NCBI RefSeq assembly: GCF_010747475.1 | Contig: NZ_VSLZ01000002.1 | Span: 124,001 to 188,000 of the forward strand | Direction: 5' to 3' | Origin: Halorussus sp. MSC15.2 | GTDB taxonomy: Archaea; Halobacteriota; Halobacteria; Halobacteriales; Haladaptataceae | DNA: 64,000 bases | Part shown: positions 1-64,000 of the stretch, one piece after another | How positions within the stretch are numbered: position 1 is the stretch's first letter | Layout of the letters: each line of letters opens with the position of its first letter | Made by a program: the position numbers and the translations under genes | The notes under the pieces: generated by a model | Databases searched by the model: none | What the model was told of the DNA's origin: nothing | The model's input: the letters and a program-made list of their open reading frames with translations, nothing else

Positions 1-305
1 GCGTCGTTCAGGATGTACTCGTAGTCGTCCGGCGTCAGTCGGTAGTTCAGCGGGGTGTGGACCGCACCCAACTCGAAGGCCGCGTAGGCCGATTCGAGGT
101 GGTAGTGCGTGTTGGGGTCCAGCACGGCCACCCGGTCGCCCTTCTCGACGCCCCGGTCGGCCAGCGCGGCCGCGAGTCGGTCCACCCGGTCGCCCAACTC
201 GTCGTAGGTGTAGCGCTCGCCGGTCGTCGCCACGACGGCCTCTTGGTCGCCGTAGTGGGTCCGCGCTCTGTCGAGGAAGTCCGTCACCAGCAGGGGTTTG
301 TGCAT
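1..305 (-). CDS. acyl-CoA synthetase (AMP-binding), N-terminal part
   Basis: The gene reads off the left edge of the window, so only about 101 N-terminal residues are seen. They follow the start of AMP-forming acyl-CoA ligases: a DFLDRA segment, the EAVVATTGERYTYDEL strand, the RVDRLAAAL helix, GDRVAVLDPNTHYHLES and GAVHTPLNYRL. The last two are typical of medium- and long-chain fatty acid CoA ligases, which activate carboxylic acids with ATP and CoA. The ATG at 305 lies about 25 bases after a TATA-like box, which fits a leaderless haloarchaeal start. The P-loop and catalytic lysine lie outside the window, so substrate class is not resolved. Confidence 0.85.
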   Translation of the reverse strand, partial: MHKPLLVTDFLDRARTHYGDQEAVVATTGERYTYDELGDRVDRLAAALADRGVEKGDRVAVLDPNTHYHLESAYAAFELGAVHTPLNYRLTPDDYEYILND

Positions 306-328
306 GCGGCATCGTTCATCAACTTTCA

Positions 329-340
329 CGATATAAATTG
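329..340 (-). promoter_or_regulatory. TATA box of the acyl-CoA synthetase gene
   Basis: On the minus strand the sequence reads caatttatatcg, centred about 28 bases before the ATG at 305. That spacing places transcription start at or just before the start codon, as in most haloarchaeal leaderless transcripts. Confidence 0.5.
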
Positions 341-512
341 GGGTGGCGGTAAGTAATTCGACGGACGACGAGACTGCGGACGACACCTCGCTGTACTTTC
401 GCCGGTGATAGAACGCGCCGGGGTGAACATCCGGCCTCCGTACAACTGCGACGTGACCTCGACGCCCGGGAACGCCCATCAAGTATTCCCCCGCGAACCG
501 ACAAACTCTGCC

Positions 513-812
513 GTGAGCATCACGCAATCGATGCGCGATATCGACCGCGCCGTCGAGGACGCCGTCGGAACTCGCGAGCGCTACGAGTCCGAGCGAAGAG
601 GTCGCTCTCGCCGCCGCGTCTACGAGAAGTCCATCGAGGAAGTGCGCAGGACCGCGGGCGAGACCGAGGCCGAGCGATTGGCGCAGTGGATAGAGACGAG
701 GATTCGAGACAGGAGGGAACTGCCGTCGAGTCGCAGAGTGCGCAAGAAGGGCGCGGAGTTCTGCCGCGACGTGGGCGAGTCTGTCTCCGCGAACGACTGG
801 CTCGGGACGTGA
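513..812 (+). CDS. small charged conserved hypothetical protein
   Basis: About 99 residues starting at GTG 513 (or ATG 531, which gives 93 residues). The protein is soluble, highly charged and probably helical, with the segments RDIDRAVEDAV, YEKSIEEVRRTAGE and ERLAQWIETRIRDRREL. It has no signal peptide, no membrane segment and no cysteine pattern beyond one Cys near the C-terminus. I recognise no domain. The frame can be opened further upstream to 405, but the first 36 residues look like non-coding translation. It stands alone, downstream of the divergent acyl-CoA synthetase. Confidence 0.5.
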   Translation: MSITQSMRDIDRAVEDAVGTRERYESERRGRSRRRVYEKSIEEVRRTAGETEAERLAQWIETRIRDRRELPSSRRVRKKGAEFCRDVGESVSANDWLGT

Positions 813-827
813 ACCCGCAACCCGTTC

Positions 828-1615
828 TCAGTCGTCATTCTGAGGCGGCCGGTCGCCCGTCCGCATCCGGCGGAGTTCGGCTTCGAGTCGCTCCGCGTCC
901 CCGTCGAGGGTCTCCCGCGCGAAGTACCAGACCCCCTGATTGAACGCGACGGGACAGACCCCGTTCTCGGCGCACGCCTCGACGATTCGTTTCGCCAGCG
1001 TCTCGTCGTCGGCGTCTCCGAGTTCCGGCCAAAGCAGTCGGGCGGTCCGCGCCACCCACGTGGTCGTCGGTTGGAGTCGGTGGCGGTCTTCACGCCTGAG
1101 GTCGGACGCCGCGCCCGAGAGCCACACGGCGTCCCGGAGGAAGAACCTCGCGATGCCCGGTCCGACGCCGCGAATCGACGTGAGTCGTCGTAGGGAACGG
1201 TCAACCGACCGTGGTCGCCGAGTTCCCTCCCGACCCACCGGAACAGGTTGCCCTCGCGGTTGGCGAGTCGCGCGGCGTCCGTGACGACGCCGCGGTTGAG
1301 TCGCTCGTAGACGCCCGTGTCGGTGCGTTCGCACTCCCGTCGGAAGTTGTCCCACAGTTCGTCCGGGTCGATTTCGCCCCCGGGGTCCGTCCGTTCGAGG
1401 GCCGACACTGCGCGGTGCTGGTACCCGGCTTTCATCGCACCGGCGCGGTTGAACCCGTACATCCGGAAGAAGAGTTTCAGACTCGTCCGTGCGTCGGCGG
1501 AGGCGGCGGTGGCCCGGTCTATCTCGAAATCGCTGACCAACTCGTCGAACGTCCGCCGCCGGTACTGCTCCGAGAATCTCGCCAGTCGGCATACCGCAGG
1601 GTCGGTTTCGACCAT
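828..1615 (-). CDS. helix-hairpin-helix DNA glycosylase-like protein, frameshifted
   Basis: The N-terminal half (MVETDPAVCRLARF onward) and the C-terminal half lie in two frames that join near 1181-1195. The C-terminal frame contains LTSIRGVGPGIARFFLRD, a helix-hairpin-helix GxG pattern as found in HhH-GPD base-excision glycosylases. Joining the frames gives about 262 residues. A single missing base near 1190 restores a continuous protein. I infer a DNA-repair or DNA-binding role from the hairpin only; the usual catalytic Lys/Asp pair cannot be placed with confidence. The ATG at 1615 follows a gggttttacttttcg promoter-like stretch. The break is probably a sequence error. Confidence 0.6.
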
Positions 1616-1713
1616 ACCAGCGAGTTCGTGCGCGTCGGCGAAAAGTAAAACCCGATTACCCCGAGCGTAGCCGGTCTCTACCCCCGCCCTCTGAGGGGCC
1701 GCGCCGGTCGCGG

Positions 1714-3705
1714 TCAGTCGCCGCTGACCTTCCGCTGGATGTCCTCGACCACGTCCGGGTTCCGGAGCGTGGAGGTGTTGCCCAGTTCCTCGTCGTTGGC
1801 GATGTCTTCGAGGAGTCGGCGCATGATTTTGCCCGAGCGGGTCTTGGGGAGTTCTGGGGTGAAGATAACGGCCTCGGGTCGCGCGATAGGACCGATGGCG
1901 TCTTCGACACCCTCGACGATGCGGTCGCGCATCTCGTCGTCTTCCTCGTAGCCGTCCTCGGTGATGACGTAGGCGTAGACCGCTTCGCCTTTCACGTCGT
2001 GCTTGCCGCCGACGACGGCGGCCTCGGCGACGCCTTCGACGCCGACGATGGCCGACTCGATTTCCATCGTGCCGAGGCGGTGGCCCGAGACGTTCAGTAC
2101 GTCGTCCACGCGCCCGAGGACCGTGATGTAGCCGTCCTCGTCGATTTTCGCACCGTCTTCCGGGAAGTAGACCCAGTCGTCGGGGTCGTCGCTGTCGGTG
2201 TCGGAGTACTCCGCCCAGTACTCCTGCACGTAGCGCTCGTCGTTCCGGTAGAGCGTCCGGAGCATCCCCGGCCACGGCTTCTGGACCGTCAGATATCCGG
2301 CCCGCCCGGCCTCAACCTGCTCACCCTCGGTGTCCACCACTTGCGCGTCTACGCCCGGCAATGGCGGTCCCGCGCTCCCGGGTTTCATCGTGTTGACGCC
2401 CGGCAGAGTCGTGACCATCATGCCGCCGGTCTCGGTCTGCCACCACGTGTCCACGATGGGACAGCTCTCGCCGCCGACGTGCTTGTAGTACCATTTCCAA
2501 GCCTTGGGGTTGATTGGCTCGCCGACCGTCCCGAGCAGGCGCAGACTCGACAGGTCGTGCTGGTCGGGGTAGTCGGTGCCCCACTTCATGAACGCTCGAA
2601 TCGCGGTCGGCGCGGTGTAGAGTTGCGTCGCCTCGTACTCCTCGATAATCTCCCAGAGGCGGTCGCGTTCGGGGTGGTCGGGCGTCCCCTCGTACATCAT
2701 CGTGGTCGTCCCGAGCGTGAGCGGGCCGTAGACGATGTAGGAGTGGCCGGTAATCCAGCCGATGTCCGCCGAGCAGAAGTACGTGTCTTCGGCCTTCACG
2801 TCCAGCACGGCCTGCGACGTCCACGCCGTCCACGCCAGATAACCGCCGGTGGTGTGTTTGACGCCCTTCGGTTGTCCGGTGGTTCCCGAAGTGTACATCA
2901 GGAACAGCATGTCCTCCGCGTCGCGTGAGACGGGGTCGACTTCCGCGCCCTGCTGTTCCTCGACGAGGTCCTGATAGTAGTGCTCGTTGTCTTCGAGGTC
3001 GTGGCCGTGACCGTGTTCGCCGAGTCGGTCTACGACCACCACGTCACTGACTTCGTGGCCCACGTCGGCGAGACCCTCGCGGGTCTTCTCGTAGTGGTCG
3101 AGCGCGTCGCCCCGCCGGAAGTAGCCGTTGGCGGTCACCAGATACTCGGAGTCCGCGCTCTCCATCCGAGTGGCGAGGGCGTCCGCGGAGAAGCCCGCGA
3201 AGACGACGCTGTGGGGTGCGCCGATGCGGGCGCACGCCAGCATGGCGATGGGGAGTTCCGGAATCATCGGCATGTACATCGTCACCACGTCGTCCTCGCC
3301 GACGCCCATCTCCTGTAGCGCGGCCGCGAACTCGTTGACCTCGCGGTGGAGTTCCTCGTAGGTGTAGGTACGATTCTCCTCGTCGGTGGGTTCGCCGACC
3401 CACTCGATTGCGGCCTCGTCGCCCCGGTCGTCGAGGTGGCGGTCGAGGCAGTTCGCCGAGGCGTTCAGCTTCCCGCCGGTGAACCACTCGTAGAACGGCG
3501 GATTCGAGTCGTCCAGCACCGTGTCGTACTCCTCGTCCCAGTCGAGGAGTTCGGCCGCCCGCTCCCAGCACTCGGGCCACTCCTCCTCGAACGTCTCGTA
3601 GACGGAGGCGTCCGAGACGTTCGCCTGCGAGACGAACTCCTCGGGCGGCTCGAACTCGTCCTGTTCTTCGAGCCGTGCTTCGAGTTCGGCGGTATCGTCT
3701 GGCAT
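1714..3705 (-). CDS. acs: acetate--CoA ligase (acetyl-CoA synthetase)
   Basis: 663 residues, the usual length for AMP-forming acetyl-CoA synthetase, which makes acetyl-CoA from acetate, ATP and CoA. The ACS-type N-terminal domain (NPPFYEWFTGGKLNASANCLDRH) is followed by the ATP-binding P-loop YTSGTTGQPKGVKH near residue 270. GEPINPKAWKWYYKHVG, DTWWQTETGG and, near residue 625, PKTRSGKIMRRLL carry the remaining core motifs; the last includes the catalytic, acetylatable lysine. The WWQTETGG motif with Trp favours acetate over longer acids. Start ATG 3705 is preceded by a TATA box (catttattgc). It is a single-gene unit. Confidence 0.96.
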   Translation of the reverse strand: MPDDTAELEARLEEQDEFEPPEEFVSQANVSDASVYETFEEEWPECWERAAELLDWDEEYDTVLDDSNPPFYEWFTGGKLNASANCLDRHLDDRGDEAAIEWVGEPTDEENRTYTYEELHREVNEFAAALQEMGVGEDDVVTMYMPMIPELPIAMLACARIGAPHSVVFAGFSADALATRMESADSEYLVTANGYFRRGDALDHYEKTREGLADVGHEVSDVVVVDRLGEHGHGHDLEDNEHYYQDLVEEQQGAEVDPVSRDAEDMLFLMYTSGTTGQPKGVKHTTGGYLAWTAWTSQAVLDVKAEDTYFCSADIGWITGHSYIVYGPLTLGTTTMMYEGTPDHPERDRLWEIIEEYEATQLYTAPTAIRAFMKWGTDYPDQHDLSSLRLLGTVGEPINPKAWKWYYKHVGGESCPIVDTWWQTETGGMMVTTLPGVNTMKPGSAGPPLPGVDAQVVDTEGEQVEAGRAGYLTVQKPWPGMLRTLYRNDERYVQEYWAEYSDTDSDDPDDWVYFPEDGAKIDEDGYITVLGRVDDVLNVSGHRLGTMEIESAIVGVEGVAEAAVVGGKHDVKGEAVYAYVITEDGYEEDDEMRDRIVEGVEDAIGPIARPEAVIFTPELPKTRSGKIMRRLLEDIANDEELGNTSTLRNPDVVEDIQRKVSGD

Positions 3706-3733
3706 AGGTCAGTTCGAATACTCACTCAGGAGA

Positions 3734-3743
3734 GCAATAAATG
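3734..3743 (-). promoter_or_regulatory. TATA box of acs
   Basis: Minus-strand catttattgc lies about 30 bases before the acs start at 3705, in a locally AT-rich stretch. It is consistent with a TFB/TBP promoter and a very short leader. Confidence 0.45.
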
Positions 3744-3875
3744 TTGGCGAGAGTTAGCACACCTGATGGCGGGGAACGCGACGTTCCCGAACGCAGGTCC
3801 CGAGACTTCGCGATTGCGTACCGCCCGCGTGACTTGGTTCGACCTCGCGTCGTCCACCCACTCGACTCACGTCGC

Positions 3876-4094
3876 TCAGTTCAGCGCGTCCACTTCGTCG
3901 GTGAGGTCTCCGGGTTCGTCCACCGGTCCCCTGACGAACAGGCTGTGGGCGATGACCAGCGCGGCGACCACGCCCGCGATTATCACGGCGGTCGGGAGCG
4001 CGAGCGAGGTCAGCACGCCGACGACAGCGCCGACTCCCATCGTGGCGAAGATGGCGACCAACACGAGGTCGTAGTACTGCACGGTGTAGTCCAT
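3876..4094 (-). CDS. small membrane protein, two helices
   Basis: 72 residues with two hydrophobic segments, LVLVAIFATMGVGAVVGVL (about 10-28) and ALPTAVIIAGVVAALVIAHSLF (about 32-53), then an acidic tail (DEPGDLTDEVDALN). The layout suggests a small integral membrane protein with a cytoplasmic acidic C-terminus. Similar short two-helix proteins are common in haloarchaea without known function. I see no partner: the flanking genes acs and a lipoprotein are unrelated. Confidence 0.7.
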   Translation of the reverse strand: MDYTVQYYDLVLVAIFATMGVGAVVGVLTSLALPTAVIIAGVVAALVIAHSLFVRGPVDEPGDLTDEVDALN

Positions 4095-4136
4095 ACAGAG
4101 TTATCGGGGGCGACCCTGAAGAGGATTCGGTGCGTT

Positions 4137-4550
4137 CTAGCAGGTTCCCCGCGAGTGAGTTAGAATCACCCCTTCGCTATTGTCCTGTACGCGGATAATG
4201 ACGCTCAGACAGTCGCTTTCTTCGGGATTTTCGAGCGTTCGTTGTCGCCATTGCCCATCGTCTACTTTCACCGCGATAGTGTGCTTCCCAGGTTCCTTCT
4301 CCCATCCCTCAGATACGACGTACCCTCCCGTAACCTCGTCTTCCTGTGCACTTGCGGTCCGCTGGTCGGAGAAGACGACCGAATTCTGTTTCAGAAGGAC
4401 GATACGTACCTCGTGTCGTCTCTGGTCCGAGTTGATGACCCGTACCGACCGAATGCGTGTCTCGTCCGTCCTCTCGGCGAACGACGCGCAACCGCTAAGT
4501 GCGAGAACAGTTGCGAGACCCGTCGTGAGAAACTCCCGTCTCGTTTTCAT
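4137..4550 (-). CDS. Tat-exported lipoprotein, unknown function
   Basis: 137 residues. The N-terminus MKTRREFLTTGLATVLALSGC has a twin-arginine (RREF) followed by a hydrophobic stretch and a lipobox (LSGC), so the protein should be exported folded by Tat and lipid-anchored on the outer face. The mature part alternates short beta strands (RSVRVINSDQRRHEVRIVLL, HTIAVKVDDGQW, LSVIIRVQDNSEGVIL), suggesting a small beta-sandwich. It is less GC-rich than its neighbours, which may mean recent transfer. I do not recognise a named family. Confidence 0.75.
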   Translation of the reverse strand: MKTRREFLTTGLATVLALSGCASFAERTDETRIRSVRVINSDQRRHEVRIVLLKQNSVVFSDQRTASAQEDEVTGGYVVSEGWEKEPGKHTIAVKVDDGQWRQRTLENPEESDCLSVIIRVQDNSEGVILTHSRGTC

Positions 4551-4663
4551 GGTGTGGTATTTGTGTCATCTCTCGGTGAGACGGGAAGTAAGATGTGTCT
4601 ACTGCTTCTTCGACAGCACGTCCCAAAGGCTTCTACCCTTCGAGCAGAAGTAACCGACCGCGT

Positions 4664-5176
4664 TCAGTTCAGTTCGGTTTCGGCGAGAGGTTCGTCGGCT
4701 TCGACGGGACTCGTACCCTCCGCAGTGGCACACTCGACGCAGTAGACGTTGTGGTTCTCCGAGAGCGTGAAGACCGGTACTCCGGCGACGTACCACTCCT
4801 CACGATACCGCCGAACGGCCCCCTGATTCGACTGTCCTCCGCAAACGACGCAATCGTCCGTTAGCTCCTCTTCGGAGTGAAGGACCCGAGTATCGACCTC
4901 TCGGGTCCGCCCGAACTGAGTGGGTGATTGCCGACGGTCCACTCGACGACGGAGGCGAGGAGTCACGAGGATGCCCAGAGTGAGAGACGACAACGAGAAT
5001 AGAACGACGACCACCGATAGCGTGGGGTCAGACGGTACTGATTCACGGACTATTCGGAGAGCCGTTACGACGAGTCCGAAACCACCCAATCCGAGCAACA
5101 GTCCGCCAGCGATAGTGTAGAGAAGTTCCGAAACGGTGTCCGCGAGTCTGACGAGTTTGGAGGGACCCGTGGTCAT
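4664..5176 (-). CDS. membrane protein with a four-cysteine zinc-ribbon-like domain
   Basis: 170 residues. Two hydrophobic helices, ELLYTIAGGLLLGLGGFGLVV and TLSVVVVLFSLSSLTLGILV, are followed by a basic linker. A soluble domain then carries DDCVVCGG and YCVECATAEG, two CxxC pairs about 40 residues apart that could hold one zinc ion. It is probably an inner-face membrane protein. Function is unknown. The gap to the methylmalonyl-CoA mutase gene downstream is only about 20 bases on the same strand, but there is no obvious functional link. Confidence 0.65.
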   Translation of the reverse strand: MTTGPSKLVRLADTVSELLYTIAGGLLLGLGGFGLVVTALRIVRESVPSDPTLSVVVVLFSLSSLTLGILVTPRLRRRVDRRQSPTQFGRTREVDTRVLHSEEELTDDCVVCGGQSNQGAVRRYREEWYVAGVPVFTLSENHNVYCVECATAEGTSPVEADEPLAETELN

Positions 5177-5197
5177 ATCTCAAGACAACCGTTACAC

Positions 5198-6898
5198 CTA
5201 CGCCAAATTAACGGTCTCCTGATAGCTCCCGTACTCGGTCTCGAACACCTGCATGATTTCGCCCATCGTCGCGTAGGCCTTCACCGCGTCGACGATGGCG
5301 GGCATCACGTTCTCGCCGTCGTCGATGGCGTCCTGCAGGTCGTCCAACGCGGTCTCGACCGCGGCGTCGTCGCGCTCCTCCTTGACCTCGGCGAGGCGGT
5401 CGAGTTGGCGCTGTTGGGTCTCCTCGTCCACCTTGAGGATGTCGGGTCGGGTGTCTTCCTCCATCTCGTACTTGTTGACGCCGACGACCGTCTCCTCGCC
5501 CGCCTCGACGCGCTCCTGATACTCGTAGGAGGCGTCCTGAATCTCTCGGTGGAAGTAGCCCTGCTCGATGCCTTCGAGGACGCCGTCGCGGACCGACCCG
5601 TCGCCCATCTCCTTTATCTCCTCGATGTAGGTCATCGCCTTCTCCTCGACCTCGTCGGTCAGGCTCTCGACGGCGAACGACCCGCCGAGCGGGTCGGCGA
5701 TGTCGGCCGCGCCCGACTCGTCGGCGATTATCTGCTGGGTGCGGAGCGCGACCCGAACGGCCTTCTCGGAGGGGAGCGCGAGCGCCTCGTCGAAGCTGTT
5801 GGTGTGGAGGCTCTGGGTGCCGCCGAGGACCCCGGCGAGCGCCTGAATCGTCACTCGGACCACGTTGTTCAGGGGCTGCTGGGCGGTCAGGCTCTGGCCC
5901 GCGGTCTGGGTGTGGAACTTGAGTTGCTTGCTGGCCTCGGCCTCGGCACCGTACCACTCGTCCATGACGTTGGCGTAGATGCGCCGGGCCGCGCGGAACT
6001 TGGCGACCTCCTCGAAGATGGAGTTGTGGGAGTTGAAGAAGAAAGAGAGTTGCGGGGCGAACTCGTCCACGTCGAGACCCCGCTCCATCACGTCCTCGAC
6101 GTAGGCGAACCCGTCGGCGAGCGTGAACGCGAGTTCCTGCACTGCGGTCGAACCGGCCTCGCGGATGTGGTAGCCCGAGATGGAGACCGGCTTGAACTTG
6201 GGGGTCTCCTCGACGGCGAACTCGATGGTGTCGGTGACGATGTCGAGGCTGGGTTCGGGCGGAATCACCCACTCCTTCTGGGCGATGAACTCCTTGAGCA
6301 TGTCGTTCTGGAGGGTGCCTCGAATCTCCTCGCGGGGGACGCCCTGTTTGTCGGCCAGCGCGATGTACATCGCGTAGATGACCGGCGCGGAGGGGTTGAT
6401 AGTGAAGGAGGTTGAGACTTCGGCGAGGTCGATGCCGTCGAACAGAATCTCCATGTCACGGAGGGTGTCCACCGCCACGCCCTCCTTGCCGACCTCGCCG
6501 TCCGAGAGGGGGTCGTCGCTGTCCTTGCCCATCAGACTCGGCATGTCGAACGCGGTAGAGAGACCGGTCTGGCCCTCGTCGATGAGGTAGTGGAAGCGCT
6601 CGTTGGTCTCCTCGGCCGTGCCGAACCCGGCGAACTGGCGCATCGTCCACGTCCGCCCGCGGTACATCGTGGGGTAGACCCCGCGGGTGTAGGGGTCCTC
6701 GCCGGGGAAGCCGAGGTCCTCCTCGTAGTCGATGTCGGCCACGTCGTCGGGGGTGTACAGCCGGTCTACTTCGAGGTTCGACACCGTGGCGAACCGGTCC
6801 TTGCGCTCGCCGTAGGCGTCGAGTACGGGACCGAGGGTCTCTTCCTCCCACTCCTCCTTCGCGTCGCGTATCTCCGCGAGGTCGTCCTCGTCGTACAT
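5198..6898 (-). CDS. mutA: methylmalonyl-CoA mutase, catalytic (large) subunit
   Basis: 566 residues from ATG 6898. The sequence follows the TIM-barrel catalytic domain of B12-dependent methylmalonyl-CoA mutase: YTRGVYPTMYRGRTWTMRQFAGFGTAEETN, GLSTAFDMPSLMGKDSDDP, PVSISGYHIREAGSTAVQEL and KFHTQTAGQSLTAQQPLNN, with GGTQSLHTNSFDEALALPS near residue 375. It ends without the B12-binding domain, as in haloarchaea where that domain is a separate small subunit (not in this window). It interconverts methylmalonyl-CoA and succinyl-CoA, used in propionate and odd-chain fatty acid use. The upstream extension of the frame is non-coding. Confidence 0.93.
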   Translation of the reverse strand: MYDEDDLAEIRDAKEEWEEETLGPVLDAYGERKDRFATVSNLEVDRLYTPDDVADIDYEEDLGFPGEDPYTRGVYPTMYRGRTWTMRQFAGFGTAEETNERFHYLIDEGQTGLSTAFDMPSLMGKDSDDPLSDGEVGKEGVAVDTLRDMEILFDGIDLAEVSTSFTINPSAPVIYAMYIALADKQGVPREEIRGTLQNDMLKEFIAQKEWVIPPEPSLDIVTDTIEFAVEETPKFKPVSISGYHIREAGSTAVQELAFTLADGFAYVEDVMERGLDVDEFAPQLSFFFNSHNSIFEEVAKFRAARRIYANVMDEWYGAEAEASKQLKFHTQTAGQSLTAQQPLNNVVRVTIQALAGVLGGTQSLHTNSFDEALALPSEKAVRVALRTQQIIADESGAADIADPLGGSFAVESLTDEVEEKAMTYIEEIKEMGDGSVRDGVLEGIEQGYFHREIQDASYEYQERVEAGEETVVGVNKYEMEEDTRPDILKVDEETQQRQLDRLAEVKEERDDAAVETALDDLQDAIDDGENVMPAIVDAVKAYATMGEIMQVFETEYGSYQETVNLA

Positions 6899-6948
6899 GC
6901 GTTCAAGTATTGCCCGAAGGATAATGAAGTTGCGTGAATCGCGGTGCT

Positions 6949-8592
6949 TCAGGCGACGCGGCGACGGCGCACGAACAGTGCGAGACCGAGGAGTAGGACC
7001 GCCGCGACTCCGTAGCTGGCGACCGTGTGCGGCGGCGCGCTCGTGACCCCGGAGTAGTCTATCGCCGTCGTCCGGTTCGCGGGACCGAGATACCACAGCA
7101 GGAGATAGCCGATTTCGAAGAGTCGCGACGACTTCGAGACGACGCCCGCGGCGAGCGCCAGCGATGGGACGAAGACGACGCCGACCGCCAGTGCGGCCAA
7201 TCGCGTTGCTTCTCCGGTCAGCGCGAGTCCGGCCGCGGCCGGGGCCACGAAGAGTACGGCGACGACGACGCCCGCCAGCCACGTCGCGGCGAGTTGCGCG
7301 ACCGGGTAGTTCGACGAGAACACCAGCGACTCGGTGCGGTAGCGGTGTTCGCGCGCACCGAGTCCCGACCAGACGAACATCGGCCACACCCACGCGACGA
7401 CGAGGAGGCCGCCGGTCGCGGCCTGGGGTCCAGCGACGAGACCGCCGCCGACGAGGACGGCCGCCCCGAGATACCAGAGCTTCGACCGGCCCCGAACCGC
7501 CATCCGGAGTTCGGCCCCGAGCAGTCGGAGCGGTCGCATCGATTGTGCGGCTCCGTCGAACTCGGGAAGATTCGCGACCGAGTCGCCGGTCGAACCGGCG
7601 GTCGCCGTCTCCTCGTCGCCGGTGGGGTCGGCCACAGAGCGGTCGTCCGCGGGCGAGTCGCCGCCGGTCGCGTCGCCGCGTCCGAGGAGCGCCGACAGTC
7701 GGGACGCACCCGGCAGGGTCGGCCCCGCGGCGGGGTCGAATCGGCGGAAGGGAACCGCCGCGATGGCGATGAGCGCGACGGCGACCGTCAGATAGGCGAC
7801 GCGGTGGACCAGCAGTTCGCGAGTCACGTCGAGACCGCTCCACCGGAAGGTTCCGACCGACCCGGCGACCTGTCCGAACACGTAGCCGCTCCCGTCGTAG
7901 GCCGGATGTTGGGCGACGAGTGCGGTCTCCATGCTCTCTTTGACCAGCGTCCCGCCGAGCGGGTCGACCGGCGACTGGACGACGAGGACGACGAGGCCGA
8001 AGAAGTAGACGACGTTCCCCAGCGACCCGCGGAGGACGGGCGTCGTCTCGAAGAGGACGGCCACCGCGGCGACCAACGCGGCGACCGGAAACGCGACGAA
8101 GACGAACGGCACGACGACGTCCGAGACGACCACGGGTCCGGTGCCCCGAAGCCAGAGGAGCGCGACGACCGACCCGGCCATGACGACCATCAGCGACGCG
8201 AGGACCGCGAGGTTGCTCGCCCATTTCCCGAAGAGGTACTCAAGGTCGCTAATCGACGACGAGGCGACGAGCTGGCCGGGACCGTCGCCTTCGTCGCGGG
8301 CGACCGCGTCTTTGACGAGGTAGAAGCCGAACACCGCCATCGCGGCGCTCGCGGTGAGCGCCATCACCGTCCCAATCCACGCGGCGTTGTAGACACCGCG
8401 ATACCGGGGGTCGCCGAGGACGAGTTGGACGTCCCCGACCGTCGTCAGGTGACCGAGATAGACGCTTGCCACGACGACGGCGAACAGTCGTCGGTCGCGG
8501 ACGCGCGCGAGGAAGTCGGCCTTGGCGACGTGGTAGCACTTCCGAAACACGTCAGACCGCTCCTCGACCTCCGAGTACCGAGAGGTACGCAT
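6949..8592 (-). CDS. ABC-2 type transporter permease, long form
   Basis: 547 residues with about 12 hydrophobic helices in two sets, separated by a charged loop near residues 290-350 (RLSALLGRGDATGG and following). The N-terminus (FRKCYHVAKADFLARVRDRR) is the usual start of ABC-2 permeases; it is followed by LVKDAVARDEGDGPGQLVASS. The start overlaps the upstream ATPase gene by 41 bases, so the two are translationally coupled and form one exporter-type ABC transporter. It is the last gene of the peptide cluster on this strand. The substrate is unknown; export of, or immunity to, the small peptides encoded upstream is an inference from position. Confidence 0.85.
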   Translation of the reverse strand: MRTSRYSEVEERSDVFRKCYHVAKADFLARVRDRRLFAVVVASVYLGHLTTVGDVQLVLGDPRYRGVYNAAWIGTVMALTASAAMAVFGFYLVKDAVARDEGDGPGQLVASSSISDLEYLFGKWASNLAVLASLMVVMAGSVVALLWLRGTGPVVVSDVVVPFVFVAFPVAALVAAVAVLFETTPVLRGSLGNVVYFFGLVVLVVQSPVDPLGGTLVKESMETALVAQHPAYDGSGYVFGQVAGSVGTFRWSGLDVTRELLVHRVAYLTVAVALIAIAAVPFRRFDPAAGPTLPGASRLSALLGRGDATGGDSPADDRSVADPTGDEETATAGSTGDSVANLPEFDGAAQSMRPLRLLGAELRMAVRGRSKLWYLGAAVLVGGGLVAGPQAATGGLLVVAWVWPMFVWSGLGAREHRYRTESLVFSSNYPVAQLAATWLAGVVVAVLFVAPAAAGLALTGEATRLAALAVGVVFVPSLALAAGVVSKSSRLFEIGYLLLWYLGPANRTTAIDYSGVTSAPPHTVASYGVAAVLLLGLALFVRRRRVA

Positions 8593-9439
8593 CTTCGAGC
8601 GACGGGTCGACCGGCGTCGCGTCGGACGCGGGCGCGGTCGGCGACACCGCGCGGACCCGTATCCCGCCGTCGCTCCGGGCGGTCTTCGTCACCGAGTACT
8701 CGGCCTTGACTGCGTCGAGGTCGTCGGTCGACACCGTCCACTGCCACACGTCGCCCTCGACCTGCTCGATTAGGCCTTCCGGTGTCGTCTGCGTCTGGAG
8801 TCGGCCCTCGTCGAGAATCACGAGGTCCGTCGCGGTCGCCTCGATGTCGGAGACGATGTGAGTCGAGAGCAACACGATTCGGTCCTCGGACAGGTCGGCG
8901 ACGACGTTCCGGAACCGGACGCGCTCCTCGGGGTCGAGACCCACCGTCGGTTCGTCCACGACCAGCAGGTCCGGGTCGTTCAACAGCGCCTGCGCGATGC
9001 CGACGCGTTGGCGCATCCCGCCCGAGTACGTCTCCAAACGTCGGTCGCGCACGTCTTCTAGGTTCGTAAGCGCGAGGAGCGCGTCGATGCGGTCGGTCGC
9101 GACGTCCGAGGGCATCCCTTTCAGCGCGGCGACGTATTCGAGGAACTCCTCGGCGGTCAGGCTGGGATAGACGCCGAAGTCCTGTGGGAGGTATCCCAAC
9201 ACCGACCGCAACTGGTCGGGGGACTCCGTCACGTCGGTTCCGTTCCACCGAATCTCACCCTTCGTCGGTTTCGTGACGGTAGTTATCATCTGCATGAGCG
9301 TCGACTTGCCGGCGCCGTTCGGCCCGAGGAGTCCGAAGACGCCCGGTTCCAACTCGATGCTCACGTCTCGAAGCCCCCATACATCGGGACCCCAACGCTT
9401 TCCAAGGTTCGAAAGGGATAGATGCATCGTTCCTTCCAT
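8552..9439 (-). CDS. ABC transporter ATP-binding protein (partner of the long permease)
   Basis: 295 residues from ATG 9439 (ATG 9427 would give 291). Walker A GPNGAGKSTLMQM sits near residue 41. The signature is YSGGMRQRVGIAQAL, Walker B is LLVVDEPTVGLD, and the H-loop is LSTHIVSD. A C-terminal extension of about 80 residues ends at GGRGAV. It is the CcmA/DrrA type, pairing with ABC-2 permeases for export, bacteriocin immunity or Cu/Na efflux. The 41-base overlap with the permease shows that the two act together. The gap to the 447-residue gene upstream is 47 bases and AT-rich, so it may be co-transcribed or have its own promoter. Confidence 0.9.
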   Translation of the reverse strand: MEGTMHLSLSNLGKRWGPDVWGLRDVSIELEPGVFGLLGPNGAGKSTLMQMITTVTKPTKGEIRWNGTDVTESPDQLRSVLGYLPQDFGVYPSLTAEEFLEYVAALKGMPSDVATDRIDALLALTNLEDVRDRRLETYSGGMRQRVGIAQALLNDPDLLVVDEPTVGLDPEERVRFRNVVADLSEDRIVLLSTHIVSDIEATATDLVILDEGRLQTQTTPEGLIEQVEGDVWQWTVSTDDLDAVKAEYSVTKTARSDGGIRVRAVSPTAPASDATPVDPSLEDAYLSVLGGRGAV

Positions 9440-9486
9440 CGATTTTATCGCGGATTGTATTTGTTGTTCATGTTTCCGTGGGTGAA

Positions 9487-10830
9487 TTACCGGTCTCGAA
9501 TCGCGTCGATGGTCTCTCGGCAGGTCTCGGTGGTCGGAGAGAGTAGTTGTTCCGCGAAGCTCTCCTCGTCGTGGTCTTCGTCCATCGAGAGATACACTCG
9601 CTTCTCGTCGGTCCAGAAGCCGAACTCGCCGTCCGGGCGTTGCTGGGCTTCGAGGAATTCGACCGCGAACTCGAAGACGTCGGGGTAGGCCGCCGCTGTC
9701 GGTGTGTCCGCGAGGTCGCGGAGTCGGTCCGCGCTCTCTCGCAGGTCGTAGTCCGCCAGCGAGTCGAACACCGCGCCGAGTTCGTAGAGGTTCTCGGCCT
9801 CCTCGTCGTAGTTGAGGTCGCGTCGGTTCTCCTCGCGGTCGATTTCGGGCCACGCCTCGCCGAGGATGCGACCCATCGACGCCGCGACCAGCGTCGGGTG
9901 ATAGTGTCGTCCCCACTTCGCGCTTTCGTCGTCCCACGTGCCCATATCTAGGTCCGTGAGTCCGTCCGACTCGGCAACCGCGCTGATGGGAAGGCCGTCG
10001 GCGGGACTCGGCACGTACCCCTCGTCCGCGACCTGTTCGAGGAGCCATCCGAGGGCGAACCGAGCGAGTCCCGGCGGGAGTTGACGCTGGAGCGCCGCGG
10101 AGTAGAGGAGTTCGCCCACTAGGTCACAGTCGTCGGCCGCGATGAAGCGCAGAAGCAGCCCGTGGAGCGTCTCGGGGTGGTCGTACGACACCGCGTCGCC
10201 GGGGAACCCGTCTCCGGGGTTCCCGAAGTTGTGGTAGAACAGGAAGTTGTGAGTCAGCGCGTACACCTCGCGCCGAGTCATCTCGACCGGATTCAGCCGA
10301 TAGCTCGCACAGCTCTGGTCCACGAGAGCGTCGAAGTCAGGCGTGTCGTACGGGACGTCGTAGCCGTACATCCGTGCGAGGTGTTGGAGGTCGAGCTTTC
10401 GGAACGGCGGGAGTTCGGTCGCCCACACCGTCTGACGGTCGAGGGTCCGGTGTAGCATCTCGCGGGCCTCGTCCGAGAGTTCGCCGTGGGTCGATGCGTA
10501 GACGAGGGGATACCCGAACTTGTGGACCTCCTGAGGGTTGCGCGCCAATAGCTGCTGGTACTCGAAGTCGTTCGACCGCTCTATCAGTAACTGCTTCAGC
10601 CGTTCTGCTCTCGGTTCGCCCTCACGCTCGGCGACGTGGAGGTAGAGCGCCGACTCGCCGAAGGCCTTGCGGCGAACGCTCCGCTGCTCGATGTCGCCCC
10701 AGTTCATCGGGTCGAACTGGTCGGCGTGGGCCTCAATCCACTCGTCCGCCCGGACCGTGAGGTCTCGAAGTTCGGACTCGAACTTCGAGGCGGGGACGGG
10801 GTCGGGCATAGGGGTCGTTTCGGCTTTCAT
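9487..10830 (-). CDS. 447-residue protein of the peptide cluster, unrecognised
   Basis: Soluble, mostly helical, rich in His, Tyr and Trp. Notable segments are QLLARNPQEVHKFGYPLVYA, DLQHLARMYGYDVPYDTPDF, NPVEMTRREVYALTHNFLF followed by YHNFGNPGDGFPGD, and near the C-terminus EFLEAQQRPDGEFGFWTDEKR. The last resembles an alpha/alpha-barrel repeat (QxxDGxFG) as in terpene-cyclase-like or lanthionine-cyclase-like folds. The TREEVYALTH-type motif recalls uncharacterised helical proteins of actinobacterial peptide clusters (possibly DUF6895), but that is memory and untested. It has no membrane helix, signal or known catalytic motif. It lies directly downstream of the two small peptide genes and upstream of an ABC pair, so a role in peptide processing or recognition is plausible. 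Confidence 0.7.
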   Translation of the reverse strand: MKAETTPMPDPVPASKFESELRDLTVRADEWIEAHADQFDPMNWGDIEQRSVRRKAFGESALYLHVAEREGEPRAERLKQLLIERSNDFEYQQLLARNPQEVHKFGYPLVYASTHGELSDEAREMLHRTLDRQTVWATELPPFRKLDLQHLARMYGYDVPYDTPDFDALVDQSCASYRLNPVEMTRREVYALTHNFLFYHNFGNPGDGFPGDAVSYDHPETLHGLLLRFIAADDCDLVGELLYSAALQRQLPPGLARFALGWLLEQVADEGYVPSPADGLPISAVAESDGLTDLDMGTWDDESAKWGRHYHPTLVAASMGRILGEAWPEIDREENRRDLNYDEEAENLYELGAVFDSLADYDLRESADRLRDLADTPTAAAYPDVFEFAVEFLEAQQRPDGEFGFWTDEKRVYLSMDEDHDEESFAEQLLSPTTETCRETIDAIRDR

Positions 10831-10852
10831 ACAACTATTCTAATACCCACAT

Positions 10853-10862
10853 CATATTTAAT
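10853..10862 (-). promoter_or_regulatory. TATA box of the 447-residue gene
   Basis: Minus-strand gattaaatatga is centred about 27 bases before ATG 10830 in a clearly AT-rich stretch. It suggests that the 447-residue gene and the following ABC pair have their own promoter, separate from the peptide genes. Confidence 0.5.
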
Positions 10863-10924
10863 CTTCGATATTTGCGAATACGTATTATGTGGAGGTCCCG
10901 CGATTCTACCCACGGAGTATCGCG

Positions 10925-10937
10925 AAAAATTTTGCGG
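10925..10937 (-). terminator. possible terminator after the peptide genes
   Basis: On the minus strand a GC-rich stretch after the second peptide gene ends in ccgcaaaatttttcgcg. The T5 run follows the stop codon by about 40 bases, as in archaeal oligo-T terminators. It would limit read-through into the 447-residue gene. Confidence 0.35.
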
Positions 10938-10969
10938 TTACGTCGCTGAAGTGCTACGAATCCGCCGGT

Positions 10970-11086
10970 TCAGTTCTTGACGTCGTAAACGTAGCTGCCA
11001 CCGACGAAGGTGTAGTCTTCGGGGTTGGTGATGGTGCTGGTCTGTGCGACTTCGGTCAGGTCACTGAGGGAGATGTTGTTACTCAT
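10970..11086 (-). CDS. small peptide B (38 aa), candidate precursor peptide
   Basis: 38 residues, ATG 11086 to TGA 10970. It begins MSNNISLSDLTEVAQTS, continues TITNPEDYTFVGG and ends SYVYDVKN. The first half is nearly identical to peptide A just upstream (SLSDLTEVAQTS in both), then TNP-x-DY is shared, and the last 12 residues diverge. It has no cysteine, no signal peptide and no membrane helix. Only 3 bases (cca) separate its ATG from the peptide A stop, so translation is coupled. Codon use (GC at third positions, acidic residues) is that of a real gene. The constant-leader, variable-core pattern suggests a ribosomal peptide precursor or a signalling peptide. A small structural protein is possible. 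Confidence 0.75.
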   Translation of the reverse strand: MSNNISLSDLTEVAQTSTITNPEDYTFVGGSYVYDVKN

Positions 11087-11089
11087 TGG

Positions 11090-11203
11090 TTAGTCCTTGA
11101 CGTAGAGCGTGTGGTTGTCGCCCGAGTAGATGTAGTCCTGCGGGTTGGTGATGCTGGTCTGTGCGACTTCGGTCAGGTCGCTGAGGGAAACGTGTTCAGA
11201 CAT
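11090..11203 (-). CDS. small peptide A (37 aa), candidate precursor peptide
   Basis: 37 residues, ATG 11203 to TAA 11090. It begins MSEHVSLSDLTEVAQTS, continues ITNPQDYIYSG and ends DNHTLYVKD. It is paralogous to peptide B, with 12 identical residues in a row in the N-terminal half and shared ITNP, DY and a C-terminal V-K-acid/amide. It has no Cys, so disulphide or lanthionine chemistry is unlikely. It is preceded by a perfect hairpin and an AT-rich promoter region. It lies between an upstream ABC exporter pair plus a 60-residue protein and a downstream 447-residue protein plus a second ABC pair, all on the same strand. Peptide export or signalling is inferred from this context only. Confidence 0.75.
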   Translation of the reverse strand: MSEHVSLSDLTEVAQTSITNPQDYIYSGDNHTLYVKD

Positions 11204-11214
11204 TGGTTGTCCAC

Positions 11215-11233
11215 GGCGGTGAGTGTCACCGCC
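11215..11233. promoter_or_regulatory. perfect hairpin/dyad just before peptide A
   Basis: The plus strand reads ggcggtga, gtg, tcaccgcc: an 8-bp perfect inverted repeat with a 3-base loop, ending 11 bases before the peptide A start codon at 11203. No T-run follows, so it is not a plain terminator. It could be an operator dyad at the transcription start, or an mRNA leader hairpin if transcription starts from the TATA-like stretch near 11272. Confidence 0.55.
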
Positions 11234-11248
11234 ATATCATTACCTGTT

Positions 11249-11289
11249 CTGTTATATGTTAAATCTTTCTGTTATAAAATATTTTATTC
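11249..11289 (-). promoter_or_regulatory. AT-rich promoter region of the peptide genes
   Basis: The minus strand carries aaaatattttataac followed by gatttaacatataac, two candidate TATA boxes in a stretch far more AT-rich than the surrounding genes. Distances of about 50 and 75 bases to the peptide A ATG mean the transcript may have a short leader containing the hairpin at 11215-11233, unlike most leaderless genes here. Confidence 0.45.
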
Positions 11290-11307
11290 ATGTGGACAGA
11301 AGAAAAC

Positions 11308-11490
11308 CTAGTCGTCGCTCTCGTCGAGAACGCGGTCTATCGGTCGCTGCCGGTCGTACTTGATTATGAACGCGCCTTTCTGGCCGTTGAACACGTACGA
11401 CCGCGAAAAGGGGATTTTCACGTGGAGTTTCTCGGTCAGACTCTTGAGCGTAACGTCGTCCGGTTCGCTCACTCGCTCCTCGTCGCTCAT
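11308..11490 (-). CDS. 60-aa protein of the peptide cluster
   Basis: 60 residues with a charged N-terminus (MSDEERVSEPDD), then VTLKSLTEKLHVKIPF, SRSYVFNGQKGAFIIKYD and a polar tail (RQRPIDRVLDESDD). The VTLKSLTE segment resembles the V/I-S-L-S-D-L-T-E leader segment of the two small peptides next to it. The middle part looks like two or three beta strands, so this may be a small peptide-binding or carrier domain, or a longer relative of the precursors. It has no signal or membrane helix. Its own AT-rich upstream region holds a 14-bp perfect palindrome. Confidence 0.65.
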   Translation of the reverse strand: MSDEERVSEPDDVTLKSLTEKLHVKIPFSRSYVFNGQKGAFIIKYDRQRPIDRVLDESDD

Positions 11491-11502
11491 TGATATATCT
11501 AT

Positions 11503-11516
11503 GTTATTATAATAAC
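11503..11516. promoter_or_regulatory. 14-bp perfect palindrome before the 60-aa gene
   Basis: GTTATTATAATAAC reads the same on both strands. It lies 13 bases before the start of the 60-residue gene, in the 44-base gap after the ABC permease gene. Nearby ttaaaattt may be the TATA box. It could be a regulator binding site; chance is possible in so AT-rich a stretch. Confidence 0.45.
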
Positions 11517-11534
11517 TTAAAATTTGCCAAAATT

Positions 11535-12329
11535 TTAGTATTCGCCCAGTACGCCTCGCTCACGCGCCGTCCGCTGGACGAACCGAAACGCGCCGTACCC
11601 GATTCCGAGGTAGACGACGCCCACGGCGACGAGGAGTCCGAGGTCAGCGGCCGGGAGCTCCAGCAGGCTCTTTTGCTGACCCATCGCCTCGCGGAGCAGG
11701 TAGCTACCGAGCGAGAACGGCGCGAACTTGAACAGCGGGAACTGCTCGACGGGAGCCGCAACGAGACCGACGAACGCGAACTGCATGAGTTGGAACGCGC
11801 TCTCGACCCGTTTGTACAGGAGGGCGAGACCGCCGAAGATGTACCCCAGTCCGACCGCGGGGGCCAGCGTCAGGACGACTATCGGGACGACGGTGAGGGG
11901 GTCGAGGCTCAGCGCGACACCGCCCGACACCACCTCCATCGTCGCGAGCATCAAGACGAGCAGCGTCGTCGAGACGAGCAGGCTCACGGCGACGTTGACC
12001 ACTGTCTTGACGCCGACGACTCGGTCGAATCCGAGCGGTGACATGTAGAGCTGTTCGAGCGTCCCCCACTGGGCTTCGTTCGTGATGTTACCTGCGATGG
12101 ACGAGTAGGCGCTCATGATGAGCATCCAGAGGAAGTATCCCACGATGATGCCGTCTATCGACTCGGTGATGGCCGCGCCAGCGACCTGTTGGCCGCCGAA
12201 GAACATGACCGCGAACAGCATGTACATGCTGACGATTTGGGCGACCGTGTTGAAGAGGTAGCGCCGCATCAGGATGAGCGACTTGAACAGCGACGCTCGC
12301 GTGAAGAGGTAGAGATGTCCCGCGCTCAT
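11535..12329 (-). CDS. ABC-2 type transporter permease (264 aa)
   Basis: 264 residues with six hydrophobic helices, the usual size for a DrrB/NodJ-like ABC-2 permease. The cytoplasmic N-terminus (RASLFKSLILMRRYLFNTVAQIV) and EAQWGTLEQLYMSPLGFDRVVG after the second helix are family features: the amphipathic coupling region faces the ATPase. Its start overlaps the ATPase stop by 4 bases (ATGA), so both are made together. Exporter type; substrate unknown. It lies directly upstream of the small-peptide genes on the same strand. Confidence 0.9.
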   Translation of the reverse strand: MSAGHLYLFTRASLFKSLILMRRYLFNTVAQIVSMYMLFAVMFFGGQQVAGAAITESIDGIIVGYFLWMLIMSAYSSIAGNITNEAQWGTLEQLYMSPLGFDRVVGVKTVVNVAVSLLVSTTLLVLMLATMEVVSGGVALSLDPLTVVPIVVLTLAPAVGLGYIFGGLALLYKRVESAFQLMQFAFVGLVAAPVEQFPLFKFAPFSLGSYLLREAMGQQKSLLELPAADLGLLVAVGVVYLGIGYGAFRFVQRTARERGVLGEY

Positions 12330-13345
12330 GCTCGGGTCTCCACCATCTCGGGCGCGTCGTCCGTTCTGGTCTCGTCGGCGCCGTCGGCGGTCACTTCGAG
12401 GAAGACCTCTTCGAGGTCGGGTTGGACGACCGACACCGACCGGGGCGTCAGGTCGAACTCCTCGAGAACGGCCATCAGGTCGTGGACCCGCTCGCGTTCG
12501 GTCATCGAAACCTCACAGACCATCCAGTCGCCGCGCTCGCGCCACTCGTTCACGTCGAACTCACGTTCGAGCGCTCGCTGCGCCGCCGTCGGAGCGTCGT
12601 CTTCGACCACGACTTCGTACGATTCGGTCTGGAACAGGTCTACGAGTTCCGAGACGGACTCGTCGGTCACGATTTCCCCGTCGTCCATGATGATGACGCG
12701 GTCACAGAGGTCCTGCACCACGTCCATGTCGTGGCTGCTCAGGATGACCGTCCGATTCTCCTGAGTAACGAGTCGGTCGAGTTCCTGCCGTAGGTCGTGA
12801 GACGCCTCCACGTCGAGTCCGAGCGTCGGTTCGTCCAGAAAGAGGACCGGCGTCTGGCGGACGAGCGCACAGGCCAGTGCAGTCTTCTGTTTCATGCCCC
12901 GCGAGAGGTTCTTGACCACCTCGTCGGCCTTGTGGTCGATGTTCAGTAATTCCAGCAACTCCTCGTGCTCCTCGCGGTGGTCTCGCGGGTCGATGCCCTG
13001 TAGCTGCGAGAAGAACGAGAGGTTCTCCTTGACTGTCAACCGCCAGTAGACGTTTCGAGCGCCTTCGAGGACGGCGCTCACTTTCCGGTAGGTCTCGCTG
13101 CTCTCGTCGTGGACGTTCACGCCATCGACTTCGACGTCACCCTCTTCTGGAAGGACGATACCGAGGATGGATTTGATGGTCGAGGTCTTTCCGGCTCCGT
13201 TCGGTCCGAGGAGTCCGACGACGGAGCCGCGTTCGACGGAGAACGACACGTCGTCGACGGCGACCACACTGCCGTCGCCGTACGTCTTTCGGAGTCCATC
13301 GACCGAGAGGACTGGATTTTCCTGTCTGTGTTCTGGTGAATCCAT
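12326..13345 (-). CDS. ABC transporter ATP-binding protein (339 aa)
   Basis: 339 residues. Walker A GPNGAGKTSTIKS is near residue 44, the signature is LSRGMKQKTALACAL, Walker B VLFLDEPTLGLD, and the H-loop SSHDMDVV. An about 120-residue C-terminal domain follows (ESYEVVVEDDAPTAAQ and onward, ending in a polar tail), as in DrrA-type ATPases of drug and peptide exporters. It is the first gene of the peptide cluster, coupled by a 4-base overlap to its permease. ATG 13345 lies 26 bases after a TATA box (aaaattttac). Confidence 0.92.
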   Translation of the reverse strand: MDSPEHRQENPVLSVDGLRKTYGDGSVVAVDDVSFSVERGSVVGLLGPNGAGKTSTIKSILGIVLPEEGDVEVDGVNVHDESSETYRKVSAVLEGARNVYWRLTVKENLSFFSQLQGIDPRDHREEHEELLELLNIDHKADEVVKNLSRGMKQKTALACALVRQTPVLFLDEPTLGLDVEASHDLRQELDRLVTQENRTVILSSHDMDVVQDLCDRVIIMDDGEIVTDESVSELVDLFQTESYEVVVEDDAPTAAQRALEREFDVNEWRERGDWMVCEVSMTERERVHDLMAVLEEFDLTPRSVSVVQPDLEEVFLEVTADGADETRTDDAPEMVETRA

Positions 13346-13370
13346 GCTTATGGAAATAGGGCAGGGACGT

Positions 13371-13380
13371 GTAAAATTTT
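13371..13380 (-). promoter_or_regulatory. TATA box heading the peptide/ABC cluster
   Basis: Minus-strand aaaattttac lies 26-35 bases before the first ABC ATPase start (13345). It is the only clear promoter before the cluster's first gene, so the ABC pair is probably transcribed from here. Confidence 0.5.
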
Positions 13381-13493
13381 CCCATCCGACCGTTCGACTC
13401 TCCAGTGAACGTCGGCGGTCGCTTCGTCACGTCGGAAAACGCAGGGCGTACGAAACTCGTCCCGACTCGACCCCGCCGCGGCAGAGAAAAGAG

Positions 13494-14321
13494 CTATTGC
13501 AATCGCTTCGTCGTCTCCACGAGGGGGTGGCGAGCGTAGTCCACGACCGTCACGTCGTCCAGCGAGTCGAGACCCTCCTTCTCGGCGGTCTTCTCCATCC
13601 CGAGTTCCACGTCCTCGTCCACGAGGATGACGTAGGCGTCCATCTCCTCGACGTCGAGTCTGTCGGCCGCCATCACGCGGTGGTGGCCGTCGGCCAGCAG
13701 GAAGTCGCCGCCGGCGCTGTTCGGCGCGGCGTCTATCACGACGAGCGGTTCGGCCAGTCCGCGTTCGAGTTCGTAGGTCCGGCCCTCCAACTCGTCGGCG
13801 TAGACCTTCCCCTGCGTCGGGGTGAGGTCGTCTAGCGGGACCTCCTTGCGGGTCTGTTCGACCTCGGTGTCGTGGATGGATTCGAGGGTCCGCATGAGTT
13901 TACCGACCTTCTCGGGCGTCGCTCGCTCTATCTGGGAGCGAATCACGTCGGTGTTGGAGATGATGCCCACGAGGTTGCCCGCGTCGTCCACCACGGGGAG
14001 TTTCTGGATGCCCGACCGGAGGATGACGCGCGCGGCGTCGTTCACGTTCATGTCGGGGTGGGCCACGATGAGGTCCTTGCTCATCACCTTGAATATCGGT
14101 TCGCGGTCGTCGGCGAGCAGGAGGTCGCGCGCGCTGACGAATCCCTCGACCCGCCGTCCGTCACAGACGGGGTAGCCGTTGTGTTCGTCGCTCTCGACGA
14201 TGCGACGCGCGACCTCGTCCACGGTGGCGTCGGGCGATACCGTCGCCACGTCGCGGGTCATGTAGTCTTTGACCTTCGGCTTGCCGTCGGCAGTCCCGCC
14301 GTCCGCTACGGCCACGTCCAT
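13494..14321 (-). CDS. CBS-domain pair fused to a ParB/sulfiredoxin-like domain
   Basis: 275 residues from ATG 14321 (the frame opens further only with TTG). Two CBS motifs follow each other: VKDYMTRDVATVSPDATVDE onward (about 18-72) and VMSKDLIVAHPDMNVNDAAR to VGIISNTDVIRSQ (about 78-135). They likely bind an adenine nucleotide. The C-terminal domain contains DFLLADGHHRVMAADRL, the G-H-H-R type motif of ParB/Srx-fold nucleotidases and kinases. Substrate and output are unknown, but the fusion suggests an adenylate-regulated enzyme or DNA-binding switch. It stands between the ABC cluster and a DHH phosphoesterase. Confidence 0.8.
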   Translation of the reverse strand: MDVAVADGGTADGKPKVKDYMTRDVATVSPDATVDEVARRIVESDEHNGYPVCDGRRVEGFVSARDLLLADDREPIFKVMSKDLIVAHPDMNVNDAARVILRSGIQKLPVVDDAGNLVGIISNTDVIRSQIERATPEKVGKLMRTLESIHDTEVEQTRKEVPLDDLTPTQGKVYADELEGRTYELERGLAEPLVVIDAAPNSAGGDFLLADGHHRVMAADRLDVEEMDAYVILVDEDVELGMEKTAEKEGLDSLDDVTVVDYARHPLVETTKRLQ

Positions 14322-14393
14322 GACTGGTTGGATGCGGTCGCGGGTCAAAAGGATTCCCGCTTCACGTCCCGTCCGAGACCCCTCCCGGTGCCG

Positions 14394-15884
14394 TCAGTCC
14401 TCGCGTTCGACGACGGTCGTTTCGAAACTCGCCTCGCCGCCCCGGGCGTACTCGCTGTCGGTCTCTGGCGACGACTGAATCGTCTCGAAGAAGCGGTCCG
14501 TAATCACGTCGCTGACGATGTCGGTCAGCGAGGACTCCTCTTCCTTCTCGACTTCGCCGAGCAGACCGAGCGAAATCTGAGCACCCGCCATGTCGGCGTG
14601 GCCGCCCGCGCTCCCGATTTGGCCGAACGCCGCCCGCACCGTCTCGCCGAGGTCGATGGCGGTTCCGCGGGCGCGCGCGGAGACGAACACCGTCCCGTCG
14701 CGGAACCCGTACACCAGCGTCGTGGTTATCCCTTCCATGTCGAGGAGTTGGTCGGCCGCCTGCGCGAGCGCGTCGCGGTCCGAGAGCTTTCCGACGCAGG
14801 TCGCCAGCACGGTGCCTTCGACCCGGCGGTTGTCGATGGCCCGCGCCATCGTCTCGAACGTGTCGGCACTGACCGACGGACTCTCGACGCGCTCCAGTGT
14901 CCCAACGTCGGCGTGGGGAAGCAGGAAAGAGGCGGCCTCGAAGTCGGCCGTCGAGACTTCCCGGGAGAAGTCCTTCGTATCGACGCGGATACCGTAGAGG
15001 AGACCGGTCGCCACCGACTCCGAGAGGTCGATACCGAGCCGTTGGATGTGCTCGGACAACAGGGTGGAAGTCGCACCGACGTCGCTCCGGAGGTCCACGA
15101 ACCCCGCTTCGACCGGTTCCTTCGGCGGGTGGTGGTCCACCACGATGTCCACGACGGTGTCGGTCGGGAGTTGGTCGTTGACGCCGGGGCGAGAGTGGTC
15201 CACCAGCGCGATGCCCCCGAACTCCGAGAGGTCGAGTTCGGGTCCCGCCTCGAGATTCCGGAGGTCCAGTTCGAGCAGGTTGACGAACGCCCGGTTCTCC
15301 TGATGGGATATCTCGCCGAAGTAGCAGGGAACCGCATCGACGCCGACCTCCTCCGCGATGCGACAGAGCGCCACCGCGCTGGCGATGGCGTCGGGGTCGG
15401 GGTTGTCGTGCATGAAGACGGCCAGCGTCCCGTCTATCGACCGGAGCGTCCGCTGGAGGTTCGCCGTCAGGTCCGCGTGTTCGCCGAGCGAGACCCCCAA
15501 CACCTGCTGGACGATGGCCTCGTTCGGGTCGATGACCCGGTCGGCCAGCGCGACGATGCGCTCGCGCTGGTCGGAGTCGTAGTCTCTGCCGAGGTAACTG
15601 ACGACGTACGCGTCGGGGAACAACTCGACCGCGAGTTCCGTGGCTCGCCGATTGGTCTCGGAGTCGCAGTCCGCGACGACGACCATGTCGGGTTCGTCAG
15701 CGCTCGCTCGCACCGTCTCGCGGTCGGTCGGGTCGCCGAGCGTCGCCGACACGCCCTCCTCGCGGAGCGCCTCGATGCGGTTCTCGGCGTCGTCGACGAC
15801 CAACAGACTCCCGGGACCGTCGGCTAACGCCTCTACGATGTTCTGACCGACGGTTCCACACCCCAACACCAACCGGGAGACCAT
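14394..15884 (-). CDS. DHH family phosphoesterase with N-terminal TrkA-N domain
   Basis: 496 residues. Residues 1-115 form a Rossmann RCK/TrkA-N domain (RLVLGCGTVGQNIVEAL, then VVDDAENR). The DHH domain follows, with FMHDNPDPDAIASAVAL near 155, LVDHSRPG, and VDHHPPKEPVEAGF near 270. The DHHA1 end has GSAGGHADMAGAQI near 430. The DHH motifs hold Mn2+ for phosphodiester hydrolysis, as in c-di-AMP, nanoRNA or pApA phosphodiesterases. With a nucleotide-sensing TrkA-N domain, c-di-AMP turnover linked to K+ homeostasis is a reasonable inference but not shown here. Confidence 0.9.
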   Translation of the reverse strand: MVSRLVLGCGTVGQNIVEALADGPGSLLVVDDAENRIEALREEGVSATLGDPTDRETVRASADEPDMVVVADCDSETNRRATELAVELFPDAYVVSYLGRDYDSDQRERIVALADRVIDPNEAIVQQVLGVSLGEHADLTANLQRTLRSIDGTLAVFMHDNPDPDAIASAVALCRIAEEVGVDAVPCYFGEISHQENRAFVNLLELDLRNLEAGPELDLSEFGGIALVDHSRPGVNDQLPTDTVVDIVVDHHPPKEPVEAGFVDLRSDVGATSTLLSEHIQRLGIDLSESVATGLLYGIRVDTKDFSREVSTADFEAASFLLPHADVGTLERVESPSVSADTFETMARAIDNRRVEGTVLATCVGKLSDRDALAQAADQLLDMEGITTTLVYGFRDGTVFVSARARGTAIDLGETVRAAFGQIGSAGGHADMAGAQISLGLLGEVEKEEESSLTDIVSDVITDRFFETIQSSPETDSEYARGGEASFETTVVERED

Positions 15885-16146
15885 CCTAATCCGCGCTTTC
15901 TGTTGCGCGGCCTAAAGTCTACCGTCTAGCGGCTAAAATCGGTACTCGCTCGCGGTTCCTCGGTTGCGTCAGTGGGTTCCCGTGGTCGCAGGCGGTGTCG
16001 TTCGGTTCCGGCACTGGGCGATTCTCCGGGTAGACGAGCGTTACACTGCGGGACCCGCCGTCCCGCGACTGCACGACAGTTCGGTCGCGACGGGCGGTTC
16101 AGTCGTGCCGTAGCGTCCGAGTCCTGCGGCTACGTCGAAACAGCGT

Positions 16147-16154
16147 CAAAAAAC
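16147..16154 (-). terminator. oligo-T terminator after the nuo operon
   Basis: About 20 bases after the nuoN stop codon (16175) the minus strand reads cgttttttgacg. A T6 run at this place fits an archaeal intrinsic terminator for the complex I operon. The rest of the gap to 15884 shows nothing else that I recognise. Confidence 0.45.
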
Positions 16155-16174
16155 GATAACGGTTCGACGTCGTT

Positions 16175-17665
16175 CTACGCCACGAGCGCCGCCGCGGCGT
16201 CGGTGGCGTACTGCCAGACCGGACCGAACCCGGGGAGCAGCAGCACCGTCACGACCGCGGCCGCGGCCAGCGCGGCGTAGAGACCCACGGGCTTGGACTC
16301 GATGTCGAACTCGCCCGAGGAGTCCTCTATCCACATCGCCTTCACGACCCGCGAGTAGTAGTACAGCGACAGCGCGCTGTTGATGGCACCCACGGCGGCG
16401 AGCCACCAGAAGCCCGCGCCCACGGCGGCCGCGAACAGGAAGTACTTGCTCACGAAGCCGCCGAACGGCGGGAGTCCCGCGAGGCTGAACATGAAGACGG
16501 TCATGGCCACGCAGGCGAACGGCGCTTGCGTGGCGAGACCGTTGTAGTCCTCGAACGTCCGGCCGACAGACCAGTACTCGGCGAGGGCGATGAACAGGAA
16601 CGCGCCCGTGTTCATGAACCCGTAGACGAGCAGGTGGGCCATGCTCGCGCCGAGGACGAACTGGTCGTTACCGCCCGACAGCGCCGCGAGACCGATGAGC
16701 GCGTAGCCCGCGTGCCCGATGGACGAGTACGCGAGCATGCGCTTGACCTCGTCTTGGGTCGCGGCCGCGAAGTTACCGAGCGTCATCGTCACGACAGCGA
16801 GAATCTGGGCCGCGAGGACCCAGTCCACGCCCGCGGTCGCGCCCGTGACGAGTTCCTCGACCGGGAACGCGACAGTGAACACGCGGAACGCAACGGCGAA
16901 CCCGGCGGCCTTCGAAGCCGACGAGAGGAACGCCGAGACGGGCGCGGGTGCACCCTCGTACGCCTCGGGTGCCCAGAAGTGGAACGGGACCGACGCGGTC
17001 TTGTACGCGAACCCGCCCAGCATCATCAACACGCCGAGACCGAGGACGCCCGTCAGCTCCGTCCCGCCGACGCCGCTGGCGATTTCGGGCAGCAGCAGCG
17101 AGCCGGTGACGCCGTAGACGAGGCTGACGCCGTAGACGAAGATGGCCGACGAGAGCGCGCCGATGAGGAAGTACTTCAACCCGGCTTCGACGCTCCCGCG
17201 GTTCTTCTTCAGGATGGCGACCAGCGCGAACGACGGCAGGCTGGAGAGTTCGAGGCTGACGAACACCACCGCGAGACTGTTCGCGGCGGCCATCAGCGTC
17301 ATGCCCGTCGCCGCGAGGGTGACGAGCGCGTAGTACTCCGCCTGATACGTGTGGTCGCGCATGTAGTCGTAGCTGGCGACGCAGACCAGCGTGGTCACGC
17401 TGGCGAACACGAACGCGAAGAACAGGCTCATCGTGTCCACGACGAGCGAGTTCTGGTAGAGCCGAATCGGCTCCGCGCCCGTGCCGGCGAACAGGTACCA
17501 CGCCGAGAGACCGACCGCGACGAGCGACCCGAGGGTCGCCGTTCCGGCCAGCAGCCCGCGGTTAGTCGAGTCCGAGAAACTGTCGATGACCAACAGGAGC
17601 AGTCCCGTCAGTGCGAACGCCAGCGTCGGACCGAGCGCCATCCACGTCGGAAGTTGGAACGCCAT
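16175..17665 (-). CDS. nuoN: NADH-quinone oxidoreductase-like complex, subunit N
   Basis: 496 residues, about 14 transmembrane helices. Antiporter-family motifs include KYFLIGALSSAIFVYGVSL and KTASVPFHFWAPEAYEGAP (the conserved Lys and Pro of the proton channel), LGNFAAATQDEVKRMLAYSS and AGLPPFGGFVSKYFLF. It is one of three Mrp-like proton-pumping subunits of complex I and last of the eleven-gene operon; its start adjoins the nuoM stop. With NuoEFG absent, as in other haloarchaea, the electron input partner is not NADH dehydrogenase of the usual type. Confidence 0.95.
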   Translation of the reverse strand: MAFQLPTWMALGPTLAFALTGLLLLVIDSFSDSTNRGLLAGTATLGSLVAVGLSAWYLFAGTGAEPIRLYQNSLVVDTMSLFFAFVFASVTTLVCVASYDYMRDHTYQAEYYALVTLAATGMTLMAAANSLAVVFVSLELSSLPSFALVAILKKNRGSVEAGLKYFLIGALSSAIFVYGVSLVYGVTGSLLLPEIASGVGGTELTGVLGLGVLMMLGGFAYKTASVPFHFWAPEAYEGAPAPVSAFLSSASKAAGFAVAFRVFTVAFPVEELVTGATAGVDWVLAAQILAVVTMTLGNFAAATQDEVKRMLAYSSIGHAGYALIGLAALSGGNDQFVLGASMAHLLVYGFMNTGAFLFIALAEYWSVGRTFEDYNGLATQAPFACVAMTVFMFSLAGLPPFGGFVSKYFLFAAAVGAGFWWLAAVGAINSALSLYYYSRVVKAMWIEDSSGEFDIESKPVGLYAALAAAAVVTVLLLPGFGPVWQYATDAAAALVA

Positions 17666-19195
17666 CTATACACCACCTCCGGCCGCCGGAACCAGCGGAT
17701 TCACTGCGTCCTGAATCATCGTGTAGAAGATGCTCGGTTCGACGCCCAGCAGGATGACCAGCAGGATGAGGACCACGAGGGGGGCCACGTCGTGGAACGA
17801 GGCCGGACCGACCTCGTAGTCGGTCTCCAACTCGAACGGACCGAACAGCGTGCGCTGCATGGCGAACAGCAGGTAGCCCGCGACCACGACGATGCCGAAC
17901 ATCGCGGCGGCCGTGAACCACACCGAGCCGGCGAACGCGCCGAATGAGCCGAGGAAGATGAACAGCTCCGCGGCGAATCCGGCCATCAGCGGCAGGCCCA
18001 TGTAACCGAACGCGCCCGCGACGAACACGGCCACGGTGATGGGCATCTTGCTCGCCAGTCCGGACATGTCCGAGACCATCCGGGTGTGAGTCGTGTTGTA
18101 GATGACGCCGACCGACATGAACATCAGTCCCGAGATGAGACCGTGGGCGACCATCTGGAAGGTCGCACCGCCCATGCCGTACAGCGTGTAGGCGACGAGA
18201 CCGAGGATGACGTACCCCATCGAAGAGACCGAGGAGTACGCCACGATGCGCTTGAGGTCCGACTGAGCCAGCGCCAGCATCGCGCCGTAGATGACGCTAA
18301 TCACCGCGAACAGCGCGATGATGGGCGCGTTGTTCTGCGCGACCTCCGGCAGCATCGTGAAGTTGAACCGGAGCAGGGCGTACGTACCCATCTTCAGCAG
18401 GACCCCGGCAAGCATGATGGAGACCGGCGTCGGGGCCTCGACGTGGGCGTCCGGCAGCCACGTGTGGAACGGAACGACCGGGACCTTCACCGCGAATCCG
18501 GCGAACATGGCGACGAACGCCACCGTCTTCAGGGTACCCGCGCCGACCGGTCCCAGACTACCGAGTTCGCCCGCGCGTAGCGCCTGCGCGACGGCGGGCA
18601 GGTCGAGGGTCGTCACCGAGTCGCCGAGACCGAACACCAGCGCGATGAACCCGATGAACATCACGAGCGAGGCGATGTTCGTGTAGACGAACATCTTGAT
18701 GGCCGCGTACTTGCGGCGCGGACCGCCCCAGACGCCGATGAGGACGTACATCGGCACCAGCACCATCTCCCAGAAGACGAACCACTGGAAGAAGTCGAGC
18801 GCCGAGAAGACGCCCAGCAGGCTGGCTTCGAGGAAGAGCATCAGGCCGTAGAACTGGCTCTGACGCTCGTCGATGGGTGTCCACGACGCCAGCAGCGCCA
18901 GCGACGTGAGTACCGTGGTCAGCGCGACCAGCGGCATGCTGATACCGTCGAGACCGACGTGCCAGTTGAGCGCGTACGGTCCCGCCGTGACCCACGTGAA
19001 GCTCTCTTCGAAGGCCAGTTCGCTACCCTCCAAGAGGGCGTTACCGCTGGCCTCGTACGTGCTGTACATCCAGAGGCTCCCGGCGAGCGGGAGCAGACTG
19101 AGCGCGAACGCGAGCTTCTCCGCCACCTTGTTCGGGGCGACGAACACCACGAGCGCGCTCAGCATCGTGACCGCGATAAGTGCTTCAATCCACAT
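17666..19195 (-). CDS. nuoM: NADH-quinone oxidoreductase-like complex, subunit M
   Basis: 509 residues, about 14 transmembrane helices. The motifs NWHVGLDGISMPLVALTTVL (about 78-97), EASLLGVFSALDFFQWFVFWE with the channel Glu, KVPVVPFHTWLPDAHVEAPT and AQSDLKRIVAYSSVSSMGYV are those of NuoM. It acts in the membrane arm as a proton pump. It sits tightly between nuoL and nuoN (adjacent to both, no gap), so it is translationally coupled. The length is as usual for the family. Confidence 0.96.
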   Translation of the reverse strand: MWIEALIAVTMLSALVVFVAPNKVAEKLAFALSLLPLAGSLWMYSTYEASGNALLEGSELAFEESFTWVTAGPYALNWHVGLDGISMPLVALTTVLTSLALLASWTPIDERQSQFYGLMLFLEASLLGVFSALDFFQWFVFWEMVLVPMYVLIGVWGGPRRKYAAIKMFVYTNIASLVMFIGFIALVFGLGDSVTTLDLPAVAQALRAGELGSLGPVGAGTLKTVAFVAMFAGFAVKVPVVPFHTWLPDAHVEAPTPVSIMLAGVLLKMGTYALLRFNFTMLPEVAQNNAPIIALFAVISVIYGAMLALAQSDLKRIVAYSSVSSMGYVILGLVAYTLYGMGGATFQMVAHGLISGLMFMSVGVIYNTTHTRMVSDMSGLASKMPITVAVFVAGAFGYMGLPLMAGFAAELFIFLGSFGAFAGSVWFTAAAMFGIVVVAGYLLFAMQRTLFGPFELETDYEVGPASFHDVAPLVVLILLVILLGVEPSIFYTMIQDAVNPLVPAAGGGV

Positions 19196-21244
19196 TCAGA
19201 ACCAACCTCCCACGAGACCGATGGCGACGAGCAGCACGACGAAACTCGCCGTCAGCAGGAAGGCGTAGTTCGACACCACGCCGGTCTGGATTCGCCTGAT
19301 GCGACTCCCGCCGAACAGGCTCACGCTGGAGACGCCGTCGACCACGCCGTCGATGACGCCTTGGTCGAACTTGTCCGCGGCGCGGGCCAGCGGCAGGGTG
19401 AGACCCTCCGCGAGCCAGACCTGATACTCGTCTTGATAGTAGTTGTTGAACAGCACCGTCTTCGCACCGCCGAGTTTGTCGGTGTGCTCCTCGGGCGAGG
19501 GAACGGCGTAGAGCTTCCACGCGAGTCCCGCGCCGGCCAGCGCGAGCGCCAGCGAGACGAGACCCGGAACGATGGGCGACAGTTCTGCGTGATGGACGCC
19601 CGCCTCTTCGAGGATGTGCGTGTAGGTGTGGACCGACGTCGCTTCGAGCGAACCGCCGAGCCAGTTGTGCAGATACTCGATGTGGAGTCCCGTCACGTCG
19701 GCGACCGGGGTCATGTTGACCAGACCGGCCACCGCCGCCAGAATCCCGAGGACGGCGAGCGGGAACTTGACGTTCCAGCGCACGCCGTGGGGGTCGCGGG
19801 CGGTGTCGGTCCGGGGTTCACCGTGGAAGGTCAGCGCGACCATCCGGAAGGTGTAGAACCCGGTGAAGAACACCGCGAGCAGTCCCATCGCGTAGGCCGC
19901 CAGTAGGATGGGGTTCTCCATCCCGCGGGCGAGCGCCTCGTAGAGAATCTCGTCTTTCGACCAGAAGCCGGAGAACGGGACGATGCCCGCGAGCGCGAGC
20001 GACCCCGAGAGGAACGTGTAGTAGGTCACGGGCATCCGGTCTTTGAGACCGCCCATGTCCCACATGTCCTCGTTGTGGTGCATCGCGATGATGACCGACC
20101 CGGCACCGAGGAACAGCAGCGCCTTGAAGAACGCGTGGGTCATCAGGTGGAAGGTCGCGGCGACGTACCCGCCAGCGCCCAGTCCGAGCATCATGTACCC
20201 GTACTGGGAGATGGTCGAGTACGCCAGCACCTGCTTTATCTCCTTCTTGACGACGCCCATCGTCGCCGCGAACAGGGCTGTGAAGCCGCCGACGAACGCG
20301 ATGAGCGCCAGCACCTGCGGCAGGAGGGCGTAGAACCCGTAGATGCGCGCGACGAGGTAGACGCCCGCCGCGACCATCGTCGCCGCGTGAATAAGCGCGG
20401 AGACCGGGGTCGGACCCTCCATGGCGTCGGGCAGCCACGTGTGCAGCGGGAACTGCGCGGACTTACCGACGACGCCGCCGAGGATGAGCAGACCCAGAAC
20501 CGCGAACCAAGCCTGCGGGTCGAGACCGAGATACGTGGTTATCTCGCCCGTGTGGCCTTCGAGCAACGCCTGTTCGGCCATGTGGGGGAACGAGTGGACC
20601 GCGTGTTCGCCCTCGCCGCCGACGAACATCGACGTGCCGAAGGTGGCGAAGACGCCGACGAGGCCGACGAGGAAGAAGTAGTCACCGAAGCGGGTGACGA
20701 GGAACGCCTTCTTCGCCGCGCTCGGCGGCGCGTCGTCGCGGAACCAGAAGCCGATGAGGAGCCACGAACACAGGCCCACCAGCTCGAAGAACATGAACGC
20801 CATCAGGAGGTTGTCCGCGAACACGAACGAGAGCATGCTCGCGGTGAACAGACCGAGTCCGGCGTAGTACCGGGGCAGGCCCGTCTCTCCTTCGTCGTTC
20901 ATGTACCCGAGGCTGAAGATGTGGACGAGGAACGCCACCAGCGAGACGATGATGAGCATCATCGACGACAGCGGGTCGACGAGGACGCCCAGATGGAGGT
21001 CGAACGTCGCTTCGCCAGCGCCCGCGACCCACGTGATGTACTCGTGGTAGGTCTCGCCGCCCGACACCGTGAGGAAGACCCACAGCGACAGGAGTAGCGA
21101 GCCACCCGTGGCGAGGATGCCGGGAATCGCGCCGCCCTTGGGGAGCAGTCGCGGGGCGAACGCGCCGACGAACAACGCGATTAGGAACGATACGAACGGC
21201 AGGGCCGCGATGGCCGGAGTCAGTTCGAATGGGAGTGCTGCCAT
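19196..21244 (-). CDS. nuoL: NADH-quinone oxidoreductase-like complex, subunit L
   Basis: 682 residues, about 16 transmembrane helices, including the long C-terminal lateral-helix region seen in NuoL. Key segments are LVDPLSSMMLIIVSLVAFLV, MFFELVGLCSWLLIGFWFR (channel Glu), KSAQFPLHTWLPDAMEGPTP and TMGVVKKEIKQVLAYSTISQ, with SGFWSKDEILYEALARG later. It is the distal proton-pumping subunit. It lies just downstream of nuoK with a 4-base gap, in the usual K-L-M-N order. Confidence 0.96.
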   Translation of the reverse strand: MAALPFELTPAIAALPFVSFLIALFVGAFAPRLLPKGGAIPGILATGGSLLLSLWVFLTVSGGETYHEYITWVAGAGEATFDLHLGVLVDPLSSMMLIIVSLVAFLVHIFSLGYMNDEGETGLPRYYAGLGLFTASMLSFVFADNLLMAFMFFELVGLCSWLLIGFWFRDDAPPSAAKKAFLVTRFGDYFFLVGLVGVFATFGTSMFVGGEGEHAVHSFPHMAEQALLEGHTGEITTYLGLDPQAWFAVLGLLILGGVVGKSAQFPLHTWLPDAMEGPTPVSALIHAATMVAAGVYLVARIYGFYALLPQVLALIAFVGGFTALFAATMGVVKKEIKQVLAYSTISQYGYMMLGLGAGGYVAATFHLMTHAFFKALLFLGAGSVIIAMHHNEDMWDMGGLKDRMPVTYYTFLSGSLALAGIVPFSGFWSKDEILYEALARGMENPILLAAYAMGLLAVFFTGFYTFRMVALTFHGEPRTDTARDPHGVRWNVKFPLAVLGILAAVAGLVNMTPVADVTGLHIEYLHNWLGGSLEATSVHTYTHILEEAGVHHAELSPIVPGLVSLALALAGAGLAWKLYAVPSPEEHTDKLGGAKTVLFNNYYQDEYQVWLAEGLTLPLARAADKFDQGVIDGVVDGVSSVSLFGGSRIRRIQTGVVSNYAFLLTASFVVLLVAIGLVGGWF

Positions 21245-21248
21245 CGTT

Positions 21249-21554
21249 TCACCACCTCATCGTTGCCGCTTCAGTTACGTCCACGTCTGCGAAGTTGCGA
21301 TACAGGACGAGGATGATGCCGAGACCGACCGCGACTTCGGCGGCCGCCAGCGCCAGCGTGAACAGGCTGAACGTCTGGCCCGTCAGGTTACCGTGGAACC
21401 GCGAGAACGCGACGAGGTTGATGTTCGCCGCGTTCAGCATCAGCTCCACGCTCATCAGGAACAACAGCGCGTTCCGACGGGTCAGGATGCCGAAGATACC
21501 GATTGCGAAGATAGCGGCCGAGAGCAGGAGGTAGTACTGTATCGGAACCATCAC
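21249..21554 (-). CDS. nuoK: NADH-quinone oxidoreductase-like complex, subunit K
   Basis: 101 residues with three transmembrane helices, exact family length. MSVELMLNAANINLVAFSRF carries the membrane Glu conserved in NuoK (E of VELMLNA), and LALAAAEVAVGLGIILVLYR carries the second conserved Glu. These glutamates link quinone reduction to proton movement. The start overlaps the nuoJ2 stop by 4 bases. Confidence 0.95.
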   Translation of the reverse strand: MMVPIQYYLLLSAAIFAIGIFGILTRRNALLFLMSVELMLNAANINLVAFSRFHGNLTGQTFSLFTLALAAAEVAVGLGIILVLYRNFADVDVTEAATMRW

Positions 21555-21982
21555 TGCTCACCTCCGTCCGCTTTGCCCCCGTCCGCGACGACGTCCTGCG
21601 TGGAGGTCTCTTGCTCGACCGCGTCCGAGCGAAGCGCCGTCGTTATCTCGCCGCCTTCCTCGCGTCGCGCCAGCATGACCGCGCCGACGAGCGCCGCGAC
21701 CAGCACGAGGTCGATAATCTCGAACGGAATCAGGAATCCCTCGCTCGGGATTGCGTTCTCCGCCGGGATGTTGAACATCGCGTACCCGATGCTGGCGGTA
21801 ATCGACGCGCCGTCCGGGAAGCCAGCGGCCTCGCTGAACTCGGCACCGACGAAGACCCACGCCAGCACTCCGAACAGCGCCACCGCGGCCACGCCGGGCC
21901 ACTTTCGACCTCTGTCGTCGATGCCGACCTCGGGTTCGGTACTTACTTCGCGCCGGTCCCTATCGTCGTCGTACTTACTCAT
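21551..21982 (-). CDS. nuoJ2: complex I subunit J, C-terminal part (second J gene)
   Basis: 143 residues from ATG 21982. A charged N-terminus (MSKYDDDRDRREVSTEPEVG) is followed by helices WPGVAAVALFGVLAWVFVG and IDLVLVAALVGAVMLARREEG. The second contains the end of the NuoJ fold (ML-A-R after an EIIDLVLVAALVGA helix). Haloarchaea split NuoJ into two genes, and this is the second half. The start overlaps the first half by 4 bases (ATGA). The longer upstream opening of the frame is non-coding. Confidence 0.85.
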   Translation of the reverse strand: MSKYDDDRDRREVSTEPEVGIDDRGRKWPGVAAVALFGVLAWVFVGAEFSEAAGFPDGASITASIGYAMFNIPAENAIPSEGFLIPFEIIDLVLVAALVGAVMLARREEGGEITTALRSDAVEQETSTQDVVADGGKADGGEQ

Positions 21983-22245
21983 ACGTTCGATACCTCCTCT
22001 GTCTTGGCCTGGCGCGTCAGCATCACGGCGAACGTGATGAGGACGAGTACCCCGCCCACGTAGACGAGGACCTGCATCGCTGCGAGGAACTCCGCCTGCA
22101 GCATCACGTAGTGGACCGCGACGGAGAGTAACGCGACACCCAGCAGTAACGCCGAGTGCCAAATGTCCCGCACCAGGACGACGCCCAGACTGCTCGCTAT
22201 CGTGACGAGAGCGAACAGCCCGAACGTGAGTGTCTCGTATGCCAT
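21979..22245 (-). CDS. nuoJ1: complex I subunit J, N-terminal part (first J gene)
   Basis: 88 residues from ATG 22245 (a GTG at 22254 would add three). It has three helices: LTFGLFALVTIASSLGVVL, SALLLGVALLSVAVHYVML and FLAAMQVLVYVGGVLVLITFAVML. The last holds the YVGAI-like motif (here YVGGVLVL) of NuoJ, lining the E-channel. It is paired with nuoJ2 downstream. A ccttttaacg stretch about 30-40 bases before the start might be an internal promoter. Confidence 0.88.
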   Translation of the reverse strand: MAYETLTFGLFALVTIASSLGVVLVRDIWHSALLLGVALLSVAVHYVMLQAEFLAAMQVLVYVGGVLVLITFAVMLTRQAKTEEVSNV

Positions 22246-22274
22246 TTCAGTCACCTTGAAGTTCTCGTAATCGG

Positions 22275-22284
22275 CCTTTTAACG
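22275..22284 (-). promoter_or_regulatory. possible internal promoter before nuoJ1
   Basis: In the 52-base gap between nuoI and nuoJ1, the largest gap inside the operon, the minus strand reads cgttaaaagg about 30-39 bases before the nuoJ1 ATG. It is a TATA-like sequence and could give extra transcription of the membrane-arm genes. Confidence 0.3.
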
Positions 22285-22297
22285 TTTCGAGACGGAC

Positions 22298-22759
22298 TTA
22301 CTGGTAGTCCACCTCACCCTCGCCTTCGCCAATCCACGCACCACGGTCGGGTTCGCGGGATTCGAGGGGGTCGATGTCCTTGTACCACGGGACGTTCTTC
22401 AACTGTTCTTTGTTGTACACGAGGTCGTCTTTGGTGTCGCCCGTGAACTCGAAGTTCTCCGTCAGGAGGATGGCGTCTACCGGGCAGACCTCCTCGCACA
22501 ACCGACAGTAGACGCACTGTCCGATGTGGAGGTTGTACTGCTCGCCGTTGCGCTGGTCGTCCTGAACGATTTGAATCGTGTCGTTCGGACAGACGTTCTC
22601 GCACTGGCGACACCAGATGCAACGCTCCTGACTGAACTTGTGGACCCCGCGGAATCGGGGGCTTACTTCGGGAGCCACGTCGGGGTACTCGACCGTGAAC
22701 GTGGACCCGTCCAGTGCGTGCTTCAGCGTCGTCGCCATTGATTTGAGGACTCCAATCAT
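22298..22759 (-). CDS. nuoI: complex I iron-sulfur subunit I
   Basis: 153 residues. Two 4Fe-4S ferredoxin motifs are complete: CIWCRQCENVCP near residue 47 and CVYCRLCEEVCP near residue 85, carrying clusters N6a and N6b that pass electrons to NuoB. The N-terminal TVEYPDVAPEVSPRFRGVHKF is typical of NuoI. The start codon touches the nuoH stop. It should lie on the cytoplasmic side at the join of the membrane and peripheral arms. Confidence 0.95.
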   Translation of the reverse strand: MIGVLKSMATTLKHALDGSTFTVEYPDVAPEVSPRFRGVHKFSQERCIWCRQCENVCPNDTIQIVQDDQRNGEQYNLHIGQCVYCRLCEEVCPVDAILLTENFEFTGDTKDDLVYNKEQLKNVPWYKDIDPLESREPDRGAWIGEGEGEVDYQ

Positions 22760-23858
22760 TAGAGCATCACTCCAACGATGATGGCCGTCAGGACGAGGTT
22801 AGCGAAGCTCAGCACCAGCATGCCCTTCCAGCCGACTTCGATGAGTTGGTCGATGCGAAGACGCGGGACCGCCGAGCGCGCCCACTGCGTGAACAGGAAG
22901 ACGGCCCATATCTTGACCACGAACCAGACGAAGTTCAGCGACTCCGGCAGGAACGGGCCGCTCGGACCGCCGAGGAAGAGGGTCGCGATGATTGCGCCCC
23001 CGAGGAAGATGTGGAGGAACTCGCCGAGGTAGAACAGCACGAAGTACACCGACGAGTACTCCGTCTGGTACCCGGCGACGATTTCGGTCGGGGCCTCCGG
23101 GATGTCGAACGGGTTCCGACGACCTCCGCGAGGTTCGCGACCACGAACAGCACGAACGCGAACGGGTTCACGAATGCGAACCACGACGGAATCGTGATGC
23201 CCGCGAGCGTGAACAGCGGTTCCTGCTGTGCCGCGACAATCTGGCTCATCTGCAGCGAGTCGGTGAACAGCACGACCGACGCCGCGGTCACGACCAGCGG
23301 AATCTCGTAGGCGATGTTCTGCGCGATGGCGCGGAGACCGCCCATCAGCGAGTACTTGTTGTTCGAGGCGTAGCCGGCCATCGCCAGCGCGAGCGTGGCG
23401 ATGGAGGCCACCGCGAAGACGTAGGCCATCCCGATTTCGGGGTCGGCGAGGTGGAGATTGACGCCGAAGATGTGACCCATCGGGATGACCGCGAAGCCGA
23501 GCAGTGCCGACCCCGCCATCACGATGGGCGCGAGGTCGAAGGCCGGACGGTCGACCCCGTCCGGGATGATGAGTTCCTTGCTCAGCAGGCGGACCGCGTC
23601 GGCCACGATGATGAGCAGACCGGCGGGACCGACCCGGTTGACCGCGATGCGGTCGGTGAACGCTGCGGTTATCTTCCGCTTCGCCCACGGACCGGCGACG
23701 CCCGTCATCGCCAGCATGATGTTGCCGATGACGAACGCCGCGAGGAACGCCGCGACGGCCTCCTGCCACGGAGCCATGTTCGCGCCGAACAGGAACTTGC
23801 CGATGGTCTCGGGGAGCAGCGGTTCCGCCTGTCCCTGGAGGGGGACCAGCGCCGTCAT
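22759..23858 (-). CDS. nuoH: complex I subunit H, with an internal frameshift
   Basis: The N-terminal part (MTALVPLQGQAEPLLPETIG onward, including KELIIPDGVDRPAFDLAP) is in one frame. The C-terminal part (RNPFDIPEAPTEIVAGYQTEY onward) is in another, and they join near 23117-23123. Adding one base, for example making gaggtcggtcggaac, gives the expected LAEVGRNPFDIPEAP and a protein of about 365 residues, normal for NuoH. NuoH forms part of the quinone site, and its PFDLPEAE-like loop is exactly where the break falls. All ten other nuo genes are intact, so a sequencing deletion is more likely than real loss. Confidence 0.9.
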
Positions 23859-25528
23859 CAGCGGTCCACCTCCCCGAGAATCACGTCGAGGCTACCCAGT
23901 GCGGCCACGAGGTCGGGCACGTACTCGCCCTCGGCCATCGCCTCCAGCGAGTGGAGGTTGTTGAAGCACGGACTCCGAATCTTGAACCGGCCGGGCTTGT
24001 CGGTGCCGTCCGACCGGATGTAGATGCCGAGTTCGCCCTTCGCGCCCTCGACCGCCCGGTAGACTTCGGTGTCCGGGTCGGGCTTGAGGGTCCGCGGGAC
24101 GTTGCTCTGGATGTTGCGCTCGTCCTCGGGCCAGTCTTCGAGCAGGTCGACACACTGGCTGATTATCTTGGCCGACTCCTCGACCTCGCGCATCCGGACG
24201 AGCAGTCGAGCGAAGTTGTCACACCCGTCCTCGGTCACGACGTCCCAGTCGAGTTCGTCGTAGTAGCCGTAGGGGTCGTCGCGACGCAGGTCGTAGTCGA
24301 TGCCCGACGCGCGAGCGACCGGTCCCGTACAGCCGTACTGCTTGGCCGTCTCGGGTTCGAGGACGCCGGTGTCGATGGTCCGCTTCTGGAATATCTCGTT
24401 GCTCGTGATGAGGTCGTGGTACTCCTCCAGCGTCTCGGGCAGGTCGTCGATGAAGTCCCGGACCTTCCCGAAGAACTCCTCGCGGGGTTCGGGCAGGTCC
24501 CAGACGACCCCGCCGAGGCGGAAGTAGTTGAACATCATGCGCTGGCCCGTCAGGTCCTCCAGAATGTTCTGGACCTTCTCGCGGTCGCGCATGGCGTACA
24601 TGAAGATGGCCGTGAAGTCGCCGTAGATGTCCAGACAGAACGTCCCGAGCGCCAGCATGTGCGCCGCGATGCGGCAGAGTTCGGCGCTCATCGTCCGGAT
24701 TATCTGGGCGTACTCGGGCACCTCGATGTCGTTGAGGTCCTCCGCCACGCGAGCGTAGGCCCACTCGTTGAGCAGGCCCGCTGAGGAGTAGTCCCACCGG
24801 TCGGGGTACGGCATAATCTGGTGGCGGTAGGTGCCCTGCTGGCACATCTGCTCCTCGCAGCGGTGGAGGTAGCCGATGTCGGGTTCCACGTCCGCGACCT
24901 GCTCGCCGTCCAGCACCGTCTTGACGTGGAGCACGCCGTGGGTCGCCGGGTGGTGCGGACCGATGTTCAGGAACATCGTGTCCGACTCGCTGTCCTCCTG
25001 ACTCTCGGCAAGCGGATTGACGTGCTCGTCCAGCGTGACGAGCTGGGGCTTATCTTGGTCGTAGTCCGAACTCAGCGGGTGACCCTGCCACGTCTCGGGC
25101 AACAGGATGCGCCGCAGGTCCGGGTGGTTCTCGTAGTCGATACCGACGAGGTCGTAGGCCTCACGTTCGTGCCACTCCGCCGTCTTGTACACCGACGCGG
25201 CCGACTCGCTGGTCGGATTCTCCGGGTCGGTCGGCACGACCACGCTGACCTCCTGGGTCCGGTCGTCGTACTTGGTCAGGTGGTAGATGCTCTCGTAGCG
25301 GTCCTCGTAGTCTTGGGCCGTGAGCATCGAGAGGTGGTCGAACCCGGCCTCGTCGCGGAGGAGTTCGAGCGTCTCCTCGACCTCGTCGGGGCGGACGACG
25401 AACCCCTCGGCGTTGAGGTGGGTCTCGCGTCGAATCACGCGGTCGCCGAGCAGGTCCTCGATAGCGTCGTAATCGACGCCCGCGACCTGCATCTCCTCGG
25501 TCTGCACTGACTCTTCCTGCGAACTCAT
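23858..25528 (-). CDS. nuoCD: fused complex I subunits C and D
   Basis: 556 residues. Residues 1-175 match NuoC (FDHLSMLTAQDYEDRYESIY, EWHEREAYDLVGIDYENHPD, LRRILLPETWQGHPL). From about 185 the sequence is NuoD: NIGPHHPATHGVLHVK, GYLHRCEEQMCQQGTYRHQI, YGCTGPVARASGIDYDLRRD and FKIRSPCFNNL. The HPATHG loop and Tyr of the quinone site are present. The fusion is usual in haloarchaea. The nuoCD start overlaps the nuoB end by 4 bases, and its stop touches the nuoH start. Confidence 0.95.
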   Translation of the reverse strand: MSSQEESVQTEEMQVAGVDYDAIEDLLGDRVIRRETHLNAEGFVVRPDEVEETLELLRDEAGFDHLSMLTAQDYEDRYESIYHLTKYDDRTQEVSVVVPTDPENPTSESAASVYKTAEWHEREAYDLVGIDYENHPDLRRILLPETWQGHPLSSDYDQDKPQLVTLDEHVNPLAESQEDSESDTMFLNIGPHHPATHGVLHVKTVLDGEQVADVEPDIGYLHRCEEQMCQQGTYRHQIMPYPDRWDYSSAGLLNEWAYARVAEDLNDIEVPEYAQIIRTMSAELCRIAAHMLALGTFCLDIYGDFTAIFMYAMRDREKVQNILEDLTGQRMMFNYFRLGGVVWDLPEPREEFFGKVRDFIDDLPETLEEYHDLITSNEIFQKRTIDTGVLEPETAKQYGCTGPVARASGIDYDLRRDDPYGYYDELDWDVVTEDGCDNFARLLVRMREVEESAKIISQCVDLLEDWPEDERNIQSNVPRTLKPDPDTEVYRAVEGAKGELGIYIRSDGTDKPGRFKIRSPCFNNLHSLEAMAEGEYVPDLVAALGSLDVILGEVDR

Positions 25529-26226
25529 GGTGAATCAGCCCAGTTGTACCGCATCACGAGGGTGTCCTCGTCGATGTCGTCGGCGAGTTTGTCGATGAGT
25601 TCGTCGCGTTCGAGGTCGCCGAACTGTTCGAGTTCGTAGGGCTTGACCGTCACCGGACTCGTCTCGCCGTTGGCGATGCGCTCCTGCATCTTCACGACGC
25701 CGTAGATGAGCGCCTCGGGACGGGGCGGGCAACCGGGGACGTGGATGTCCACCGGGATGACCTCCTCCGCGCCCTTGATGACGTTGTAGCCCTCTTGGAA
25801 CGGGCCGCCGGAGATTGCGCACGACCCCATGTTGACGACGAACTTGGGTTCGGGCATCTGGTCGTAGACGCGCTTCATCCGAGGGGCGAACTTCGAGACG
25901 ATTGTCCCCGGAACAATCATCACGTCTGCCTGTCTCGGGGACGCGCGCGGGACGCCCGACCCGAAGCGGTCGAGGTCGTGCTTGACCGCGTAAGTGTGCA
26001 TCATCTCGATGCTGCAGCACGCGATACCGAACTGCAGCATGAACATCGAGGACCCCCGCACCCAGTTCATGAACTTGTCGAACTTCGTGAGGATGAACGG
26101 CGTCGAGCCGAACGCCTCCCGAAGCTTCGAGTTGAACCGACTGTCCACACCCTCCATCCGGGCCTCGCGGGTCTTGGTCTGCGGGTCTGTGCTACCGTGA
26201 ATCGTCTCCCGTGGTTCGTTACTCAT
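25525..26226 (-). CDS. nuoB: complex I iron-sulfur subunit B
   Basis: 233 residues from ATG 26226. The cluster N2 ligands are present: [12 protein letters not shown] (tandem Cys), [18 protein letters not shown] and [14 protein letters not shown]. It passes electrons to quinone at the NuoB/NuoD/NuoH interface. The longer N-terminus ([20 protein letters not shown]) and acidic C-terminus are haloarchaeal. Its ATG overlaps the nuoA stop by one base. Confidence 0.95.
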
Positions 26227-26636
26227 TATCGTTTCACGCTCCGTTGCGAACGGTCGGGATTGCGGACCCACCGTACGGCACCGTTACGCCACGCCCAGCC
26301 GAGACCGACGACGAGGACGCCGATGAACACCAGCATCGGCAACAGGGTCTTGGCCAGTCCGACGCCCTCCATCGAGACCGCGCTCCGGTAGATAACCGTC
26401 CAAGGGAAGATGAGGACGGTCTCGATGTCGAAGACGACGAACAGCAACGCGACCATGTAGTACTGGATGTTGAAGCGGATACGCGTCCCGCCCGTCGGCA
26501 CCTCGCCGCTCTCGTAGGTGGCGGTTTTTCCTTTCTCGGGCACGGTAGGCCGGAGCAGGCTGGAGACCGCCATCATTCCGAGCGGTATCAACAGCCCCAC
26601 CAGCGCCAACGCGCCAATCGCTATCCATGGATTCAT
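26226..26636 (-). CDS. nuoA: complex I subunit A
   Basis: 136 residues with three helices: IAIGALALVGLLIPLGMMAV, YYMVALLFVVFDIETVLIFP and LLPMLVFIGVLVVGLGWAW. The VALLFVVFDIETVLIFPW segment is the NuoA hallmark, with conserved Asp and Glu. It is the first gene of the operon A-B-CD-H-I-J1-J2-K-L-M-N. ATG 26636 is about 40 bases after a TATA box (cgcttatagggg). Confidence 0.95.
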   Translation of the reverse strand: MNPWIAIGALALVGLLIPLGMMAVSSLLRPTVPEKGKTATYESGEVPTGGTRIRFNIQYYMVALLFVVFDIETVLIFPWTVIYRSAVSMEGVGLAKTLLPMLVFIGVLVVGLGWAWRNGAVRWVRNPDRSQRSVKR

Positions 26637-26998
26637 GCCGATATTCTCCTACCATCCCGAGATTATGAGCGCACCCCTATAAGCGTTGATTCTTGCGATT
26701 CCAACGAATCTGGCCGCCTCACGCGCCTTTCGACGGCTTGACGGTTCCTGTCGAGAAACGGAATGTTTCCCTCCGAATCCGGAACCTCGCGAGTTTCACC
26801 GACGCTACACCGCGGTTATCAGCGCCTCGGACTGACAATAAGCAGAGTAAACCGAGGAAACCCGGGAGAAAACGGCCGCTAAGCGGAGACGTACCTCATC
26901 TTTCGTCCGGAATAACGGGGCTGTTCGACGGGAGAGAGATGGGGTGGCGACAGACAGTTTGCACCGCCAGAGGTCCCGGCCGTGCGAACGCTTCGCGG
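26637..26998. other. gene-free stretch carrying the nuo promoter
   Basis: The gap lies between the 3' end of purE and nuoA, both on the minus strand. Minus-strand cgcttataggg at 26675-26685 is the likely nuo TATA box. The rest has no open frame with haloarchaeal codon use that I trust, and I see no RNA gene or repeat in it. Confidence 0.45.
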
Positions 26999-27631
26999 CT
27001 ACTCCTCCTCGTCACGGAACCCCGGCGTCCCCCGTTCGTGGAGACGCCGAGAGACGGTAGCCACGTCCTCCTGCAGTTCGTCGTGATACGTCACGAGGCG
27101 GTCTCGGAGGTCGCCGTGCTGGCGCGCGAGAATCTGGACCGCCGACAGCGCCGCGTTGAACGACTTGCCCGCGTCCACCGCGACGATAGGGGCGCCCGTG
27201 GGCATCCCGACCACCGAGGGCAGTGACTTCTCCTGCACCGGCACGCCGACCACGGGCAGCGGGTACGCCAACGAGGCGGTCATGTTCGGCAGGTCCGCCG
27301 ACTTCCCGCCGGCACCCGCGATTATCACGTCGAGACCTCTCTCCTCGGCGGTCTCGGCGTAGGCGTACATCAGTTCGGGAGTGCGGTGGGCCGATACCAC
27401 GTACGTCTCGAACGTGAATCGGGCCTCGGGCGGGTCGTCGTAATCGGTGATTTCCTCGAATCCTACCTCCGTGAGGGCGTCGTAGGCCCCCTCGGAGTCG
27501 TCCGACCCGGCCATCACGTCGAGGTCCGAGTCGCTCCCCATCACGATGCCGATTTCGGGGGTGTCCTCGGGGTCTCTGTCGCGCTGTGCCTCCGCTCGCA
27601 GGTCGTCGATGAGTCGCTGGAGTTCGCTCAT
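26999..27631 (-). CDS. purE: 5-(carboxyamino)imidazole ribonucleotide mutase
   Basis: 210 residues. The core carries GIVMGSDSDLDVM, FETYVVSAHRTPELMYAYA, DVIIAGAGGKSADLPNMTAS and LPVVGVPVQEKSLPSVVGMP, all PurE class I motifs including the SAHRTP loop. It converts N5-CAIR to CAIR in purine synthesis. An insertion after VMAG (DDSEGAYDALTEVGFEEITD) and an extended N-terminus are haloarchaeal variations. It overlaps purK by 4 bases. Confidence 0.94.
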   Translation of the reverse strand: MSELQRLIDDLRAEAQRDRDPEDTPEIGIVMGSDSDLDVMAGSDDSEGAYDALTEVGFEEITDYDDPPEARFTFETYVVSAHRTPELMYAYAETAEERGLDVIIAGAGGKSADLPNMTASLAYPLPVVGVPVQEKSLPSVVGMPTGAPIVAVDAGKSFNAALSAVQILARQHGDLRDRLVTYHDELQEDVATVSRRLHERGTPGFRDEEE

Positions 27632-28791
27632 TCGAAAGTCACCTCGTCGCGCAGGTCGCGGGCGGTGCGAAGCAGGTCGTCCACGTCGTCGTCGCGCGAG
27701 TCGCGGCCGCCGACGACGGTCAGGTGGCCCATCTTGCGCAGGGGGTACACCTCGTGTTTACCGTACCAGTGGAGACTCGCGTCCGGGTGGGACAGAACCG
27801 CGTCGTCGCCGGAGTGGTCGGCGGGCCGGCGCTCCTCGCCGCCGCCCAAGAGGTTGGCCGACGCCACGGGACTCCGGAGGTCGGTCGCGCCGAGCGGTCG
27901 CCCCGTCACGGCGCGGGCGTGCTGTTCGAACTGGGAGGTCAACGCGCCTTCGATGGTGTAGTGGCCCGAGTTGTGGGGTCGCGGGGCGATTTCGTTCACC
28001 AGAATCTCACCCTCGCTCGTCTCGAACATCTCGATGCCGTAGACGCCCCGACCGGAGAGCAGGTCGAGTACGTCCTCGGCGACTTCCCCGGCGCGCTCGG
28101 CGACCGCGTCGTCGGTCCGGGCCGGAACGACCGTCTCGCGCAGAATCTCCTCGCGGTGGACGTTCTCGCCGAGCGGGAACGTGGCGCTCTCGTCGGTCCC
28201 CTCGACGCCGATTACCGAGACTTCGCGCTCGAAGTCCACGAACTCCTCGACCACCGCGTGGACGCCGTCGGCGTCGATTTCGGCCAGCGCCTCGTCCACG
28301 TCGGTCTCGTCTTCGACGGGGACGTTGCCGCGGCCGTCGTACCCGCCCTCTCGGGCTTTGAGCATGACGGGGTAGCCGAACTCGTCGAGCGCCGCCTCTA
28401 AGTCCGCCCGGTCGTCCACCCGGCGGAACTCGGGCACGGGGACCCCCGCCTCGGCCAGCGTCTGGTTCTGGACGAGTTTGTCCTGTATCGTCCGGAGCGT
28501 CCCGGGGTCGGGGTTCACGGGGACGCCGTACTCGGCTTCCACGGTCTCCAGCAGGTCGGGGTCGGCCAACTCGATTTCGTACGTCAGGTAGTCCGACCGC
28601 GCGGCCAGTTCCCGGACGGCCTCCTCGTCGGTGAACTCGCCGACTATCTGGTCGCGGGCGACCGGCGAGGCCGGGCAGTTCGGCGTCGGGTCGAGGACGA
28701 CAACTTCCACGCCGAGCGGGGCGGCCGCCTCCGCCAGCATCCGGCCGAGTTGGCCACCGCCGACGACGCCGAGCGTCTCTGTGTCGGTCAT
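27628..28791 (-). CDS. purK: N5-carboxyaminoimidazole ribonucleotide synthase
   Basis: 387 residues, ATP-grasp fold. The N-terminal GVVGGGQLGRMLAEAAAPLG is the PurK signature. LKAREGGYDGRGNVPV is the ATP-grasp loop, and ILVNEIAPRPHNSGHYTIEG the metal and product site. It makes N5-CAIR from AIR, ATP and bicarbonate, feeding the overlapping purE. The start at 28791 follows a TATA-like aaatcttatgc. Confidence 0.95.
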   Translation of the reverse strand: MTDTETLGVVGGGQLGRMLAEAAAPLGVEVVVLDPTPNCPASPVARDQIVGEFTDEEAVRELAARSDYLTYEIELADPDLLETVEAEYGVPVNPDPGTLRTIQDKLVQNQTLAEAGVPVPEFRRVDDRADLEAALDEFGYPVMLKAREGGYDGRGNVPVEDETDVDEALAEIDADGVHAVVEEFVDFEREVSVIGVEGTDESATFPLGENVHREEILRETVVPARTDDAVAERAGEVAEDVLDLLSGRGVYGIEMFETSEGEILVNEIAPRPHNSGHYTIEGALTSQFEQHARAVTGRPLGATDLRSPVASANLLGGGEERRPADHSGDDAVLSHPDASLHWYGKHEVYPLRKMGHLTVVGGRDSRDDDVDDLLRTARDLRDEVTFE

Positions 28792-28873
28792 CTGCGCGTC
28801 AATTGTGGACGCCCCTGCATAAGATTTGCCAACTCGGACGGGCGTTGTCCAAGAACGTGGGTACTCGGAGTTC

Positions 28874-30649
28874 CTACGCGTCGGTCACGTTGCCCCCGCC
28901 GCTCGCCGACGGGAGGTAGTCCTCGTCCACGAAGAACACCGTCTCGCTCCCCCAGAGGGTCAGTTCCTCCTCGAAGGCGCGGTAGCCGTCGAGTCGCTCG
29001 GCGACCTGCGAGCGGTCCCCGGCGCGCGCCACGACCACGGGCGGCGGGTTCGACCCGACTACGTCGAGTTCCGTGGTGCTATCGACCGCCGCGCCGTACA
29101 TCTCGGTGTACCACGGTATCGGCAACCGGTCGTACCAGCCACCGCCCGCGGCCCAGCGGTCGTTCTCGGACTCGTTGGCGACGTAGAAGTCCGACCCGTA
29201 GTAGAGCACGTCGGTACCGTCGTTGTGCGCCGCGGCGTAGCGCACCCGTTCGAGGGTCGGCCGGATGCCCGCCGCGGGTTGGCCGTACTGGACCAGTCGA
29301 TTCTCGTCCTGTTCGGCGTCGTCCACGTAGTGGTCGGCCGGGTGCAGGTAGGTGGAGTTGACCGCGGTGGCTCCGACCTGCCCGGCGAGCAGCAACACGA
29401 GCAGGGCCGCGAACGTGGCGCTCACGGCGTCCCCGTCGGCGACGGCCTCCGAACCCCACCGGACGAGGATGGCGAGACCGACGCCCGCGGGAATCGCCAG
29501 CGGGACCACGGCGTGGACGACCTCCCACGGGAAGGCGTTCTCCACGATGACCGGGTAGCCGAGGACGCTGACGAACCCCCAGTAACTGGCGAACGACACC
29601 ACGTCTCGCGGCCGGTCACCGACGTATCGGTCCGCGACGAAGCCGACCACCGACAGCGCGAGGAGGACGGCCGCGCCCTCCCAGAGAACCGCGCCGAGCG
29701 ACTTGAACGTCGAGAGGTACGACGACTCGTTGCCGCCGCCCCACTTATCGACGAACGACTCCCACGACCCCACGGTGGCTTCTTCGATGACTGCGGGGAA
29801 CAGCCCCGGATTCGAGAACGCCTTCCAGAGACCGGGGTCGGAGGTGGGTCCGGCCCGCGGCGCGTAGAAGAAGATGACGACTGCGAAGAAGAAGACGAGG
29901 GCGAGGACGAGGTGGAGCGCCCACCAGTCGTGCCAGAGAGCGTCCCACGCCCTGCGGGCGCGGTCGCGGAGGAACGCCTTCCGGTCGTCGGCGCGCGCGG
30001 CCAGCACGAGACGATGGTCGAACAACAGGACCGCCGCGCCGACCCACGTCACGACGTAGACCAGCACGTTCTCCTTGGTGGTGAACGCCAGCGCGAGCAT
30101 CAGCGTCCCGATGTAGAGGTATCGCGGCTTCCGGGTGTCGAACAGCCGGGTGTAGAACGCCAGCGCGTACACCATGAACGCCGCCAGCAACACGTCGTTG
30201 CGCATGAACCGCGAGTAGTAGAGGACGACGGGGTTGACGGCGAGGAACAGGCCGACCGCAATCATCTCGACCCGACGGAGTCGCTCGCGGAACAGCCACG
30301 CGGTCAGCGGGAGCAGGCCCGAGACCACGGCGATGGGGACGCGGGCCACGAAGTCGCTCGCGCCGAACAACTGGAACAGGTACTTGTTCACGTGGTAGAG
30401 GAACGGGCCGTGGATGACGGCGTGATACTCCCAAATGCCGTTCTCCGCGTAGCGCAGAATCCAGTAGCCGACCCTGCCCTCGTCCCAGTGGAACACCCGG
30501 GAACCGAGCGCGAAGAACCGGAGCGACAGCGACAGGAGGGTCACGCCGAGGACGGCGGCCGCGGTCCGCGCGCCGACCGTCCGACCGAACGCGTTCACGG
30601 AATCGGGGAGCCATCGCCGAGCGTCCGCGGACTTCTCGTCTGCGGTCAT
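28874..30649 (-). CDS. TIGR03663/Agl23-type polytopic membrane protein
   Basis: 591 residues from ATG 30649. The N-terminal FFALGSRVFHWDEGRVGYWI has the E/D-containing loop of GT39/ArnT-like glycosyltransferases. FLYHVNKYLFQLFGASDF, SRFMRNDVLLAAFMVYALAF and FTTKENVLVYVVTW follow, with about ten helices and a soluble C-terminal domain. This is the pattern of the archaeal TIGR03663 family, called flippase activity-associated protein Agl23 and tied to lipid-linked glycan handling. Exact activity is unproven. A DUF2298 membrane protein of the kind often found with this family lies at 56.4-58.8 kb. Confidence 0.8.
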   Translation of the reverse strand: MTADEKSADARRWLPDSVNAFGRTVGARTAAAVLGVTLLSLSLRFFALGSRVFHWDEGRVGYWILRYAENGIWEYHAVIHGPFLYHVNKYLFQLFGASDFVARVPIAVVSGLLPLTAWLFRERLRRVEMIAVGLFLAVNPVVLYYSRFMRNDVLLAAFMVYALAFYTRLFDTRKPRYLYIGTLMLALAFTTKENVLVYVVTWVGAAVLLFDHRLVLAARADDRKAFLRDRARRAWDALWHDWWALHLVLALVFFFAVVIFFYAPRAGPTSDPGLWKAFSNPGLFPAVIEEATVGSWESFVDKWGGGNESSYLSTFKSLGAVLWEGAAVLLALSVVGFVADRYVGDRPRDVVSFASYWGFVSVLGYPVIVENAFPWEVVHAVVPLAIPAGVGLAILVRWGSEAVADGDAVSATFAALLVLLLAGQVGATAVNSTYLHPADHYVDDAEQDENRLVQYGQPAAGIRPTLERVRYAAAHNDGTDVLYYGSDFYVANESENDRWAAGGGWYDRLPIPWYTEMYGAAVDSTTELDVVGSNPPPVVVARAGDRSQVAERLDGYRAFEEELTLWGSETVFFVDEDYLPSASGGGNVTDA

Positions 30650-30729
30650 CACTTCCGGAATCCATCCGGAGGGATACAAGTTTTCCGGAGAACGGTAGTT
30701 CTTTTACTCGCCCAGACTTCGGACCCAAC

Positions 30730-31131
30730 ATGGTTTCCCTCGGTCTCGTCGTCTCGCGGTTCAACCGCGAGGTCACCGAACAGATGGAAGAACGCGCCAA
30801 CGAGGCCGCCGCCGACCGCGGTGCCGAGGTGGTCGAGACGCTGCGCGTCCCCGGCGCGTACGACGCGCCGCTGGCGGCCGACCGCCTCGCCAGACGCGAC
30901 GAAATCGACGCCGTGGCGGTGGTCGGGACCATCGTGACCGGCGACACGGACCACGATAAAGTCATCGCCGACGCCGCCGCGAAGGGCCTGACCGACGTGA
31001 GCCTCGACCGGGACACGCCGGTCACCTTCGGCGTGAGCGGTCCGGGCATGTCCGGAGCGGAGGCCCGCGAGCGCGTGGACAAAGGCACGGAAGCGGTAGA
31101 CGCGGCAGTCGAACTTGCGGAGGAACTCTAA
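30730..31131 (+). CDS. ribH: 6,7-dimethyl-8-ribityllumazine synthase
   Basis: 133 residues, slightly short for the family. LGLVVSRFNREVTEQM, RVPGAYDAPLAADRLA, DAVAVVGTIVTGDTDHDKVI and TFGVSGPGMSGAEARERVD match lumazine synthase, including the catalytic His in DTDHD. It makes the riboflavin precursor lumazine. A TATA-like ttcttttactcg precedes the start by about 25 bases. The aminotransferase gene follows after one base, so they are co-transcribed. Confidence 0.93.
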   Translation: MVSLGLVVSRFNREVTEQMEERANEAAADRGAEVVETLRVPGAYDAPLAADRLARRDEIDAVAVVGTIVTGDTDHDKVIADAAAKGLTDVSLDRDTPVTFGVSGPGMSGAEARERVDKGTEAVDAAVELAEEL

Positions 31132-31132
31132 G

Positions 31133-32275
31133 ATGCACTTCTCAGACCGAATTCAGCGAGTCGAACCGAGCGCGACCCTCGCCATCAGCAACCTCGCGGC
31201 CGAACTGGAGGCCGATGGCGCGGACGTCGTGGACCTGAGCGTCGGCGAACCCGACTTCCCGACGCCCGAGAACATCGTCGACGCGGGACAGGAGGCGATG
31301 GACGCGGGCCACACCGGCTACACGTCCTCGAACGGCATCCCGGAACTCCGCGAGGCCATCGCCGAGAACCTTCGAGGCGACGGACTCGACTACGAGGCGG
31401 AGAACGTCATCGTCACCCCGGGCGCGAAGCAGGCGCTCTACGAGACTGTCCAGACCCTCGTGGACGACGGCGACGAAGTCGTCCTGCTCGACCCCGCGTG
31501 GGTCTCCTACGAGGCGATGGTCAAACTCGCGGGCGGAAGCCTGAACCGCGTGGACCTCGCGCCCCACGACTTCCAACTCGAACCCGCGCTGGACGACCTC
31601 GGCGAGGCCGTCTCGGACGAGACCGAACTGCTCGTCGTCAACTCGCCGAGCAACCCCACGGGCGCGGTCTACTCCGACGCCGCGCTGGAGGGCGTCCGCG
31701 ACCTCGCGGTCGAACACGACGTGACCGTCATCAGCGACGAAATCTACCAGCAGATAACCTACGGCGCGGAACCGACCAGCCTCGGCACCTTCGACGGAAT
31801 GGCCGAGCGCACGGTCACGGTCAACGGCTTCTCGAAGGCCTACTCGATGACCGGGTGGCGACTCGGCTACTTCGCCGGGCCGGAAGAGCTGATTTCGGAG
31901 GCCGGAAAGCTCCACTCCCACTCGGTCTCCTGCGCCACCAACTTCGTCCAGCACGCGGGCGTCGAGGCCCTGGAAAACACCGACGACGCGATAGACGAGA
32001 TGGTCGAGGCGTTCGCCGAGCGCCGCGAGTTCCTGCTCGACCGCCTCGGCGAGGAGGGCGTCGAGGCCCCCGAACCTGACGGCGCGTTCTACCTCATGAT
32101 GCCGGTCGCAGACGACGACCAGCAGTGGTGCGAGGACGCGCTGGAAGAGGCCCACGTCGCCACCGTCCCCGGCAGCGCCTTCGGCGCGCAGGGCTACGCC
32201 CGCATCTCCTACGCCAACAGCAAGGAGCGTATCGGCGAAGCCGTGGACAGACTCGTGGACGCAGACCTGCTGTAA
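31133..32275 (+). CDS. PLP-dependent aminotransferase, class I/II
   Basis: 380 residues from ATG 31133. MHFSDRIQRVEPSATLAISN is the usual start of AspC-like archaeal aminotransferases. VDLSVGEPDFPTPENI, GHTGYTSSNGIPELREAIAE, NSPSNPTGAVYSDAAL and TVNGFSKAYSMTGWRLGYFA (PLP lysine in SKAYSMTGWR) place it in fold type I. It probably uses aspartate or aromatic amino acids with 2-oxoglutarate; specificity cannot be read from sequence. It directly follows ribH. Confidence 0.9.
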   Translation: MHFSDRIQRVEPSATLAISNLAAELEADGADVVDLSVGEPDFPTPENIVDAGQEAMDAGHTGYTSSNGIPELREAIAENLRGDGLDYEAENVIVTPGAKQALYETVQTLVDDGDEVVLLDPAWVSYEAMVKLAGGSLNRVDLAPHDFQLEPALDDLGEAVSDETELLVVNSPSNPTGAVYSDAALEGVRDLAVEHDVTVISDEIYQQITYGAEPTSLGTFDGMAERTVTVNGFSKAYSMTGWRLGYFAGPEELISEAGKLHSHSVSCATNFVQHAGVEALENTDDAIDEMVEAFAERREFLLDRLGEEGVEAPEPDGAFYLMMPVADDDQQWCEDALEEAHVATVPGSAFGAQGYARISYANSKERIGEAVDRLVDADLL

Positions 32276-32503
32276 TCGAGCGAACTCCGTTTTGCGGTCG
32301 GGGATTCCGTTCTCCGGTTTTGTTCTTCGACCCGATAGCTACGTCAAGTGATGCCAGTCGTACAGCTAATAGGCTATTCTCCGACGACGAAATACGGTTC
32401 CCTCATGCGAAAATCCATAACGAACGAGCATTAACTACAACCGTAGTAATAAATTCAAAAGCTTCGTTACCGACCGACCGGAACAGTCCGAATTGGTCCT
32501 TCC

Positions 32504-33925
32504 ATGTCCACAACCGATACATCGGGTGCCGGCGGCGCTGGCCGTAACCGATTCATCTACGTCACCGCCGCGCTGGCCGCCCTCAACGGACTGTTGTTCG
32601 GATTCGACACGGGAATCATCTCCGGCGCGTTCCTGTACATCAAACAGACGTTCGTCATGTCGCCGCTGGTCCGCGGCATCGTGGTCAGTGGCGCGATGGC
32701 GGGTGCCGCGGCCGGGGCGGCGCTCGGCGGGAAACTCGCCGACCGCATCGGTCGCCGCCGACTCATCCTGCTCGGCGCGGCCGTGTTCTTCGTCGGGTCG
32801 TTCACGATGGCCGTCGCGCCGAACGTCCCGGTGCTCGTGCTGGGCCGACTCATCGACGGGGTCGCCATCGGCTTCGCGTCCATCGTCGGTCCGCTCTACA
32901 TCTCCGAAATCGCGCCGCCGAAGATTCGGGGCGCGCTCACCTCGCTCAACCAACTCATGGTCACGGTGGGTATCCTCGTCTCCTACTTCGTGAACTACGC
33001 GTTCGCCGACGCGGGCGCGTGGCGCTGGATGCTCGGGGCCGGGATGGTTCCGGCGGTCGTCCTCGCTGTGGGGATGGTCAAGATGCCCGAGAGTCCACGC
33101 TGGCTCTTCGAACACGGTCGCCGCGACGAGGCCCGCGAGGTCCTCGAACGCACCCGCGAGGGGAGCGTCGAGGCGGAACTGTCCGAAATCTCCGAGACCG
33201 TCGAGAAACAGTCGGGCACGGGACTCGGCGACCTGCTGCAACCGTGGCTTCGCCCGGCGCTGGTCGTCGGTCTCGGACTCGCGGTGTTCCAGCAGGTCAC
33301 TGGCATCAACGCCGTCATGTACTACGCGCCGACGGTCCTCGAATCGACCGGGTTCGGCAGCGCGACATCGATTCTGGCGACCGTGGGTATCGGCGTCATC
33401 AACGTCGTCATGACCGTCGTTGCCATCGCGCTCATCGACCGCGTCGGGCGGCGCGTCCTCCTGCTCGTCGGGGTCGGCGGGATGGTCGTCACGCTCGCCG
33501 TCCTCGGTGCCGTGTTCTATCTGCCCGGGTTCTCCGGGGCGCTGGGGTGGTTCGCCACCGGCAGTCTCATGCTGTACGTCGCGTTCTTCGCCATCGGTCT
33601 CGGGCCGGTGTTCTGGCTCCTCATCTCCGAGATTTACCCGCTGTCGGCCCGCGGTACCGCGATGGGGGCGGTGACGGTCGCCAACTGGGGTGCCAACCTC
33701 GTGGTCTCGCTGACGTTCCCGATGCTGACCGCCAACGTCGGCACCTCCGTCACGTTCTGGCTGTTCGGCGCGTTCAGTCTCGCCGCGCTGGTGTTCACCT
33801 ACTACGTCGTCCCTGAGACCAAGGGTCGCTCGCTCGAAGCGATAGAGGCCGACCTCCGCGAGAACGTCGCCACCACGTCGGTCGGTGACGCGGCGAGCGA
33901 GTCGCCGGAAACCGGCGACGACTGA
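32504..33925 (+). CDS. sugar porter family MFS transporter
   Basis: 473 residues, 12 helices. Sugar-porter signatures are complete: GFDTGIISGAFLYI (helix 1), KLADRIGRRRLILLGA, PLYISEIAPPKIRGALTSLN, MPESPRWLFEHGR, QQVTGINAVMYYAP (sugar-site QQxxG) and VPETKGRSLEAIEADLRE. It likely takes up a hexose or pentose by H+ or Na+ symport. The 228-base upstream gap is AT-rich, with aataaattcaaaagc before the ATG and a small inverted repeat (actac-aacc-gtagt), a possible operator. It is a single gene. Confidence 0.93.
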   Translation: MSTTDTSGAGGAGRNRFIYVTAALAALNGLLFGFDTGIISGAFLYIKQTFVMSPLVRGIVVSGAMAGAAAGAALGGKLADRIGRRRLILLGAAVFFVGSFTMAVAPNVPVLVLGRLIDGVAIGFASIVGPLYISEIAPPKIRGALTSLNQLMVTVGILVSYFVNYAFADAGAWRWMLGAGMVPAVVLAVGMVKMPESPRWLFEHGRRDEAREVLERTREGSVEAELSEISETVEKQSGTGLGDLLQPWLRPALVVGLGLAVFQQVTGINAVMYYAPTVLESTGFGSATSILATVGIGVINVVMTVVAIALIDRVGRRVLLLVGVGGMVVTLAVLGAVFYLPGFSGALGWFATGSLMLYVAFFAIGLGPVFWLLISEIYPLSARGTAMGAVTVANWGANLVVSLTFPMLTANVGTSVTFWLFGAFSLAALVFTYYVVPETKGRSLEAIEADLRENVATTSVGDAASESPETGDD

Positions 33926-33939
33926 CGCCCGGGTTCAGT

Positions 33940-33980
33940 CGGACTCAGCCTACGGTGCCACCGCTCGACGCCTACCTCGT
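33940..33980 (-). pseudogene. relic of a uridine phosphorylase 3' end
   Basis: On the minus strand this stretch translates as DEVGVERWHRRLSPTEP, closely matching the C-terminus of the intact gene downstream (EVKEEAGVERWHPGLSLE). The DNA gtgccaccgctcgacgcc is shared exactly. It is a degraded duplicate of about 40 bases, separated from the intact gene by a 132-bp element with inverted ends. Confidence 0.5.
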
Positions 33981-33986
33981 CCGTTC

Positions 33987-34118
33987 CCACGTTTTTACTT
34001 CGTCGGGTGTTCTCACGTCCTCGCTTCACTCGGACGTTGGGGGTACCCCTCTCTGCTCACGGCTCCGCCGTTCGCACGGTACGAGGGGCTTAACCCCTCG
34101 CTACTTGTAAAAACGTGG
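33987..34118. repeat. 132-bp element with 12-bp perfect inverted ends
   Basis: It begins ccacgtttttac (33987-33998) and ends gtaaaaacgtgg (34107-34118), exact reverse complements. Inside are a gggggtacccc palindrome near 34039 and a 7-bp hairpin cgagggg/cccctcg at 34082-34100. There is no coding frame. It could be a MITE-like or REP-like element, or a bidirectional terminator between the convergent sugar porter and uridine phosphorylase genes. A duplicated gene tail flanks it. Confidence 0.5.
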
Positions 34119-34172
34119 ATGAAAACGGGACGCTCGCTCCCGCCGGTCGCTCGCGTCTCGACAGTCGGAGTG

Positions 34173-34994
34173 TTACTCCAGACTCAGGCCCGGGTGCCAC
34201 CGCTCGACGCCCGCCTCTTCTTTCACCTCGTCCATCTGCGCCAGAAGCTTCACCGCGAGGCTGGCCGTCTCGGCGGCCCGGTTCTCGCCCTCGGTCAGGA
34301 ACTCGCCCGTCTCGCGGTTGGCGAACACCGAGCAGACCGCTCCCGCCCGCAGCCCGTAGATGTTGGCGAGGGTCATGATGGCGCTGGCCTCCATCTCGAT
34401 GTTCTTGACGTTCGCGTTCTTGAGACCCTCGACGAGTTCGTCGCTCCCGGCGGCCTCGAACCCCTCGAACCCGGGGCGTCCCTGTCCGGCGTAGAAACTG
34501 TCGGCGCTCATCGTGATGCCGGTGTGATACTCGTAGTCGAGGCGTTCGGCGGCCGCGACCAGCGCCGAGACGACTTCGTAGTCGGCGACCGCGGGGTAGT
34601 CCTCGCGGACGTACGCGTCGCTCGTGCCCTCTTGGCGGACGCCGCCGGTCGTGATGACGAGGTCCCCGACCTCCATGTCGGGTTGAATCGCGCCGCAGGA
34701 CCCGACGCGGAGGAAGGTGTCCGCGCCGACGCGGGCCAACTCCTCGACCGCGATTGCGGCCGAGGGGCTTCCGATGCCGGTCGAAGCGACGCTGATGGGC
34801 GTCCCGTCGTAGTCGCCCGTGACGGTCCGGTACTCGCGGTGGTGACCCATCTCCTCGGCAGAGTCCCAGAACTGGGTTATCTTCTCGATGCGCTCGGGGT
34901 TGCCGGGCAGGAGGACGGCGTCGGCCACGTCTCCTTCGCCGACTTCGAGGTGGTACTGCACGTCGTCGTTCGGGTCTTCGCTGTCGCCGGTCAT
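34173..34994 (-). CDS. udp: nucleoside phosphorylase, uridine phosphorylase type
   Basis: 273 residues. VLLPGNPERIEKI is the phosphate-binding start of the NP-I family. GIGSPSAAIAVEELARVGAD, FLRVGSCGAIQPDMEVGDLV and KNIEMEASAIMTLANIYGLR (substrate Glu-Met-Glu) match uridine phosphorylase. It splits uridine to uracil and ribose 1-phosphate. Together with cytidine deaminase and the BMP-type nucleoside ABC transporter nearby it fits a pyrimidine nucleoside salvage set. A TATA-like ctttaagcc lies about 25 bases before the start. Confidence 0.9.
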   Translation of the reverse strand: MTGDSEDPNDDVQYHLEVGEGDVADAVLLPGNPERIEKITQFWDSAEEMGHHREYRTVTGDYDGTPISVASTGIGSPSAAIAVEELARVGADTFLRVGSCGAIQPDMEVGDLVITTGGVRQEGTSDAYVREDYPAVADYEVVSALVAAAERLDYEYHTGITMSADSFYAGQGRPGFEGFEAAGSDELVEGLKNANVKNIEMEASAIMTLANIYGLRAGAVCSVFANRETGEFLTEGENRAAETASLAVKLLAQMDEVKEEAGVERWHPGLSLE

Positions 34995-35103
34995 GCCGTT
35001 GGCTGACTCGGCGGCGCGGCTTAAAGGGTTCGTCGCGGCCTCGAATTCGGGGCGGGCCGACGGAAGCGAGAGGCTTTTCTCCGACGCGGTCCGAGCGCAC
35101 GGC

Positions 35104-36039
35104 GTGTCGCGCTATCGAGACGCCGCGTTGTTCGTGTTCCTCGCAGTCGCGTGGGGCGGGTCGTTCGTCGCCATCGAGGTGGGACTGGACTCGCTGCCGC
35201 CCCTGTTGTTCGCCGCGCTCCGGTACGACGTCGGTGCGGCCATACTCGTCGTCTACGCCGCGGTCGCTCGCGACCGATGGCTGCCCCGGACCCGAGACGA
35301 CTACCTCGCGGTCCTCGTCGTCGGCGTGTTCCTCATCACGGCGGCGAACGGATTCCTCTTCGTCGGTCAGCAGTACACGACCGGCGGGGTCGCGGCGATT
35401 CTGTACAGCCTGAATCCGGTGCTCACGACCGGATTCGCCCGGAGCTTACTCCCCGGCGACCGACTGTCCCCGCTCGGACTCCTCGGACTCGTCGTCGGAC
35501 TCGGCGGCGTCGCGTTGGTCGTTCGACCCGACCCGGCGAACCTGCTCGCGGGCGTAACCGGGAAGCTGCTGGTCGTCGCCTCCGCGACCAGCGTCGCGCT
35601 CGGGAGCGTCCTGCTCCGACGGCTGAGACCCACTACCGACAGCACCGCGACGACCGCGTGGGGGATGCTGGTCGGTGCGATACTGATGCACGGAGCGAGT
35701 CTCGCCGGGGGCGAACCGCCGCGACTCGCCGAGGCGCTCGGCCCGCAGGTAGTCGTCCCGCTGGCGTACCTCGGAGTTGTCGCCACTGCGGGAGCGTACG
35801 CCGCCTACTTCGGACTGCTGGAGCGTCACAGCCCGGTCCAAGTGAATCTCGTCTCCTACCTCGTGCCGATGGTCACGGCGGTGGTGGGGTGGGTCCTGCT
35901 CGGCGAATCGCTGACCCCGGCGACGATAGTCGGCTTTCTGGTCATCCTCACCGGGTTCGCACTGGTGAAACGCGAGGCGCTGGTCGCGTTCGCAGGTCGG
36001 TACTCGGTCGGAGCCACGCCGCCGACCCGAAACGAATAG
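35104..36039 (+). CDS. EamA/DMT family transporter
   Basis: 311 residues from GTG 35104; the open frame further upstream is antisense to the udp gene. There are ten helices in two EamA repeats: ALFVFLAVAWGGSFVAIEVG and FLFVGQQYTTGGVAAILYSL in the first, AYAAYFGLLERHSPVQVNLV and GWVLLGESLTPATIVGFLVI in the second. Drug/metabolite transporters of this type export amino acids or metabolites; the substrate is not predictable. It is divergent from udp. Confidence 0.85.
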   Translation: MSRYRDAALFVFLAVAWGGSFVAIEVGLDSLPPLLFAALRYDVGAAILVVYAAVARDRWLPRTRDDYLAVLVVGVFLITAANGFLFVGQQYTTGGVAAILYSLNPVLTTGFARSLLPGDRLSPLGLLGLVVGLGGVALVVRPDPANLLAGVTGKLLVVASATSVALGSVLLRRLRPTTDSTATTAWGMLVGAILMHGASLAGGEPPRLAEALGPQVVVPLAYLGVVATAGAYAAYFGLLERHSPVQVNLVSYLVPMVTAVVGWVLLGESLTPATIVGFLVILTGFALVKREALVAFAGRYSVGATPPTRNE

Positions 36040-36072
36040 TACCGCACTGCCTGCGGAGCGACCGTTTTCTCG

Positions 36073-36459
36073 TTACTCCAGCATCTCCTCGGTGATGGTG
36101 TCGGGCAGGAGTTGGCCGAGCGTGTAGGTCGTCGTATCGTCGCCCTCGTCACAGACCACCGGCAGGTCGTCGTCGCAGAACTCGGCGAGCGTCTGTCTGC
36201 ACATCCCGCAGGGAGTCACGCCGTCGCGCCGCGCGGAACTCACCGCCAGCGCGTCGAACTCACGGTGGCCCTCCTTGACGGCCTCGGCGATGGCGACCTC
36301 CTCGGCGTGGAGCGAGTTGCTGTAGTTGGCGTTCTCGATGTTGCACCCGACGTAGACGCTTCCGTCTGCGGTCCGGAGCGCCGCGCCGACCGGATAGTCC
36401 GAGTAGGGGACGTGTGCGTCGTCCTGCACCTCGCGAGCGGCGTCGATGAGTTCGTCCAT
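36073..36459 (-). CDS. cdd: cytidine deaminase
   Basis: 128 residues, family length. VPYSDYPVGAALRTADG, GCNIENANYSNSLHAEEVAI (zinc His-Ala-Glu with the catalytic Glu) and VTPCGMCRQTLAEFCDDD (zinc PCxxC) are complete. It turns cytidine into uridine, which the nearby uridine phosphorylase can split. It lies downstream of the nucleoside ABC transporter genes on the same strand, after a gap of about 295 bases in which I see no gene. Confidence 0.95.
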   Translation of the reverse strand: MDELIDAAREVQDDAHVPYSDYPVGAALRTADGSVYVGCNIENANYSNSLHAEEVAIAEAVKEGHREFDALAVSSARRDGVTPCGMCRQTLAEFCDDDLPVVCDEGDDTTTYTLGQLLPDTITEEMLE

Positions 36460-36754
36460 AGCGGCGGAGATTGGGTGTCGGCGGTGAAATATCTCCCGCT
36501 CGGCGCTCGCGCGCGAAGGTTCAAGTACGAAGCCGGGACGAATCCCGCACGGACGTTCCGTGCGGTTCCAGAACGGTAGTTCGCGCGCACTGCGGAACCG
36601 CCAGTCCGACTAACCGGAGACGGCTGAGCCAGTAGCGCCGAGTTACATCCTCCTCGTCTCGTTCGAGGGTCTCGACCGTCTCGCCAGCGCGGGCGGAACT
36701 CCGTCGCCACACACGGGAGGAAGGAGTCGCAACTTCGAGAGGACGAACGAACCG

Positions 36755-37810
36755 CTACTCCTCGCCGGACTCGTAGTGGTCGCCCGCGGCGTCGGGAATC
36801 CGGGTGTGACCGACGAACGCCAGCACGACGACCACCGTCACGTACGGGATGATGCCGATGAGTTCGCTCGGGACGTTGTAGCCGAGTTGCTGGAGTCGAA
36901 TCTGGAGCGCGTCCAGACTGGCGAAGAGGAACGACGCGCCGAACGCGCCCAGCGGGTTGTAGTTGCCGAACAGGTAGGCCGTGATGCCTATCCAGCCGCG
37001 ACCGTTGACCATCGTCGCGCCGCCCCCGATGAACTGCCCGACGCGGCCCAGCGCCAGTCCGGCACCGCCGAGGCCCGAGAAGAACCCCGACAGCAGGACG
37101 CCCGAGTAGCGAATCTTCCGGACGTCCACGCCCACGGTATCGAGCGCCTTCGGGTTCTCGCCGCTGGCCTCTATCCAGCGTCCGAACGCGGTCCGGTTCA
37201 GCACGTACCACCCGGCGGGGACGGCGACGAGCATCATGACGACCGGCGGACTCGCCGTGAAGAAGGTGATATCCGTGAACGGAATCCCGAACGTCCAGTC
37301 GTTCAGCGTGGCGACCGGCGGACTGTTGACCTGCCCCCAGATGACCTTGCTGGCGAACGGTGCGAGACCGAGTGCGATGAGCCACACGGCGAGTCCCGCG
37401 ATAATCTGGTCGGCCTTGAACTCGATGCAGATAATCGCGAACAGCAGCGCGAACAGGACGCTCGCGAGTACGGCGACCGAGAACCCGAGCCAAAGCTGGA
37501 ACTGGGTGGGACTGCCGCCGCTTATCGTTCCGGCCACCGCGATGGAGGTGAACGCCGAGATGATGAGCAGGCCTTCGAGACCGATGTTGATGACGCCGCT
37601 CTTCTCGGCGAAGATGCCGCCGAGCGCGGCGAACGCGATGGGCACCGTGAGCCGAAGCACCGACCTGACGTAGTTGGCGTCCACGATGCGGACGATTTCG
37701 GAGACCGGACTCTCGGGGAAGAACAGTTCGACCGCGACCAACGCGAGGGCGGCCAGAACCGCGATACCTCCGAGCCACCGTCGCTTCTGCGAGGGGTCGG
37801 CGTAACTCAT
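36755..37810 (-). CDS. nucleoside-type ABC transporter permease (second permease)
   Basis: 351 residues, about nine helices. AALGGIFAEKSGVINIGLEGLLI is the hallmark of the branched-chain/ribose permease family as in the YufQ/NupQ nucleoside permeases. TVGVDVRKIRYSGVLLSGFFSGLGGA and GGATMVNGRGWIGITAYLFG match the same family. With the adjoining permease, double ATPase and BMP proteins it forms a nucleoside importer. The start overlaps the neighbouring permease gene by 4 bases. Confidence 0.9.
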   Translation of the reverse strand: MSYADPSQKRRWLGGIAVLAALALVAVELFFPESPVSEIVRIVDANYVRSVLRLTVPIAFAALGGIFAEKSGVINIGLEGLLIISAFTSIAVAGTISGGSPTQFQLWLGFSVAVLASVLFALLFAIICIEFKADQIIAGLAVWLIALGLAPFASKVIWGQVNSPPVATLNDWTFGIPFTDITFFTASPPVVMMLVAVPAGWYVLNRTAFGRWIEASGENPKALDTVGVDVRKIRYSGVLLSGFFSGLGGAGLALGRVGQFIGGGATMVNGRGWIGITAYLFGNYNPLGAFGASFLFASLDALQIRLQQLGYNVPSELIGIIPYVTVVVVLAFVGHTRIPDAAGDHYESGEE

Positions 37811-39085
37811 CTATCGTCACCTCCTTGGTCGCCGTCGGCACTTCCGCCTGTCGTCTCGCCCGCACCGTCGGTGGCGACCGAGGGTCGCTCGTCGCCGAAC
37901 CGGAACCGCGCGCCGACCATCCGGAAGAACTCGGGCATGGCGACGAACAGGATGATGAGACCGCGCAGGACCCCGACCAACTGCTTGGGGACCGAAAGCT
38001 GGAACTCGATGGCTAAACTGCCGGTCTTGAGCGCACCGAACAGCAGTGCGGCCGGAATCACCCCGAGCGGGTTGTTCCCCGCGAGGATGGAGACGGTGAT
38101 GCCGTCGAAACCCAACGACGGGATGCCCGTCCGCCAGCGCGAGGCGACCATCAGGACGTACACCGCGCCGCCGATACCGCCGATTGCGCCCGACAGCGCC
38201 ATGCTCGACACCATCGTCCGCTTGGCGTCGACACCGCCGTACTCGGCGGCCTCGGGTTGGACGCCGCTCGTTCGGAGGTCGTACCCGAACGCGGTCCCGT
38301 TGAGCATCCAGTAGATGCCGCCAGCGAGGGCGAGCGCGCCGACCAGCGCGACCATCGAGAACACCGTCGTATCGAAGAACACCGGGCGAAGTTGCGCGAA
38401 GGCCGGAATCGCCCGCGTCTGGACGGTCTGGCTGTCCGGGTCCTTGAACACCTCCGAGACGAGCGTGAACGCGATGCCGGACGCCACGAAGTTGAGCATG
38501 ATGGTCGTGATGACCTCGTTCGCACCGGCGTAGGCCTTCAGTGCGCCCGGAATCGCACCCCAAATTCCGCCGACGAGCGCGCCCGCGAGCAGGCCGACCG
38601 AGACGAGAATCAGCGCGCCCGCGATGCCCGCGGGGACGACGGCGCGACCCAGAGGACCGCCAGCGCGGTTCCGAGCGCGCCCAACACGAGTTGCCCCTGC
38701 GTCCCGATGTTGAACATCCCGGCCCGGAACGACACCGCGACTGCCAGCCCCGTGAACAGGAGCAGCGTCGTCTCCTTGAGCGTGATGGCGACGTTGTACG
38801 GCGGCCACACCGCGCCGACGAGCAGGACCCGATACACCGCGACCGGGTCGTAACAGAACGACCGACGCCCGACGCGGCGAAGAACGGACTTTCACAAGTC
38901 GCCACCCAACCGGAGACGAGGATGACCAGCGCGCCGACGACCACCGACAGCACGAGCGCCGCGAGGCTGATGAGGATGCGCTCGGCCGCGGAGGCGTCCA
39001 CGAGTCGCGCCAGCGCCCGGTCGGCCCGGCCCTGCCACGAGTCGTCGGGGTTCGGGTCGGCGCGTTTGTCGTCGGAGTCGCTCAT
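37807..39085 (-). CDS. nucleoside-type ABC transporter permease (first permease), two frameshifts
   Basis: The product lies in three frames. It starts MSDSDDKRADPNPDDSWQGR at 39085, shifts near 38855-38862 into CYDPVAVYRVLLVGAVWPPY, then near 38637-38643 into VVPAGIAGALILVSVGLLAG, and ends at 37807. Adding one base at each point gives about 426 residues with VSFRAGMFNIGTQGQLVLGA, the FNIGxEGQ motif of YufP/NupP. The surrounding operon is intact, so both breaks are probably missing bases. The start overlaps the ATPase gene stop by 4 bases. Confidence 0.85.
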
Positions 39086-40638
39086 CGCTCACCCCCGACA
39101 GCGTCGGCGATGCTGGGCGCGTTCTCGGGGTGTTCGCCCGCCATCAGCAGGCCGAGTTCCTCCTCGGTCACGCGGTCGGGGTCGACCACGTCCATGATTT
39201 CACCCTCGTACATCACGCCGAGGCGGTCCGAGAGCTGTTGGACCTCGTCCAACTTCGAGGAGACGAGCAGGATGGTCTTGCCCTCGCGCCGCAAGTCGAG
39301 GATGCGCTCGTGGATGAACTCGATGCTCCCCACGTCCACTCCGCGGGTCGGATGCGAGGCGACTACCACTTCGGGGTCGCGGGCGAACTCCCGTCCGACC
39401 ACGAACTTCTGCTGGTTGCCGCCCGACAGCGACTCGGACTCCGCGTCCGGGTTCGGCGGGCGTACGTCGTACTCCTCAATGATTTCCTCGGCGTGGTCGC
39501 GGGTGTGCCCCCAGTCGATGCGACCTTTCTCGGCGAACTCGGACGTGTGTTGGCTCCCGAGCAGGCCGTTCTCCACGAGGTCGAACTCCATCACGAGACC
39601 GCGCTCCTGCCGGTCCTCGGGGACGTACGCCATCCCCGCGTCGATTCGCTCGCGCCGCGAGAGGTCGGTCACGTCCCGTCCGTAGAGCGAGACCGACCCC
39701 GATTCGGGCGTGGCGAGACCGGTAATCGCCTCGACGAGTTCCGACTGGCCGTTGCCGTCCACACCGGCGATGCCGAACACTTCGCCCTCCCGGGCGGTGA
39801 TATCGACGCCGCTGACCTGCTCGACGCCCCGGTCGTCGGTGACCCGCAGGTTCGACACCGACAGTCCCACCTCGCCCGGTTCGACCGGTTCCTTGTCGGC
39901 CTCCAGCAGGACCTCCCGCCCGACCATCAGTTCCGCGAGTTCCTCTCGACTCGTCGCGTCGGCGTCCACCGTCCCGACGTTCCTGCCGTCTCGGAGGACC
40001 GTGATGTCGTCGGCCGACTCCATCGCCTCGCCGAGTTTGTGCGTGATGAAGATGATGGTCTTGTCCTCGGCGGCGAGTTCGTCGAACACCTCGAAGAGGT
40101 CCTCGACCTCCTGCGGCGTGAGGACAGCAGTCGGTTCGTCCAGAATCAACACGTCGGCACCGCCGTACAGAGCTTTCAGGATTTCGACTCGCTGTTGCAC
40201 GCCCACGCTCACGTCCTCGATGCGGGCGGTGGGGTCGACGTCGAACCCGTAGCGCTCGCTCAGTTCCCTGACGTCTCGCTCCGCCTGCGCGCGGTCCATG
40301 GCCAGTCCGCCCCACTTCCGGGGTTCGTGGCCGAGGACGATGTTCTCGGCCGTGGTCAGGGTGTCGACTAGCATGAAGTGCTGATGAATCATCCCGACGC
40401 CCGCGTCGATAGCGTCGCGCGGCGTGTCGAACGTACGAGGCTCCCCGTGGAGATGGACGGTACCCCCCTCGGGCTGGTAGAGACCGTACAGGACGTTCAT
40501 CAGCGTCGTTTTCCCCGCGCCGTTCTCGCCGAGCAGGGCGTGGACAGTTCCCTCCTCGACTTCGAGGTCGACCTCGTCGTTGGCGACGACCCCGGGGAAT
40601 CGCTTGGTGATTCCCTCGAGATGGACGGCTACGCTCAT
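39082..40638 (-). CDS. nucleoside-type ABC transporter ATPase (double domain)
   Basis: 518 residues with two ABC domains, as in YufO/NupO and RbsA. The first has Walker A LLGENGAGKTTLMNVLYGLY near residue 35, a degenerate signature (DVSVGVQQRVEILKAL) and Walker B VLILDEPTAVLTP. The second has GVDGNGQSELVEAI, LSGGNQQKFVVGREF and a degenerate Walker B (VVVASHPTRGVD). It powers import together with the two permeases downstream. The stop overlaps the next gene by 4 bases. Confidence 0.94.
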   Translation of the reverse strand: MSVAVHLEGITKRFPGVVANDEVDLEVEEGTVHALLGENGAGKTTLMNVLYGLYQPEGGTVHLHGEPRTFDTPRDAIDAGVGMIHQHFMLVDTLTTAENIVLGHEPRKWGGLAMDRAQAERDVRELSERYGFDVDPTARIEDVSVGVQQRVEILKALYGGADVLILDEPTAVLTPQEVEDLFEVFDELAAEDKTIIFITHKLGEAMESADDITVLRDGRNVGTVDADATSREELAELMVGREVLLEADKEPVEPGEVGLSVSNLRVTDDRGVEQVSGVDITAREGEVFGIAGVDGNGQSELVEAITGLATPESGSVSLYGRDVTDLSRRERIDAGMAYVPEDRQERGLVMEFDLVENGLLGSQHTSEFAEKGRIDWGHTRDHAEEIIEEYDVRPPNPDAESESLSGGNQQKFVVGREFARDPEVVVASHPTRGVDVGSIEFIHERILDLRREGKTILLVSSKLDEVQQLSDRLGVMYEGEIMDVVDPDRVTEEELGLLMAGEHPENAPSIADAVGGER

Positions 40639-40743
40639 TCTTAGTCGGTGTTCTCGGCCTTCCCGCTTAAGATGCGCGGATTGCCGGAGGAACCCTTAGA
40701 TAAAATACGTGTTCGGGCGGACGGTCCCGTGTTCTCACAGTGG

Positions 40744-41820
40744 CTACTGCGTGGTCGTGGTCGCCTGCCCGACTTGGGACGGCTTGGTCGGGACCGTAAT
40801 CTCGCCGCTCACTATTCGCTGCTTGGACTGTTCGAGCGCCGACTTGACGTCCTGTGGAATCTCCGACGCGAGTTGCGACCCGTACACTGCTTCGACGCCG
40901 TTCTGTTGGAGTCCGAGTCTGTTGACGGCACCGCCTTGGAAATTACCGTTGACGACTCGCTTGACCGACTGGAACACCGCTTGGTCGACGTGTTTGACCA
41001 TGCTGGCCAGAATCACGTCGGCGTAGTCCGGCAGGCTCTCGGACTGGTCGGCGTCCACGCCGATGGCGTACCGTCCCCTGCTCTGGGCCGCCTTGAACAC
41101 GCCGGTCCCCGTCCCGCCCGCGGCGTGATAGATGATGTCCGCGCCGTTGTCGTACATCGAGTTGGCGATAGACTGGCCCTTCGCGGGGTCGCTCCACGCG
41201 CCCGCGTAGGCCGAGAGGACGTTTATGTCGGGGTTTGCGTGCTTGACTCCGGCGAGATACCCCGCTTCGAACTTCTTGATGAGCGGGACCTCCTTCCCGC
41301 CGACGAAGCCGACGGTCAGGTCGTCGTTGGTCTCGCCCGCACCGGCGCTGAAGTCCATGTCGGTCATCAGCCCCGCGAGGTGACCGACCTGAAACGACCC
41401 CTGATGTTCCTTGAACACGTAACTGGCGACGTTCGGCTGTTCGACCACGGTGTCCACGACCATGAACCGCTGGTCGGAGAAGCGCTGGGCGTTGCGCTGG
41501 AGTGCCTCGGCCTGTACGAAGCCGATACAGCAGATGAGTTCATAGTCCGGATTCTGGGACCGCGCGAACCGTCGCTGGAGCGTCGCCACGTCGCTCGGAC
41601 TGCTCGGTTCGGCGTTCTGGAACTCGACTGCGAACTCGTCGGCCGCGCGCTGGACCCCTCTGTGGGCCATGTCGTTGAACGAGTTGTCCCCCAGTCCGCC
41701 GGTGGCGTACACCATCCCGATGTTGGTCGTGTCGTCCTGCAGGAACCCGGTCGTTCCGAAGGCGGCCGCCCCACCCAGTAGCTGCAAGAATCGTCGTCTG
41801 CGTTCGTGTTTCCCCCGCAT
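40744..41820 (-). CDS. BMP family substrate-binding protein, Tat signal but no lipobox
   Basis: 358 residues from ATG 41820 (ATG 41838 would add six, but a TATA-like gattatatc at 41848-41856 favours the shorter start). The N-terminus RRRRFLQLLGGAAAFGTTGF is a Tat-like signal. The mature part is a BMP/PnrA fold: NIGMVYATGGLGDNSFNDMA, SAYAGAWSDPAKGQSIANSM and YHAAGGTGTGVFKAAQSRGR, typical of nucleoside binding. Unlike its paralogue upstream it has no Cys in the lipobox position, so it may be released or held otherwise. It precedes the ATPase gene. Confidence 0.9.
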   Translation of the reverse strand: MRGKHERRRRFLQLLGGAAAFGTTGFLQDDTTNIGMVYATGGLGDNSFNDMAHRGVQRAADEFAVEFQNAEPSSPSDVATLQRRFARSQNPDYELICCIGFVQAEALQRNAQRFSDQRFMVVDTVVEQPNVASYVFKEHQGSFQVGHLAGLMTDMDFSAGAGETNDDLTVGFVGGKEVPLIKKFEAGYLAGVKHANPDINVLSAYAGAWSDPAKGQSIANSMYDNGADIIYHAAGGTGTGVFKAAQSRGRYAIGVDADQSESLPDYADVILASMVKHVDQAVFQSVKRVVNGNFQGGAVNRLGLQQNGVEAVYGSQLASEIPQDVKSALEQSKQRIVSGEITVPTKPSQVGQATTTTQ

Positions 41821-41937
41821 ACCCCTCACGTTCATCATCGACCGTGATATAATCGGCGCTTTGTTGCCCGTCGGGTCGCGTGAAACCGAGATAGAGAGAG
41901 CGAACCGCAGAAGGAGGGTGTTTTCGACGGCGAAAAT

Positions 41938-43064
41938 TCAGACGTTTTCGGGCTTGGTGGGCACTTCGATGTCGCCGGCCACGACCTTCTTTCGGGAGGA
42001 CTTGAGCGCGACTTGACGGAGTCGGGAATCTGGGAGGCGAGGTCCTTGCCGTAGACCGCCGCGACGCCGTTCTCTTCGAGTCCGAGTCGCTGGACGGACC
42101 CACCTTGGAAGTTGCCGTTAGCGGTGCGCTCGACCGAGCGGTAGACCGCTTCGTTCACGTACTTGACCATGCTGGCGAGGATGACGTCGCTGTACTTCGG
42201 CAGGCTCTTGGACTGGTCGGAGTCCACGCCGAGCGCGTACCGACCCTTCTTCTGAGCCGCCTTGAACACGCCGTTACCGGTGCCGCCCGCGGCGTGGTAG
42301 ATGATGTCCGCGCCCTTGTTGTACATCGAGTTGGCGATGGACTGACCCTTTCCGGGGTCGCTCCACGTGCCCGCGTAGGCCGACCGGACCGAAACGTCGG
42401 CGTTGGCGTGCTTGACGCCGGCCTTGAATCCGGCCTCGAACTTCTTGATGAGCGGGACCTCCTTCCCGCCGACGAAGCCGACGGTCAGGTCGTCGTTGGT
42501 CTCGCCCGCACCGGCGCTGAAGTCCGTGTCGGTCATCAGGCCCGCGAGGTGCCCGACTTGGAAGGAGCCTTGGTGTTCCTTGAACGTGTAACTCGACACG
42601 TTGTCCTGCTCGACGACGGTGTCCACGACCATGAACTTCTGGTCGGAGAAGCGTTTGGCGTTCTCCTTCAGGCCGCTGGACTGCACGAAGCCGATGCAAC
42701 TGATGAGGTCGTACTCGGGGTTCTGGGACCGCGCGAACTTGCGCTGGAGCGACGCCACGTCGCTCGGACTGCTCGGTTCGGCGTTCTTGAAGGAGATGCC
42801 GAAGTCGGACTCGGCCTTCTTGATGCCCTTGTGGGCCATGTCGTTGAACGAGTTGTCACCGAGACCGCCGGTGGCGTACACCATCCCGACGTTCATCGGG
42901 TCGGAGGACGTGGTGGTCTGGGACTCGGTCGTCCCGTCGTCGGACTCGGTCGTGGTGGTCTCGGTGCTACCGCCGCCGCCGAGACACCCGGCGAGTCCGG
43001 TTCCGAGGAGGCCCGCACCGCTTATCTTGAGCATCTTTCGCTTCCGTTTGTCAATTTTCGCCAT
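41938..43064 (-). CDS. BMP family lipoprotein, frameshifted near the C-terminus
   Basis: About 376 residues once one base is restored near 42006-42012, where DSVKS should continue ALKSSRKKVVAGDIEVPTKP to the stop at 41938. As it stands the frame runs on to 41835. It has a signal with lipobox (LLGTGLAGCLGGGGS), a Thr/Ser-rich linker, then GMVYATGGLGDNSFNDMAHK and DIIYHAAGGTGNGVFKAAQK as in PnrA/BmpA nucleoside-binding lipoproteins. It is closely similar to the BMP protein downstream, a tandem duplication. TATA box ctttatag is 27 bases before the start. Confidence 0.9.
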
Positions 43065-43090
43065 CTTGTCCGATGTAGCTCATCAGCGAG

Positions 43091-43099
43091 CTATAAAGC
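43091..43099 (-). promoter_or_regulatory. TATA box of the nucleoside transporter operon
   Basis: Minus-strand ggctttatag is 27-35 bases before the BMP lipoprotein start (43064). It is a textbook archaeal spacing and the likely main promoter of the binding-protein gene. Confidence 0.55.
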
Positions 43100-43179
43100 C
43101 GTCGCTTCAAATCAAAAACCATGGAAAATACCGGGGCTGGTGGTTCTGGACCGACACGCCGGCGGCGAGACGAACCGGG

Positions 43180-44541
43180 TCAGGACTCGGCCGCGACGGC
43201 CTCTTCCACGACGTCCGTCGCCTCCGAGACGAGCGCGTCCACGTCGTCGCTCTCGGCGTAGATGCGGACGTAGGGTTCGGTGCCGCTCGGGCGGACCAGT
43301 ACCCACGACCCGTCCGGGAAGGTCGCCCGGACGCCGTACTCGGTCTCGACCGACGCCTCGGGGAATCGGTCGGGAATCGCGCTCTCCAGTTTGGCCATCG
43401 CGCCTGTCTTGGCGTCGTCGGGACAGGAGACGCTGACCTTCCGGTACGGTCGCTCGGTGACGGGGTCTCGAAGCGGTGCGAGTCCCCCGGCCTCTGCGAC
43501 GAGTCGGGGAATCACCGCGGCGCTGACGACACCGTCTATCCACCCGCCGAACTGGGTGTGGACGTGCTTCCACGGTTCGGCCGCGAAGACGACCTCCGTG
43601 TCGTCGTCGCCTTCTTCGCGCGCCGCGGCGATGCCCTCGTGGAGCGCGCCGAGGCGGACCCGCTCGACGCGACCCCCGGCGGCCTCCACCTGCTCGTCGA
43701 TGCGTCCGGACGCGTTGGGGGTCGTCACGACCACGGGGTCCGCAGTTTCACTGCGCTCGGTGTAGTGGGCGGCGAGAACCGCGACTACGGTGTCCTCGTG
43801 GACCACCTCGCCCTCGCCGTCCACGACGACGATGCGGTCTGCGTCGCCGTCGTGGCCGATACCGAGGTCGGCGTTGGGGTCCTCGCGGAGGAACTCCCGG
43901 AGGTCTTCGAGCGTCTCGGGCGTCGGCTTGCTCTCCCGACCGGGGAAGTGACCGTCCACGTTGGCGTTGAGGGCGACGACCTCCGCGCCGAGCGCGCGAA
44001 GGACTTGGGGCGTCGCCACGGCCGCCATCCCGTTGCCGCAGTCCACCACGACGCGCAGGCCGTCGAGGGGCGCGCCGTGCCCCTGCGCGTACTCCACGAC
44101 AGCGTCGCGGTACGCGTCGAGGACGCTCGTGCGTTCACCGTCGCCCCACTTGTCCCACTCGACCGGCGGGTCGTCGGCCTCGACGCGGCGCTCGACGGTC
44201 CGCTCGGTCTCCCGGTCGTACTCCTCGCCGTCCGCGAAGAGCTTGATTCCGTTGTCGGTCGGCGGGTTGTGGCTGGCGGTCAGCATCGCGCCGCGCCGCC
44301 CCTGCGAGGCGAACGCGAGCGCGGGGGTCGGGAGTTGCCCCGCCCGGCGCACGTCGGCCCCGGCGCTCTCCAGTCCGGCCTCCATCGCGGCCGCCAACGC
44401 CGGACCGGTCTCCCGGCCGTCGCGCGCGACGACGAACTCTCGGCCGTCTCGTCCGGCGGCCCGGCCGACCGACAGCGCGAGTTCCGGTGTCACCGTCTCG
44501 ACTGCGCTCCCGCGGATACCCGCGGTTCCGAAGAGGTTCAT
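43180..44541 (-). CDS. glmM: phosphoglucosamine/phosphohexose mutase
   Basis: 453 residues. The alpha-D-phosphohexomutase motifs are complete: FGTAGIRG at the start, MLTASHNPPTDNGIKLF with the phospho-serine near residue 95, GIGHDGDADRIVVVDG for the metal, and VRPSGTEPYVRIYAES for phosphate binding. It should move phosphate between C1 and C6 of a hexose(amine). Next to a nucleoside uptake and salvage region, a role on pentose phosphates is also possible, but that is speculation. Confidence 0.88.
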   Translation of the reverse strand: MNLFGTAGIRGSAVETVTPELALSVGRAAGRDGREFVVARDGRETGPALAAAMEAGLESAGADVRRAGQLPTPALAFASQGRRGAMLTASHNPPTDNGIKLFADGEEYDRETERTVERRVEADDPPVEWDKWGDGERTSVLDAYRDAVVEYAQGHGAPLDGLRVVVDCGNGMAAVATPQVLRALGAEVVALNANVDGHFPGRESKPTPETLEDLREFLREDPNADLGIGHDGDADRIVVVDGEGEVVHEDTVVAVLAAHYTERSETADPVVVTTPNASGRIDEQVEAAGGRVERVRLGALHEGIAAAREEGDDDTEVVFAAEPWKHVHTQFGGWIDGVVSAAVIPRLVAEAGGLAPLRDPVTERPYRKVSVSCPDDAKTGAMAKLESAIPDRFPEASVETEYGVRATFPDGSWVLVRPSGTEPYVRIYAESDDVDALVSEATDVVEEAVAAES

Positions 44542-44733
44542 GCCGGGAGTTCGGGGAGCCGGACACTTAGCTTTCCGCGGTTCGACGCGAGCGCGAACTG
44601 CCCGTCGTCCGCCGGGGCACGGCGGTCGGACTCGTTCGAGACGAGCGATGCCATGACGAAGGGACGGTATTCGACCGCCTCCGTGTTCGAGACGCCCGTG
44701 AAGCCTAAGCCGTCAGTCGTCGTATCTGCGGCT

Positions 44734-44856
44734 ATGAAACTGAGTATCACCGAGATTGTCACCGACCCGGAGGAACTGTTCGACGCCGTCATCGCGGGCA
44801 TCATCCTGATGGCGGCGGTCGTCCTCGCGTACCTGTTGCTGTTCGGCGTGTTCTAG
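44734..44856 (+). CDS. small single-helix membrane protein (40 aa)
   Basis: 40 residues from ATG 44734: MKLSITEIVTDPEELFDAV, then IAGIILMAAVVLAYLLLFGVF. An acidic amphipathic start is followed by one transmembrane helix reaching the C-terminus. A TATA-like gaagcctaagcc lies about 25 bases before the ATG, which supports a real gene. Function is unknown; such tail-anchored miniproteins often join larger membrane complexes. Confidence 0.6.
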   Translation: MKLSITEIVTDPEELFDAVIAGIILMAAVVLAYLLLFGVF

Positions 44857-44945
44857 CTACGTCTCGGCGCGCACTGTGAGGAGTCGTTCGTGTCGCGGCG
44901 GTGCGGCCAGATGGGCTGGTGGAGGGTCGTCGACGAGCGGCGGGG

Positions 44946-45419
44946 TCAGAGTTCGACGCCGCTCGGGATGAGACTGTGCTTGCGCAGGAGATTCCCCTCG
45001 TCGTTGTAGACGAGGAACGTGCTCTTGTCGTACTCGACGAGGTCGTCCCCGTTGATGCTGATTTCGACGTGGTAACGCCCGTCCATGTCCCCGGCCGATT
45101 TTCCGTACTCGCGGGCCGCGGTGATGAACTTGAGGACGTCGTCGGCGTCCTGATTGAGTTCGAGGACGAAGTCTCCCGTGATTCGGTTGGTGACGCTGAC
45201 GACGCCGGTGGTGTCGTCCTCCTCCACCGGCCCTTGGAGTCGTAGCGCCACGTCGGTCTCCCCGGCGTCGAGCAGTTCGTCGTCTGTCCCCGTGAGGCGC
45301 TCGCGGAGCGTCGAAGATGGACCCTCGAAGTCGATGATTACCGTCGGCTTCTTGGCTTCGGCGTCCTCCTCGACCCAATCGACGTTTCGGACCTCCAGCG
45401 TGAAGTAGTCGCGCCTCAT
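44946..45419 (-). CDS. conserved haloarchaeal protein (DUF5793-like)
   Basis: 157 residues from ATG 45419 (MRRDYFTLEVRNVDWVEED). It is a soluble, acidic, beta-rich protein with PTVIIDFEGPSSTLRERLTG, VALRLQGPVEEDDTTGVVSV, RITGDFVLELNQDADDVLKF and a C-terminal YNDEGNLLRKHSLIPSGVEL. The layout agrees with what I remember of the haloarchaea-specific DUF5793 family; this is not checked. No catalytic motif is seen. TATA-like gttacgttcatacc lies about 30 bases before the start. Confidence 0.75.
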   Translation of the reverse strand: MRRDYFTLEVRNVDWVEEDAEAKKPTVIIDFEGPSSTLRERLTGTDDELLDAGETDVALRLQGPVEEDDTTGVVSVTNRITGDFVLELNQDADDVLKFITAAREYGKSAGDMDGRYHVEISINGDDLVEYDKSTFLVYNDEGNLLRKHSLIPSGVEL

Positions 45420-45651
45420 TCCGTACGCCCCACTACGGTCCGGCGCGGTATGAACGTAACGCCGCTTCCGGGAAACAATTCGGTCGCGAGAACTCGCACC
45501 TACCCGGACTCGGACTGGTCCCGCGGTAGACATCGCGGCACGGGTGAACGTCGAGTGGCGAGTCGCCCCCGGACCCAATCGGCTAACCGCTTCCGCGACG
45601 GGGTCCGGCCGTCCCGGTAGCTTTTACTCCCCGGGTTTCGGTGTCCACCGC

Positions 45652-46152
45652 ATGGTCTGGGTTCGGTCCGAGTACGCGGGCGAGTTGGCCGTGGTGCTGG
45701 CGTGGCTGTCGGCGCTGCTGCCGTGGAACGTCACCTATTCGACGCTCTCGGGCGTCGGGAGCGTGCTGTTCGTTCGCTTCCCGTTCGTTCAGGTCCGGTA
45801 CGTCTCCGGTCTCTCCATCTCGAAGGGGCTGGCGTTCTCGACGCCGCTGGGCGCGCTGGCGTATCAGGAGGGACAGACAATCGCCGTCGCCTACGCCGCG
45901 TGGGCCGTCGGCGCGGCGGTGGTCGGCGCGGCCGTCGTTCTGAGTTTCCTGCTCTACCTGTACGAGGAGCGCGTCGAGGCGACCGTCGACGCGGTGCGGG
46001 CCATGGGCGCGCTCCTCACGCTCGCGGGCGTCGTCCTCACCGCCGCGACGTGGCTCCTCTGGACTCGCGGGCTTCCGGGGCTGCCGATTCCGGTCGGGGT
46101 CGTCCTGCTCTACCTGTTCGGCGGGACGCTGCTAGTCGCCCGTCGGGAGTAA
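45652..46152 (+). CDS. archaeal membrane protein, TIGR04206-like
   Basis: 166 residues from ATG 45652, about four helices. The N-terminal LAVVLAWLSALLPWNVTYST and FVRFPFVQVRYVSGLSI are followed by AYAAWAVGAAVVGAAVVLSF and a C-terminal helix (PVGVVLLYLFGGTLLVARRE). This pattern recalls the TIGR04206 family of haloarchaeal membrane proteins of unknown role. A TATA-like gcttttactc precedes the start by about 26 bases. Confidence 0.75.
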   Translation: MVWVRSEYAGELAVVLAWLSALLPWNVTYSTLSGVGSVLFVRFPFVQVRYVSGLSISKGLAFSTPLGALAYQEGQTIAVAYAAWAVGAAVVGAAVVLSFLLYLYEERVEATVDAVRAMGALLTLAGVVLTAATWLLWTRGLPGLPIPVGVVLLYLFGGTLLVARRE

Positions 46153-46344
46153 CGGTTCCGTAGTCGCGTTCTCTGATTCGGTTGTTCGGTCCCCGCCGAC
46201 TCGTGATAGCGCCGTAGAACGACGGTAGCGAGAAGCCGAGTCCGCGTCGCCTGTCCGGTGATTTAAGTACCACCGCTGTGATGTGGCGCGTAAACTGTCA
46301 CGGGCGGTCTCTGCGACCCGACCGCCCGCGACTCCCGACACACC

Positions 46345-47999
46345 ATGTCAGAGTCACCTTTGTCCGAGTGGACCGACGACGTGCGGATTCGAATCCGGGA
46401 GTTCCAGCGCACCCTCCAGCGGACCGCGGAGGTGCTTCGCGGGTCGTCCATCTCGCCGACGAGTACGCCCCCGGCGAACACGGACCGCTGGTCTCGTTCT
46501 CGGGACTCGACGGCTACGAGGAGATAGACCGCTACTGGGTCGATGCCCCGTTCGCCTTCGTCTCCATCAACTACGACGACGTGGAGAACGAACACCGCTA
46601 TCAGGTCGTCGAACCCGAACTGGACGACCTCGAAACCGAGTTGCTGGACCGCCTCTTCTCGGACATCCGCAACTCGCTCATCCACCGCCGGGAGACCCGC
46701 GAGGACGCCGACGCGGCCACCGCGGAGACCGTGCTGAAGGAGGAACTCCGGGAACTCCTCTCGATGTACGGCGTCGAGGTGGGCGTCGCCAGCTTCTACC
46801 GCCTGTTCTACTACCTCTTCCGGACGTTCCGCGGGTTCGGCAAACTGAGTCCCTTGATGGCCGACCCCCACATCGAGGACGTCTCGTGCGACGGCTACGA
46901 CCTCCCGCTGTTCGTCTACCACGACGAGTACACCGACATCGAGACCAGCGTGGTGTACGACCGTGAGGAACTCGACAACCTCGTCGTCCGCCTCGCCCAG
47001 CAGTCCGGTCGCCACGTCAGCATCGGCGACCCGGTGGTCGAGACCACCCTGCCCGACGGGTCGCGCGCCGAACTCGCGCTGGGCGAGGAGGTCACGCCCC
47101 GCGGGTCGGCGTTCACTATCCGGAAGTACGCCGACGAACCGTTCACGCCCATCGACCTCGTGGAGTACGGCACGTTTAGTCTGGACCAGATGGCGTACCT
47201 CTGGCTCGCCATCGAGTCGAACAAGTCGCTCATCTTCGCGGGCGGAACCGCCTCGGGGAAGACCACCTCGATGAACGCCATCTCGATGTTCATCCCGCCG
47301 CGCTCCAAGGTGCTGACCATCGAGGACACTCGCGAGTTGGCGCTCTACCACGACAACTGGCTCTCGTCGGTCACGCGCGAGCGCCGGGGCGAGAGCGCGG
47401 ACATCACGATGTACGACCTCCTGCGCTCGGCCCTGCGCCACCGCCCCGAGTACATCGTGGTGGGCGAGGTCCGCGGCGAGGAGGCGATGACGCTGTTTCA
47501 GGCGATGAACACGGGCCACACGACCTACTCCACGATGCACGCCGACTCGGTCCAGACCGTCATCAACCGTCTGGAGAACGACCCCATCAACGTCCCGCGG
47601 GCGATGATTCAGAGCCTCGACATCCTCTCGGTCCAGACCCTGACCTACGTCAGCGACGAGCGCGTCCGCCGTAACCGGGTCATCGCCGAAATCGACGGCA
47701 TCGACCAGCGGACCGGGGACCTCGACTACTCGACGGCCTTCTCGTGGGACGCCAACGAAGACGCTTTCCGGCGCAACGACAGCAACGTGCTGGACGAGAT
47801 TCAGAACGAGAAGGGGTGGTCGCGGAGCGAACTCCTCGAAGAACTCCGCGACCGGAAGCGCGTCCTCCAGTACCTCCGCGAGCGAGGGGTCTCGGACTAC
47901 CGGCGGTTCACCGCGATGATAAACGAGTACTACGCTCACCCGGACCGCGTGCTGGACACCATCGAACTCGACGCCGAGGTTTCGACCGGGTTCGACTGA
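46345..47999 (+). CDS. type II/IV secretion or pilus assembly ATPase, frameshift near the start
   Basis: About 551 residues after repair. The first 33 residues (MSESPLSEWTDDVRIRIREF onward) are in one frame; from about 46440 the product continues in another as VVHLADEYAPGEHGPLVSF. One missing base there explains it. The ATPase core is intact: FAGGTASGKTTSMNAISMF (Walker A), RELALYHDNWLSS, YIVVGEVRGEEAMTLFQAMN (Walker B region) and TGHTTYSTMHADS. It belongs to the GspE/PilB/FlaI superfamily, powering pilus or archaellum-like assembly. It is followed at once by its membrane partner. Confidence 0.88.
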
Positions 48000-50146
48000 T
48001 GTGGGGGTTCTTGCCGCTCGCGCTGGTCGTCGTCCTCGCCGCCCCGGTGGCGGTGGTCTCCGTCTCGCGCCGGGCCGACCACTTCGTCACGCGGGTCGCG
48101 CTGACGGCGTTCGGCGAGTGGGTCACCGACTACGGCAGGCGACAGTCAGAGCGCCGGAGCCTCCTGCAGGCGGTCCACGTCGGCGAGACCTACCAGATGT
48201 ACGCCGCGAAGACCCTGCTGTACGCCGGGGTCGCCGCGGTCGTCGGAAGCGTGCTGGGCGTCTATCTCGTCGCGGCCGCGTTGGCGCTGCTGCGCGTCTC
48301 GCCGGAGGCGATGCGGGCGACGCTCCCGACCGGACTCCACTTCCTCGCTGGCCTGCTGGTGTTCCCCGACCTGTCGCTCGGACAGTTGTTCGCCCTCCTG
48401 CTCGCCAGCAGCGCGACGCTCGGCGTGGCGTCCGGCGGCCTGACCTACTGGCTCCGGTGGGAGAACCTCTCGTACTGGGCGAACGCCCGCGAACGCAAGA
48501 TAGACGAGAGCATCGCTCGGAACGTGGCGTTCGTCTACGCGCTGTCGCGCAGCGGGATGGCGTTCCCCGAAATCCTCCGGACGCTGGCCCGAAATCAGTC
48601 GGTCTACGGCGAGGCCGCCGAGGAGGTCGGGGTCGCGGTCAAGGCGATGGACTACGCCGGACTGGATATGCTGTCGGCCATCGAACGACTCGCCGACCAG
48701 ACGCCGAGCGACAAGTTCGGCGAGTTCGCCGACAACCTCGCCAGCGTCCTCCAGAGCGGACAGAGCATCTCGGCGTATCTGGACGGCCAGTACGAGCGCT
48801 ATCAGGAGGACGCCGAGGCCCAGCAGGAGGCGTTCCTCGAACTGCTCGCCACCCTCGCGGAGGGGTACGTCTCGGTGTTCGTGGTCGCGCCCCTGCTGTT
48901 CATCACCGTTCTCGTCATCATGGGGTTGATGGCGCTCGGCGACACCCTCCCGCTGCTCCGGGCGCTGACCTACCTCGCCGTCCCGCTGGCGAACGTCGGA
49001 TTCGTGGTCTACCTCGACAGCGTGACCGAGTCGCTCCGGGCGACGCGCGAGGACCGCGACGTGGACCTCGCGGCCGCGGCGCTGGCGAGCGTCAGGCGCA
49101 CGGACGCGCCCACCGCCGAACGGACGGGCGTCCAGCGCCCGGACGACGCGGTCCCCGCACCCGAGACCGTCCGGGGCGACGGCGGGCGTCCCGCGGGTGA
49201 CCCCGCCACGAACTTCGAGCGCCTCCGTGCCTTCGAGAACGTCCGGTGGATGCGCGAGGCGCTGGCCGACCCGGTGGGGACGCTCCGGGACGACCCGGTC
49301 GCGGTGCTCTACGCGACGGTCCCGCTCGGACTGCTCTCGGTTCTCGTCCGGGCGTGGCCCCACTTCAGCGACGGGACGCTCACGCTCCAAGTCGCCGACG
49401 ACTTCGTGGTGCAGGCCGCGCTGTTCGTCGTCGGCACGTTCGCCGTCGTACAGGAACTCCACCGGCGACGAATCGCGGCCATCGAGGCGGCCGTCCCCGA
49501 CTTCCTCGACCGACTCGCCAGCGTCAACGAGGCGGGCATGTCGGTGGTCGAGAGCTTCGAGCGCGTCTCCGGGAGCAACCTCGGCGCGTTGAACGCCGAG
49601 GTCCGGCGACTATGGACCGACATCGAGTGGGGCGTGGACGCCGAGACCGCCCTCTACAGGTTCGAGGACCGCCTCGACACGCCCACGATAACCCGGACCG
49701 TGACGCTCATCGCTAACGCGATGCACGCCAGCGGCGACATCGCGCGGGTCCTCCGCATCGCGGCCGACGACGCGCAGGACACTCGCCGCCTCAAGCAGAA
49801 GCGCCGACAGGAGATGCTGACCTACGTCGTCATCATCTACCTCTCGTTCGCGGTGTTCCTCGTCATCGTCGCCGCGCTGAACAGCATCCTGATTCCGAAT
49901 CTGCCGACGGAGGCGGCCTCGGCGGGCGCGAGCGCGGGGAGTCCGGTCGGGGGCGGCGGTCCCCTCTCGGACATCTCGAACGTCGATACCGAGGCGTACA
50001 CGCTGCTGTTCTTCCACGCCTCGCTGGTGCAGGCGGTCTGCTCGGGGCTGGTCGCCGGACAGATGGGCGAGGGGAGCGTCCGGAACGGCGCGAAGCACGC
50101 GACGATTCTGCTCGGGGTCGCCTACGTCGTATTCCTGTTCCTCTGA
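47999..50146 (+). CDS. type II secretion system F / TadC-like membrane protein, two F domains
   Basis: 715 residues from ATG 47999, whose first base is the last base of the ATPase stop (TGATG). Two T2SSF domains are present. The first has FVYALSRSGMAFPEILRTLA near residue 180 and DKFGEFADNLASVLQSGQSI. The second has FLDRLASVNEAGMSVVESFE near 505 and ANAMHASGDIARVLRIAADD. There are about nine helices in all. It forms the membrane platform moved by the ATPase. No prepilin genes are seen nearby, so the filament subunits must lie elsewhere. Confidence 0.9.
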   Translation: MWGFLPLALVVVLAAPVAVVSVSRRADHFVTRVALTAFGEWVTDYGRRQSERRSLLQAVHVGETYQMYAAKTLLYAGVAAVVGSVLGVYLVAAALALLRVSPEAMRATLPTGLHFLAGLLVFPDLSLGQLFALLLASSATLGVASGGLTYWLRWENLSYWANARERKIDESIARNVAFVYALSRSGMAFPEILRTLARNQSVYGEAAEEVGVAVKAMDYAGLDMLSAIERLADQTPSDKFGEFADNLASVLQSGQSISAYLDGQYERYQEDAEAQQEAFLELLATLAEGYVSVFVVAPLLFITVLVIMGLMALGDTLPLLRALTYLAVPLANVGFVVYLDSVTESLRATREDRDVDLAAAALASVRRTDAPTAERTGVQRPDDAVPAPETVRGDGGRPAGDPATNFERLRAFENVRWMREALADPVGTLRDDPVAVLYATVPLGLLSVLVRAWPHFSDGTLTLQVADDFVVQAALFVVGTFAVVQELHRRRIAAIEAAVPDFLDRLASVNEAGMSVVESFERVSGSNLGALNAEVRRLWTDIEWGVDAETALYRFEDRLDTPTITRTVTLIANAMHASGDIARVLRIAADDAQDTRRLKQKRRQEMLTYVVIIYLSFAVFLVIVAALNSILIPNLPTEAASAGASAGSPVGGGGPLSDISNVDTEAYTLLFFHASLVQAVCSGLVAGQMGEGSVRNGAKHATILLGVAYVVFLFL

Positions 50147-50245
50147 GCGTCGGCGTTCTCCCGTCTGGCCGCCCGACACGGACAGGTCCACTGTCGCGGG
50201 GGAACCCGGAGGCGTTTTCACGTCCCACGGTCCAATCGGACACGT

Positions 50246-50962
50246 ATGGACGAGGCGGACCGAGACCTCCGGGATGACGGGCGCGCCGCGGTGCGAGCGA
50301 CGTACGACTACATCGCCGACCACTTCGCCGAGACCCGCGAGTACGCGTGGCCGGAGGTCGAGGAGTTCGTCTCGGAGTCGCCGGACGCGTCGGTGGCGCT
50401 GGACCTCGGCTGTGGCAACGGCCGCCACGCCGAACTCCTCGCGGAGCGCGCCGACCGCGTGGTCGCCGCGGACCTCAGTCGCGGGCTGCTCGAAACCGCC
50501 CGCGAGCGCGCCGCCGACCGGGGGTTCGACGCCGACCTCGTGCAGGCCGACGCGGCGCGCCTGCCCCTTCGGGACGCGACGGTGGGAGTGGCGGTGTACG
50601 TCGCCACGCTCCACCACCTACCGAGTCGGACCGCCCGCGTCGGGAGTCTGGACGAACTGGCGCGCGTCCTCTCGCCGGGTGGCCGCGCGCTCGTCAGCGC
50701 GTGGAGCACCGAACACGACCGCTTCGACCGGGAGGAGAGCGAGGCGCGCGCCTCGGACAGTCGAGCGGGTGACGGCCGCGAAACGGGGTTCGACACCGCG
50801 GTCGATTGGACGCTCCCCGGCGGCGAGACGGTCGAACGGTTCTACCACATCTACTCGCCCGCGGAGTTCGAGGCCGACGTGGCCGCGAGCGGACTGGAAC
50901 TCGCGGAGTTCGAGGTGTCGAGCGGGAACTGTTACGGCGTGGTCCGCGCGGCGAAACAGTAA
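50246..50962 (+). CDS. class I SAM-dependent methyltransferase, Trm9/ALKBH8-like
   Basis: 238 residues. ATYDYIADHFAETREYAWPE, then ALDLGCGNGRHAELLAE (SAM motif I) and VVAADLSRGLLETARERAAD, follow the layout of the Trm9/ALKBH8 tRNA wobble-uridine methyltransferases, whose starts read Y-IA-HFS-TR---WP-V. VATLHHLPSRTARVGSLDEL and LSPGGRALVSAWSTEHDRFD are also family-like. It may act on U34 modifications. The next gene, 40 bases on, is tRNA-Gly with anticodon TCC, a known Trm9 target type in yeast; the link is suggestive only. Confidence 0.75.
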   Translation: MDEADRDLRDDGRAAVRATYDYIADHFAETREYAWPEVEEFVSESPDASVALDLGCGNGRHAELLAERADRVVAADLSRGLLETARERAADRGFDADLVQADAARLPLRDATVGVAVYVATLHHLPSRTARVGSLDELARVLSPGGRALVSAWSTEHDRFDREESEARASDSRAGDGRETGFDTAVDWTLPGGETVERFYHIYSPAEFEADVAASGLELAEFEVSSGNCYGVVRAAKQ

Positions 50963-51004
50963 GGCCCTTAATGCCGGGCGGCAAAGTGGGAAATGTAGAC
51001 GCAA

Positions 51005-51075
51005 GCGCCGATGGTCTAGTGGTAGGACCTGAGCCTTCCAAGCTCATGGCCCGGGTTCAAATCCCGGTCGGCGCA
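51005..51075 (+). tRNA. tRNA-Gly (anticodon TCC)
   Basis: 71 bases fold as a full cloverleaf. The acceptor is GCGCCGA/TCGGCGC with discriminator A. The D arm is GTCTAGTGGTAGGAC and the anticodon stem TGAGC/GCTCA with loop CTTCCAA (anticodon TCC, reads GGA). The T arm is CCCGG-GTTCAAAT-CCCGG. No intron and no encoded CCA. Confidence 0.95.
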
Positions 51076-51406
51076 CTTCTGCGGTGAGCAATACGGTGAG
51101 CAGTCCGTCTGCTCGCCACCCCGCGAACCGGAACATCGCTCTGGGGGATTCGAACCCTGCAAGTCGCAGGCCACACAGGGAGCGTCGCGACAGAGTCGGA
51201 CTGTCTCGCTCCGGTTCAAATCTCGGTCACGATTCGTGAGCGACCCCTGCGGTCGGGGAATCCTCGACGGCGTGGACCGGACTATCCTCTACGAACACAG
51301 GTGCCGGAACTGCGAGGAGGCGTAGTCGGTCTCCCGGCGACCGTCTCCGCTTGTGGCGTCCCGCCACAACCCTTAATCTCGGACCTGTCGTGGCTCCATC
51401 CCAGCG
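51076..51406. other. gene-free stretch with tRNA 3'-end-like remnants
   Basis: No gene. Two T-arm-like pieces are visible: ccggttcaaatctcggtc at 51211-51228 (same strand as the tRNA, like its ccgggttcaaatcccggtc) and, on the minus strand, gcagggttcgaatccccc at 51143-51160. They look like decayed tRNA ends or attachment-site scars of an element once integrated at tRNA-Gly. No integrase remains. Confidence 0.4.
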
Positions 51407-51955
51407 ATGCCCGACAATCCAGCCAAGCAGACGAGCGAAGAGGTGGACCAGACCCAACTCGACCTCGCACAGCAGGCGGGCGACGCCTATCAGGAAGCGC
51501 TCGACTACATGGCGAACGAGGTGGCTCACACCGGGGGCAAGACCGAAGTCGGCGACTACGTGGTCGGATTCGCACAGGAGAAGGCCGAGGGGATGTACGT
51601 CCTGAAGGACGAGGGACGGTCCGAGTGGATGGAACCGGACGACGAGAACTGTCACCTCGAAGTCGCGGTCGCCGACGCCGAGGACGGCCGGTTCGTCCCG
51701 GGGTGTACCGTCGTCGCGACGCTGACCACCGAGGACGGTGAGCAAGTCGGTCCGACGACGGTACCGCTAGTCTGGCACCCCGGTCTCTACCACTACGGCA
51801 AGAACCTGACGGTGCCCGAGGGCGGAACGTACACCATCGACGTGCGCGTCGAACCGCCGACGTTCAAGCGCCACGACGAGAAGAACGGCGACCGATACGG
51901 CGAGACGGTCGAAGCCGTGTTCGAGAACGTCGATATCGAGACGGGACAGGGATAA
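51407..51955 (+). CDS. Tp34/iron-transport-family-like protein, no signal peptide
   Basis: 182 residues. The domain from about 75 on (CHLEVAVADAEDGRFVPGCT, PLVWHPGLYHYGKNLTVPEG, GTYTIDVRVEPPTFKRHDEK) resembles the Tp34/P19 beta-sandwich family that binds iron or copper with His and Met: WHP, YHYG and VPEGGTYTIDV are family-like. The N-terminus (MPDNPAKQTSEEVDQTQLDL) is not a signal peptide, so it seems cytoplasmic, unlike the periplasmic relatives. A metal-related role is an inference. Single gene. Confidence 0.65.
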   Translation: MPDNPAKQTSEEVDQTQLDLAQQAGDAYQEALDYMANEVAHTGGKTEVGDYVVGFAQEKAEGMYVLKDEGRSEWMEPDDENCHLEVAVADAEDGRFVPGCTVVATLTTEDGEQVGPTTVPLVWHPGLYHYGKNLTVPEGGTYTIDVRVEPPTFKRHDEKNGDRYGETVEAVFENVDIETGQG

Positions 51956-52178
51956 TCGGGTGCAGTAGCGCGATTTCTGCGAGAAGACGTATCGAACCGC
52001 GACGTTCCGGAGGGTTCTCTCCGGACGCAAAGTGTGAATATCTAACAGGTTGGGCCGTGTTGTTTTTCTACCGGAACGGAGTATCTAATGACGAATACGT
52101 ATCCCCGCCGACTGCGTACACTCACGCTACGACAGATACCTGCTCAGTGATGAACGTATTTCGCACTCCGACGCAACG

Positions 52179-55100
52179 ATGAGCGGCCGGGTACGCGTCC
52201 TCTACGTCACCCCGCGTCGAGTGGTCGGGAGACTCCTCGAATCGCTCTTCGCGGCCGAACGTCCCGATGTGTCGTTCTCGTTCGTCACCGGCGTCGATGC
52301 TGCGCGCACCGCGGTCCGCGCCGAGCGAATCGACCGCGTCGTCCTCGACCCGGCGGTCGGTGGTCCGGAGTCCGCGAGCGAACTCCGGCGCGAGAACTCC
52401 GACGTGAGAGTCACCACTATTGCGAATACCGGCGTCGGGAGACCACCCGACGGAACCGGCGGTCAGTTGCCGAGAGGGGAACCCGACCCCGTCCGCGCGC
52501 TCTCGCGACGAATCGAGGACGCCGCCGCGCCTGGGGCAGTCACCGACGGCGGCGTCGAGACCGACCACTTCTATGCGCTCGCCGAGGAACTCTCGGACGG
52601 CGTCATCGTCATCGACACCGACAGCGTCGTCCAGTTCGCCAACCCTGCCGTCGAGGAGATATTCGGCTACTCGCCCGACGAACTCGTCGGGGAGTCGTTG
52701 ACGAAACTCATGTCCGATGACCTCGCCGAGCGACACCGCGAGGGAATCGAGAGCTACCTCCGAGACGGGGAGCGTCACGTCGATTGGAACTACCTCGAAC
52801 TCACCGGCCGACACCGCGACGGGAGCGACGTGGTGCTCAGCGTCTCCTTCAGCGAGCACGCCGTGGACGACGAGGTGCTGTTCACCGGCGTCGTCCGAGA
52901 CATCTCCGACCGCAAGCGTCGGGAGTCCGAACTCCACGACCGGATTCGCCAACAGCGAGCGCTCTCGACGTTCTCCCGGCACGCGCTCGGCGACGAACCG
53001 CTCGACGACCTGATGGACGAGGCGGTCGAACTCGTCGCCGAGGCGCTCGGACAGGAGTACGCCGGAGTGCTGGAGTATCGCCCCGACTCGGACGACCTGC
53101 TGACCCGAGCGGTCGCGGGGTGGCCCGACGACATCGTAGACTCGGCCGCGATAGGGACCGAGCGCGACTCGCAGGCCGGGTACACCCTCTTGACTGAGGA
53201 CCCCGTCGTGACCGAGGACCTGACGACGGAGGAGCGATTCTCCCGCGACGAACTCCTCGAATCGGCCGACGCGACCGGCGGTATCTCCGCGTTGATAGGC
53301 TCTCCCGACGACCCGTGGGGCGTCCTCGGGAGTCACGACCCCGAACCGCAGTCCTACGCCGACCACGACGTGCAGTTCGTCCAGAGCATGGCCCACATCC
53401 TCGCCACCGTCATCCAGCGCCGCGAGCGCGAGCGGCGACTCGAACGCTCCGAGGCGATGCTCGACGCGGTCGGCGACGGGGTGTACGCCCTCGACGCCGA
53501 CTCCCAGTTCGTCGCGGTCAACGACGCCTACGTCGAACTGACGGGGTACGACCGCGAGGAACTGCTGGGCGAACACGCCTCGAAGGTGACGGGCCCGTCG
53601 CTCTACGAGGACTCCAAGCAGATACAGGCCGCCCTCGAAGGCGGCGAGGACGTGGTGACGACGGAGGTGACGTTGCCCACCGCCGACGGCGAGTCGATAC
53701 CCGTCGAAGTCCGCATCACGCCGCTCGCGCTCGGCGACGAGACCGGTCGGGTCGGCGTCGTCCGCGACGTCTCCGAGCGGAAACACCGCGAGGAGAAACT
53801 CACCTCGCTCAACGAGATGTTCCGGTCGCTGGCGGACGCCGAGACCCGGACCGAAATCTGCCAGTGCGGGGTTGACACCGCGGTCGAAGTTCTCGGCTTC
53901 CCGAACGCGGCCGTGGCGCTCTACGACGACGACGCGAACTCGCTCGTTCCGACTGTTCGGCGGTGGGACGGGGAGGACATCGACGACGCGCTCCTCGGGA
54001 GTCGCGCGGAGGGCGTGGCGTGGCAGACGTTCGTCGAGAGCGAGACCAAGCAGTACGACGAACTCCGTTCCGAACTCGACGCCGACGCCGAACTGCAGAG
54101 CGCGCTTACGGTTCCGCTCGGAAAGTACGGCGTGTTCATCGCGGCGTCCCCGGACCGAAACGCGTTCGACGCGACCGACCGGTCGCTCGCCGACATGCTG
54201 AGTTCGAACCTGCGGTCGGCGTTCGACCGGTCCGAGCGCGAGGAGACGCTTCGGGAGCAACGCAACGACCTGCAGGCGAAGAATCGGGAACTCGAACGGG
54301 TCAACCGCCTCAACAGCGTGATTCGGGAGATAACCAAGGCGCTGACGCAGGCGTCGTCGAAGGAGGACGTGATGCAGGCGGTGTGCAGTCGGTTGACGGA
54401 GTCGGGACCGTACCGGTTCGCGTGGTTCGGCACGCACGACACGGCGACCGACGAGGTCCGGCCCGAGGCGTGGGCCGGGGTGGAGGAGGGGTATCTGGAC
54501 ACCATCGACGTGAACGCCGACAGCGACGAACCGGAGGGTCGCGGCCCGTCCGGTCGGGCGATTCGCACGAGGGAGATACAGGTCCAGAACGACCTGCTCG
54601 GCGACCCGCCGTTCGACCCGTGGCGCGAGCAGGCGCTGAAGCGGGGGTATCGGTCCAGCGCGTCGGTTCCGGTCGTCTACGGCGGGACACTTCGGGGCGT
54701 CCTCAACCTCTACGCGGGCGAACCCGGTATCTTCGACGAGTTGGAGCGGGCGGTGCTGTCCGAACTCGGCGAGACCATCGGCTACGCGCTGAACGCGCTC
54801 GAACAGAAGCAGGCGCTCGTCAGCGAGCGGTCGGTGGAACTCGACTTCCGGATTCGGGGGACCGGGAACCCGATTCTGGAGTTCGTGGACCAGACCGACG
54901 CCGAGTTCGAGTTCGAGAACGCGGTCCAGCGCAGCGACGGCCGACTCCACGTCTTCTTCACCATCCGCGACCGGTCGCCGGAGGAGACGCTGGAGTTCCT
55001 GCGGAACATCCCGTGGATAGAGTCCGTCCGACTCGTGACCGAGCGCGACGACGAGTACCTCTACGAGTGCGCGCTGTCCGACCGGTCGTTCCTCCGGTCG

Positions 55101-55484
55101 CTGATGGACCGGGGGGCGATGCCGAAGACGATAACCGCGACAGAGGGCGAAGGCCGGTTCGTGATTCGCCTCCCGCAGAGCGCGGACGTGCGGACGTTCG
55201 TGGACCTGTTCGAGGACTACTACGACGACGTGGACTTGGTCGCTCGACGGGAACACGACGAACCGGTGATGACCCGGCAGGACTTCGAGTCCGAACTCGA
55301 CGAACGACTCACCGAACGACAGGCAGAAGTGCTCCGGACCGCGTTCTTCAGCGGGTTCTTCGAGTGGCCCCGCGAGAGCACGGCCGAGGAGATAGCCGAG
55401 GCGCTCGGGGTGTCCCAACCGACCGTGAGCAGGCACATTCGGGGTGCCGAGCGCACGCTGTTCGGTCTCCTGTTCGAGGAGTAG
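52179..55484 (+). CDS. multi-PAS/GAF sensor with bacterioopsin-activator (HTH_10) output
   Basis: 1101 residues. Order: receiver-like N-terminus (about 1-85), PAS 1 (FYALAEELSDGVIVIDTDSV onward, about 130-255), GAF 1 (about 270-430), PAS 2 (MLDAVGDGVYALDADSQFVA, about 430-545), GAF 2 (about 550-700), a coiled coil, and GAF 3 (about 730-880). A Bat-type beta domain (about 885-1030) and a C-terminal HTH_10 with LTERQAEVLRTAFFSGFFEW and IAEALGVSQPTVSRHIRGAE complete it. It senses a small ligand, light or redox change and binds DNA directly. The target is unknown; the dyad at 55511-55552, just after it, is a candidate site. Confidence 0.92.
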   Translation: MSGRVRVLYVTPRRVVGRLLESLFAAERPDVSFSFVTGVDAARTAVRAERIDRVVLDPAVGGPESASELRRENSDVRVTTIANTGVGRPPDGTGGQLPRGEPDPVRALSRRIEDAAAPGAVTDGGVETDHFYALAEELSDGVIVIDTDSVVQFANPAVEEIFGYSPDELVGESLTKLMSDDLAERHREGIESYLRDGERHVDWNYLELTGRHRDGSDVVLSVSFSEHAVDDEVLFTGVVRDISDRKRRESELHDRIRQQRALSTFSRHALGDEPLDDLMDEAVELVAEALGQEYAGVLEYRPDSDDLLTRAVAGWPDDIVDSAAIGTERDSQAGYTLLTEDPVVTEDLTTEERFSRDELLESADATGGISALIGSPDDPWGVLGSHDPEPQSYADHDVQFVQSMAHILATVIQRRERERRLERSEAMLDAVGDGVYALDADSQFVAVNDAYVELTGYDREELLGEHASKVTGPSLYEDSKQIQAALEGGEDVVTTEVTLPTADGESIPVEVRITPLALGDETGRVGVVRDVSERKHREEKLTSLNEMFRSLADAETRTEICQCGVDTAVEVLGFPNAAVALYDDDANSLVPTVRRWDGEDIDDALLGSRAEGVAWQTFVESETKQYDELRSELDADAELQSALTVPLGKYGVFIAASPDRNAFDATDRSLADMLSSNLRSAFDRSEREETLREQRNDLQAKNRELERVNRLNSVIREITKALTQASSKEDVMQAVCSRLTESGPYRFAWFGTHDTATDEVRPEAWAGVEEGYLDTIDVNADSDEPEGRGPSGRAIRTREIQVQNDLLGDPPFDPWREQALKRGYRSSASVPVVYGGTLRGVLNLYAGEPGIFDELERAVLSELGETIGYALNALEQKQALVSERSVELDFRIRGTGNPILEFVDQTDAEFEFENAVQRSDGRLHVFFTIRDRSPEETLEFLRNIPWIESVRLVTERDDEYLYECALSDRSFLRSLMDRGAMPKTITATEGEGRFVIRLPQSADVRTFVDLFEDYYDDVDLVARREHDEPVMTRQDFESELDERLTERQAEVLRTAFFSGFFEWPRESTAEEIAEALGVSQPTVSRHIRGAERTLFGLLFEE

Positions 55485-55510
55485 CCAGTCGGCGATTCCT
55501 CCGCCCGATT

Positions 55511-55552
55511 TAGATGTATACCCCCCGGAACGAGAGACCGATTATACATCTA
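55511..55552. promoter_or_regulatory. 10-bp perfect inverted repeat, possible operator
   Basis: TAGATGTATA (55511-55520) and TATACATCTA (55543-55552) are exact reverse complements with a 22-bp spacer. They lie between the end of the Bat-type regulator gene and the HalOD1 gene, about 45 bases before its ATG. The spacing of centres (32 bp, about three helix turns) fits two half-sites on one face of DNA. Confidence 0.45.
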
Positions 55553-55596
55553 TCGCTAACTGGTATCCCCGACGCACCCCACTGAACGAGTATAGA

Positions 55597-55926
55597 ATGA
55601 GTCAGAGTGTAAGTGGGGATACCCTCGAGAAGTGTTCGACCAGCCACCGCGTCATCACCGCCGTCGCCGAAGAGACCGGCAACGACCCGACCGAGGTGGG
55701 ACCGCTGTACCACGTCATCGACCCGGACGCACTCGACCGCCTGTTCACCGCGACCGGTGCCGGCGGACGAAATCGGGGTCACGTGGAGTTCACCTTCGCG
55801 GGGTGCGACGTGGTCGTACACGGGAACGGCGAGGTCGAGGTTTCCGAGCGCGACGCGACGACCGAACTCGACGACGGGAGCGAGGACGTTCACCGTCTCG
55901 GAACCGATTTCGAAGATAGCTCCTGA
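55597..55926 (+). CDS. HalOD1 output domain protein
   Basis: 109 residues from ATG 55597. SHRVITAVAEETGNDPTEVG, PLYHVIDPDALDRLFT and RGHVEFTFAGCDVVVHGNGE are the HalOD1 pattern, a small haloarchaeal domain found alone or at the end of signalling proteins. It follows the Bat-type regulator on the same strand and may act in the same pathway. Its role is not known. Confidence 0.85.
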   Translation: MSQSVSGDTLEKCSTSHRVITAVAEETGNDPTEVGPLYHVIDPDALDRLFTATGAGGRNRGHVEFTFAGCDVVVHGNGEVEVSERDATTELDDGSEDVHRLGTDFEDSS

Positions 55927-56036
55927 GTCACTCCCGACGATGACGGACGAGCGACACCGAAGACAGAGGGCCGATGCAACGTAGTTGTGATTCGTCTCGA
56001 ACCACGACCGACGAGCGACCGAGTGACGCCGACGCT

Positions 56037-56195
56037 ATGAGCGACGAGTGTGCCCGATGCGGTGCCGTCGTCCCCTCCGGGGAGTGGCATCCGGTCAAGA
56101 CCGTCCGCGACGACGAGGGGCGGGTCGTGATTCACGACTTCTGTTGCGAGGCGTGTCGTTCGGCGTGGCTCGCCGAGCGGAACGCCGACGACTGA
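56037..56195 (+). CDS. small zinc-ribbon protein (DUF7576-like)
   Basis: 52 residues from ATG 56037. CARCGAVVPSGEWHPVKTV and then FCCEACRSAWLAERN form two CxxC pairs about 30 residues apart, a single zinc ribbon of the TRASH/MYM-like kind. The EWHPV segment between is characteristic of small haloarchaeal zinc proteins that I recall as DUF7576; unverified. These may bind nucleic acid or protein partners. Confidence 0.75.
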   Translation: MSDECARCGAVVPSGEWHPVKTVRDDEGRVVIHDFCCEACRSAWLAERNADD

Positions 56196-56401
56196 CGGGA
56201 CGGACGACGAATCGTTCTCCGTGACCGAGACCGATTCTCGTGATGCTAACTATTCGTCGTATTGGTGACCGTTCTTCGTGAATCAGGGTCTCCAGAACGC
56301 TGTCGGCTGCTTTTCGCAGTGCGTGACGGTACTCCTCGTTGACCCGGGCCGCCAGTCCGTCGAGAGTCGGTCGCCCGCAGTGATTCGATGCAGCGGTCGC
56401 C

Positions 56402-58768
56402 TCAGAGGTCCGACTGGTTGACGCGATATATCTTCACGTCGCCTTCGTCGAACGCGGGTTCGATACCCGGATACTGCCCGAACTGGAGGTTCTCGTCGGC
56501 GTACTGCTCGCGGGCGCGGGGACCGACGTAGATGTACTTCACGTCGTGTTTCCGGAGCAGTTCGGCCCGGTCGGCCCACGTTCCGGTGTAGATGAGGTCC
56601 ACCGTCTCGGCGCGGAACTTCGCAGTGTCGTGGCCGCGGTAGATACCCTCGTGGTAGACCCACCCGATGACCGTCGGCAGGCCGGTCAGCGACGAGGCGG
56701 GACTGCTCCACGCGTACACCTCGCGACCGGGCGGCGAGACGATGTGCGGTTGACCCTCCTTGTCGTCGAGCCACGCGATAGCGGCGGCCTCACCGGGGTG
56801 GTGGTCCTCGACGTACGCCTTCCCGGCCAGCGTAGGGTCGTCGGTCCGGTGCTGGTCGGCGGTGAAGTGACCGCCCAGCGCGAATCCGCCGTAGAGCGCG
56901 GTCGAAGCCACGAGGACCGCCGCCAGCGCGCCCATGACCTGCGAGCGCTCGATGCCGACGCCGGGGAGCGTCCAGTCGGTCGGTCCCGTCGACGCGACGA
57001 GCGCCGCCAGCGCGGTCCCCGCGGCGGTCGCCCAGAGGACCCACACCTGCATGTACACCTTGAAGACCGTGTTGAACCGACCGCCAGCGGCGCTGTCTTT
57101 CACGTAGACGAACTCGACCAGCGTGACGAGTCCGGCCCCCGCCACCAGCAGGACCGTCTCGTAGCCGACACCGCCCTCGGCCTCGGCGACGTCGCCGATT
57201 GTCCGGAGCAGTACCCATCCGACAACCAGCAGGGGGACGACCAGTACCAGCACCGCGTAGTTCATCGCCCACGCGGCCGCGGCCAGCGCCGCGGCCAACA
57301 GTCCGAACCGAACGCCGTCCACGTCGAACGCCGCGCGCGCTCTGGGCCAGAGGTAGGCCGCGAACACGACGAGGAACGCCCCGTGGACGAGCAGGAGACC
57401 GACCGCACTGGCGGGGTCCGGGAGGAAGGCGATACTCCGGTTACCGGTCGAGCGCAGGAGGATGCCGAAGACGAACGGTGCGACCCACGCGACCGCCACG
57501 ACGGCGACGACGGCGGTGGCGGCGAACGAACCGGCGATTCGGCGGGTCTCGGTGAGCACTCGAACCGTCGCCCCGGACGCGGTACCGCCGCCGTCGGCGA
57601 CCGGCTCGGCCGCGTCGTCGGTCGCGACGCCGGGGAACAGCGTCACGGGGTCGGCGGGCGAGAACACGAGCGCGAGCCACACCACGCCGAGTCCGGTCGG
57701 AAAGCTCCAGACGTTGACGAGTCCGAGCAGGCCGACCGTGACCGGGAGGACGCCGAACGCGAGGGCGCGTCGTCGCCGGAGCGCGCCGGGACCGGACTGG
57801 TAGTAGGCGAATCCGAGCGCGGCGACCAACAGCAGGAACGGCGTGCTGACCATGTGAGCGTGGAGGTCGCCGTTGACGAACGAGAACAGCGGAAACTCGT
57901 TGATTGTTCCCGGTATCACCCGGCTCGGTCCCCAGTAGCCGAACGAGTCCAGCCCTTCGGTCACGAGTTCGCCCGAGGTCGATTCCGCGATGGGTCGGGC
58001 AACCCAGTCGGCGACCCCCTGTGCTATCGAGTCAGGGAGGAGCCAGACGAGACCCGTCACCGCCGTGACGAGGTTGGCCGCGAACCCGACGAAGAACGCC
58101 CCGAACGCGCCCGCGGTCCGGCGCGGGACGCCGCGAGCGTCGGCCATCGCTCCGGCGAGTCCGTAGGCCGCGGTGACGAGCGTGGCGTAGAACCCCGACA
58201 GCGCGAGGTTGTAGGCGAACTCGCCCTCGGTACCCGTGAGTTGCGCGAGGACGGCCGTCGCGAGGTGGCCGCCGTAGTAATAGAGGACGTGTTCGCCAGC
58301 CCACCACATGTCCTCGGGCGGCAGCGCGTCGGCCCGTAACAGCGACTTGAGGATGCCGAAGTCGAGGAACTTCTCGCCGCCGCCGGGATGTATCGACGGG
58401 TCCACGGCCCGGACGGCGACGAGGAGTGCGAACGCAATACCGAATACTATCATCGTTTCCGCGTACGCGCGCGGACGGATTCCGGTTCCGCGGTGAGCGT
58501 CGCGGTCGGGCCGTAGCGACCGGTCGCTCCAGAGAAGCAACCCCGAAATCCCGGCGACGACTGCGACCGCGAGGAACGCGGTCCACCGGCCGAACGCGAC
58601 GTGCCCCACCCAGTAGGCGACGGTGGTCGTGACGACCAGCGCGACCGGGAGGGCGAAGGCCGCGCCCCGGTCGGGGAACCTCGGGAACAGTCGGGCGGCG
58701 AGCGGCAGCGTGACGAACGCGAGCGCCTGAAAGACGGCGAACCACAGCAGGACGAGCGCGTACTCCAT
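56402..58768 (-). CDS. DUF2298 polytopic membrane protein
   Basis: 788 residues from the MEYALVLLWFAVFQALAFVT start at about 58768. There are roughly 18 helices in two halves. Conserved loops include VRAVDPSIHPGGGEKFLDFG, EDMWWAGEHVLYYYGGHLAT and NEFPLFSFVNGDLHAHMVST. The second half has FVYVKDSAAGGRFNTVFKVY and ends in a short soluble tail. DUF2298 (TIGR03662-like) proteins resemble GT39-type glycosyltransferases and are often found with TIGR03663/Agl23 proteins, one of which is at 28.9-30.6 kb. Function is unproven. Confidence 0.85.
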   Translation of the reverse strand: MEYALVLLWFAVFQALAFVTLPLAARLFPRFPDRGAAFALPVALVVTTTVAYWVGHVAFGRWTAFLAVAVVAGISGLLLWSDRSLRPDRDAHRGTGIRPRAYAETMIVFGIAFALLVAVRAVDPSIHPGGGEKFLDFGILKSLLRADALPPEDMWWAGEHVLYYYGGHLATAVLAQLTGTEGEFAYNLALSGFYATLVTAAYGLAGAMADARGVPRRTAGAFGAFFVGFAANLVTAVTGLVWLLPDSIAQGVADWVARPIAESTSGELVTEGLDSFGYWGPSRVIPGTINEFPLFSFVNGDLHAHMVSTPFLLLVAALGFAYYQSGPGALRRRRALAFGVLPVTVGLLGLVNVWSFPTGLGVVWLALVFSPADPVTLFPGVATDDAAEPVADGGGTASGATVRVLTETRRIAGSFAATAVVAVVAVAWVAPFVFGILLRSTGNRSIAFLPDPASAVGLLLVHGAFLVVFAAYLWPRARAAFDVDGVRFGLLAAALAAAAWAMNYAVLVLVVPLLVVGWVLLRTIGDVAEAEGGVGYETVLLVAGAGLVTLVEFVYVKDSAAGGRFNTVFKVYMQVWVLWATAAGTALAALVASTGPTDWTLPGVGIERSQVMGALAAVLVASTALYGGFALGGHFTADQHRTDDPTLAGKAYVEDHHPGEAAAIAWLDDKEGQPHIVSPPGREVYAWSSPASSLTGLPTVIGWVYHEGIYRGHDTAKFRAETVDLIYTGTWADRAELLRKHDVKYIYVGPRAREQYADENLQFGQYPGIEPAFDEGDVKIYRVNQSDL

Positions 58769-59063
58769 TCGGTTTGTAGGCGTGCGACCGAGCGATAAAC
58801 CTCTTGGGGTTCGTACCAACCCCGATTCGGTAAGTCAGCGGGGTAAGGAGGGCGTACACTGCCGACTGTGGAAGAGCCACCCCGAGCGTTCCACGCGGTG
58901 CCACCGCTCCGGCACGACGAAGAGATGCCGACGCGACGCCGCATCCTTCCCCCGAAGTTACGCCCCCGAAAACACCGTCCACAACGAACCTCGGCATCGG
59001 CATAAATTCACATACGGCGCAGGAATCACAATTCTTATCCGTGGGACGGCTCTACGAGATAGT

Positions 59064-59138
59064 AGCGGGATGGGATAGCCAGGAGATTCCGGCGGGCTCA
59101 TAACCCGCAGATCGGTAGTTCAAATCTACCTCCCGCTA
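59064..59138 (+). tRNA. initiator tRNA-Met (anticodon CAT)
   Basis: 75 bases. The acceptor AGCGGGA/TCCCGCT with A1-U72 at its end is an initiator mark. The anticodon stem GCGGG/CCCGC has the three G-C pairs of initiators, loop CTCATAA, anticodon CAT. The T arm is GGTAG-TTCAAAT-CTACC and the discriminator A. The upstream aattcttatccg near 59030 is the likely promoter. Confidence 0.95.
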
Positions 59139-59591
59139 TGTTTCGCCGAACGTAATTCTACGGTCCATTTCTCACTCGGTCGAGTCGTAAATCCGCCAAA
59201 CCGGCACCGAGTAGATTCGAACGATACACGCGCAGCACAGCGAGTATCTTCTGCGTAGTTCGAATCCACTTCGTGAAAGCGTAACCGACGAAAGGCTCCG
59301 TTTCCGATTCCGGTTTGTGCCCGAGAGTACTGCAGATTATATATTCTACCTCCGGTTGCATAGCCAACAGTATATTTAATTCACCGGTGGTATGGTTATG
59401 AAATTTCGATGGTGCGTCGAACCGGACCTGACGGTGCGGAAAACGGGGAATCGTCGCCCGTGGACTCCGATTCGCAGCAGGGACTCTTACAATTACTTTT
59501 GTTCAATCTCGTCCGAGCAGCCGTTGCGCACTCGCGCGCCGCGTCCGGTGCGGCCACGCATTTATAGAACGTCGCGAGCTACTAGGGTACG
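59139..59591. other. AT-rich stretch after tRNA-Met, with T-arm-like pieces
   Basis: It is less GC-rich than its surroundings. T-arm-like words occur at 59256-59270 (gtagttcgaatccac, same strand) and near 59210-59225 (gtagattcgaacgata, opposite sense), resembling ggtagttcaaatctacc of the tRNA. No integrase or clear gene is seen except the doubtful small frame at 59409. It may be an old integration scar. Confidence 0.35.
59409..59567 (+). CDS. doubtful small protein (52 aa)
   Basis: From ATG 59409 the frame reads MVRRTGPDGAENGESSPVDS, then DSQQGLLQLLLFNLVRAAVA and a short tail: an acidic start and one amphipathic helix. A strong TATA-like tatatttaat lies at 59372-59381, about 28-37 bases upstream. 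An alternative ATG at 59398 opens another frame of about 65 residues with less haloarchaeal codon use. It may be a true small gene or chance. Confidence 0.3.
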   Translation: MVRRTGPDGAENGESSPVDSDSQQGLLQLLLFNLVRAAVAHSRAASGAATHL

Positions 59592-60284
59592 ATGACGTCC
59601 GTACTGTTCGTAGTGAGCGAGGAAGGGTACTGGGGCGAAGAGTGCGTGGACCCGCTAGAGACGCTCTCGGAAACGGAAGCTAGCGTGGACGTGGCGACCC
59701 CGAGCGGGGGTAAACCCGTCGTGGACGACCGGTCCATCGACCCAGAGAACGTGGGCGAGGAGACTGCCGAGTGGGTCAAAGATGTCCACGCCAACGACCA
59801 GCGACTACAGAACCCGATGCCGATAGCCAACGCCGACGCGGACCAGTACGACGCCGTGGTGTTCCCGGGCGGACACGGCACCGAGTGGGACGTGAATCAG
59901 GACAAACACGCTCGTCAACTGCTCCGCGAGACCGTCGAGGGCGACGGCGGGAAGGCGTTGGTCCTGTGTCACGCGGTGGGGCTGCTCGCGTTCACCCGTG
60001 ACAGTGACGGTGACTTTCTGGTAGACGGGAGAGACGTGACCGGCTTCCCCAACGAGTGGGAGGAGGGAATCGTGGACGACCACGACCGGATGCCAGACGG
60101 CCGAAAGCTCCCGTATTGGGTCGAAGACGAGGTGAAAGCCGCGGGCGGGAACTGGGACGCCGAACTCGACGCCGACGAGAGCGTCACCGTGGACGGAGAC
60201 CTGCTCACCGCAAGAGGGCCAGAATCGTCACACGCAGGCGCGACGGCGCTCGTCGAAGCGCTCGGAGTCACCAGAACCGCGTAG
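59592..60284 (+). CDS. DJ-1/PfpI family protein (Hsp31-like)
   Basis: 230 residues. VLFVVSEEGYWGEECVDPLE, YDAVVFPGGHGTEWDVN and GGKALVLCHAVGLLAFTRDS show the nucleophile elbow (Cys in LCHAVG) and the family Glu near the start (EECVDP). GFPNEWEEGIVDDHDRMPDG and LPYWVEDEVKAAGG are as in the class I Hsp31-like glyoxalase/chaperone group. It probably acts as a deglycase or glyoxalase against methylglyoxal. Confidence 0.85.
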   Translation: MTSVLFVVSEEGYWGEECVDPLETLSETEASVDVATPSGGKPVVDDRSIDPENVGEETAEWVKDVHANDQRLQNPMPIANADADQYDAVVFPGGHGTEWDVNQDKHARQLLRETVEGDGGKALVLCHAVGLLAFTRDSDGDFLVDGRDVTGFPNEWEEGIVDDHDRMPDGRKLPYWVEDEVKAAGGNWDAELDADESVTVDGDLLTARGPESSHAGATALVEALGVTRTA

Positions 60285-60337
60285 CACCGAAAGCACACTT
60301 TTATCAGTTTCGTCTCCCCACTGATACGCTAAGAGAG

Positions 60338-60616
60338 ATGGCGTTAGACACTCGCGGCGTGTTCGCAATCATCGCTGGTCTCCTGATGACGGCGGCGCTC
60401 CTCGCCGCACGAACCGAGAGACGGCTACTCGGTACGTGGATAATGACGCTCGGGTTCGCCGTCGCCTTGCTGTGGTCGGTGATGAGCATCTTCTGGGCGC
60501 AGTCGAACCCGAGCGCACTCACGCCGAAACTCTGGATAACGATGGCGTCGATGGCGGCGGCCTCTACCGTCTACTTCGGCTACATGGGTCTCCACGGTGA
60601 GGGGTTAGGGGAGTAG
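60338..60616 (+). CDS. small membrane protein, three helices
   Basis: 92 residues from ATG 60338: GVFAIIAGLLMTAALLAART, GTWIMTLGFAVALLWSVMSI and KLWITMASMAAASTVYFGYM are three hydrophobic segments. It is preceded by acttttatcag about 40 bases upstream. It has no known motif. It may share a transcript region with the DJ-1 gene 53 bases before it. Confidence 0.65.
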   Translation: MALDTRGVFAIIAGLLMTAALLAARTERRLLGTWIMTLGFAVALLWSVMSIFWAQSNPSALTPKLWITMASMAAASTVYFGYMGLHGEGLGE

Positions 60617-60730
60617 TACGACGGTTCAAGCTCCGCGTACCGATGGAATCGCCCGACTGAATCGCCCACTTCAGCCTCCGTTACTCCGTTTCCCGCTTCG
60701 TTATCGATTGTTCATACGGTAATCAGTAGA

Positions 60731-60736
60731 TTTAAA
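60731..60736 (+). promoter_or_regulatory. TATA box of the dipeptide transporter operon
   Basis: tttaaa lies exactly 25 bases before ATG 60761, the usual spacing for a leaderless haloarchaeal transcript. It decides that start over the ATG at 60740, which would lie upstream of the transcription start. Confidence 0.55.
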
Positions 60737-60760
60737 TGCATGATTGCATACCAATGTGGT

Positions 60761-62824
60761 ATGCCACACCGGCGCAACCGATCGGATGGTGCGAACGATA
60801 GCCGACGAAAGTTCCTGAAAGCGAGTGGTGCTGGTGCCGTCGCCCTCTCTCTTGCAGGCTGTAGCGGTGGCGGTGACCAGACGACTACGGCCGACTCCAC
60901 GACCGAAGAGACGACGAATTCCGAACCGAAAACGGTCACGGGGTCCTCCGAGGATATCCCGCAAGGTGGGACGCTCACCTACGGGATGTCCGCGAAACCT
61001 GACTCGTCGAACGTCCTCGTGGCGAGTTCGGTCTACTCCGGCGTCGCCCTGTTCCGCGTCTACGAGTCCGGCGTCGCCCTCGACCCCATCGCCAACGAGG
61101 TCAAACCGTGGGTCTTCAGCGACTGGACCATCGAGAAGTCCGACAAGCCGACCATCTACTTCAACATGCAGAAGGGGCTGAAGTGGAACGACGGCGAGGA
61201 CTTCACCAAGGAAGACGTCCTGTTCACGTTCCGTTACTGCATGGAGAACGTGCCGGGCCAGTACGCGAGTACCATCGAACCGATGGAGAGCATCAAGGAG
61301 TCCTCGAAGAGCGACTGGGACTTCGCCCTCAAACTCAACAAGCCAATCGGCTACTGGGAGTACGACACCCTCGGGACGCTTCCCCTGCTCCCCAAGCACA
61401 AGTGGGAAGGGAAGGACTTCAAGAAGTACGACCCGATGAAGGCCAACCCGGACCACGGTCCGGTCGGTCTCGGCCCGGGTCGGCTCACGAAGTTCCAGCC
61501 CGACACCTCGATGCAGCTCGTTCTCGACAACGAGCACTACTACGACACGCTCAGTCAACTCGACTGGCGGAAGGAACACGAACAGATAATCGCTGGCGGG
61601 CCGTTCCTCGACAAGGTCAACTTCAAGATTTACGGCAGCAAGACCGCGATGACCCAAGCGTTCCTGCAGGGCGAAATCGACACCCACTACGGGAGCATGA
61701 AGACCTCGAAGCTCTCGAAGGTCAAGAACAACGACGGGATGGGTCTCGTCAAGGGTATCGGGAGTGGCTTCTCCTACTTCGGGTTCAACGGTCGCCGCAA
61801 GCCGCTCGACGACGTCGCGTTCAAGCAGACGATGTCGTTCCTGTTCGACGAGTACTTCTGGATTCAACGGCTGCTCCAGAACAACGCCATCAAAGGCGAC
61901 TTCGCCCAGACGCCGGGGTATCCCGCACCGCGTCCGGACTACCAGTTCGCCAGCGAGGACGAGATGCTGACCCATCCGGCTACCAACGCCTTCGACTTCC
62001 GGTCGGCAGAGGCGGCGGTGCCCGACGTGGAGGCTATCCGCAAGTTCATCACCGACGGAAAAGTCATCGACGGCTCCTCGGGAACGTACGCCGGCAAGGA
62101 CTACCCCGGCAGCCTCTCGGGCATCAAAGCCAGCCAGTCGGAAGCGAAGTACGACTACACCTTCGGGAAGGTCAAATCGTCGGTCCTCAAGGACCACCAG
62201 AGCGCCGACAAGGAGATTCGCGTGGACGGCAAGACCATCCCCGAGGTCATGGACGGCGAACCGATTACCATCTTCATCGACCCGCCGAAGAAGACGCCGA
62301 AGGAGGCGAAGGCCATCCAGCGCTGGACGGACAACCTGAAGACCGTCGGTATCCCGGTGAAGACCCAGACGCTGTCGTTCAACACCATGCTGTCGAAGGT
62401 GTACCAGCAGGAGGACTTCGACATCTACCCGATGGGCTGGGGCGGCACCGGTCCGTTCGGCAGTTCCGCCTACGCCTTCTTCCACTCGGACAACGCCGAC
62501 GACCTCTCGAAGAAGGACCACAAATCGGACAAACTCAACGTCGAATCGACGCTGTACAACGCGGTCGGATACGGTCTCTCCGGCGGCAGTGCCGACAAAC
62601 TGCTCTCGGACGCGCGGACCGAACTGAACCCCGACAAGCGTGACAAACTCAGCGCGAAGGCCCTAGAGCGCATCTACCTCGACATGCCGTACTTCCTCAT
62701 GGACTACGAGAAGATGAAGTGGCCGGTCAACACCGAGAAGTTCGGCGGATTCATCGACGGACTCGTGGACCCGCCGTACGCGAGTTTCGGCACCGCGCTG
62801 AACAACATCCACCTGAAGGAGTAG
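60761..62824 (+). CDS. ABC transporter substrate-binding lipoprotein (oligopeptide type)
   Basis: 687 residues from ATG 60761. The N-terminus SRRKFLKASGAGAVALSLAG has a twin-arginine and a lipobox (LAGC), then a Thr/Ser-rich linker (GGGDQTTTADSTTEETT). The body is an SBP_bac_5 fold: GLKWNDGEDFTKEDVLFTFR, PLDDVAFKQTMSFLFDEYFW and YQQEDFDIYPMGWGGTGPFG. It captures oligopeptides, dipeptides or other nutrients outside the cell. The permease follows after about 180 bases. Confidence 0.9.
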   Translation: MPHRRNRSDGANDSRRKFLKASGAGAVALSLAGCSGGGDQTTTADSTTEETTNSEPKTVTGSSEDIPQGGTLTYGMSAKPDSSNVLVASSVYSGVALFRVYESGVALDPIANEVKPWVFSDWTIEKSDKPTIYFNMQKGLKWNDGEDFTKEDVLFTFRYCMENVPGQYASTIEPMESIKESSKSDWDFALKLNKPIGYWEYDTLGTLPLLPKHKWEGKDFKKYDPMKANPDHGPVGLGPGRLTKFQPDTSMQLVLDNEHYYDTLSQLDWRKEHEQIIAGGPFLDKVNFKIYGSKTAMTQAFLQGEIDTHYGSMKTSKLSKVKNNDGMGLVKGIGSGFSYFGFNGRRKPLDDVAFKQTMSFLFDEYFWIQRLLQNNAIKGDFAQTPGYPAPRPDYQFASEDEMLTHPATNAFDFRSAEAAVPDVEAIRKFITDGKVIDGSSGTYAGKDYPGSLSGIKASQSEAKYDYTFGKVKSSVLKDHQSADKEIRVDGKTIPEVMDGEPITIFIDPPKKTPKEAKAIQRWTDNLKTVGIPVKTQTLSFNTMLSKVYQQEDFDIYPMGWGGTGPFGSSAYAFFHSDNADDLSKKDHKSDKLNVESTLYNAVGYGLSGGSADKLLSDARTELNPDKRDKLSAKALERIYLDMPYFLMDYEKMKWPVNTEKFGGFIDGLVDPPYASFGTALNNIHLKE

Positions 62825-63005
62825 CGACCTCGGCTCTCCCTCTCGCGGCGTTTTCGTACGGGATGCACTCCTAGTAACTCGTCGGCCTGAGAGGGGTCCG
62901 TGACGTGCTAAATCATCACATTCATAACGAACCTGCTCCATGAACAGCACGTATTTGCCGGAGTCACAATCGAAAGAAGAAACCACAACGTAATCGAAGT
63001 AAACA

Positions 63006-63995
63006 ATGACACGAATTAGTGCAAGATACTTGGGCAAGCGATTGGTCGTGTCCTATCTGACCTTGCTTGTCATCATGTCGCTCCTCTTCGTCCTCATCAG
63101 GAGTATGCCGGGTTCGTTCATCGGTTCGATGATTACCCCGGAACTCGACCAGGACGACATCATGAGGCTGCGAGAGACTTGGGGCCTAAACGAACCGCTT
63201 TGGAGACAGTACGTCGATTTCATGATTAACTACCAGACCGGCCAGTTCGGACGGTCGCCGACGTACAAAGAGCCAGTTTGGGACATCATCATCCGACGGC
63301 TTCCGCGCACGATGATACTGTTCGGCAGCGCGTTCATCGTCCAGTTCATCGTCGGTCCGCTCGTCGGGATGTACCTCGGCTGGTGGCGTGGCACGCGGAA
63401 GGACAAGAGCATCTTCACGACGAGCCTCGCCGTCTACTCGATGCCGGCGTTCTGGATTTCGTGGTTGTTCATCTGGTTGTTCAACTACGAACTCGGCTGG
63501 TTACCGAGCACGTACATGTTCACCAAGTTCGCCAACTTCGAGTGGACGACGATGTCGATAATCGTGGACGTGCTCAAACACATCACCCTCCCGCTCGTCA
63601 GCATCGCGTTCGTCTCGTGGGTCGGTGCCATGTTGGTCATGCGACCCGCGATGAACAACGTGACCAGCGAGGATTACGTGTTCCTCGCGCAGGCGAAGGG
63701 ACTCAGCGAACGGACGGTCATGATAAAGCACGCCGCGCGAAACGCGTTAATTCCGGTCGCGACACAGGCTATTGTCGGACTCGCGTTCCTGCTCGACGGC
63801 AGTGTCATCATCGAGAACGTGTTCAGTTGGCCGGGTCTCGGGCAGGTCATCGTCACGTCGGTGCTGAGCAGAGACTACCCCGTCTCGCAGGCGGCGTTCT
63901 TCATGCTCGCCGTCCTCATCGTCGTCATGCGACTCGCGACGGACATCGCGTACACGTATCTCGACCCGCGCATCAAGTTCGGGGGTGATTCCTGA
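63006..63995 (+). CDS. ABC transporter permease, DppB type
   Basis: 329 residues, six helices. RYLGKRLVVSYLTLLVIMSL is the DppB start, and EDYVFLAQAKGLSERTVMIK the EAA coupling motif. NALIPVATQAIVGLAFLLDG and FSWPGLGQVIVTSVLSRDYP are typical. It pairs with the substrate-binding protein upstream. Its TGA overlaps the next ATG (63995-63997). Confidence 0.92.
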   Translation: MTRISARYLGKRLVVSYLTLLVIMSLLFVLIRSMPGSFIGSMITPELDQDDIMRLRETWGLNEPLWRQYVDFMINYQTGQFGRSPTYKEPVWDIIIRRLPRTMILFGSAFIVQFIVGPLVGMYLGWWRGTRKDKSIFTTSLAVYSMPAFWISWLFIWLFNYELGWLPSTYMFTKFANFEWTTMSIIVDVLKHITLPLVSIAFVSWVGAMLVMRPAMNNVTSEDYVFLAQAKGLSERTVMIKHAARNALIPVATQAIVGLAFLLDGSVIIENVFSWPGLGQVIVTSVLSRDYPVSQAAFFMLAVLIVVMRLATDIAYTYLDPRIKFGGDS

Positions 63996-64000
63996 TGGCC
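63995..64000 (+). CDS. start of the next gene, probably DppC-type permease
   Basis: Only ATG GCC is in the window. The overlap with the DppB stop (TGATG) and the usual DppB-DppC order make a second permease likely. Nothing more can be seen. Confidence 0.35.

Follow-up and report, generated by a model that had tools for sequence, protein, structure and literature searches.

The window analyzed here, a stretch of 64,000 nucleotides from Halorussus sp. MSC15.2, contains a set of genes that very probably constitutes a RiPP cluster. Our best explanation of the locus as a whole, to which we assign a probability of roughly 0.6, is that a protein of Pfam family DUF6895 inverts residues in the cores of short precursor peptides and that two ABC pairs export the product and protect the producer. 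That the DUF6895 protein acts on these peptides is proposed with good confidence, and epimerization is favored, with moderate confidence, as its reaction. As the only modifying enzyme encoded in the cluster, it most likely installs D-residues in Cys-free hydrophobic cores. The product is probably a modified peptide, either an antibiotic or a signal, with no described archaeal counterpart.

The gene cluster and its precursor peptides

A preliminary description of this DNA listed two ABC pairs and proteins of 60, 37, 38, and 447 aa; all of these ORFs were found, each on the minus strand. The features are listed below in the order in which they are transcribed.

12326..13345, minus strand: ABC-A ATPase (DrrA-like), predicted to function in export or immunity (PF00005, E 2.3e-32)
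11535..12329, minus strand: ABC-A permease, 264 aa (weak PF12698 match)
11308..11490, minus strand: 60-aa ORF, probable third precursor, with an LTE leader and a longer C-terminal part
11212..11236, minus strand: hairpin with an 11-bp stem, directly before the start of peptide 1 (folding z −4.3, 113-nt segment)
11090..11203, minus strand: precursor peptide 1, 37 aa, with leader MSEHVSLSDLTEVAQTS... and core ...DYIYSGDNHTLYVKD
10970..11086, minus strand: precursor peptide 2, 38 aa, with the leader as in peptide 1 and core ...DYTFVGGSYVYDVKN
9487..10830, minus strand: DUF6895 protein, 447 aa, proposed peptide epimerase (PF21836, E 1.6e-39)
8552..9436, minus strand: ABC-B ATPase (PF00005, E 1.7e-34)
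6949..8592, minus strand: predicted ABC-B permease, 547 aa (homologs beside the ABC-B ATPase elsewhere)

The ABC-A permease and ABC-A ATPase genes overlap by 4 bp, the genes for peptides 1 and 2 are separated by 3 bp, and the GC content drops to 51% in the peptide-gene region. No peptidase gene was present in the window cluster. The top NCBIfam model for the ABC-A ATPase was drrA, with a score under that model's cut-off. Homologs of the ABC-A ATPase and permease adjoin DUF6895 in seven further haloarchaeal loci, while ABC-B ATPase homologs (57 to 71% identical) occur in six further DUF6895 loci, with homologs of the ABC-B permease invariably beside them; the permease homolog in locus L021, from the haloarchaeon HArc-gm2 (genome G282), gave a weak ABC2_membrane_2 match. 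Strong hairpins 5' of the peptide genes were observed both in the window and at L021:6620-6762 (z −4.9). Possibly, they serve mRNA processing or expression control at the junction of the 60-aa ORF and the peptide genes.

The two tandem peptides had been interpreted as a constant leader with a variable core, and codon comparisons agreed with this. Between peptides 1 and 2, leader codons 6 to 25 share 93% nucleotide identity, compared with 59% for the core codons (10/13 nonsynonymous). The pattern was repeated in HArc-gm2, where the L021 peptides are MTNELTIGELTEL...GWSSFIIDCEDGVCEN and MTSELTIGELTEL...GWSDWVLAVDE. Because the contrast between leader and core codons is seen again in this independent genome, the tandem peptides are beyond chance, and short precursor genes with a conserved leader and a variable core, one criterion for a RiPP cluster, are present. 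The cores are hydrophobic, with many aromatic and beta-branched residues. Cys is absent from all three window peptides (37, 38, and 60 aa), and thioether and disulfide chemistry is therefore excluded.

The 60-aa ORF, which the preliminary description correctly reported but set apart from the peptides, is counted here as a probable third precursor, since a 59-aa ORF lies at the same place in L021 (43% identity, E 6e-9) and its LTE motif aligns with the leaders of the peptides. Almost identical peptide copies occur in haloarchaeal loci L025 and L046; because the differences between copies are mostly synonymous, they are taken to be real coding genes under selection.

The DUF6895 protein

The 447-aa protein, previously called unrecognized, matches Pfam DUF6895 (PF21836) with 136.4 bits against a curated cut-off of 23.8. 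A linked gene for a peptide-modifying enzyme, a further criterion for a RiPP cluster, is provided by this profile match, the activity being taken from a title: Shi et al. (ACS Catalysis, 2026, 10.1021/acscatal.5c08590; reference 371 in PMC13352647) refer there to a lasso-peptide epimerase of the DUF6895 family. The mention of DUF6895 found in the open literature was confined to the reference list of PMC13352647. Going by that title, the earlier statement that no known maturase is encoded is not supported, and the chemistry, which had been expected to be new if the locus were a RiPP cluster, is probably not new in itself.

Twelve residues, including K55, E59, T193, H194, D236, E240, Y310, and H311, are invariant in 13 archaeal and bacterial DUF6895 homologs (two of them bacterial) and are candidates for acid/base chemistry. 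Haloarchaeal and bacterial proteins are ∼25% identical, and the haloarchaeal proteins have an extra C-terminal region, beyond the Pfam domain, in which a W-x-DE motif is conserved. A structure model predicted from two sequences was mostly helical and of low quality (pLDDT 46.5), insufficient for a fold search. The domain and the C-terminal part are found as two ORFs at L051:6962-8554, on a Bacillota plasmid, and at L026:7497-8780, in the genome of the window; this split points to a domain boundary around residue 290. The L026 gene (G000:C6:143497-144779) is a second DUF6895 gene of this genome, located in a split-LanM cluster; its frame is broken between domain and C-terminal part by a frameshift or an assembly error. 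A DUF4135-type gene, a LanC gene, and two Cys-containing precursors occupy L026:8937-12621.

We infer the following course of events. Peptides 1 and 2, and probably the 60-aa ORF product as a further precursor, carry a conserved N-terminal leader motif, xLTE, that would be recognized by DUF6895, and the enzyme would modify the C-terminal core, which is variable, Cys-free, and made up largely of aromatic and beta-branched residues. The modification would most likely be an L-to-D inversion of one or more alpha-carbons, achieved by acid/base catalysis at the conserved His, Asp, Glu, and Lys residues. The leader would be trimmed by a peptidase encoded outside the cluster, one ABC pair may export the product while the other protects the producer, and the mature peptide may act as an antagonist or a signal.

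Recurrence in haloarchaea and bacteria

HArc-gm2 has the full gene set as well, its leaders conserved and its cores different; recurrence of this kind was the check that the preliminary description had proposed. HArc-gm2 was the only match in scans of GTDB contigs, and the viral contigs scanned gave no match. Among 391 Halobacteria genomes, 12 were matched at E ≤0.001 by a profile of six DUF6895 proteins; in three of the 12 (G265, G357, and G028), the matches were short and partial only. Loci L048 and L049, which have short partial matches only and no peptide cluster, were left out.

Besides the window and L021, DUF6895 accompanies short peptides in five stand-alone haloarchaeal loci, four of which have LT[EA] leaders. 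LTE/LTA peptides with DUF6895 and no adjacent lanthipeptide enzyme characterize the window, L021, L025, L027, and L028; L046 has the same type of peptide, but a DUF4135 gene lies ∼2 kb from its DUF6895 gene. L047 has one 51-aa, Cys-containing peptide, and in L024 an S9 peptidase was found with DUF6895 but a precursor was not. Four loci (L022, L023, L026, and L045) combine DUF6895 with a split LanM (separate DUF4135 and LANC_like genes) and Cys-containing, lanthipeptide-like precursors; in such clusters, DUF6895 is a candidate tailoring enzyme. S9 peptidases, candidate leader peptidases, are encoded in L024, L025, L027, and L046. ABC-A is present in 8 of the 12 haloarchaeal loci and ABC-B in 7, and an MFS transporter adjoins DUF6895 in L027 and L046.

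A profile of 13 precursors was searched against 292 Halobacteria genomes. Matches at E<1e-3 were restricted to G000, G282, G124, and G147, each beside DUF6895, with none away from DUF6895 loci; recovery of these loci is by construction, as the profile was built from them, and the lack of other strong matches is informative within the limits of a short motif. Weaker matches in other genomes (E 0.008 to 1; best, 0.008) were mostly inside long reading frames and were discarded. Upstream of DUF6895, 15 of 41 short ORFs had an early LT[EA], compared with 9 of 688 at other positions in these loci (Fisher p ∼1e-14), a value that is optimistic and indicative only, given that paralogs were counted, the motif was picked after inspection, and one of the 15 looks spurious.

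These results sustain the earlier view that the locus is a haloarchaeal cluster for ribosomal peptides with constant leader and variable core, exported by ABC transporters: the set recurs, orphan precursors were absent at the above threshold, and the C-terminal ends vary, both between peptides 1 and 2 and in HArc-gm2. The expected tie of the peptides to the 447-aa protein and the ABC genes held for the protein in the 292 genomes and failed for the ABC genes in L027. Because L027 has a peptide, DUF6895, and an MFS transporter with no ABC pair nearby, the ABC genes are exchangeable and the DUF6895 gene is not.

Bacterial DUF6895 genes, sought by tblastn in plasmids only, were found in Kitasatospora, Streptomyces, Pseudalkalibacillus, and Cupriavidus. 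In six annotated plasmid records, an ORF of 62 to 118 aa lies just upstream of DUF6895 or heads the same small gene group; four of these ORFs have a common leader-like stretch (SGLL/I...TxxQLL-like), and two others have common GGLLLSP-like ends. No annotated lasso or lanthipeptide genes were present in the plasmid stretches, and thus the pairing of DUF6895 with just a short peptide is found in bacteria too. An operon on a Streptomyces fungicidicus plasmid (L066:4037-6807) contains two DUF6895 genes in tandem, along with genes for a 62-aa peptide and an unknown protein of 231 aa; the arrangement in Kitasatospora fiedleri (L069) is similar, with a GGLLLSP-like peptide end.

In a 16-row tree of DUF6895, the haloarchaeal proteins formed one clade (99/99) apart from the bacterial ones, and nested in it was a clade of the lanthipeptide-associated proteins (99/99), adjacent to those of the window and L021. 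Given this nesting, parsimony suggests that in haloarchaea stand-alone use of DUF6895 preceded its acquisition by lanthipeptide clusters. Distribution is patchy, with the gene in only two sampled genomes of the window's genus.

Alternative readings and comparison with known systems

It is conceivable, though unlikely, that the locus is a RiPP cluster in which haloarchaeal DUF6895 performs other chemistry (e.g., cyclization, dehydration, or leader cleavage): a family name does not fix a reaction, identity to bacterial DUF6895 is low, and the haloarchaeal proteins have the additional region with the W-x-DE motif. With no peptidase in the window cluster, DUF6895 could even be the leader peptidase, but four DUF6895 loci have an S9 peptidase too, and the catalytic candidate residues are invariant in archaea and bacteria, which argues against a different chemistry in haloarchaea.

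Secretion of unmodified peptides, signaling or bacteriocin-like, with DUF6895 merely binding or chaperoning them would suit acidic peptides without Cys that are encoded with two transporters and no other enzyme. We consider it improbable, as enzymatic activity is reported in the family, by title, and the invariant polar residues are typical of an active site. That the short ORFs are small structural or regulatory proteins in a coincidental neighborhood is very improbable indeed, given their recurrence with DUF6895 in unrelated genomes, the conservation of the leader while the core diverges, the tandem duplication, and the synonymous bias of divergence.

Archaeal RiPPs are known mainly as lanthipeptides. 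If DUF6895 epimerizes the window peptides, as we favor, a role for it as sole maturase of this precursor family in archaea seems not to have been described, and another type of haloarchaeal RiPP beside the lanthipeptides, with one recognizable maturase, would open new archaeal antagonistic or signaling peptides. Lasso, lanthionine, and radical SAM machinery are all absent from the cluster, so that enzyme and precursor would form a simple two-gene system for placing D-residues in ribosomal peptides. We suggest, tentatively, that DUF6895 represents a RiPP class of its own in archaea and bacteria, with one non-radical-SAM enzyme that epimerizes diverse precursors and was later recruited to haloarchaeal lanthipeptide clusters; if true, it would be the first RiPP family with D-amino acids to come from Archaea. 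The loci found here indicate that DUF6895 is usable as a mining handle.

The lasso-peptide epimerase of Shi et al. (2026) is, by its title, of the same Pfam family and acts on a ribosomal peptide; the title places it in a lasso cluster, whereas the window cluster is without lasso genes. A lasso pathway, in the cluster or in trans, was rejected: no lasso cyclase is among the cluster genes, and no match to the lasso B protein PF13471 (transglutaminase-like) was found anywhere in the genome. MslH, of the lasso peptide MS-271 (PMC10406935), likewise epimerizes a RiPP alpha-carbon without radical SAM chemistry, as proposed for DUF6895; its family differs, as far as can be judged from sequence, and a search of the PDB with the DUF6895 profile gave no chain with an E value of 1 or less.

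The YydF/EpeX epipeptide cluster of Bacillus subtilis (PMC7026026) resembles the window cluster in its short precursor, hydrophobic core, and one epimerase as sole modifier (proposed here). The operon, yydFGHIJ, encodes precursor, epimerase, protease, and an ABC transporter postulated for immunity (PMC7026026). It relies on the radical SAM enzyme YydG and a dedicated protease, YydH, whereas the window has DUF6895, no cluster protease, and two ABC pairs; membership in this type was rejected, as no radical SAM domain occurs among the cluster proteins. A lanthipeptide assignment, which would call for LanM/LanC genes and for Ser/Thr plus Cys in the core, was also rejected, because the cluster lacks LanM and LanC and none of the three window peptides contains Cys. 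Haloarchaeal class II lanthipeptides (PMC10105419, PMC12144867) are, like the products proposed here, haloarchaeal RiPPs with tandem precursors, and DUF6895 is found in some of the haloarchaeal clusters that encode DUF4135 and LANC_like proteins.

Follow-up and report, generated by a model that had tools for sequence, protein, structure and literature searches.

The window, the whole 64,000-nucleotide stretch of Halorussus sp. MSC15.2 that was analyzed, carries an accessory cluster of 6.4 kb on the minus strand. In reading order it comprises ABC ATPase 1 and permease 1 (13345-11535), orf60, peptide B, peptide A, a DUF6895 gene, and ATPase 2 and permease 2 (9427-6949). The features are as follows, L021 being a DUF6895 locus from another GTDB family.

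12326-13345, minus strand: ABC ATPase 1, with relatives at DUF6895 loci
11535-12329, minus strand: ABC-2 type permease 1, with a Pfam match just below the cut-off
11308-11490, minus strand: orf60, a longer diverged peptide, VTLKSLTE ... SYVFNG
11215-11233, no strand assigned: inverted repeat with perfect 8-bp arms, GGCGGTGA-N3-TCACCGCC, immediately preceding peptide B
11090-11203, minus strand: peptide B, 37 aa, precursor-like, sequence MSEHVSLSDLTEVAQTSITNPQDYIYSGDNHTLYVKD, with front MSEHVSLSDLTEVAQTS and variable rear ITNPQDYIYSGDNHTLYVKD; related peptides at the corresponding place in L021
10970-11086, minus strand: peptide A, 38 aa, precursor-like, sequence MSNNISLSDLTEVAQTSTITNPEDYTFVGGSYVYDVKN, with a front shared with B and rear TITNPEDYTFVGGSYVYDVKN; three bases after B
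9487-10830, minus strand: DUF6895 (PF21836) protein, 447 aa, Pfam E value 1.6e-39, a putative peptide epimerase
8552-9427, minus strand: ABC ATPase 2, with two candidate starts (9427 and 9439), 71% identity in L021
6949-8592, minus strand: permease 2 (547 aa), unmatched in Pfam, 50% identity in L021

The two tandem mini-ORFs of the original prediction were confirmed: A and B each begin with ATG and end in a proper stop codon, with a 3-bp spacer (CCA) between the stop of B and the start of A. Their codon use is haloarchaeal as proposed, with GC3 values of 0.84 and 0.79 for B and A against 0.79-0.86 in the large neighboring genes, and cysteine is absent from both, as had been noted, and also from orf60. 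Searches of A, B, and orf60 against Pfam and NCBIfam returned 0 matches. A 140-aa ORF on the plus strand (10889-11311) lies antisense to A and B and is probably a side effect of codon usage.

A constant front and a variable end had also been described. The local alignment of A with B scored 107, while 5,000 shuffles reached at most 46, and amino acid differences numbered 3 in the first 17 codons and 11 in the other 20 aligned codons (Fisher p 0.04). This contrast, drawn from two copies, is at most suggestive of selection. However, 32 of 33 bases of the front DNA, from LSDL to QTS, are identical, and recent duplication or gene conversion thus explains the contrast as well as selection does. The selection for different ends that had been put forward is therefore plausible, two copies being insufficient as proof of it. 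The expectation that the frame would be conserved in relatives held, as L021 harbors two such peptides at the corresponding place; these differ from each other at 3 of 17 residues in the front and at 10 of 20 in the rear, and alignments of A and B with them gave scores reached by 0 to 10 of 5,000 shuffles. The interpretation of a constant front joined to a variable mature end is accordingly upheld by relatives and fits a leader and a core. The pattern typical of RiPP precursors, a conserved leader and a variable core within a short encoded peptide, was thus found, with front and rear as the putative leader and core. The original prediction overlooked orf60, the DUF6895 gene, the two ABC pairs, and the same layout elsewhere among haloarchaea and bacteria.

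The product of orf60 is probably a third, diverged peptide, judging from its ungapped alignment with B over the LTE front and a Y-x-x-x-G stretch, the score of which was reached by 1 of 5,000 shuffles. It resembles A only weakly, 154 of 5,000 shuffles reaching the score of that alignment. A counterpart is present in L021 (6391-6570; 38% identity; E value 4e-8). The GC content falls to 16% ahead of orf60 and 37% ahead of B, against 65% for the window, and these AT-rich stretches look like separate promoters. An Rfam search over 9000-13500 gave 0 matches.

The DUF6895 protein matched its Pfam profile with 136.4 bits against a curated cut-off of 23.8, and its gene would represent the maturation-enzyme gene expected beside a RiPP precursor. 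Five residues (E59, H194, D236, E240, and H311 in window numbering) are invariant in all 20 archaeal and bacterial DUF6895 rows aligned. An AlphaFold model based on three sequences was all-helical and of low quality, with a mean pLDDT of 55.8, and a profile search of the PDB returned designed proteins only, at an E value of 0.13 or worse. In a tree of 19 rows, the window protein groups with that of L021 (support 97/91), and the two fall inside a group with the LanM-linked proteins of L022, L023, and L024 (99/97), a placement suggesting that LanM was probably gained or lost around DUF6895.

No peptidase was recognized in the cluster, and among the 8 proteins scanned there was no lasso cyclase (Asn-synthetase-like), leader peptidase, or radical SAM enzyme. 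Neither half of LanM was matched by tblastn in the 64-kb window, and lanthionine cannot be formed from A, B, or orf60 because they contain no cysteine. A lanthipeptide reading was dropped for the reasons given below against a lanthipeptide remnant. PADLOC matched 0 of 5 proteins, and permease 2 gave a weak match to PmtD (E value 0.017). ABC pairs 1 and 2 both recur at DUF6895 loci.

DUF6895 is rare in Halobacteria: a protein search detected it in 10 of 391 genomes, one match being partial, and a Pfam profile in 9 of 391; a family-level search found it in 3 of 28 genomes, adding G013. Thirteen loci were compared, with L010 kept in and L030, a partial match (86 residues; E value 2e-5), left out. 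Small ORFs carrying the motif [DNE]LT[EA] lie just upstream of DUF6895 in 6 of the 13: two in the window, three in L021 (two peptides and the relative of orf60), three in L009, one each in L027 and L028, and four in L029, with tandem copies in the window, L021, L009, and L029. The four in L029 (10460-10908) are 35-38 aa long and have Trp at the end. Fourteen of 35 small ORFs upstream of DUF6895 contain the motif, compared with 1 of the 703 in other parts of these loci; the p value of this enrichment overstates it because the motif was chosen after the loci had been seen and the peptide copies are not independent. Cysteine is absent from all motif peptides but one, an L021 peptide with two Cys residues in its extended tail. 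A further candidate at 5811 in L021 was dropped, as it sits within a long open frame. When a peptide profile was used to search the 391 Halobacteria genomes, the strong matches came only from the two genomes supplying the profile; 11 genomes gave matches at E values up to 0.1, the best after the two source genomes being 0.0103, and no unlinked peptide copies were found.

Both LanM halves occur together with Cys-containing precursors in 5 of the 13 loci (L008, L010, L022, L023, and L024), as two separate stretches corresponding to the DUF4135 part and the LanC-like part; the halves were confirmed by Pfam on the L008/L004 pair. L029 has the LanM dehydratase half (5298-7304) with DUF6895 and no detected cyclase half. 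L025 and L026 have neither LanM nor motif peptides, which counts against the reading favored below, and L026 encodes a Cys-rich peptide. No convincing match to LarA-like residues was seen in the compared loci.

Within the genus, the genes flanking the cluster, which we take to be those for methylmalonyl-CoA mutase and a CBS-domain protein, are adjacent in 17 of 18 genomes, the exception being G016. The gap between them is 0.1-0.34 kb in seven genomes, and in three of these seven (G011, G019, and G021) the cluster genes were absent by tblastn. Nine of the 18 genomes have only ABC pair 1 at the site (45-84% identity), with no DUF6895 or peptide match there, and the full 6.6 kb is found at the site in the window genome alone. 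In the nearest genome, G012, a truncated start of ATPase 2 is fused to an apparent end of permease 2 between the same flanks (L102, 1070-1530), a deletion scar indicating that the cluster was probably lost there. Retention of ABC pair 1 without peptides is as a self-protection pump could behave; an older, independent transporter fits equally.

Nine bacterial plasmid records matched the DUF6895 queries, eight with a small same-strand ORF upstream. The ninth, L053, for which no small gene was counted, aligns solely to query positions 378-575, which fall outside the DUF6895 domain. Four records (Kitasatospora, two Streptomyces, and Pseudalkalibacillus) have the leader form LxxSG[LI] in common, and their small genes lie 2 to 77 bases before DUF6895. 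A 1,040-aa frame in L049 considered as LanM was dropped, Pfam giving no match.

By its title, an article listed as reference 371 of PMC13352647 (Shi et al., ACS Catal. 2026, doi 10.1021/acscatal.5c08590) describes a DUF6895 protein as a lasso-peptide epimerase. PMC13352647, the one paper found by a literature search for DUF6895, cites the family for lasso peptides, and no paper on an archaeal DUF6895 peptide appeared among the literature matches listed. Going by that title, the window shares with the lasso system the Pfam family name and a family acting on a ribosomal peptide; it differs in having no recognized lasso cyclase among the 8 proteins scanned and short, Cys-free tandem precursors, and in belonging to an archaeon. 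The epipeptide genes yydFGHIJ of Bacillus subtilis encode a short precursor, an epimerase, a protease, and an ABC pair postulated for immunity, although that pair proved to contribute no more than marginally to resistance (PMC7026026). The likeness to this operon lies in the short precursor, the ABC pair, and an epimerase as sole modifier, a putative role here taken from the family name. Its YydG is a radical SAM enzyme, however, while the window has DUF6895, no protease recognized in the cluster, two ABC pairs, and two peptides, or three with orf60. Haloarchaeal lanthipeptides of class II (PMC12144867; see also PMC10105419) also combine a leader with variable cores, and five DUF6895 loci contain LanM; unlike these, the window has no LanM match and A, B, and orf60 no cysteine. 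MslH, the epimerase of lasso peptide MS-271, works through two His/Asp pairs in a calcineurin-like fold (PMC10406935), making acid/base inversion plausible for DUF6895. The two would probably share C-alpha inversion by His/Asp acid-base residues and would differ in fold, the low-confidence DUF6895 model being all-helical.

The best overall explanation, which we consider probable, is that the cluster encodes RiPP precursors whose core is epimerized by DUF6895 and that the ABC pairs export the product or protect the cell. The ORFs and their relatives, the gene neighborhood, the conserved residues, and the pattern of gain and loss were observed directly; from these we infer the leader and core roles, the L-to-D chemistry, and the export, processing, and bioactivity of the product. 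A, B, and the diverged orf60 would be precursor peptides made by the ribosome; their common front, in the region of LSDLTEV, would serve as a leader read by the adjacent DUF6895 enzyme, the only candidate maturase recognized in the cluster, and the variable, tyrosine-containing rear would be the part modified. The enzyme would most likely invert at least one residue from L to D by acid/base chemistry involving the invariant His, Asp, and Glu residues. The product would be exported by one ABC pair, then trimmed by a protease encoded elsewhere, and would work extracellularly as an antagonist of relatives or a signal, with the other pair providing self-protection. In our judgement, it is very likely that A and B are RiPP precursors modified by DUF6895; for the modification itself we lean toward epimerization, and between antagonism and signaling we are evenly divided. 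A broader reading, to be held tentatively and at somewhat below even chance, is that D-amino-acid archaeal peptides of this type form a new class in which one radical-free DUF6895 epimerase, steered by an LTE-type leader, makes up the entire maturation machinery. Tandem precursors would then give several products per enzyme, and DUF6895 would be an add-on in LanM and, going by the title of Shi et al., lasso pathways.

The same genomic evidence would be expected if A and B were RiPP precursors on which DUF6895 performs another modification (a cross-link, hydrolysis, or a backbone change) or serves as a chaperone-like partner. That DUF6895 accompanies LanM at five of the 13 haloarchaeal loci, and the dehydratase half in L029, is in keeping with such a role, as would be the unannotated LarH of the lar lanthipeptide cluster, which only raised yield (PMC12144867), if it were a DUF6895 protein. 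The title cited in PMC13352647 nevertheless calls one DUF6895 protein an epimerase, and we regard this alternative as unlikely. That A and B are unmodified small proteins, such as regulators or subunits of the ABC transporters, with DUF6895 acting on something else, would agree with their normal starts, stops, and GC3 and with their position between two ABC pairs. Small leader-type peptides go with DUF6895, however, and not with the ABC genes: in nine genomes of the genus ABC pair 1 is retained at the site with no peptide match, and bacterial DUF6895 genes are also preceded by small genes, making this distinctly improbable.

Since the DUF6895 proteins of the window and L021 group with LanM-linked ones (97/91 and 99/97), the cluster might instead be what is left of a lanthipeptide cluster after loss of LanM, with A and B decaying. 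The frames are nonetheless intact, duplicated, and free of cysteine, the conserved polar residues of DUF6895 are kept, and both peptides and enzyme have relatives in L021, which belongs to a different GTDB family; we give this reading very little credence. Chance ORFs, antisense noise, or an assembly artefact could be suspected from the very short frames and the longer 140-aa ORF on the other strand, but relatives at the corresponding place in another family leave this explanation barely credible.

If the favored reading is true, archaea make mirror-image peptides by a two-part system of a short precursor and one enzyme. The system would offer a test bed for leader-guided epimerization and a source of small D-residue peptides working at high salt. 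Mini-genes too short for gene-calling cut-offs, and an "unknown function" family in haloarchaea, would also gain a function.

Several minor observations were made at related loci. L010 (G000:C6:134000-153000) contains at about 9500-10825 the second DUF6895 of genome G000, which lies in two reading frames and has the two LanM halves and a pair of Cys-containing precursors as neighbors; this copy was left out of the alignments and the tree. S9 prolyl-oligopeptidase-type peptidases, candidates for leader removal, are encoded near DUF6895 in L025 (11088-12899) and L027 (6755-8554). On the Streptomyces and Kitasatospora plasmids L048, L050, and L051, the end of the small gene is rich in Pro and Lys, of the LLLSPPAPRPKKG type, and L048 carries two DUF6895 genes in a row.
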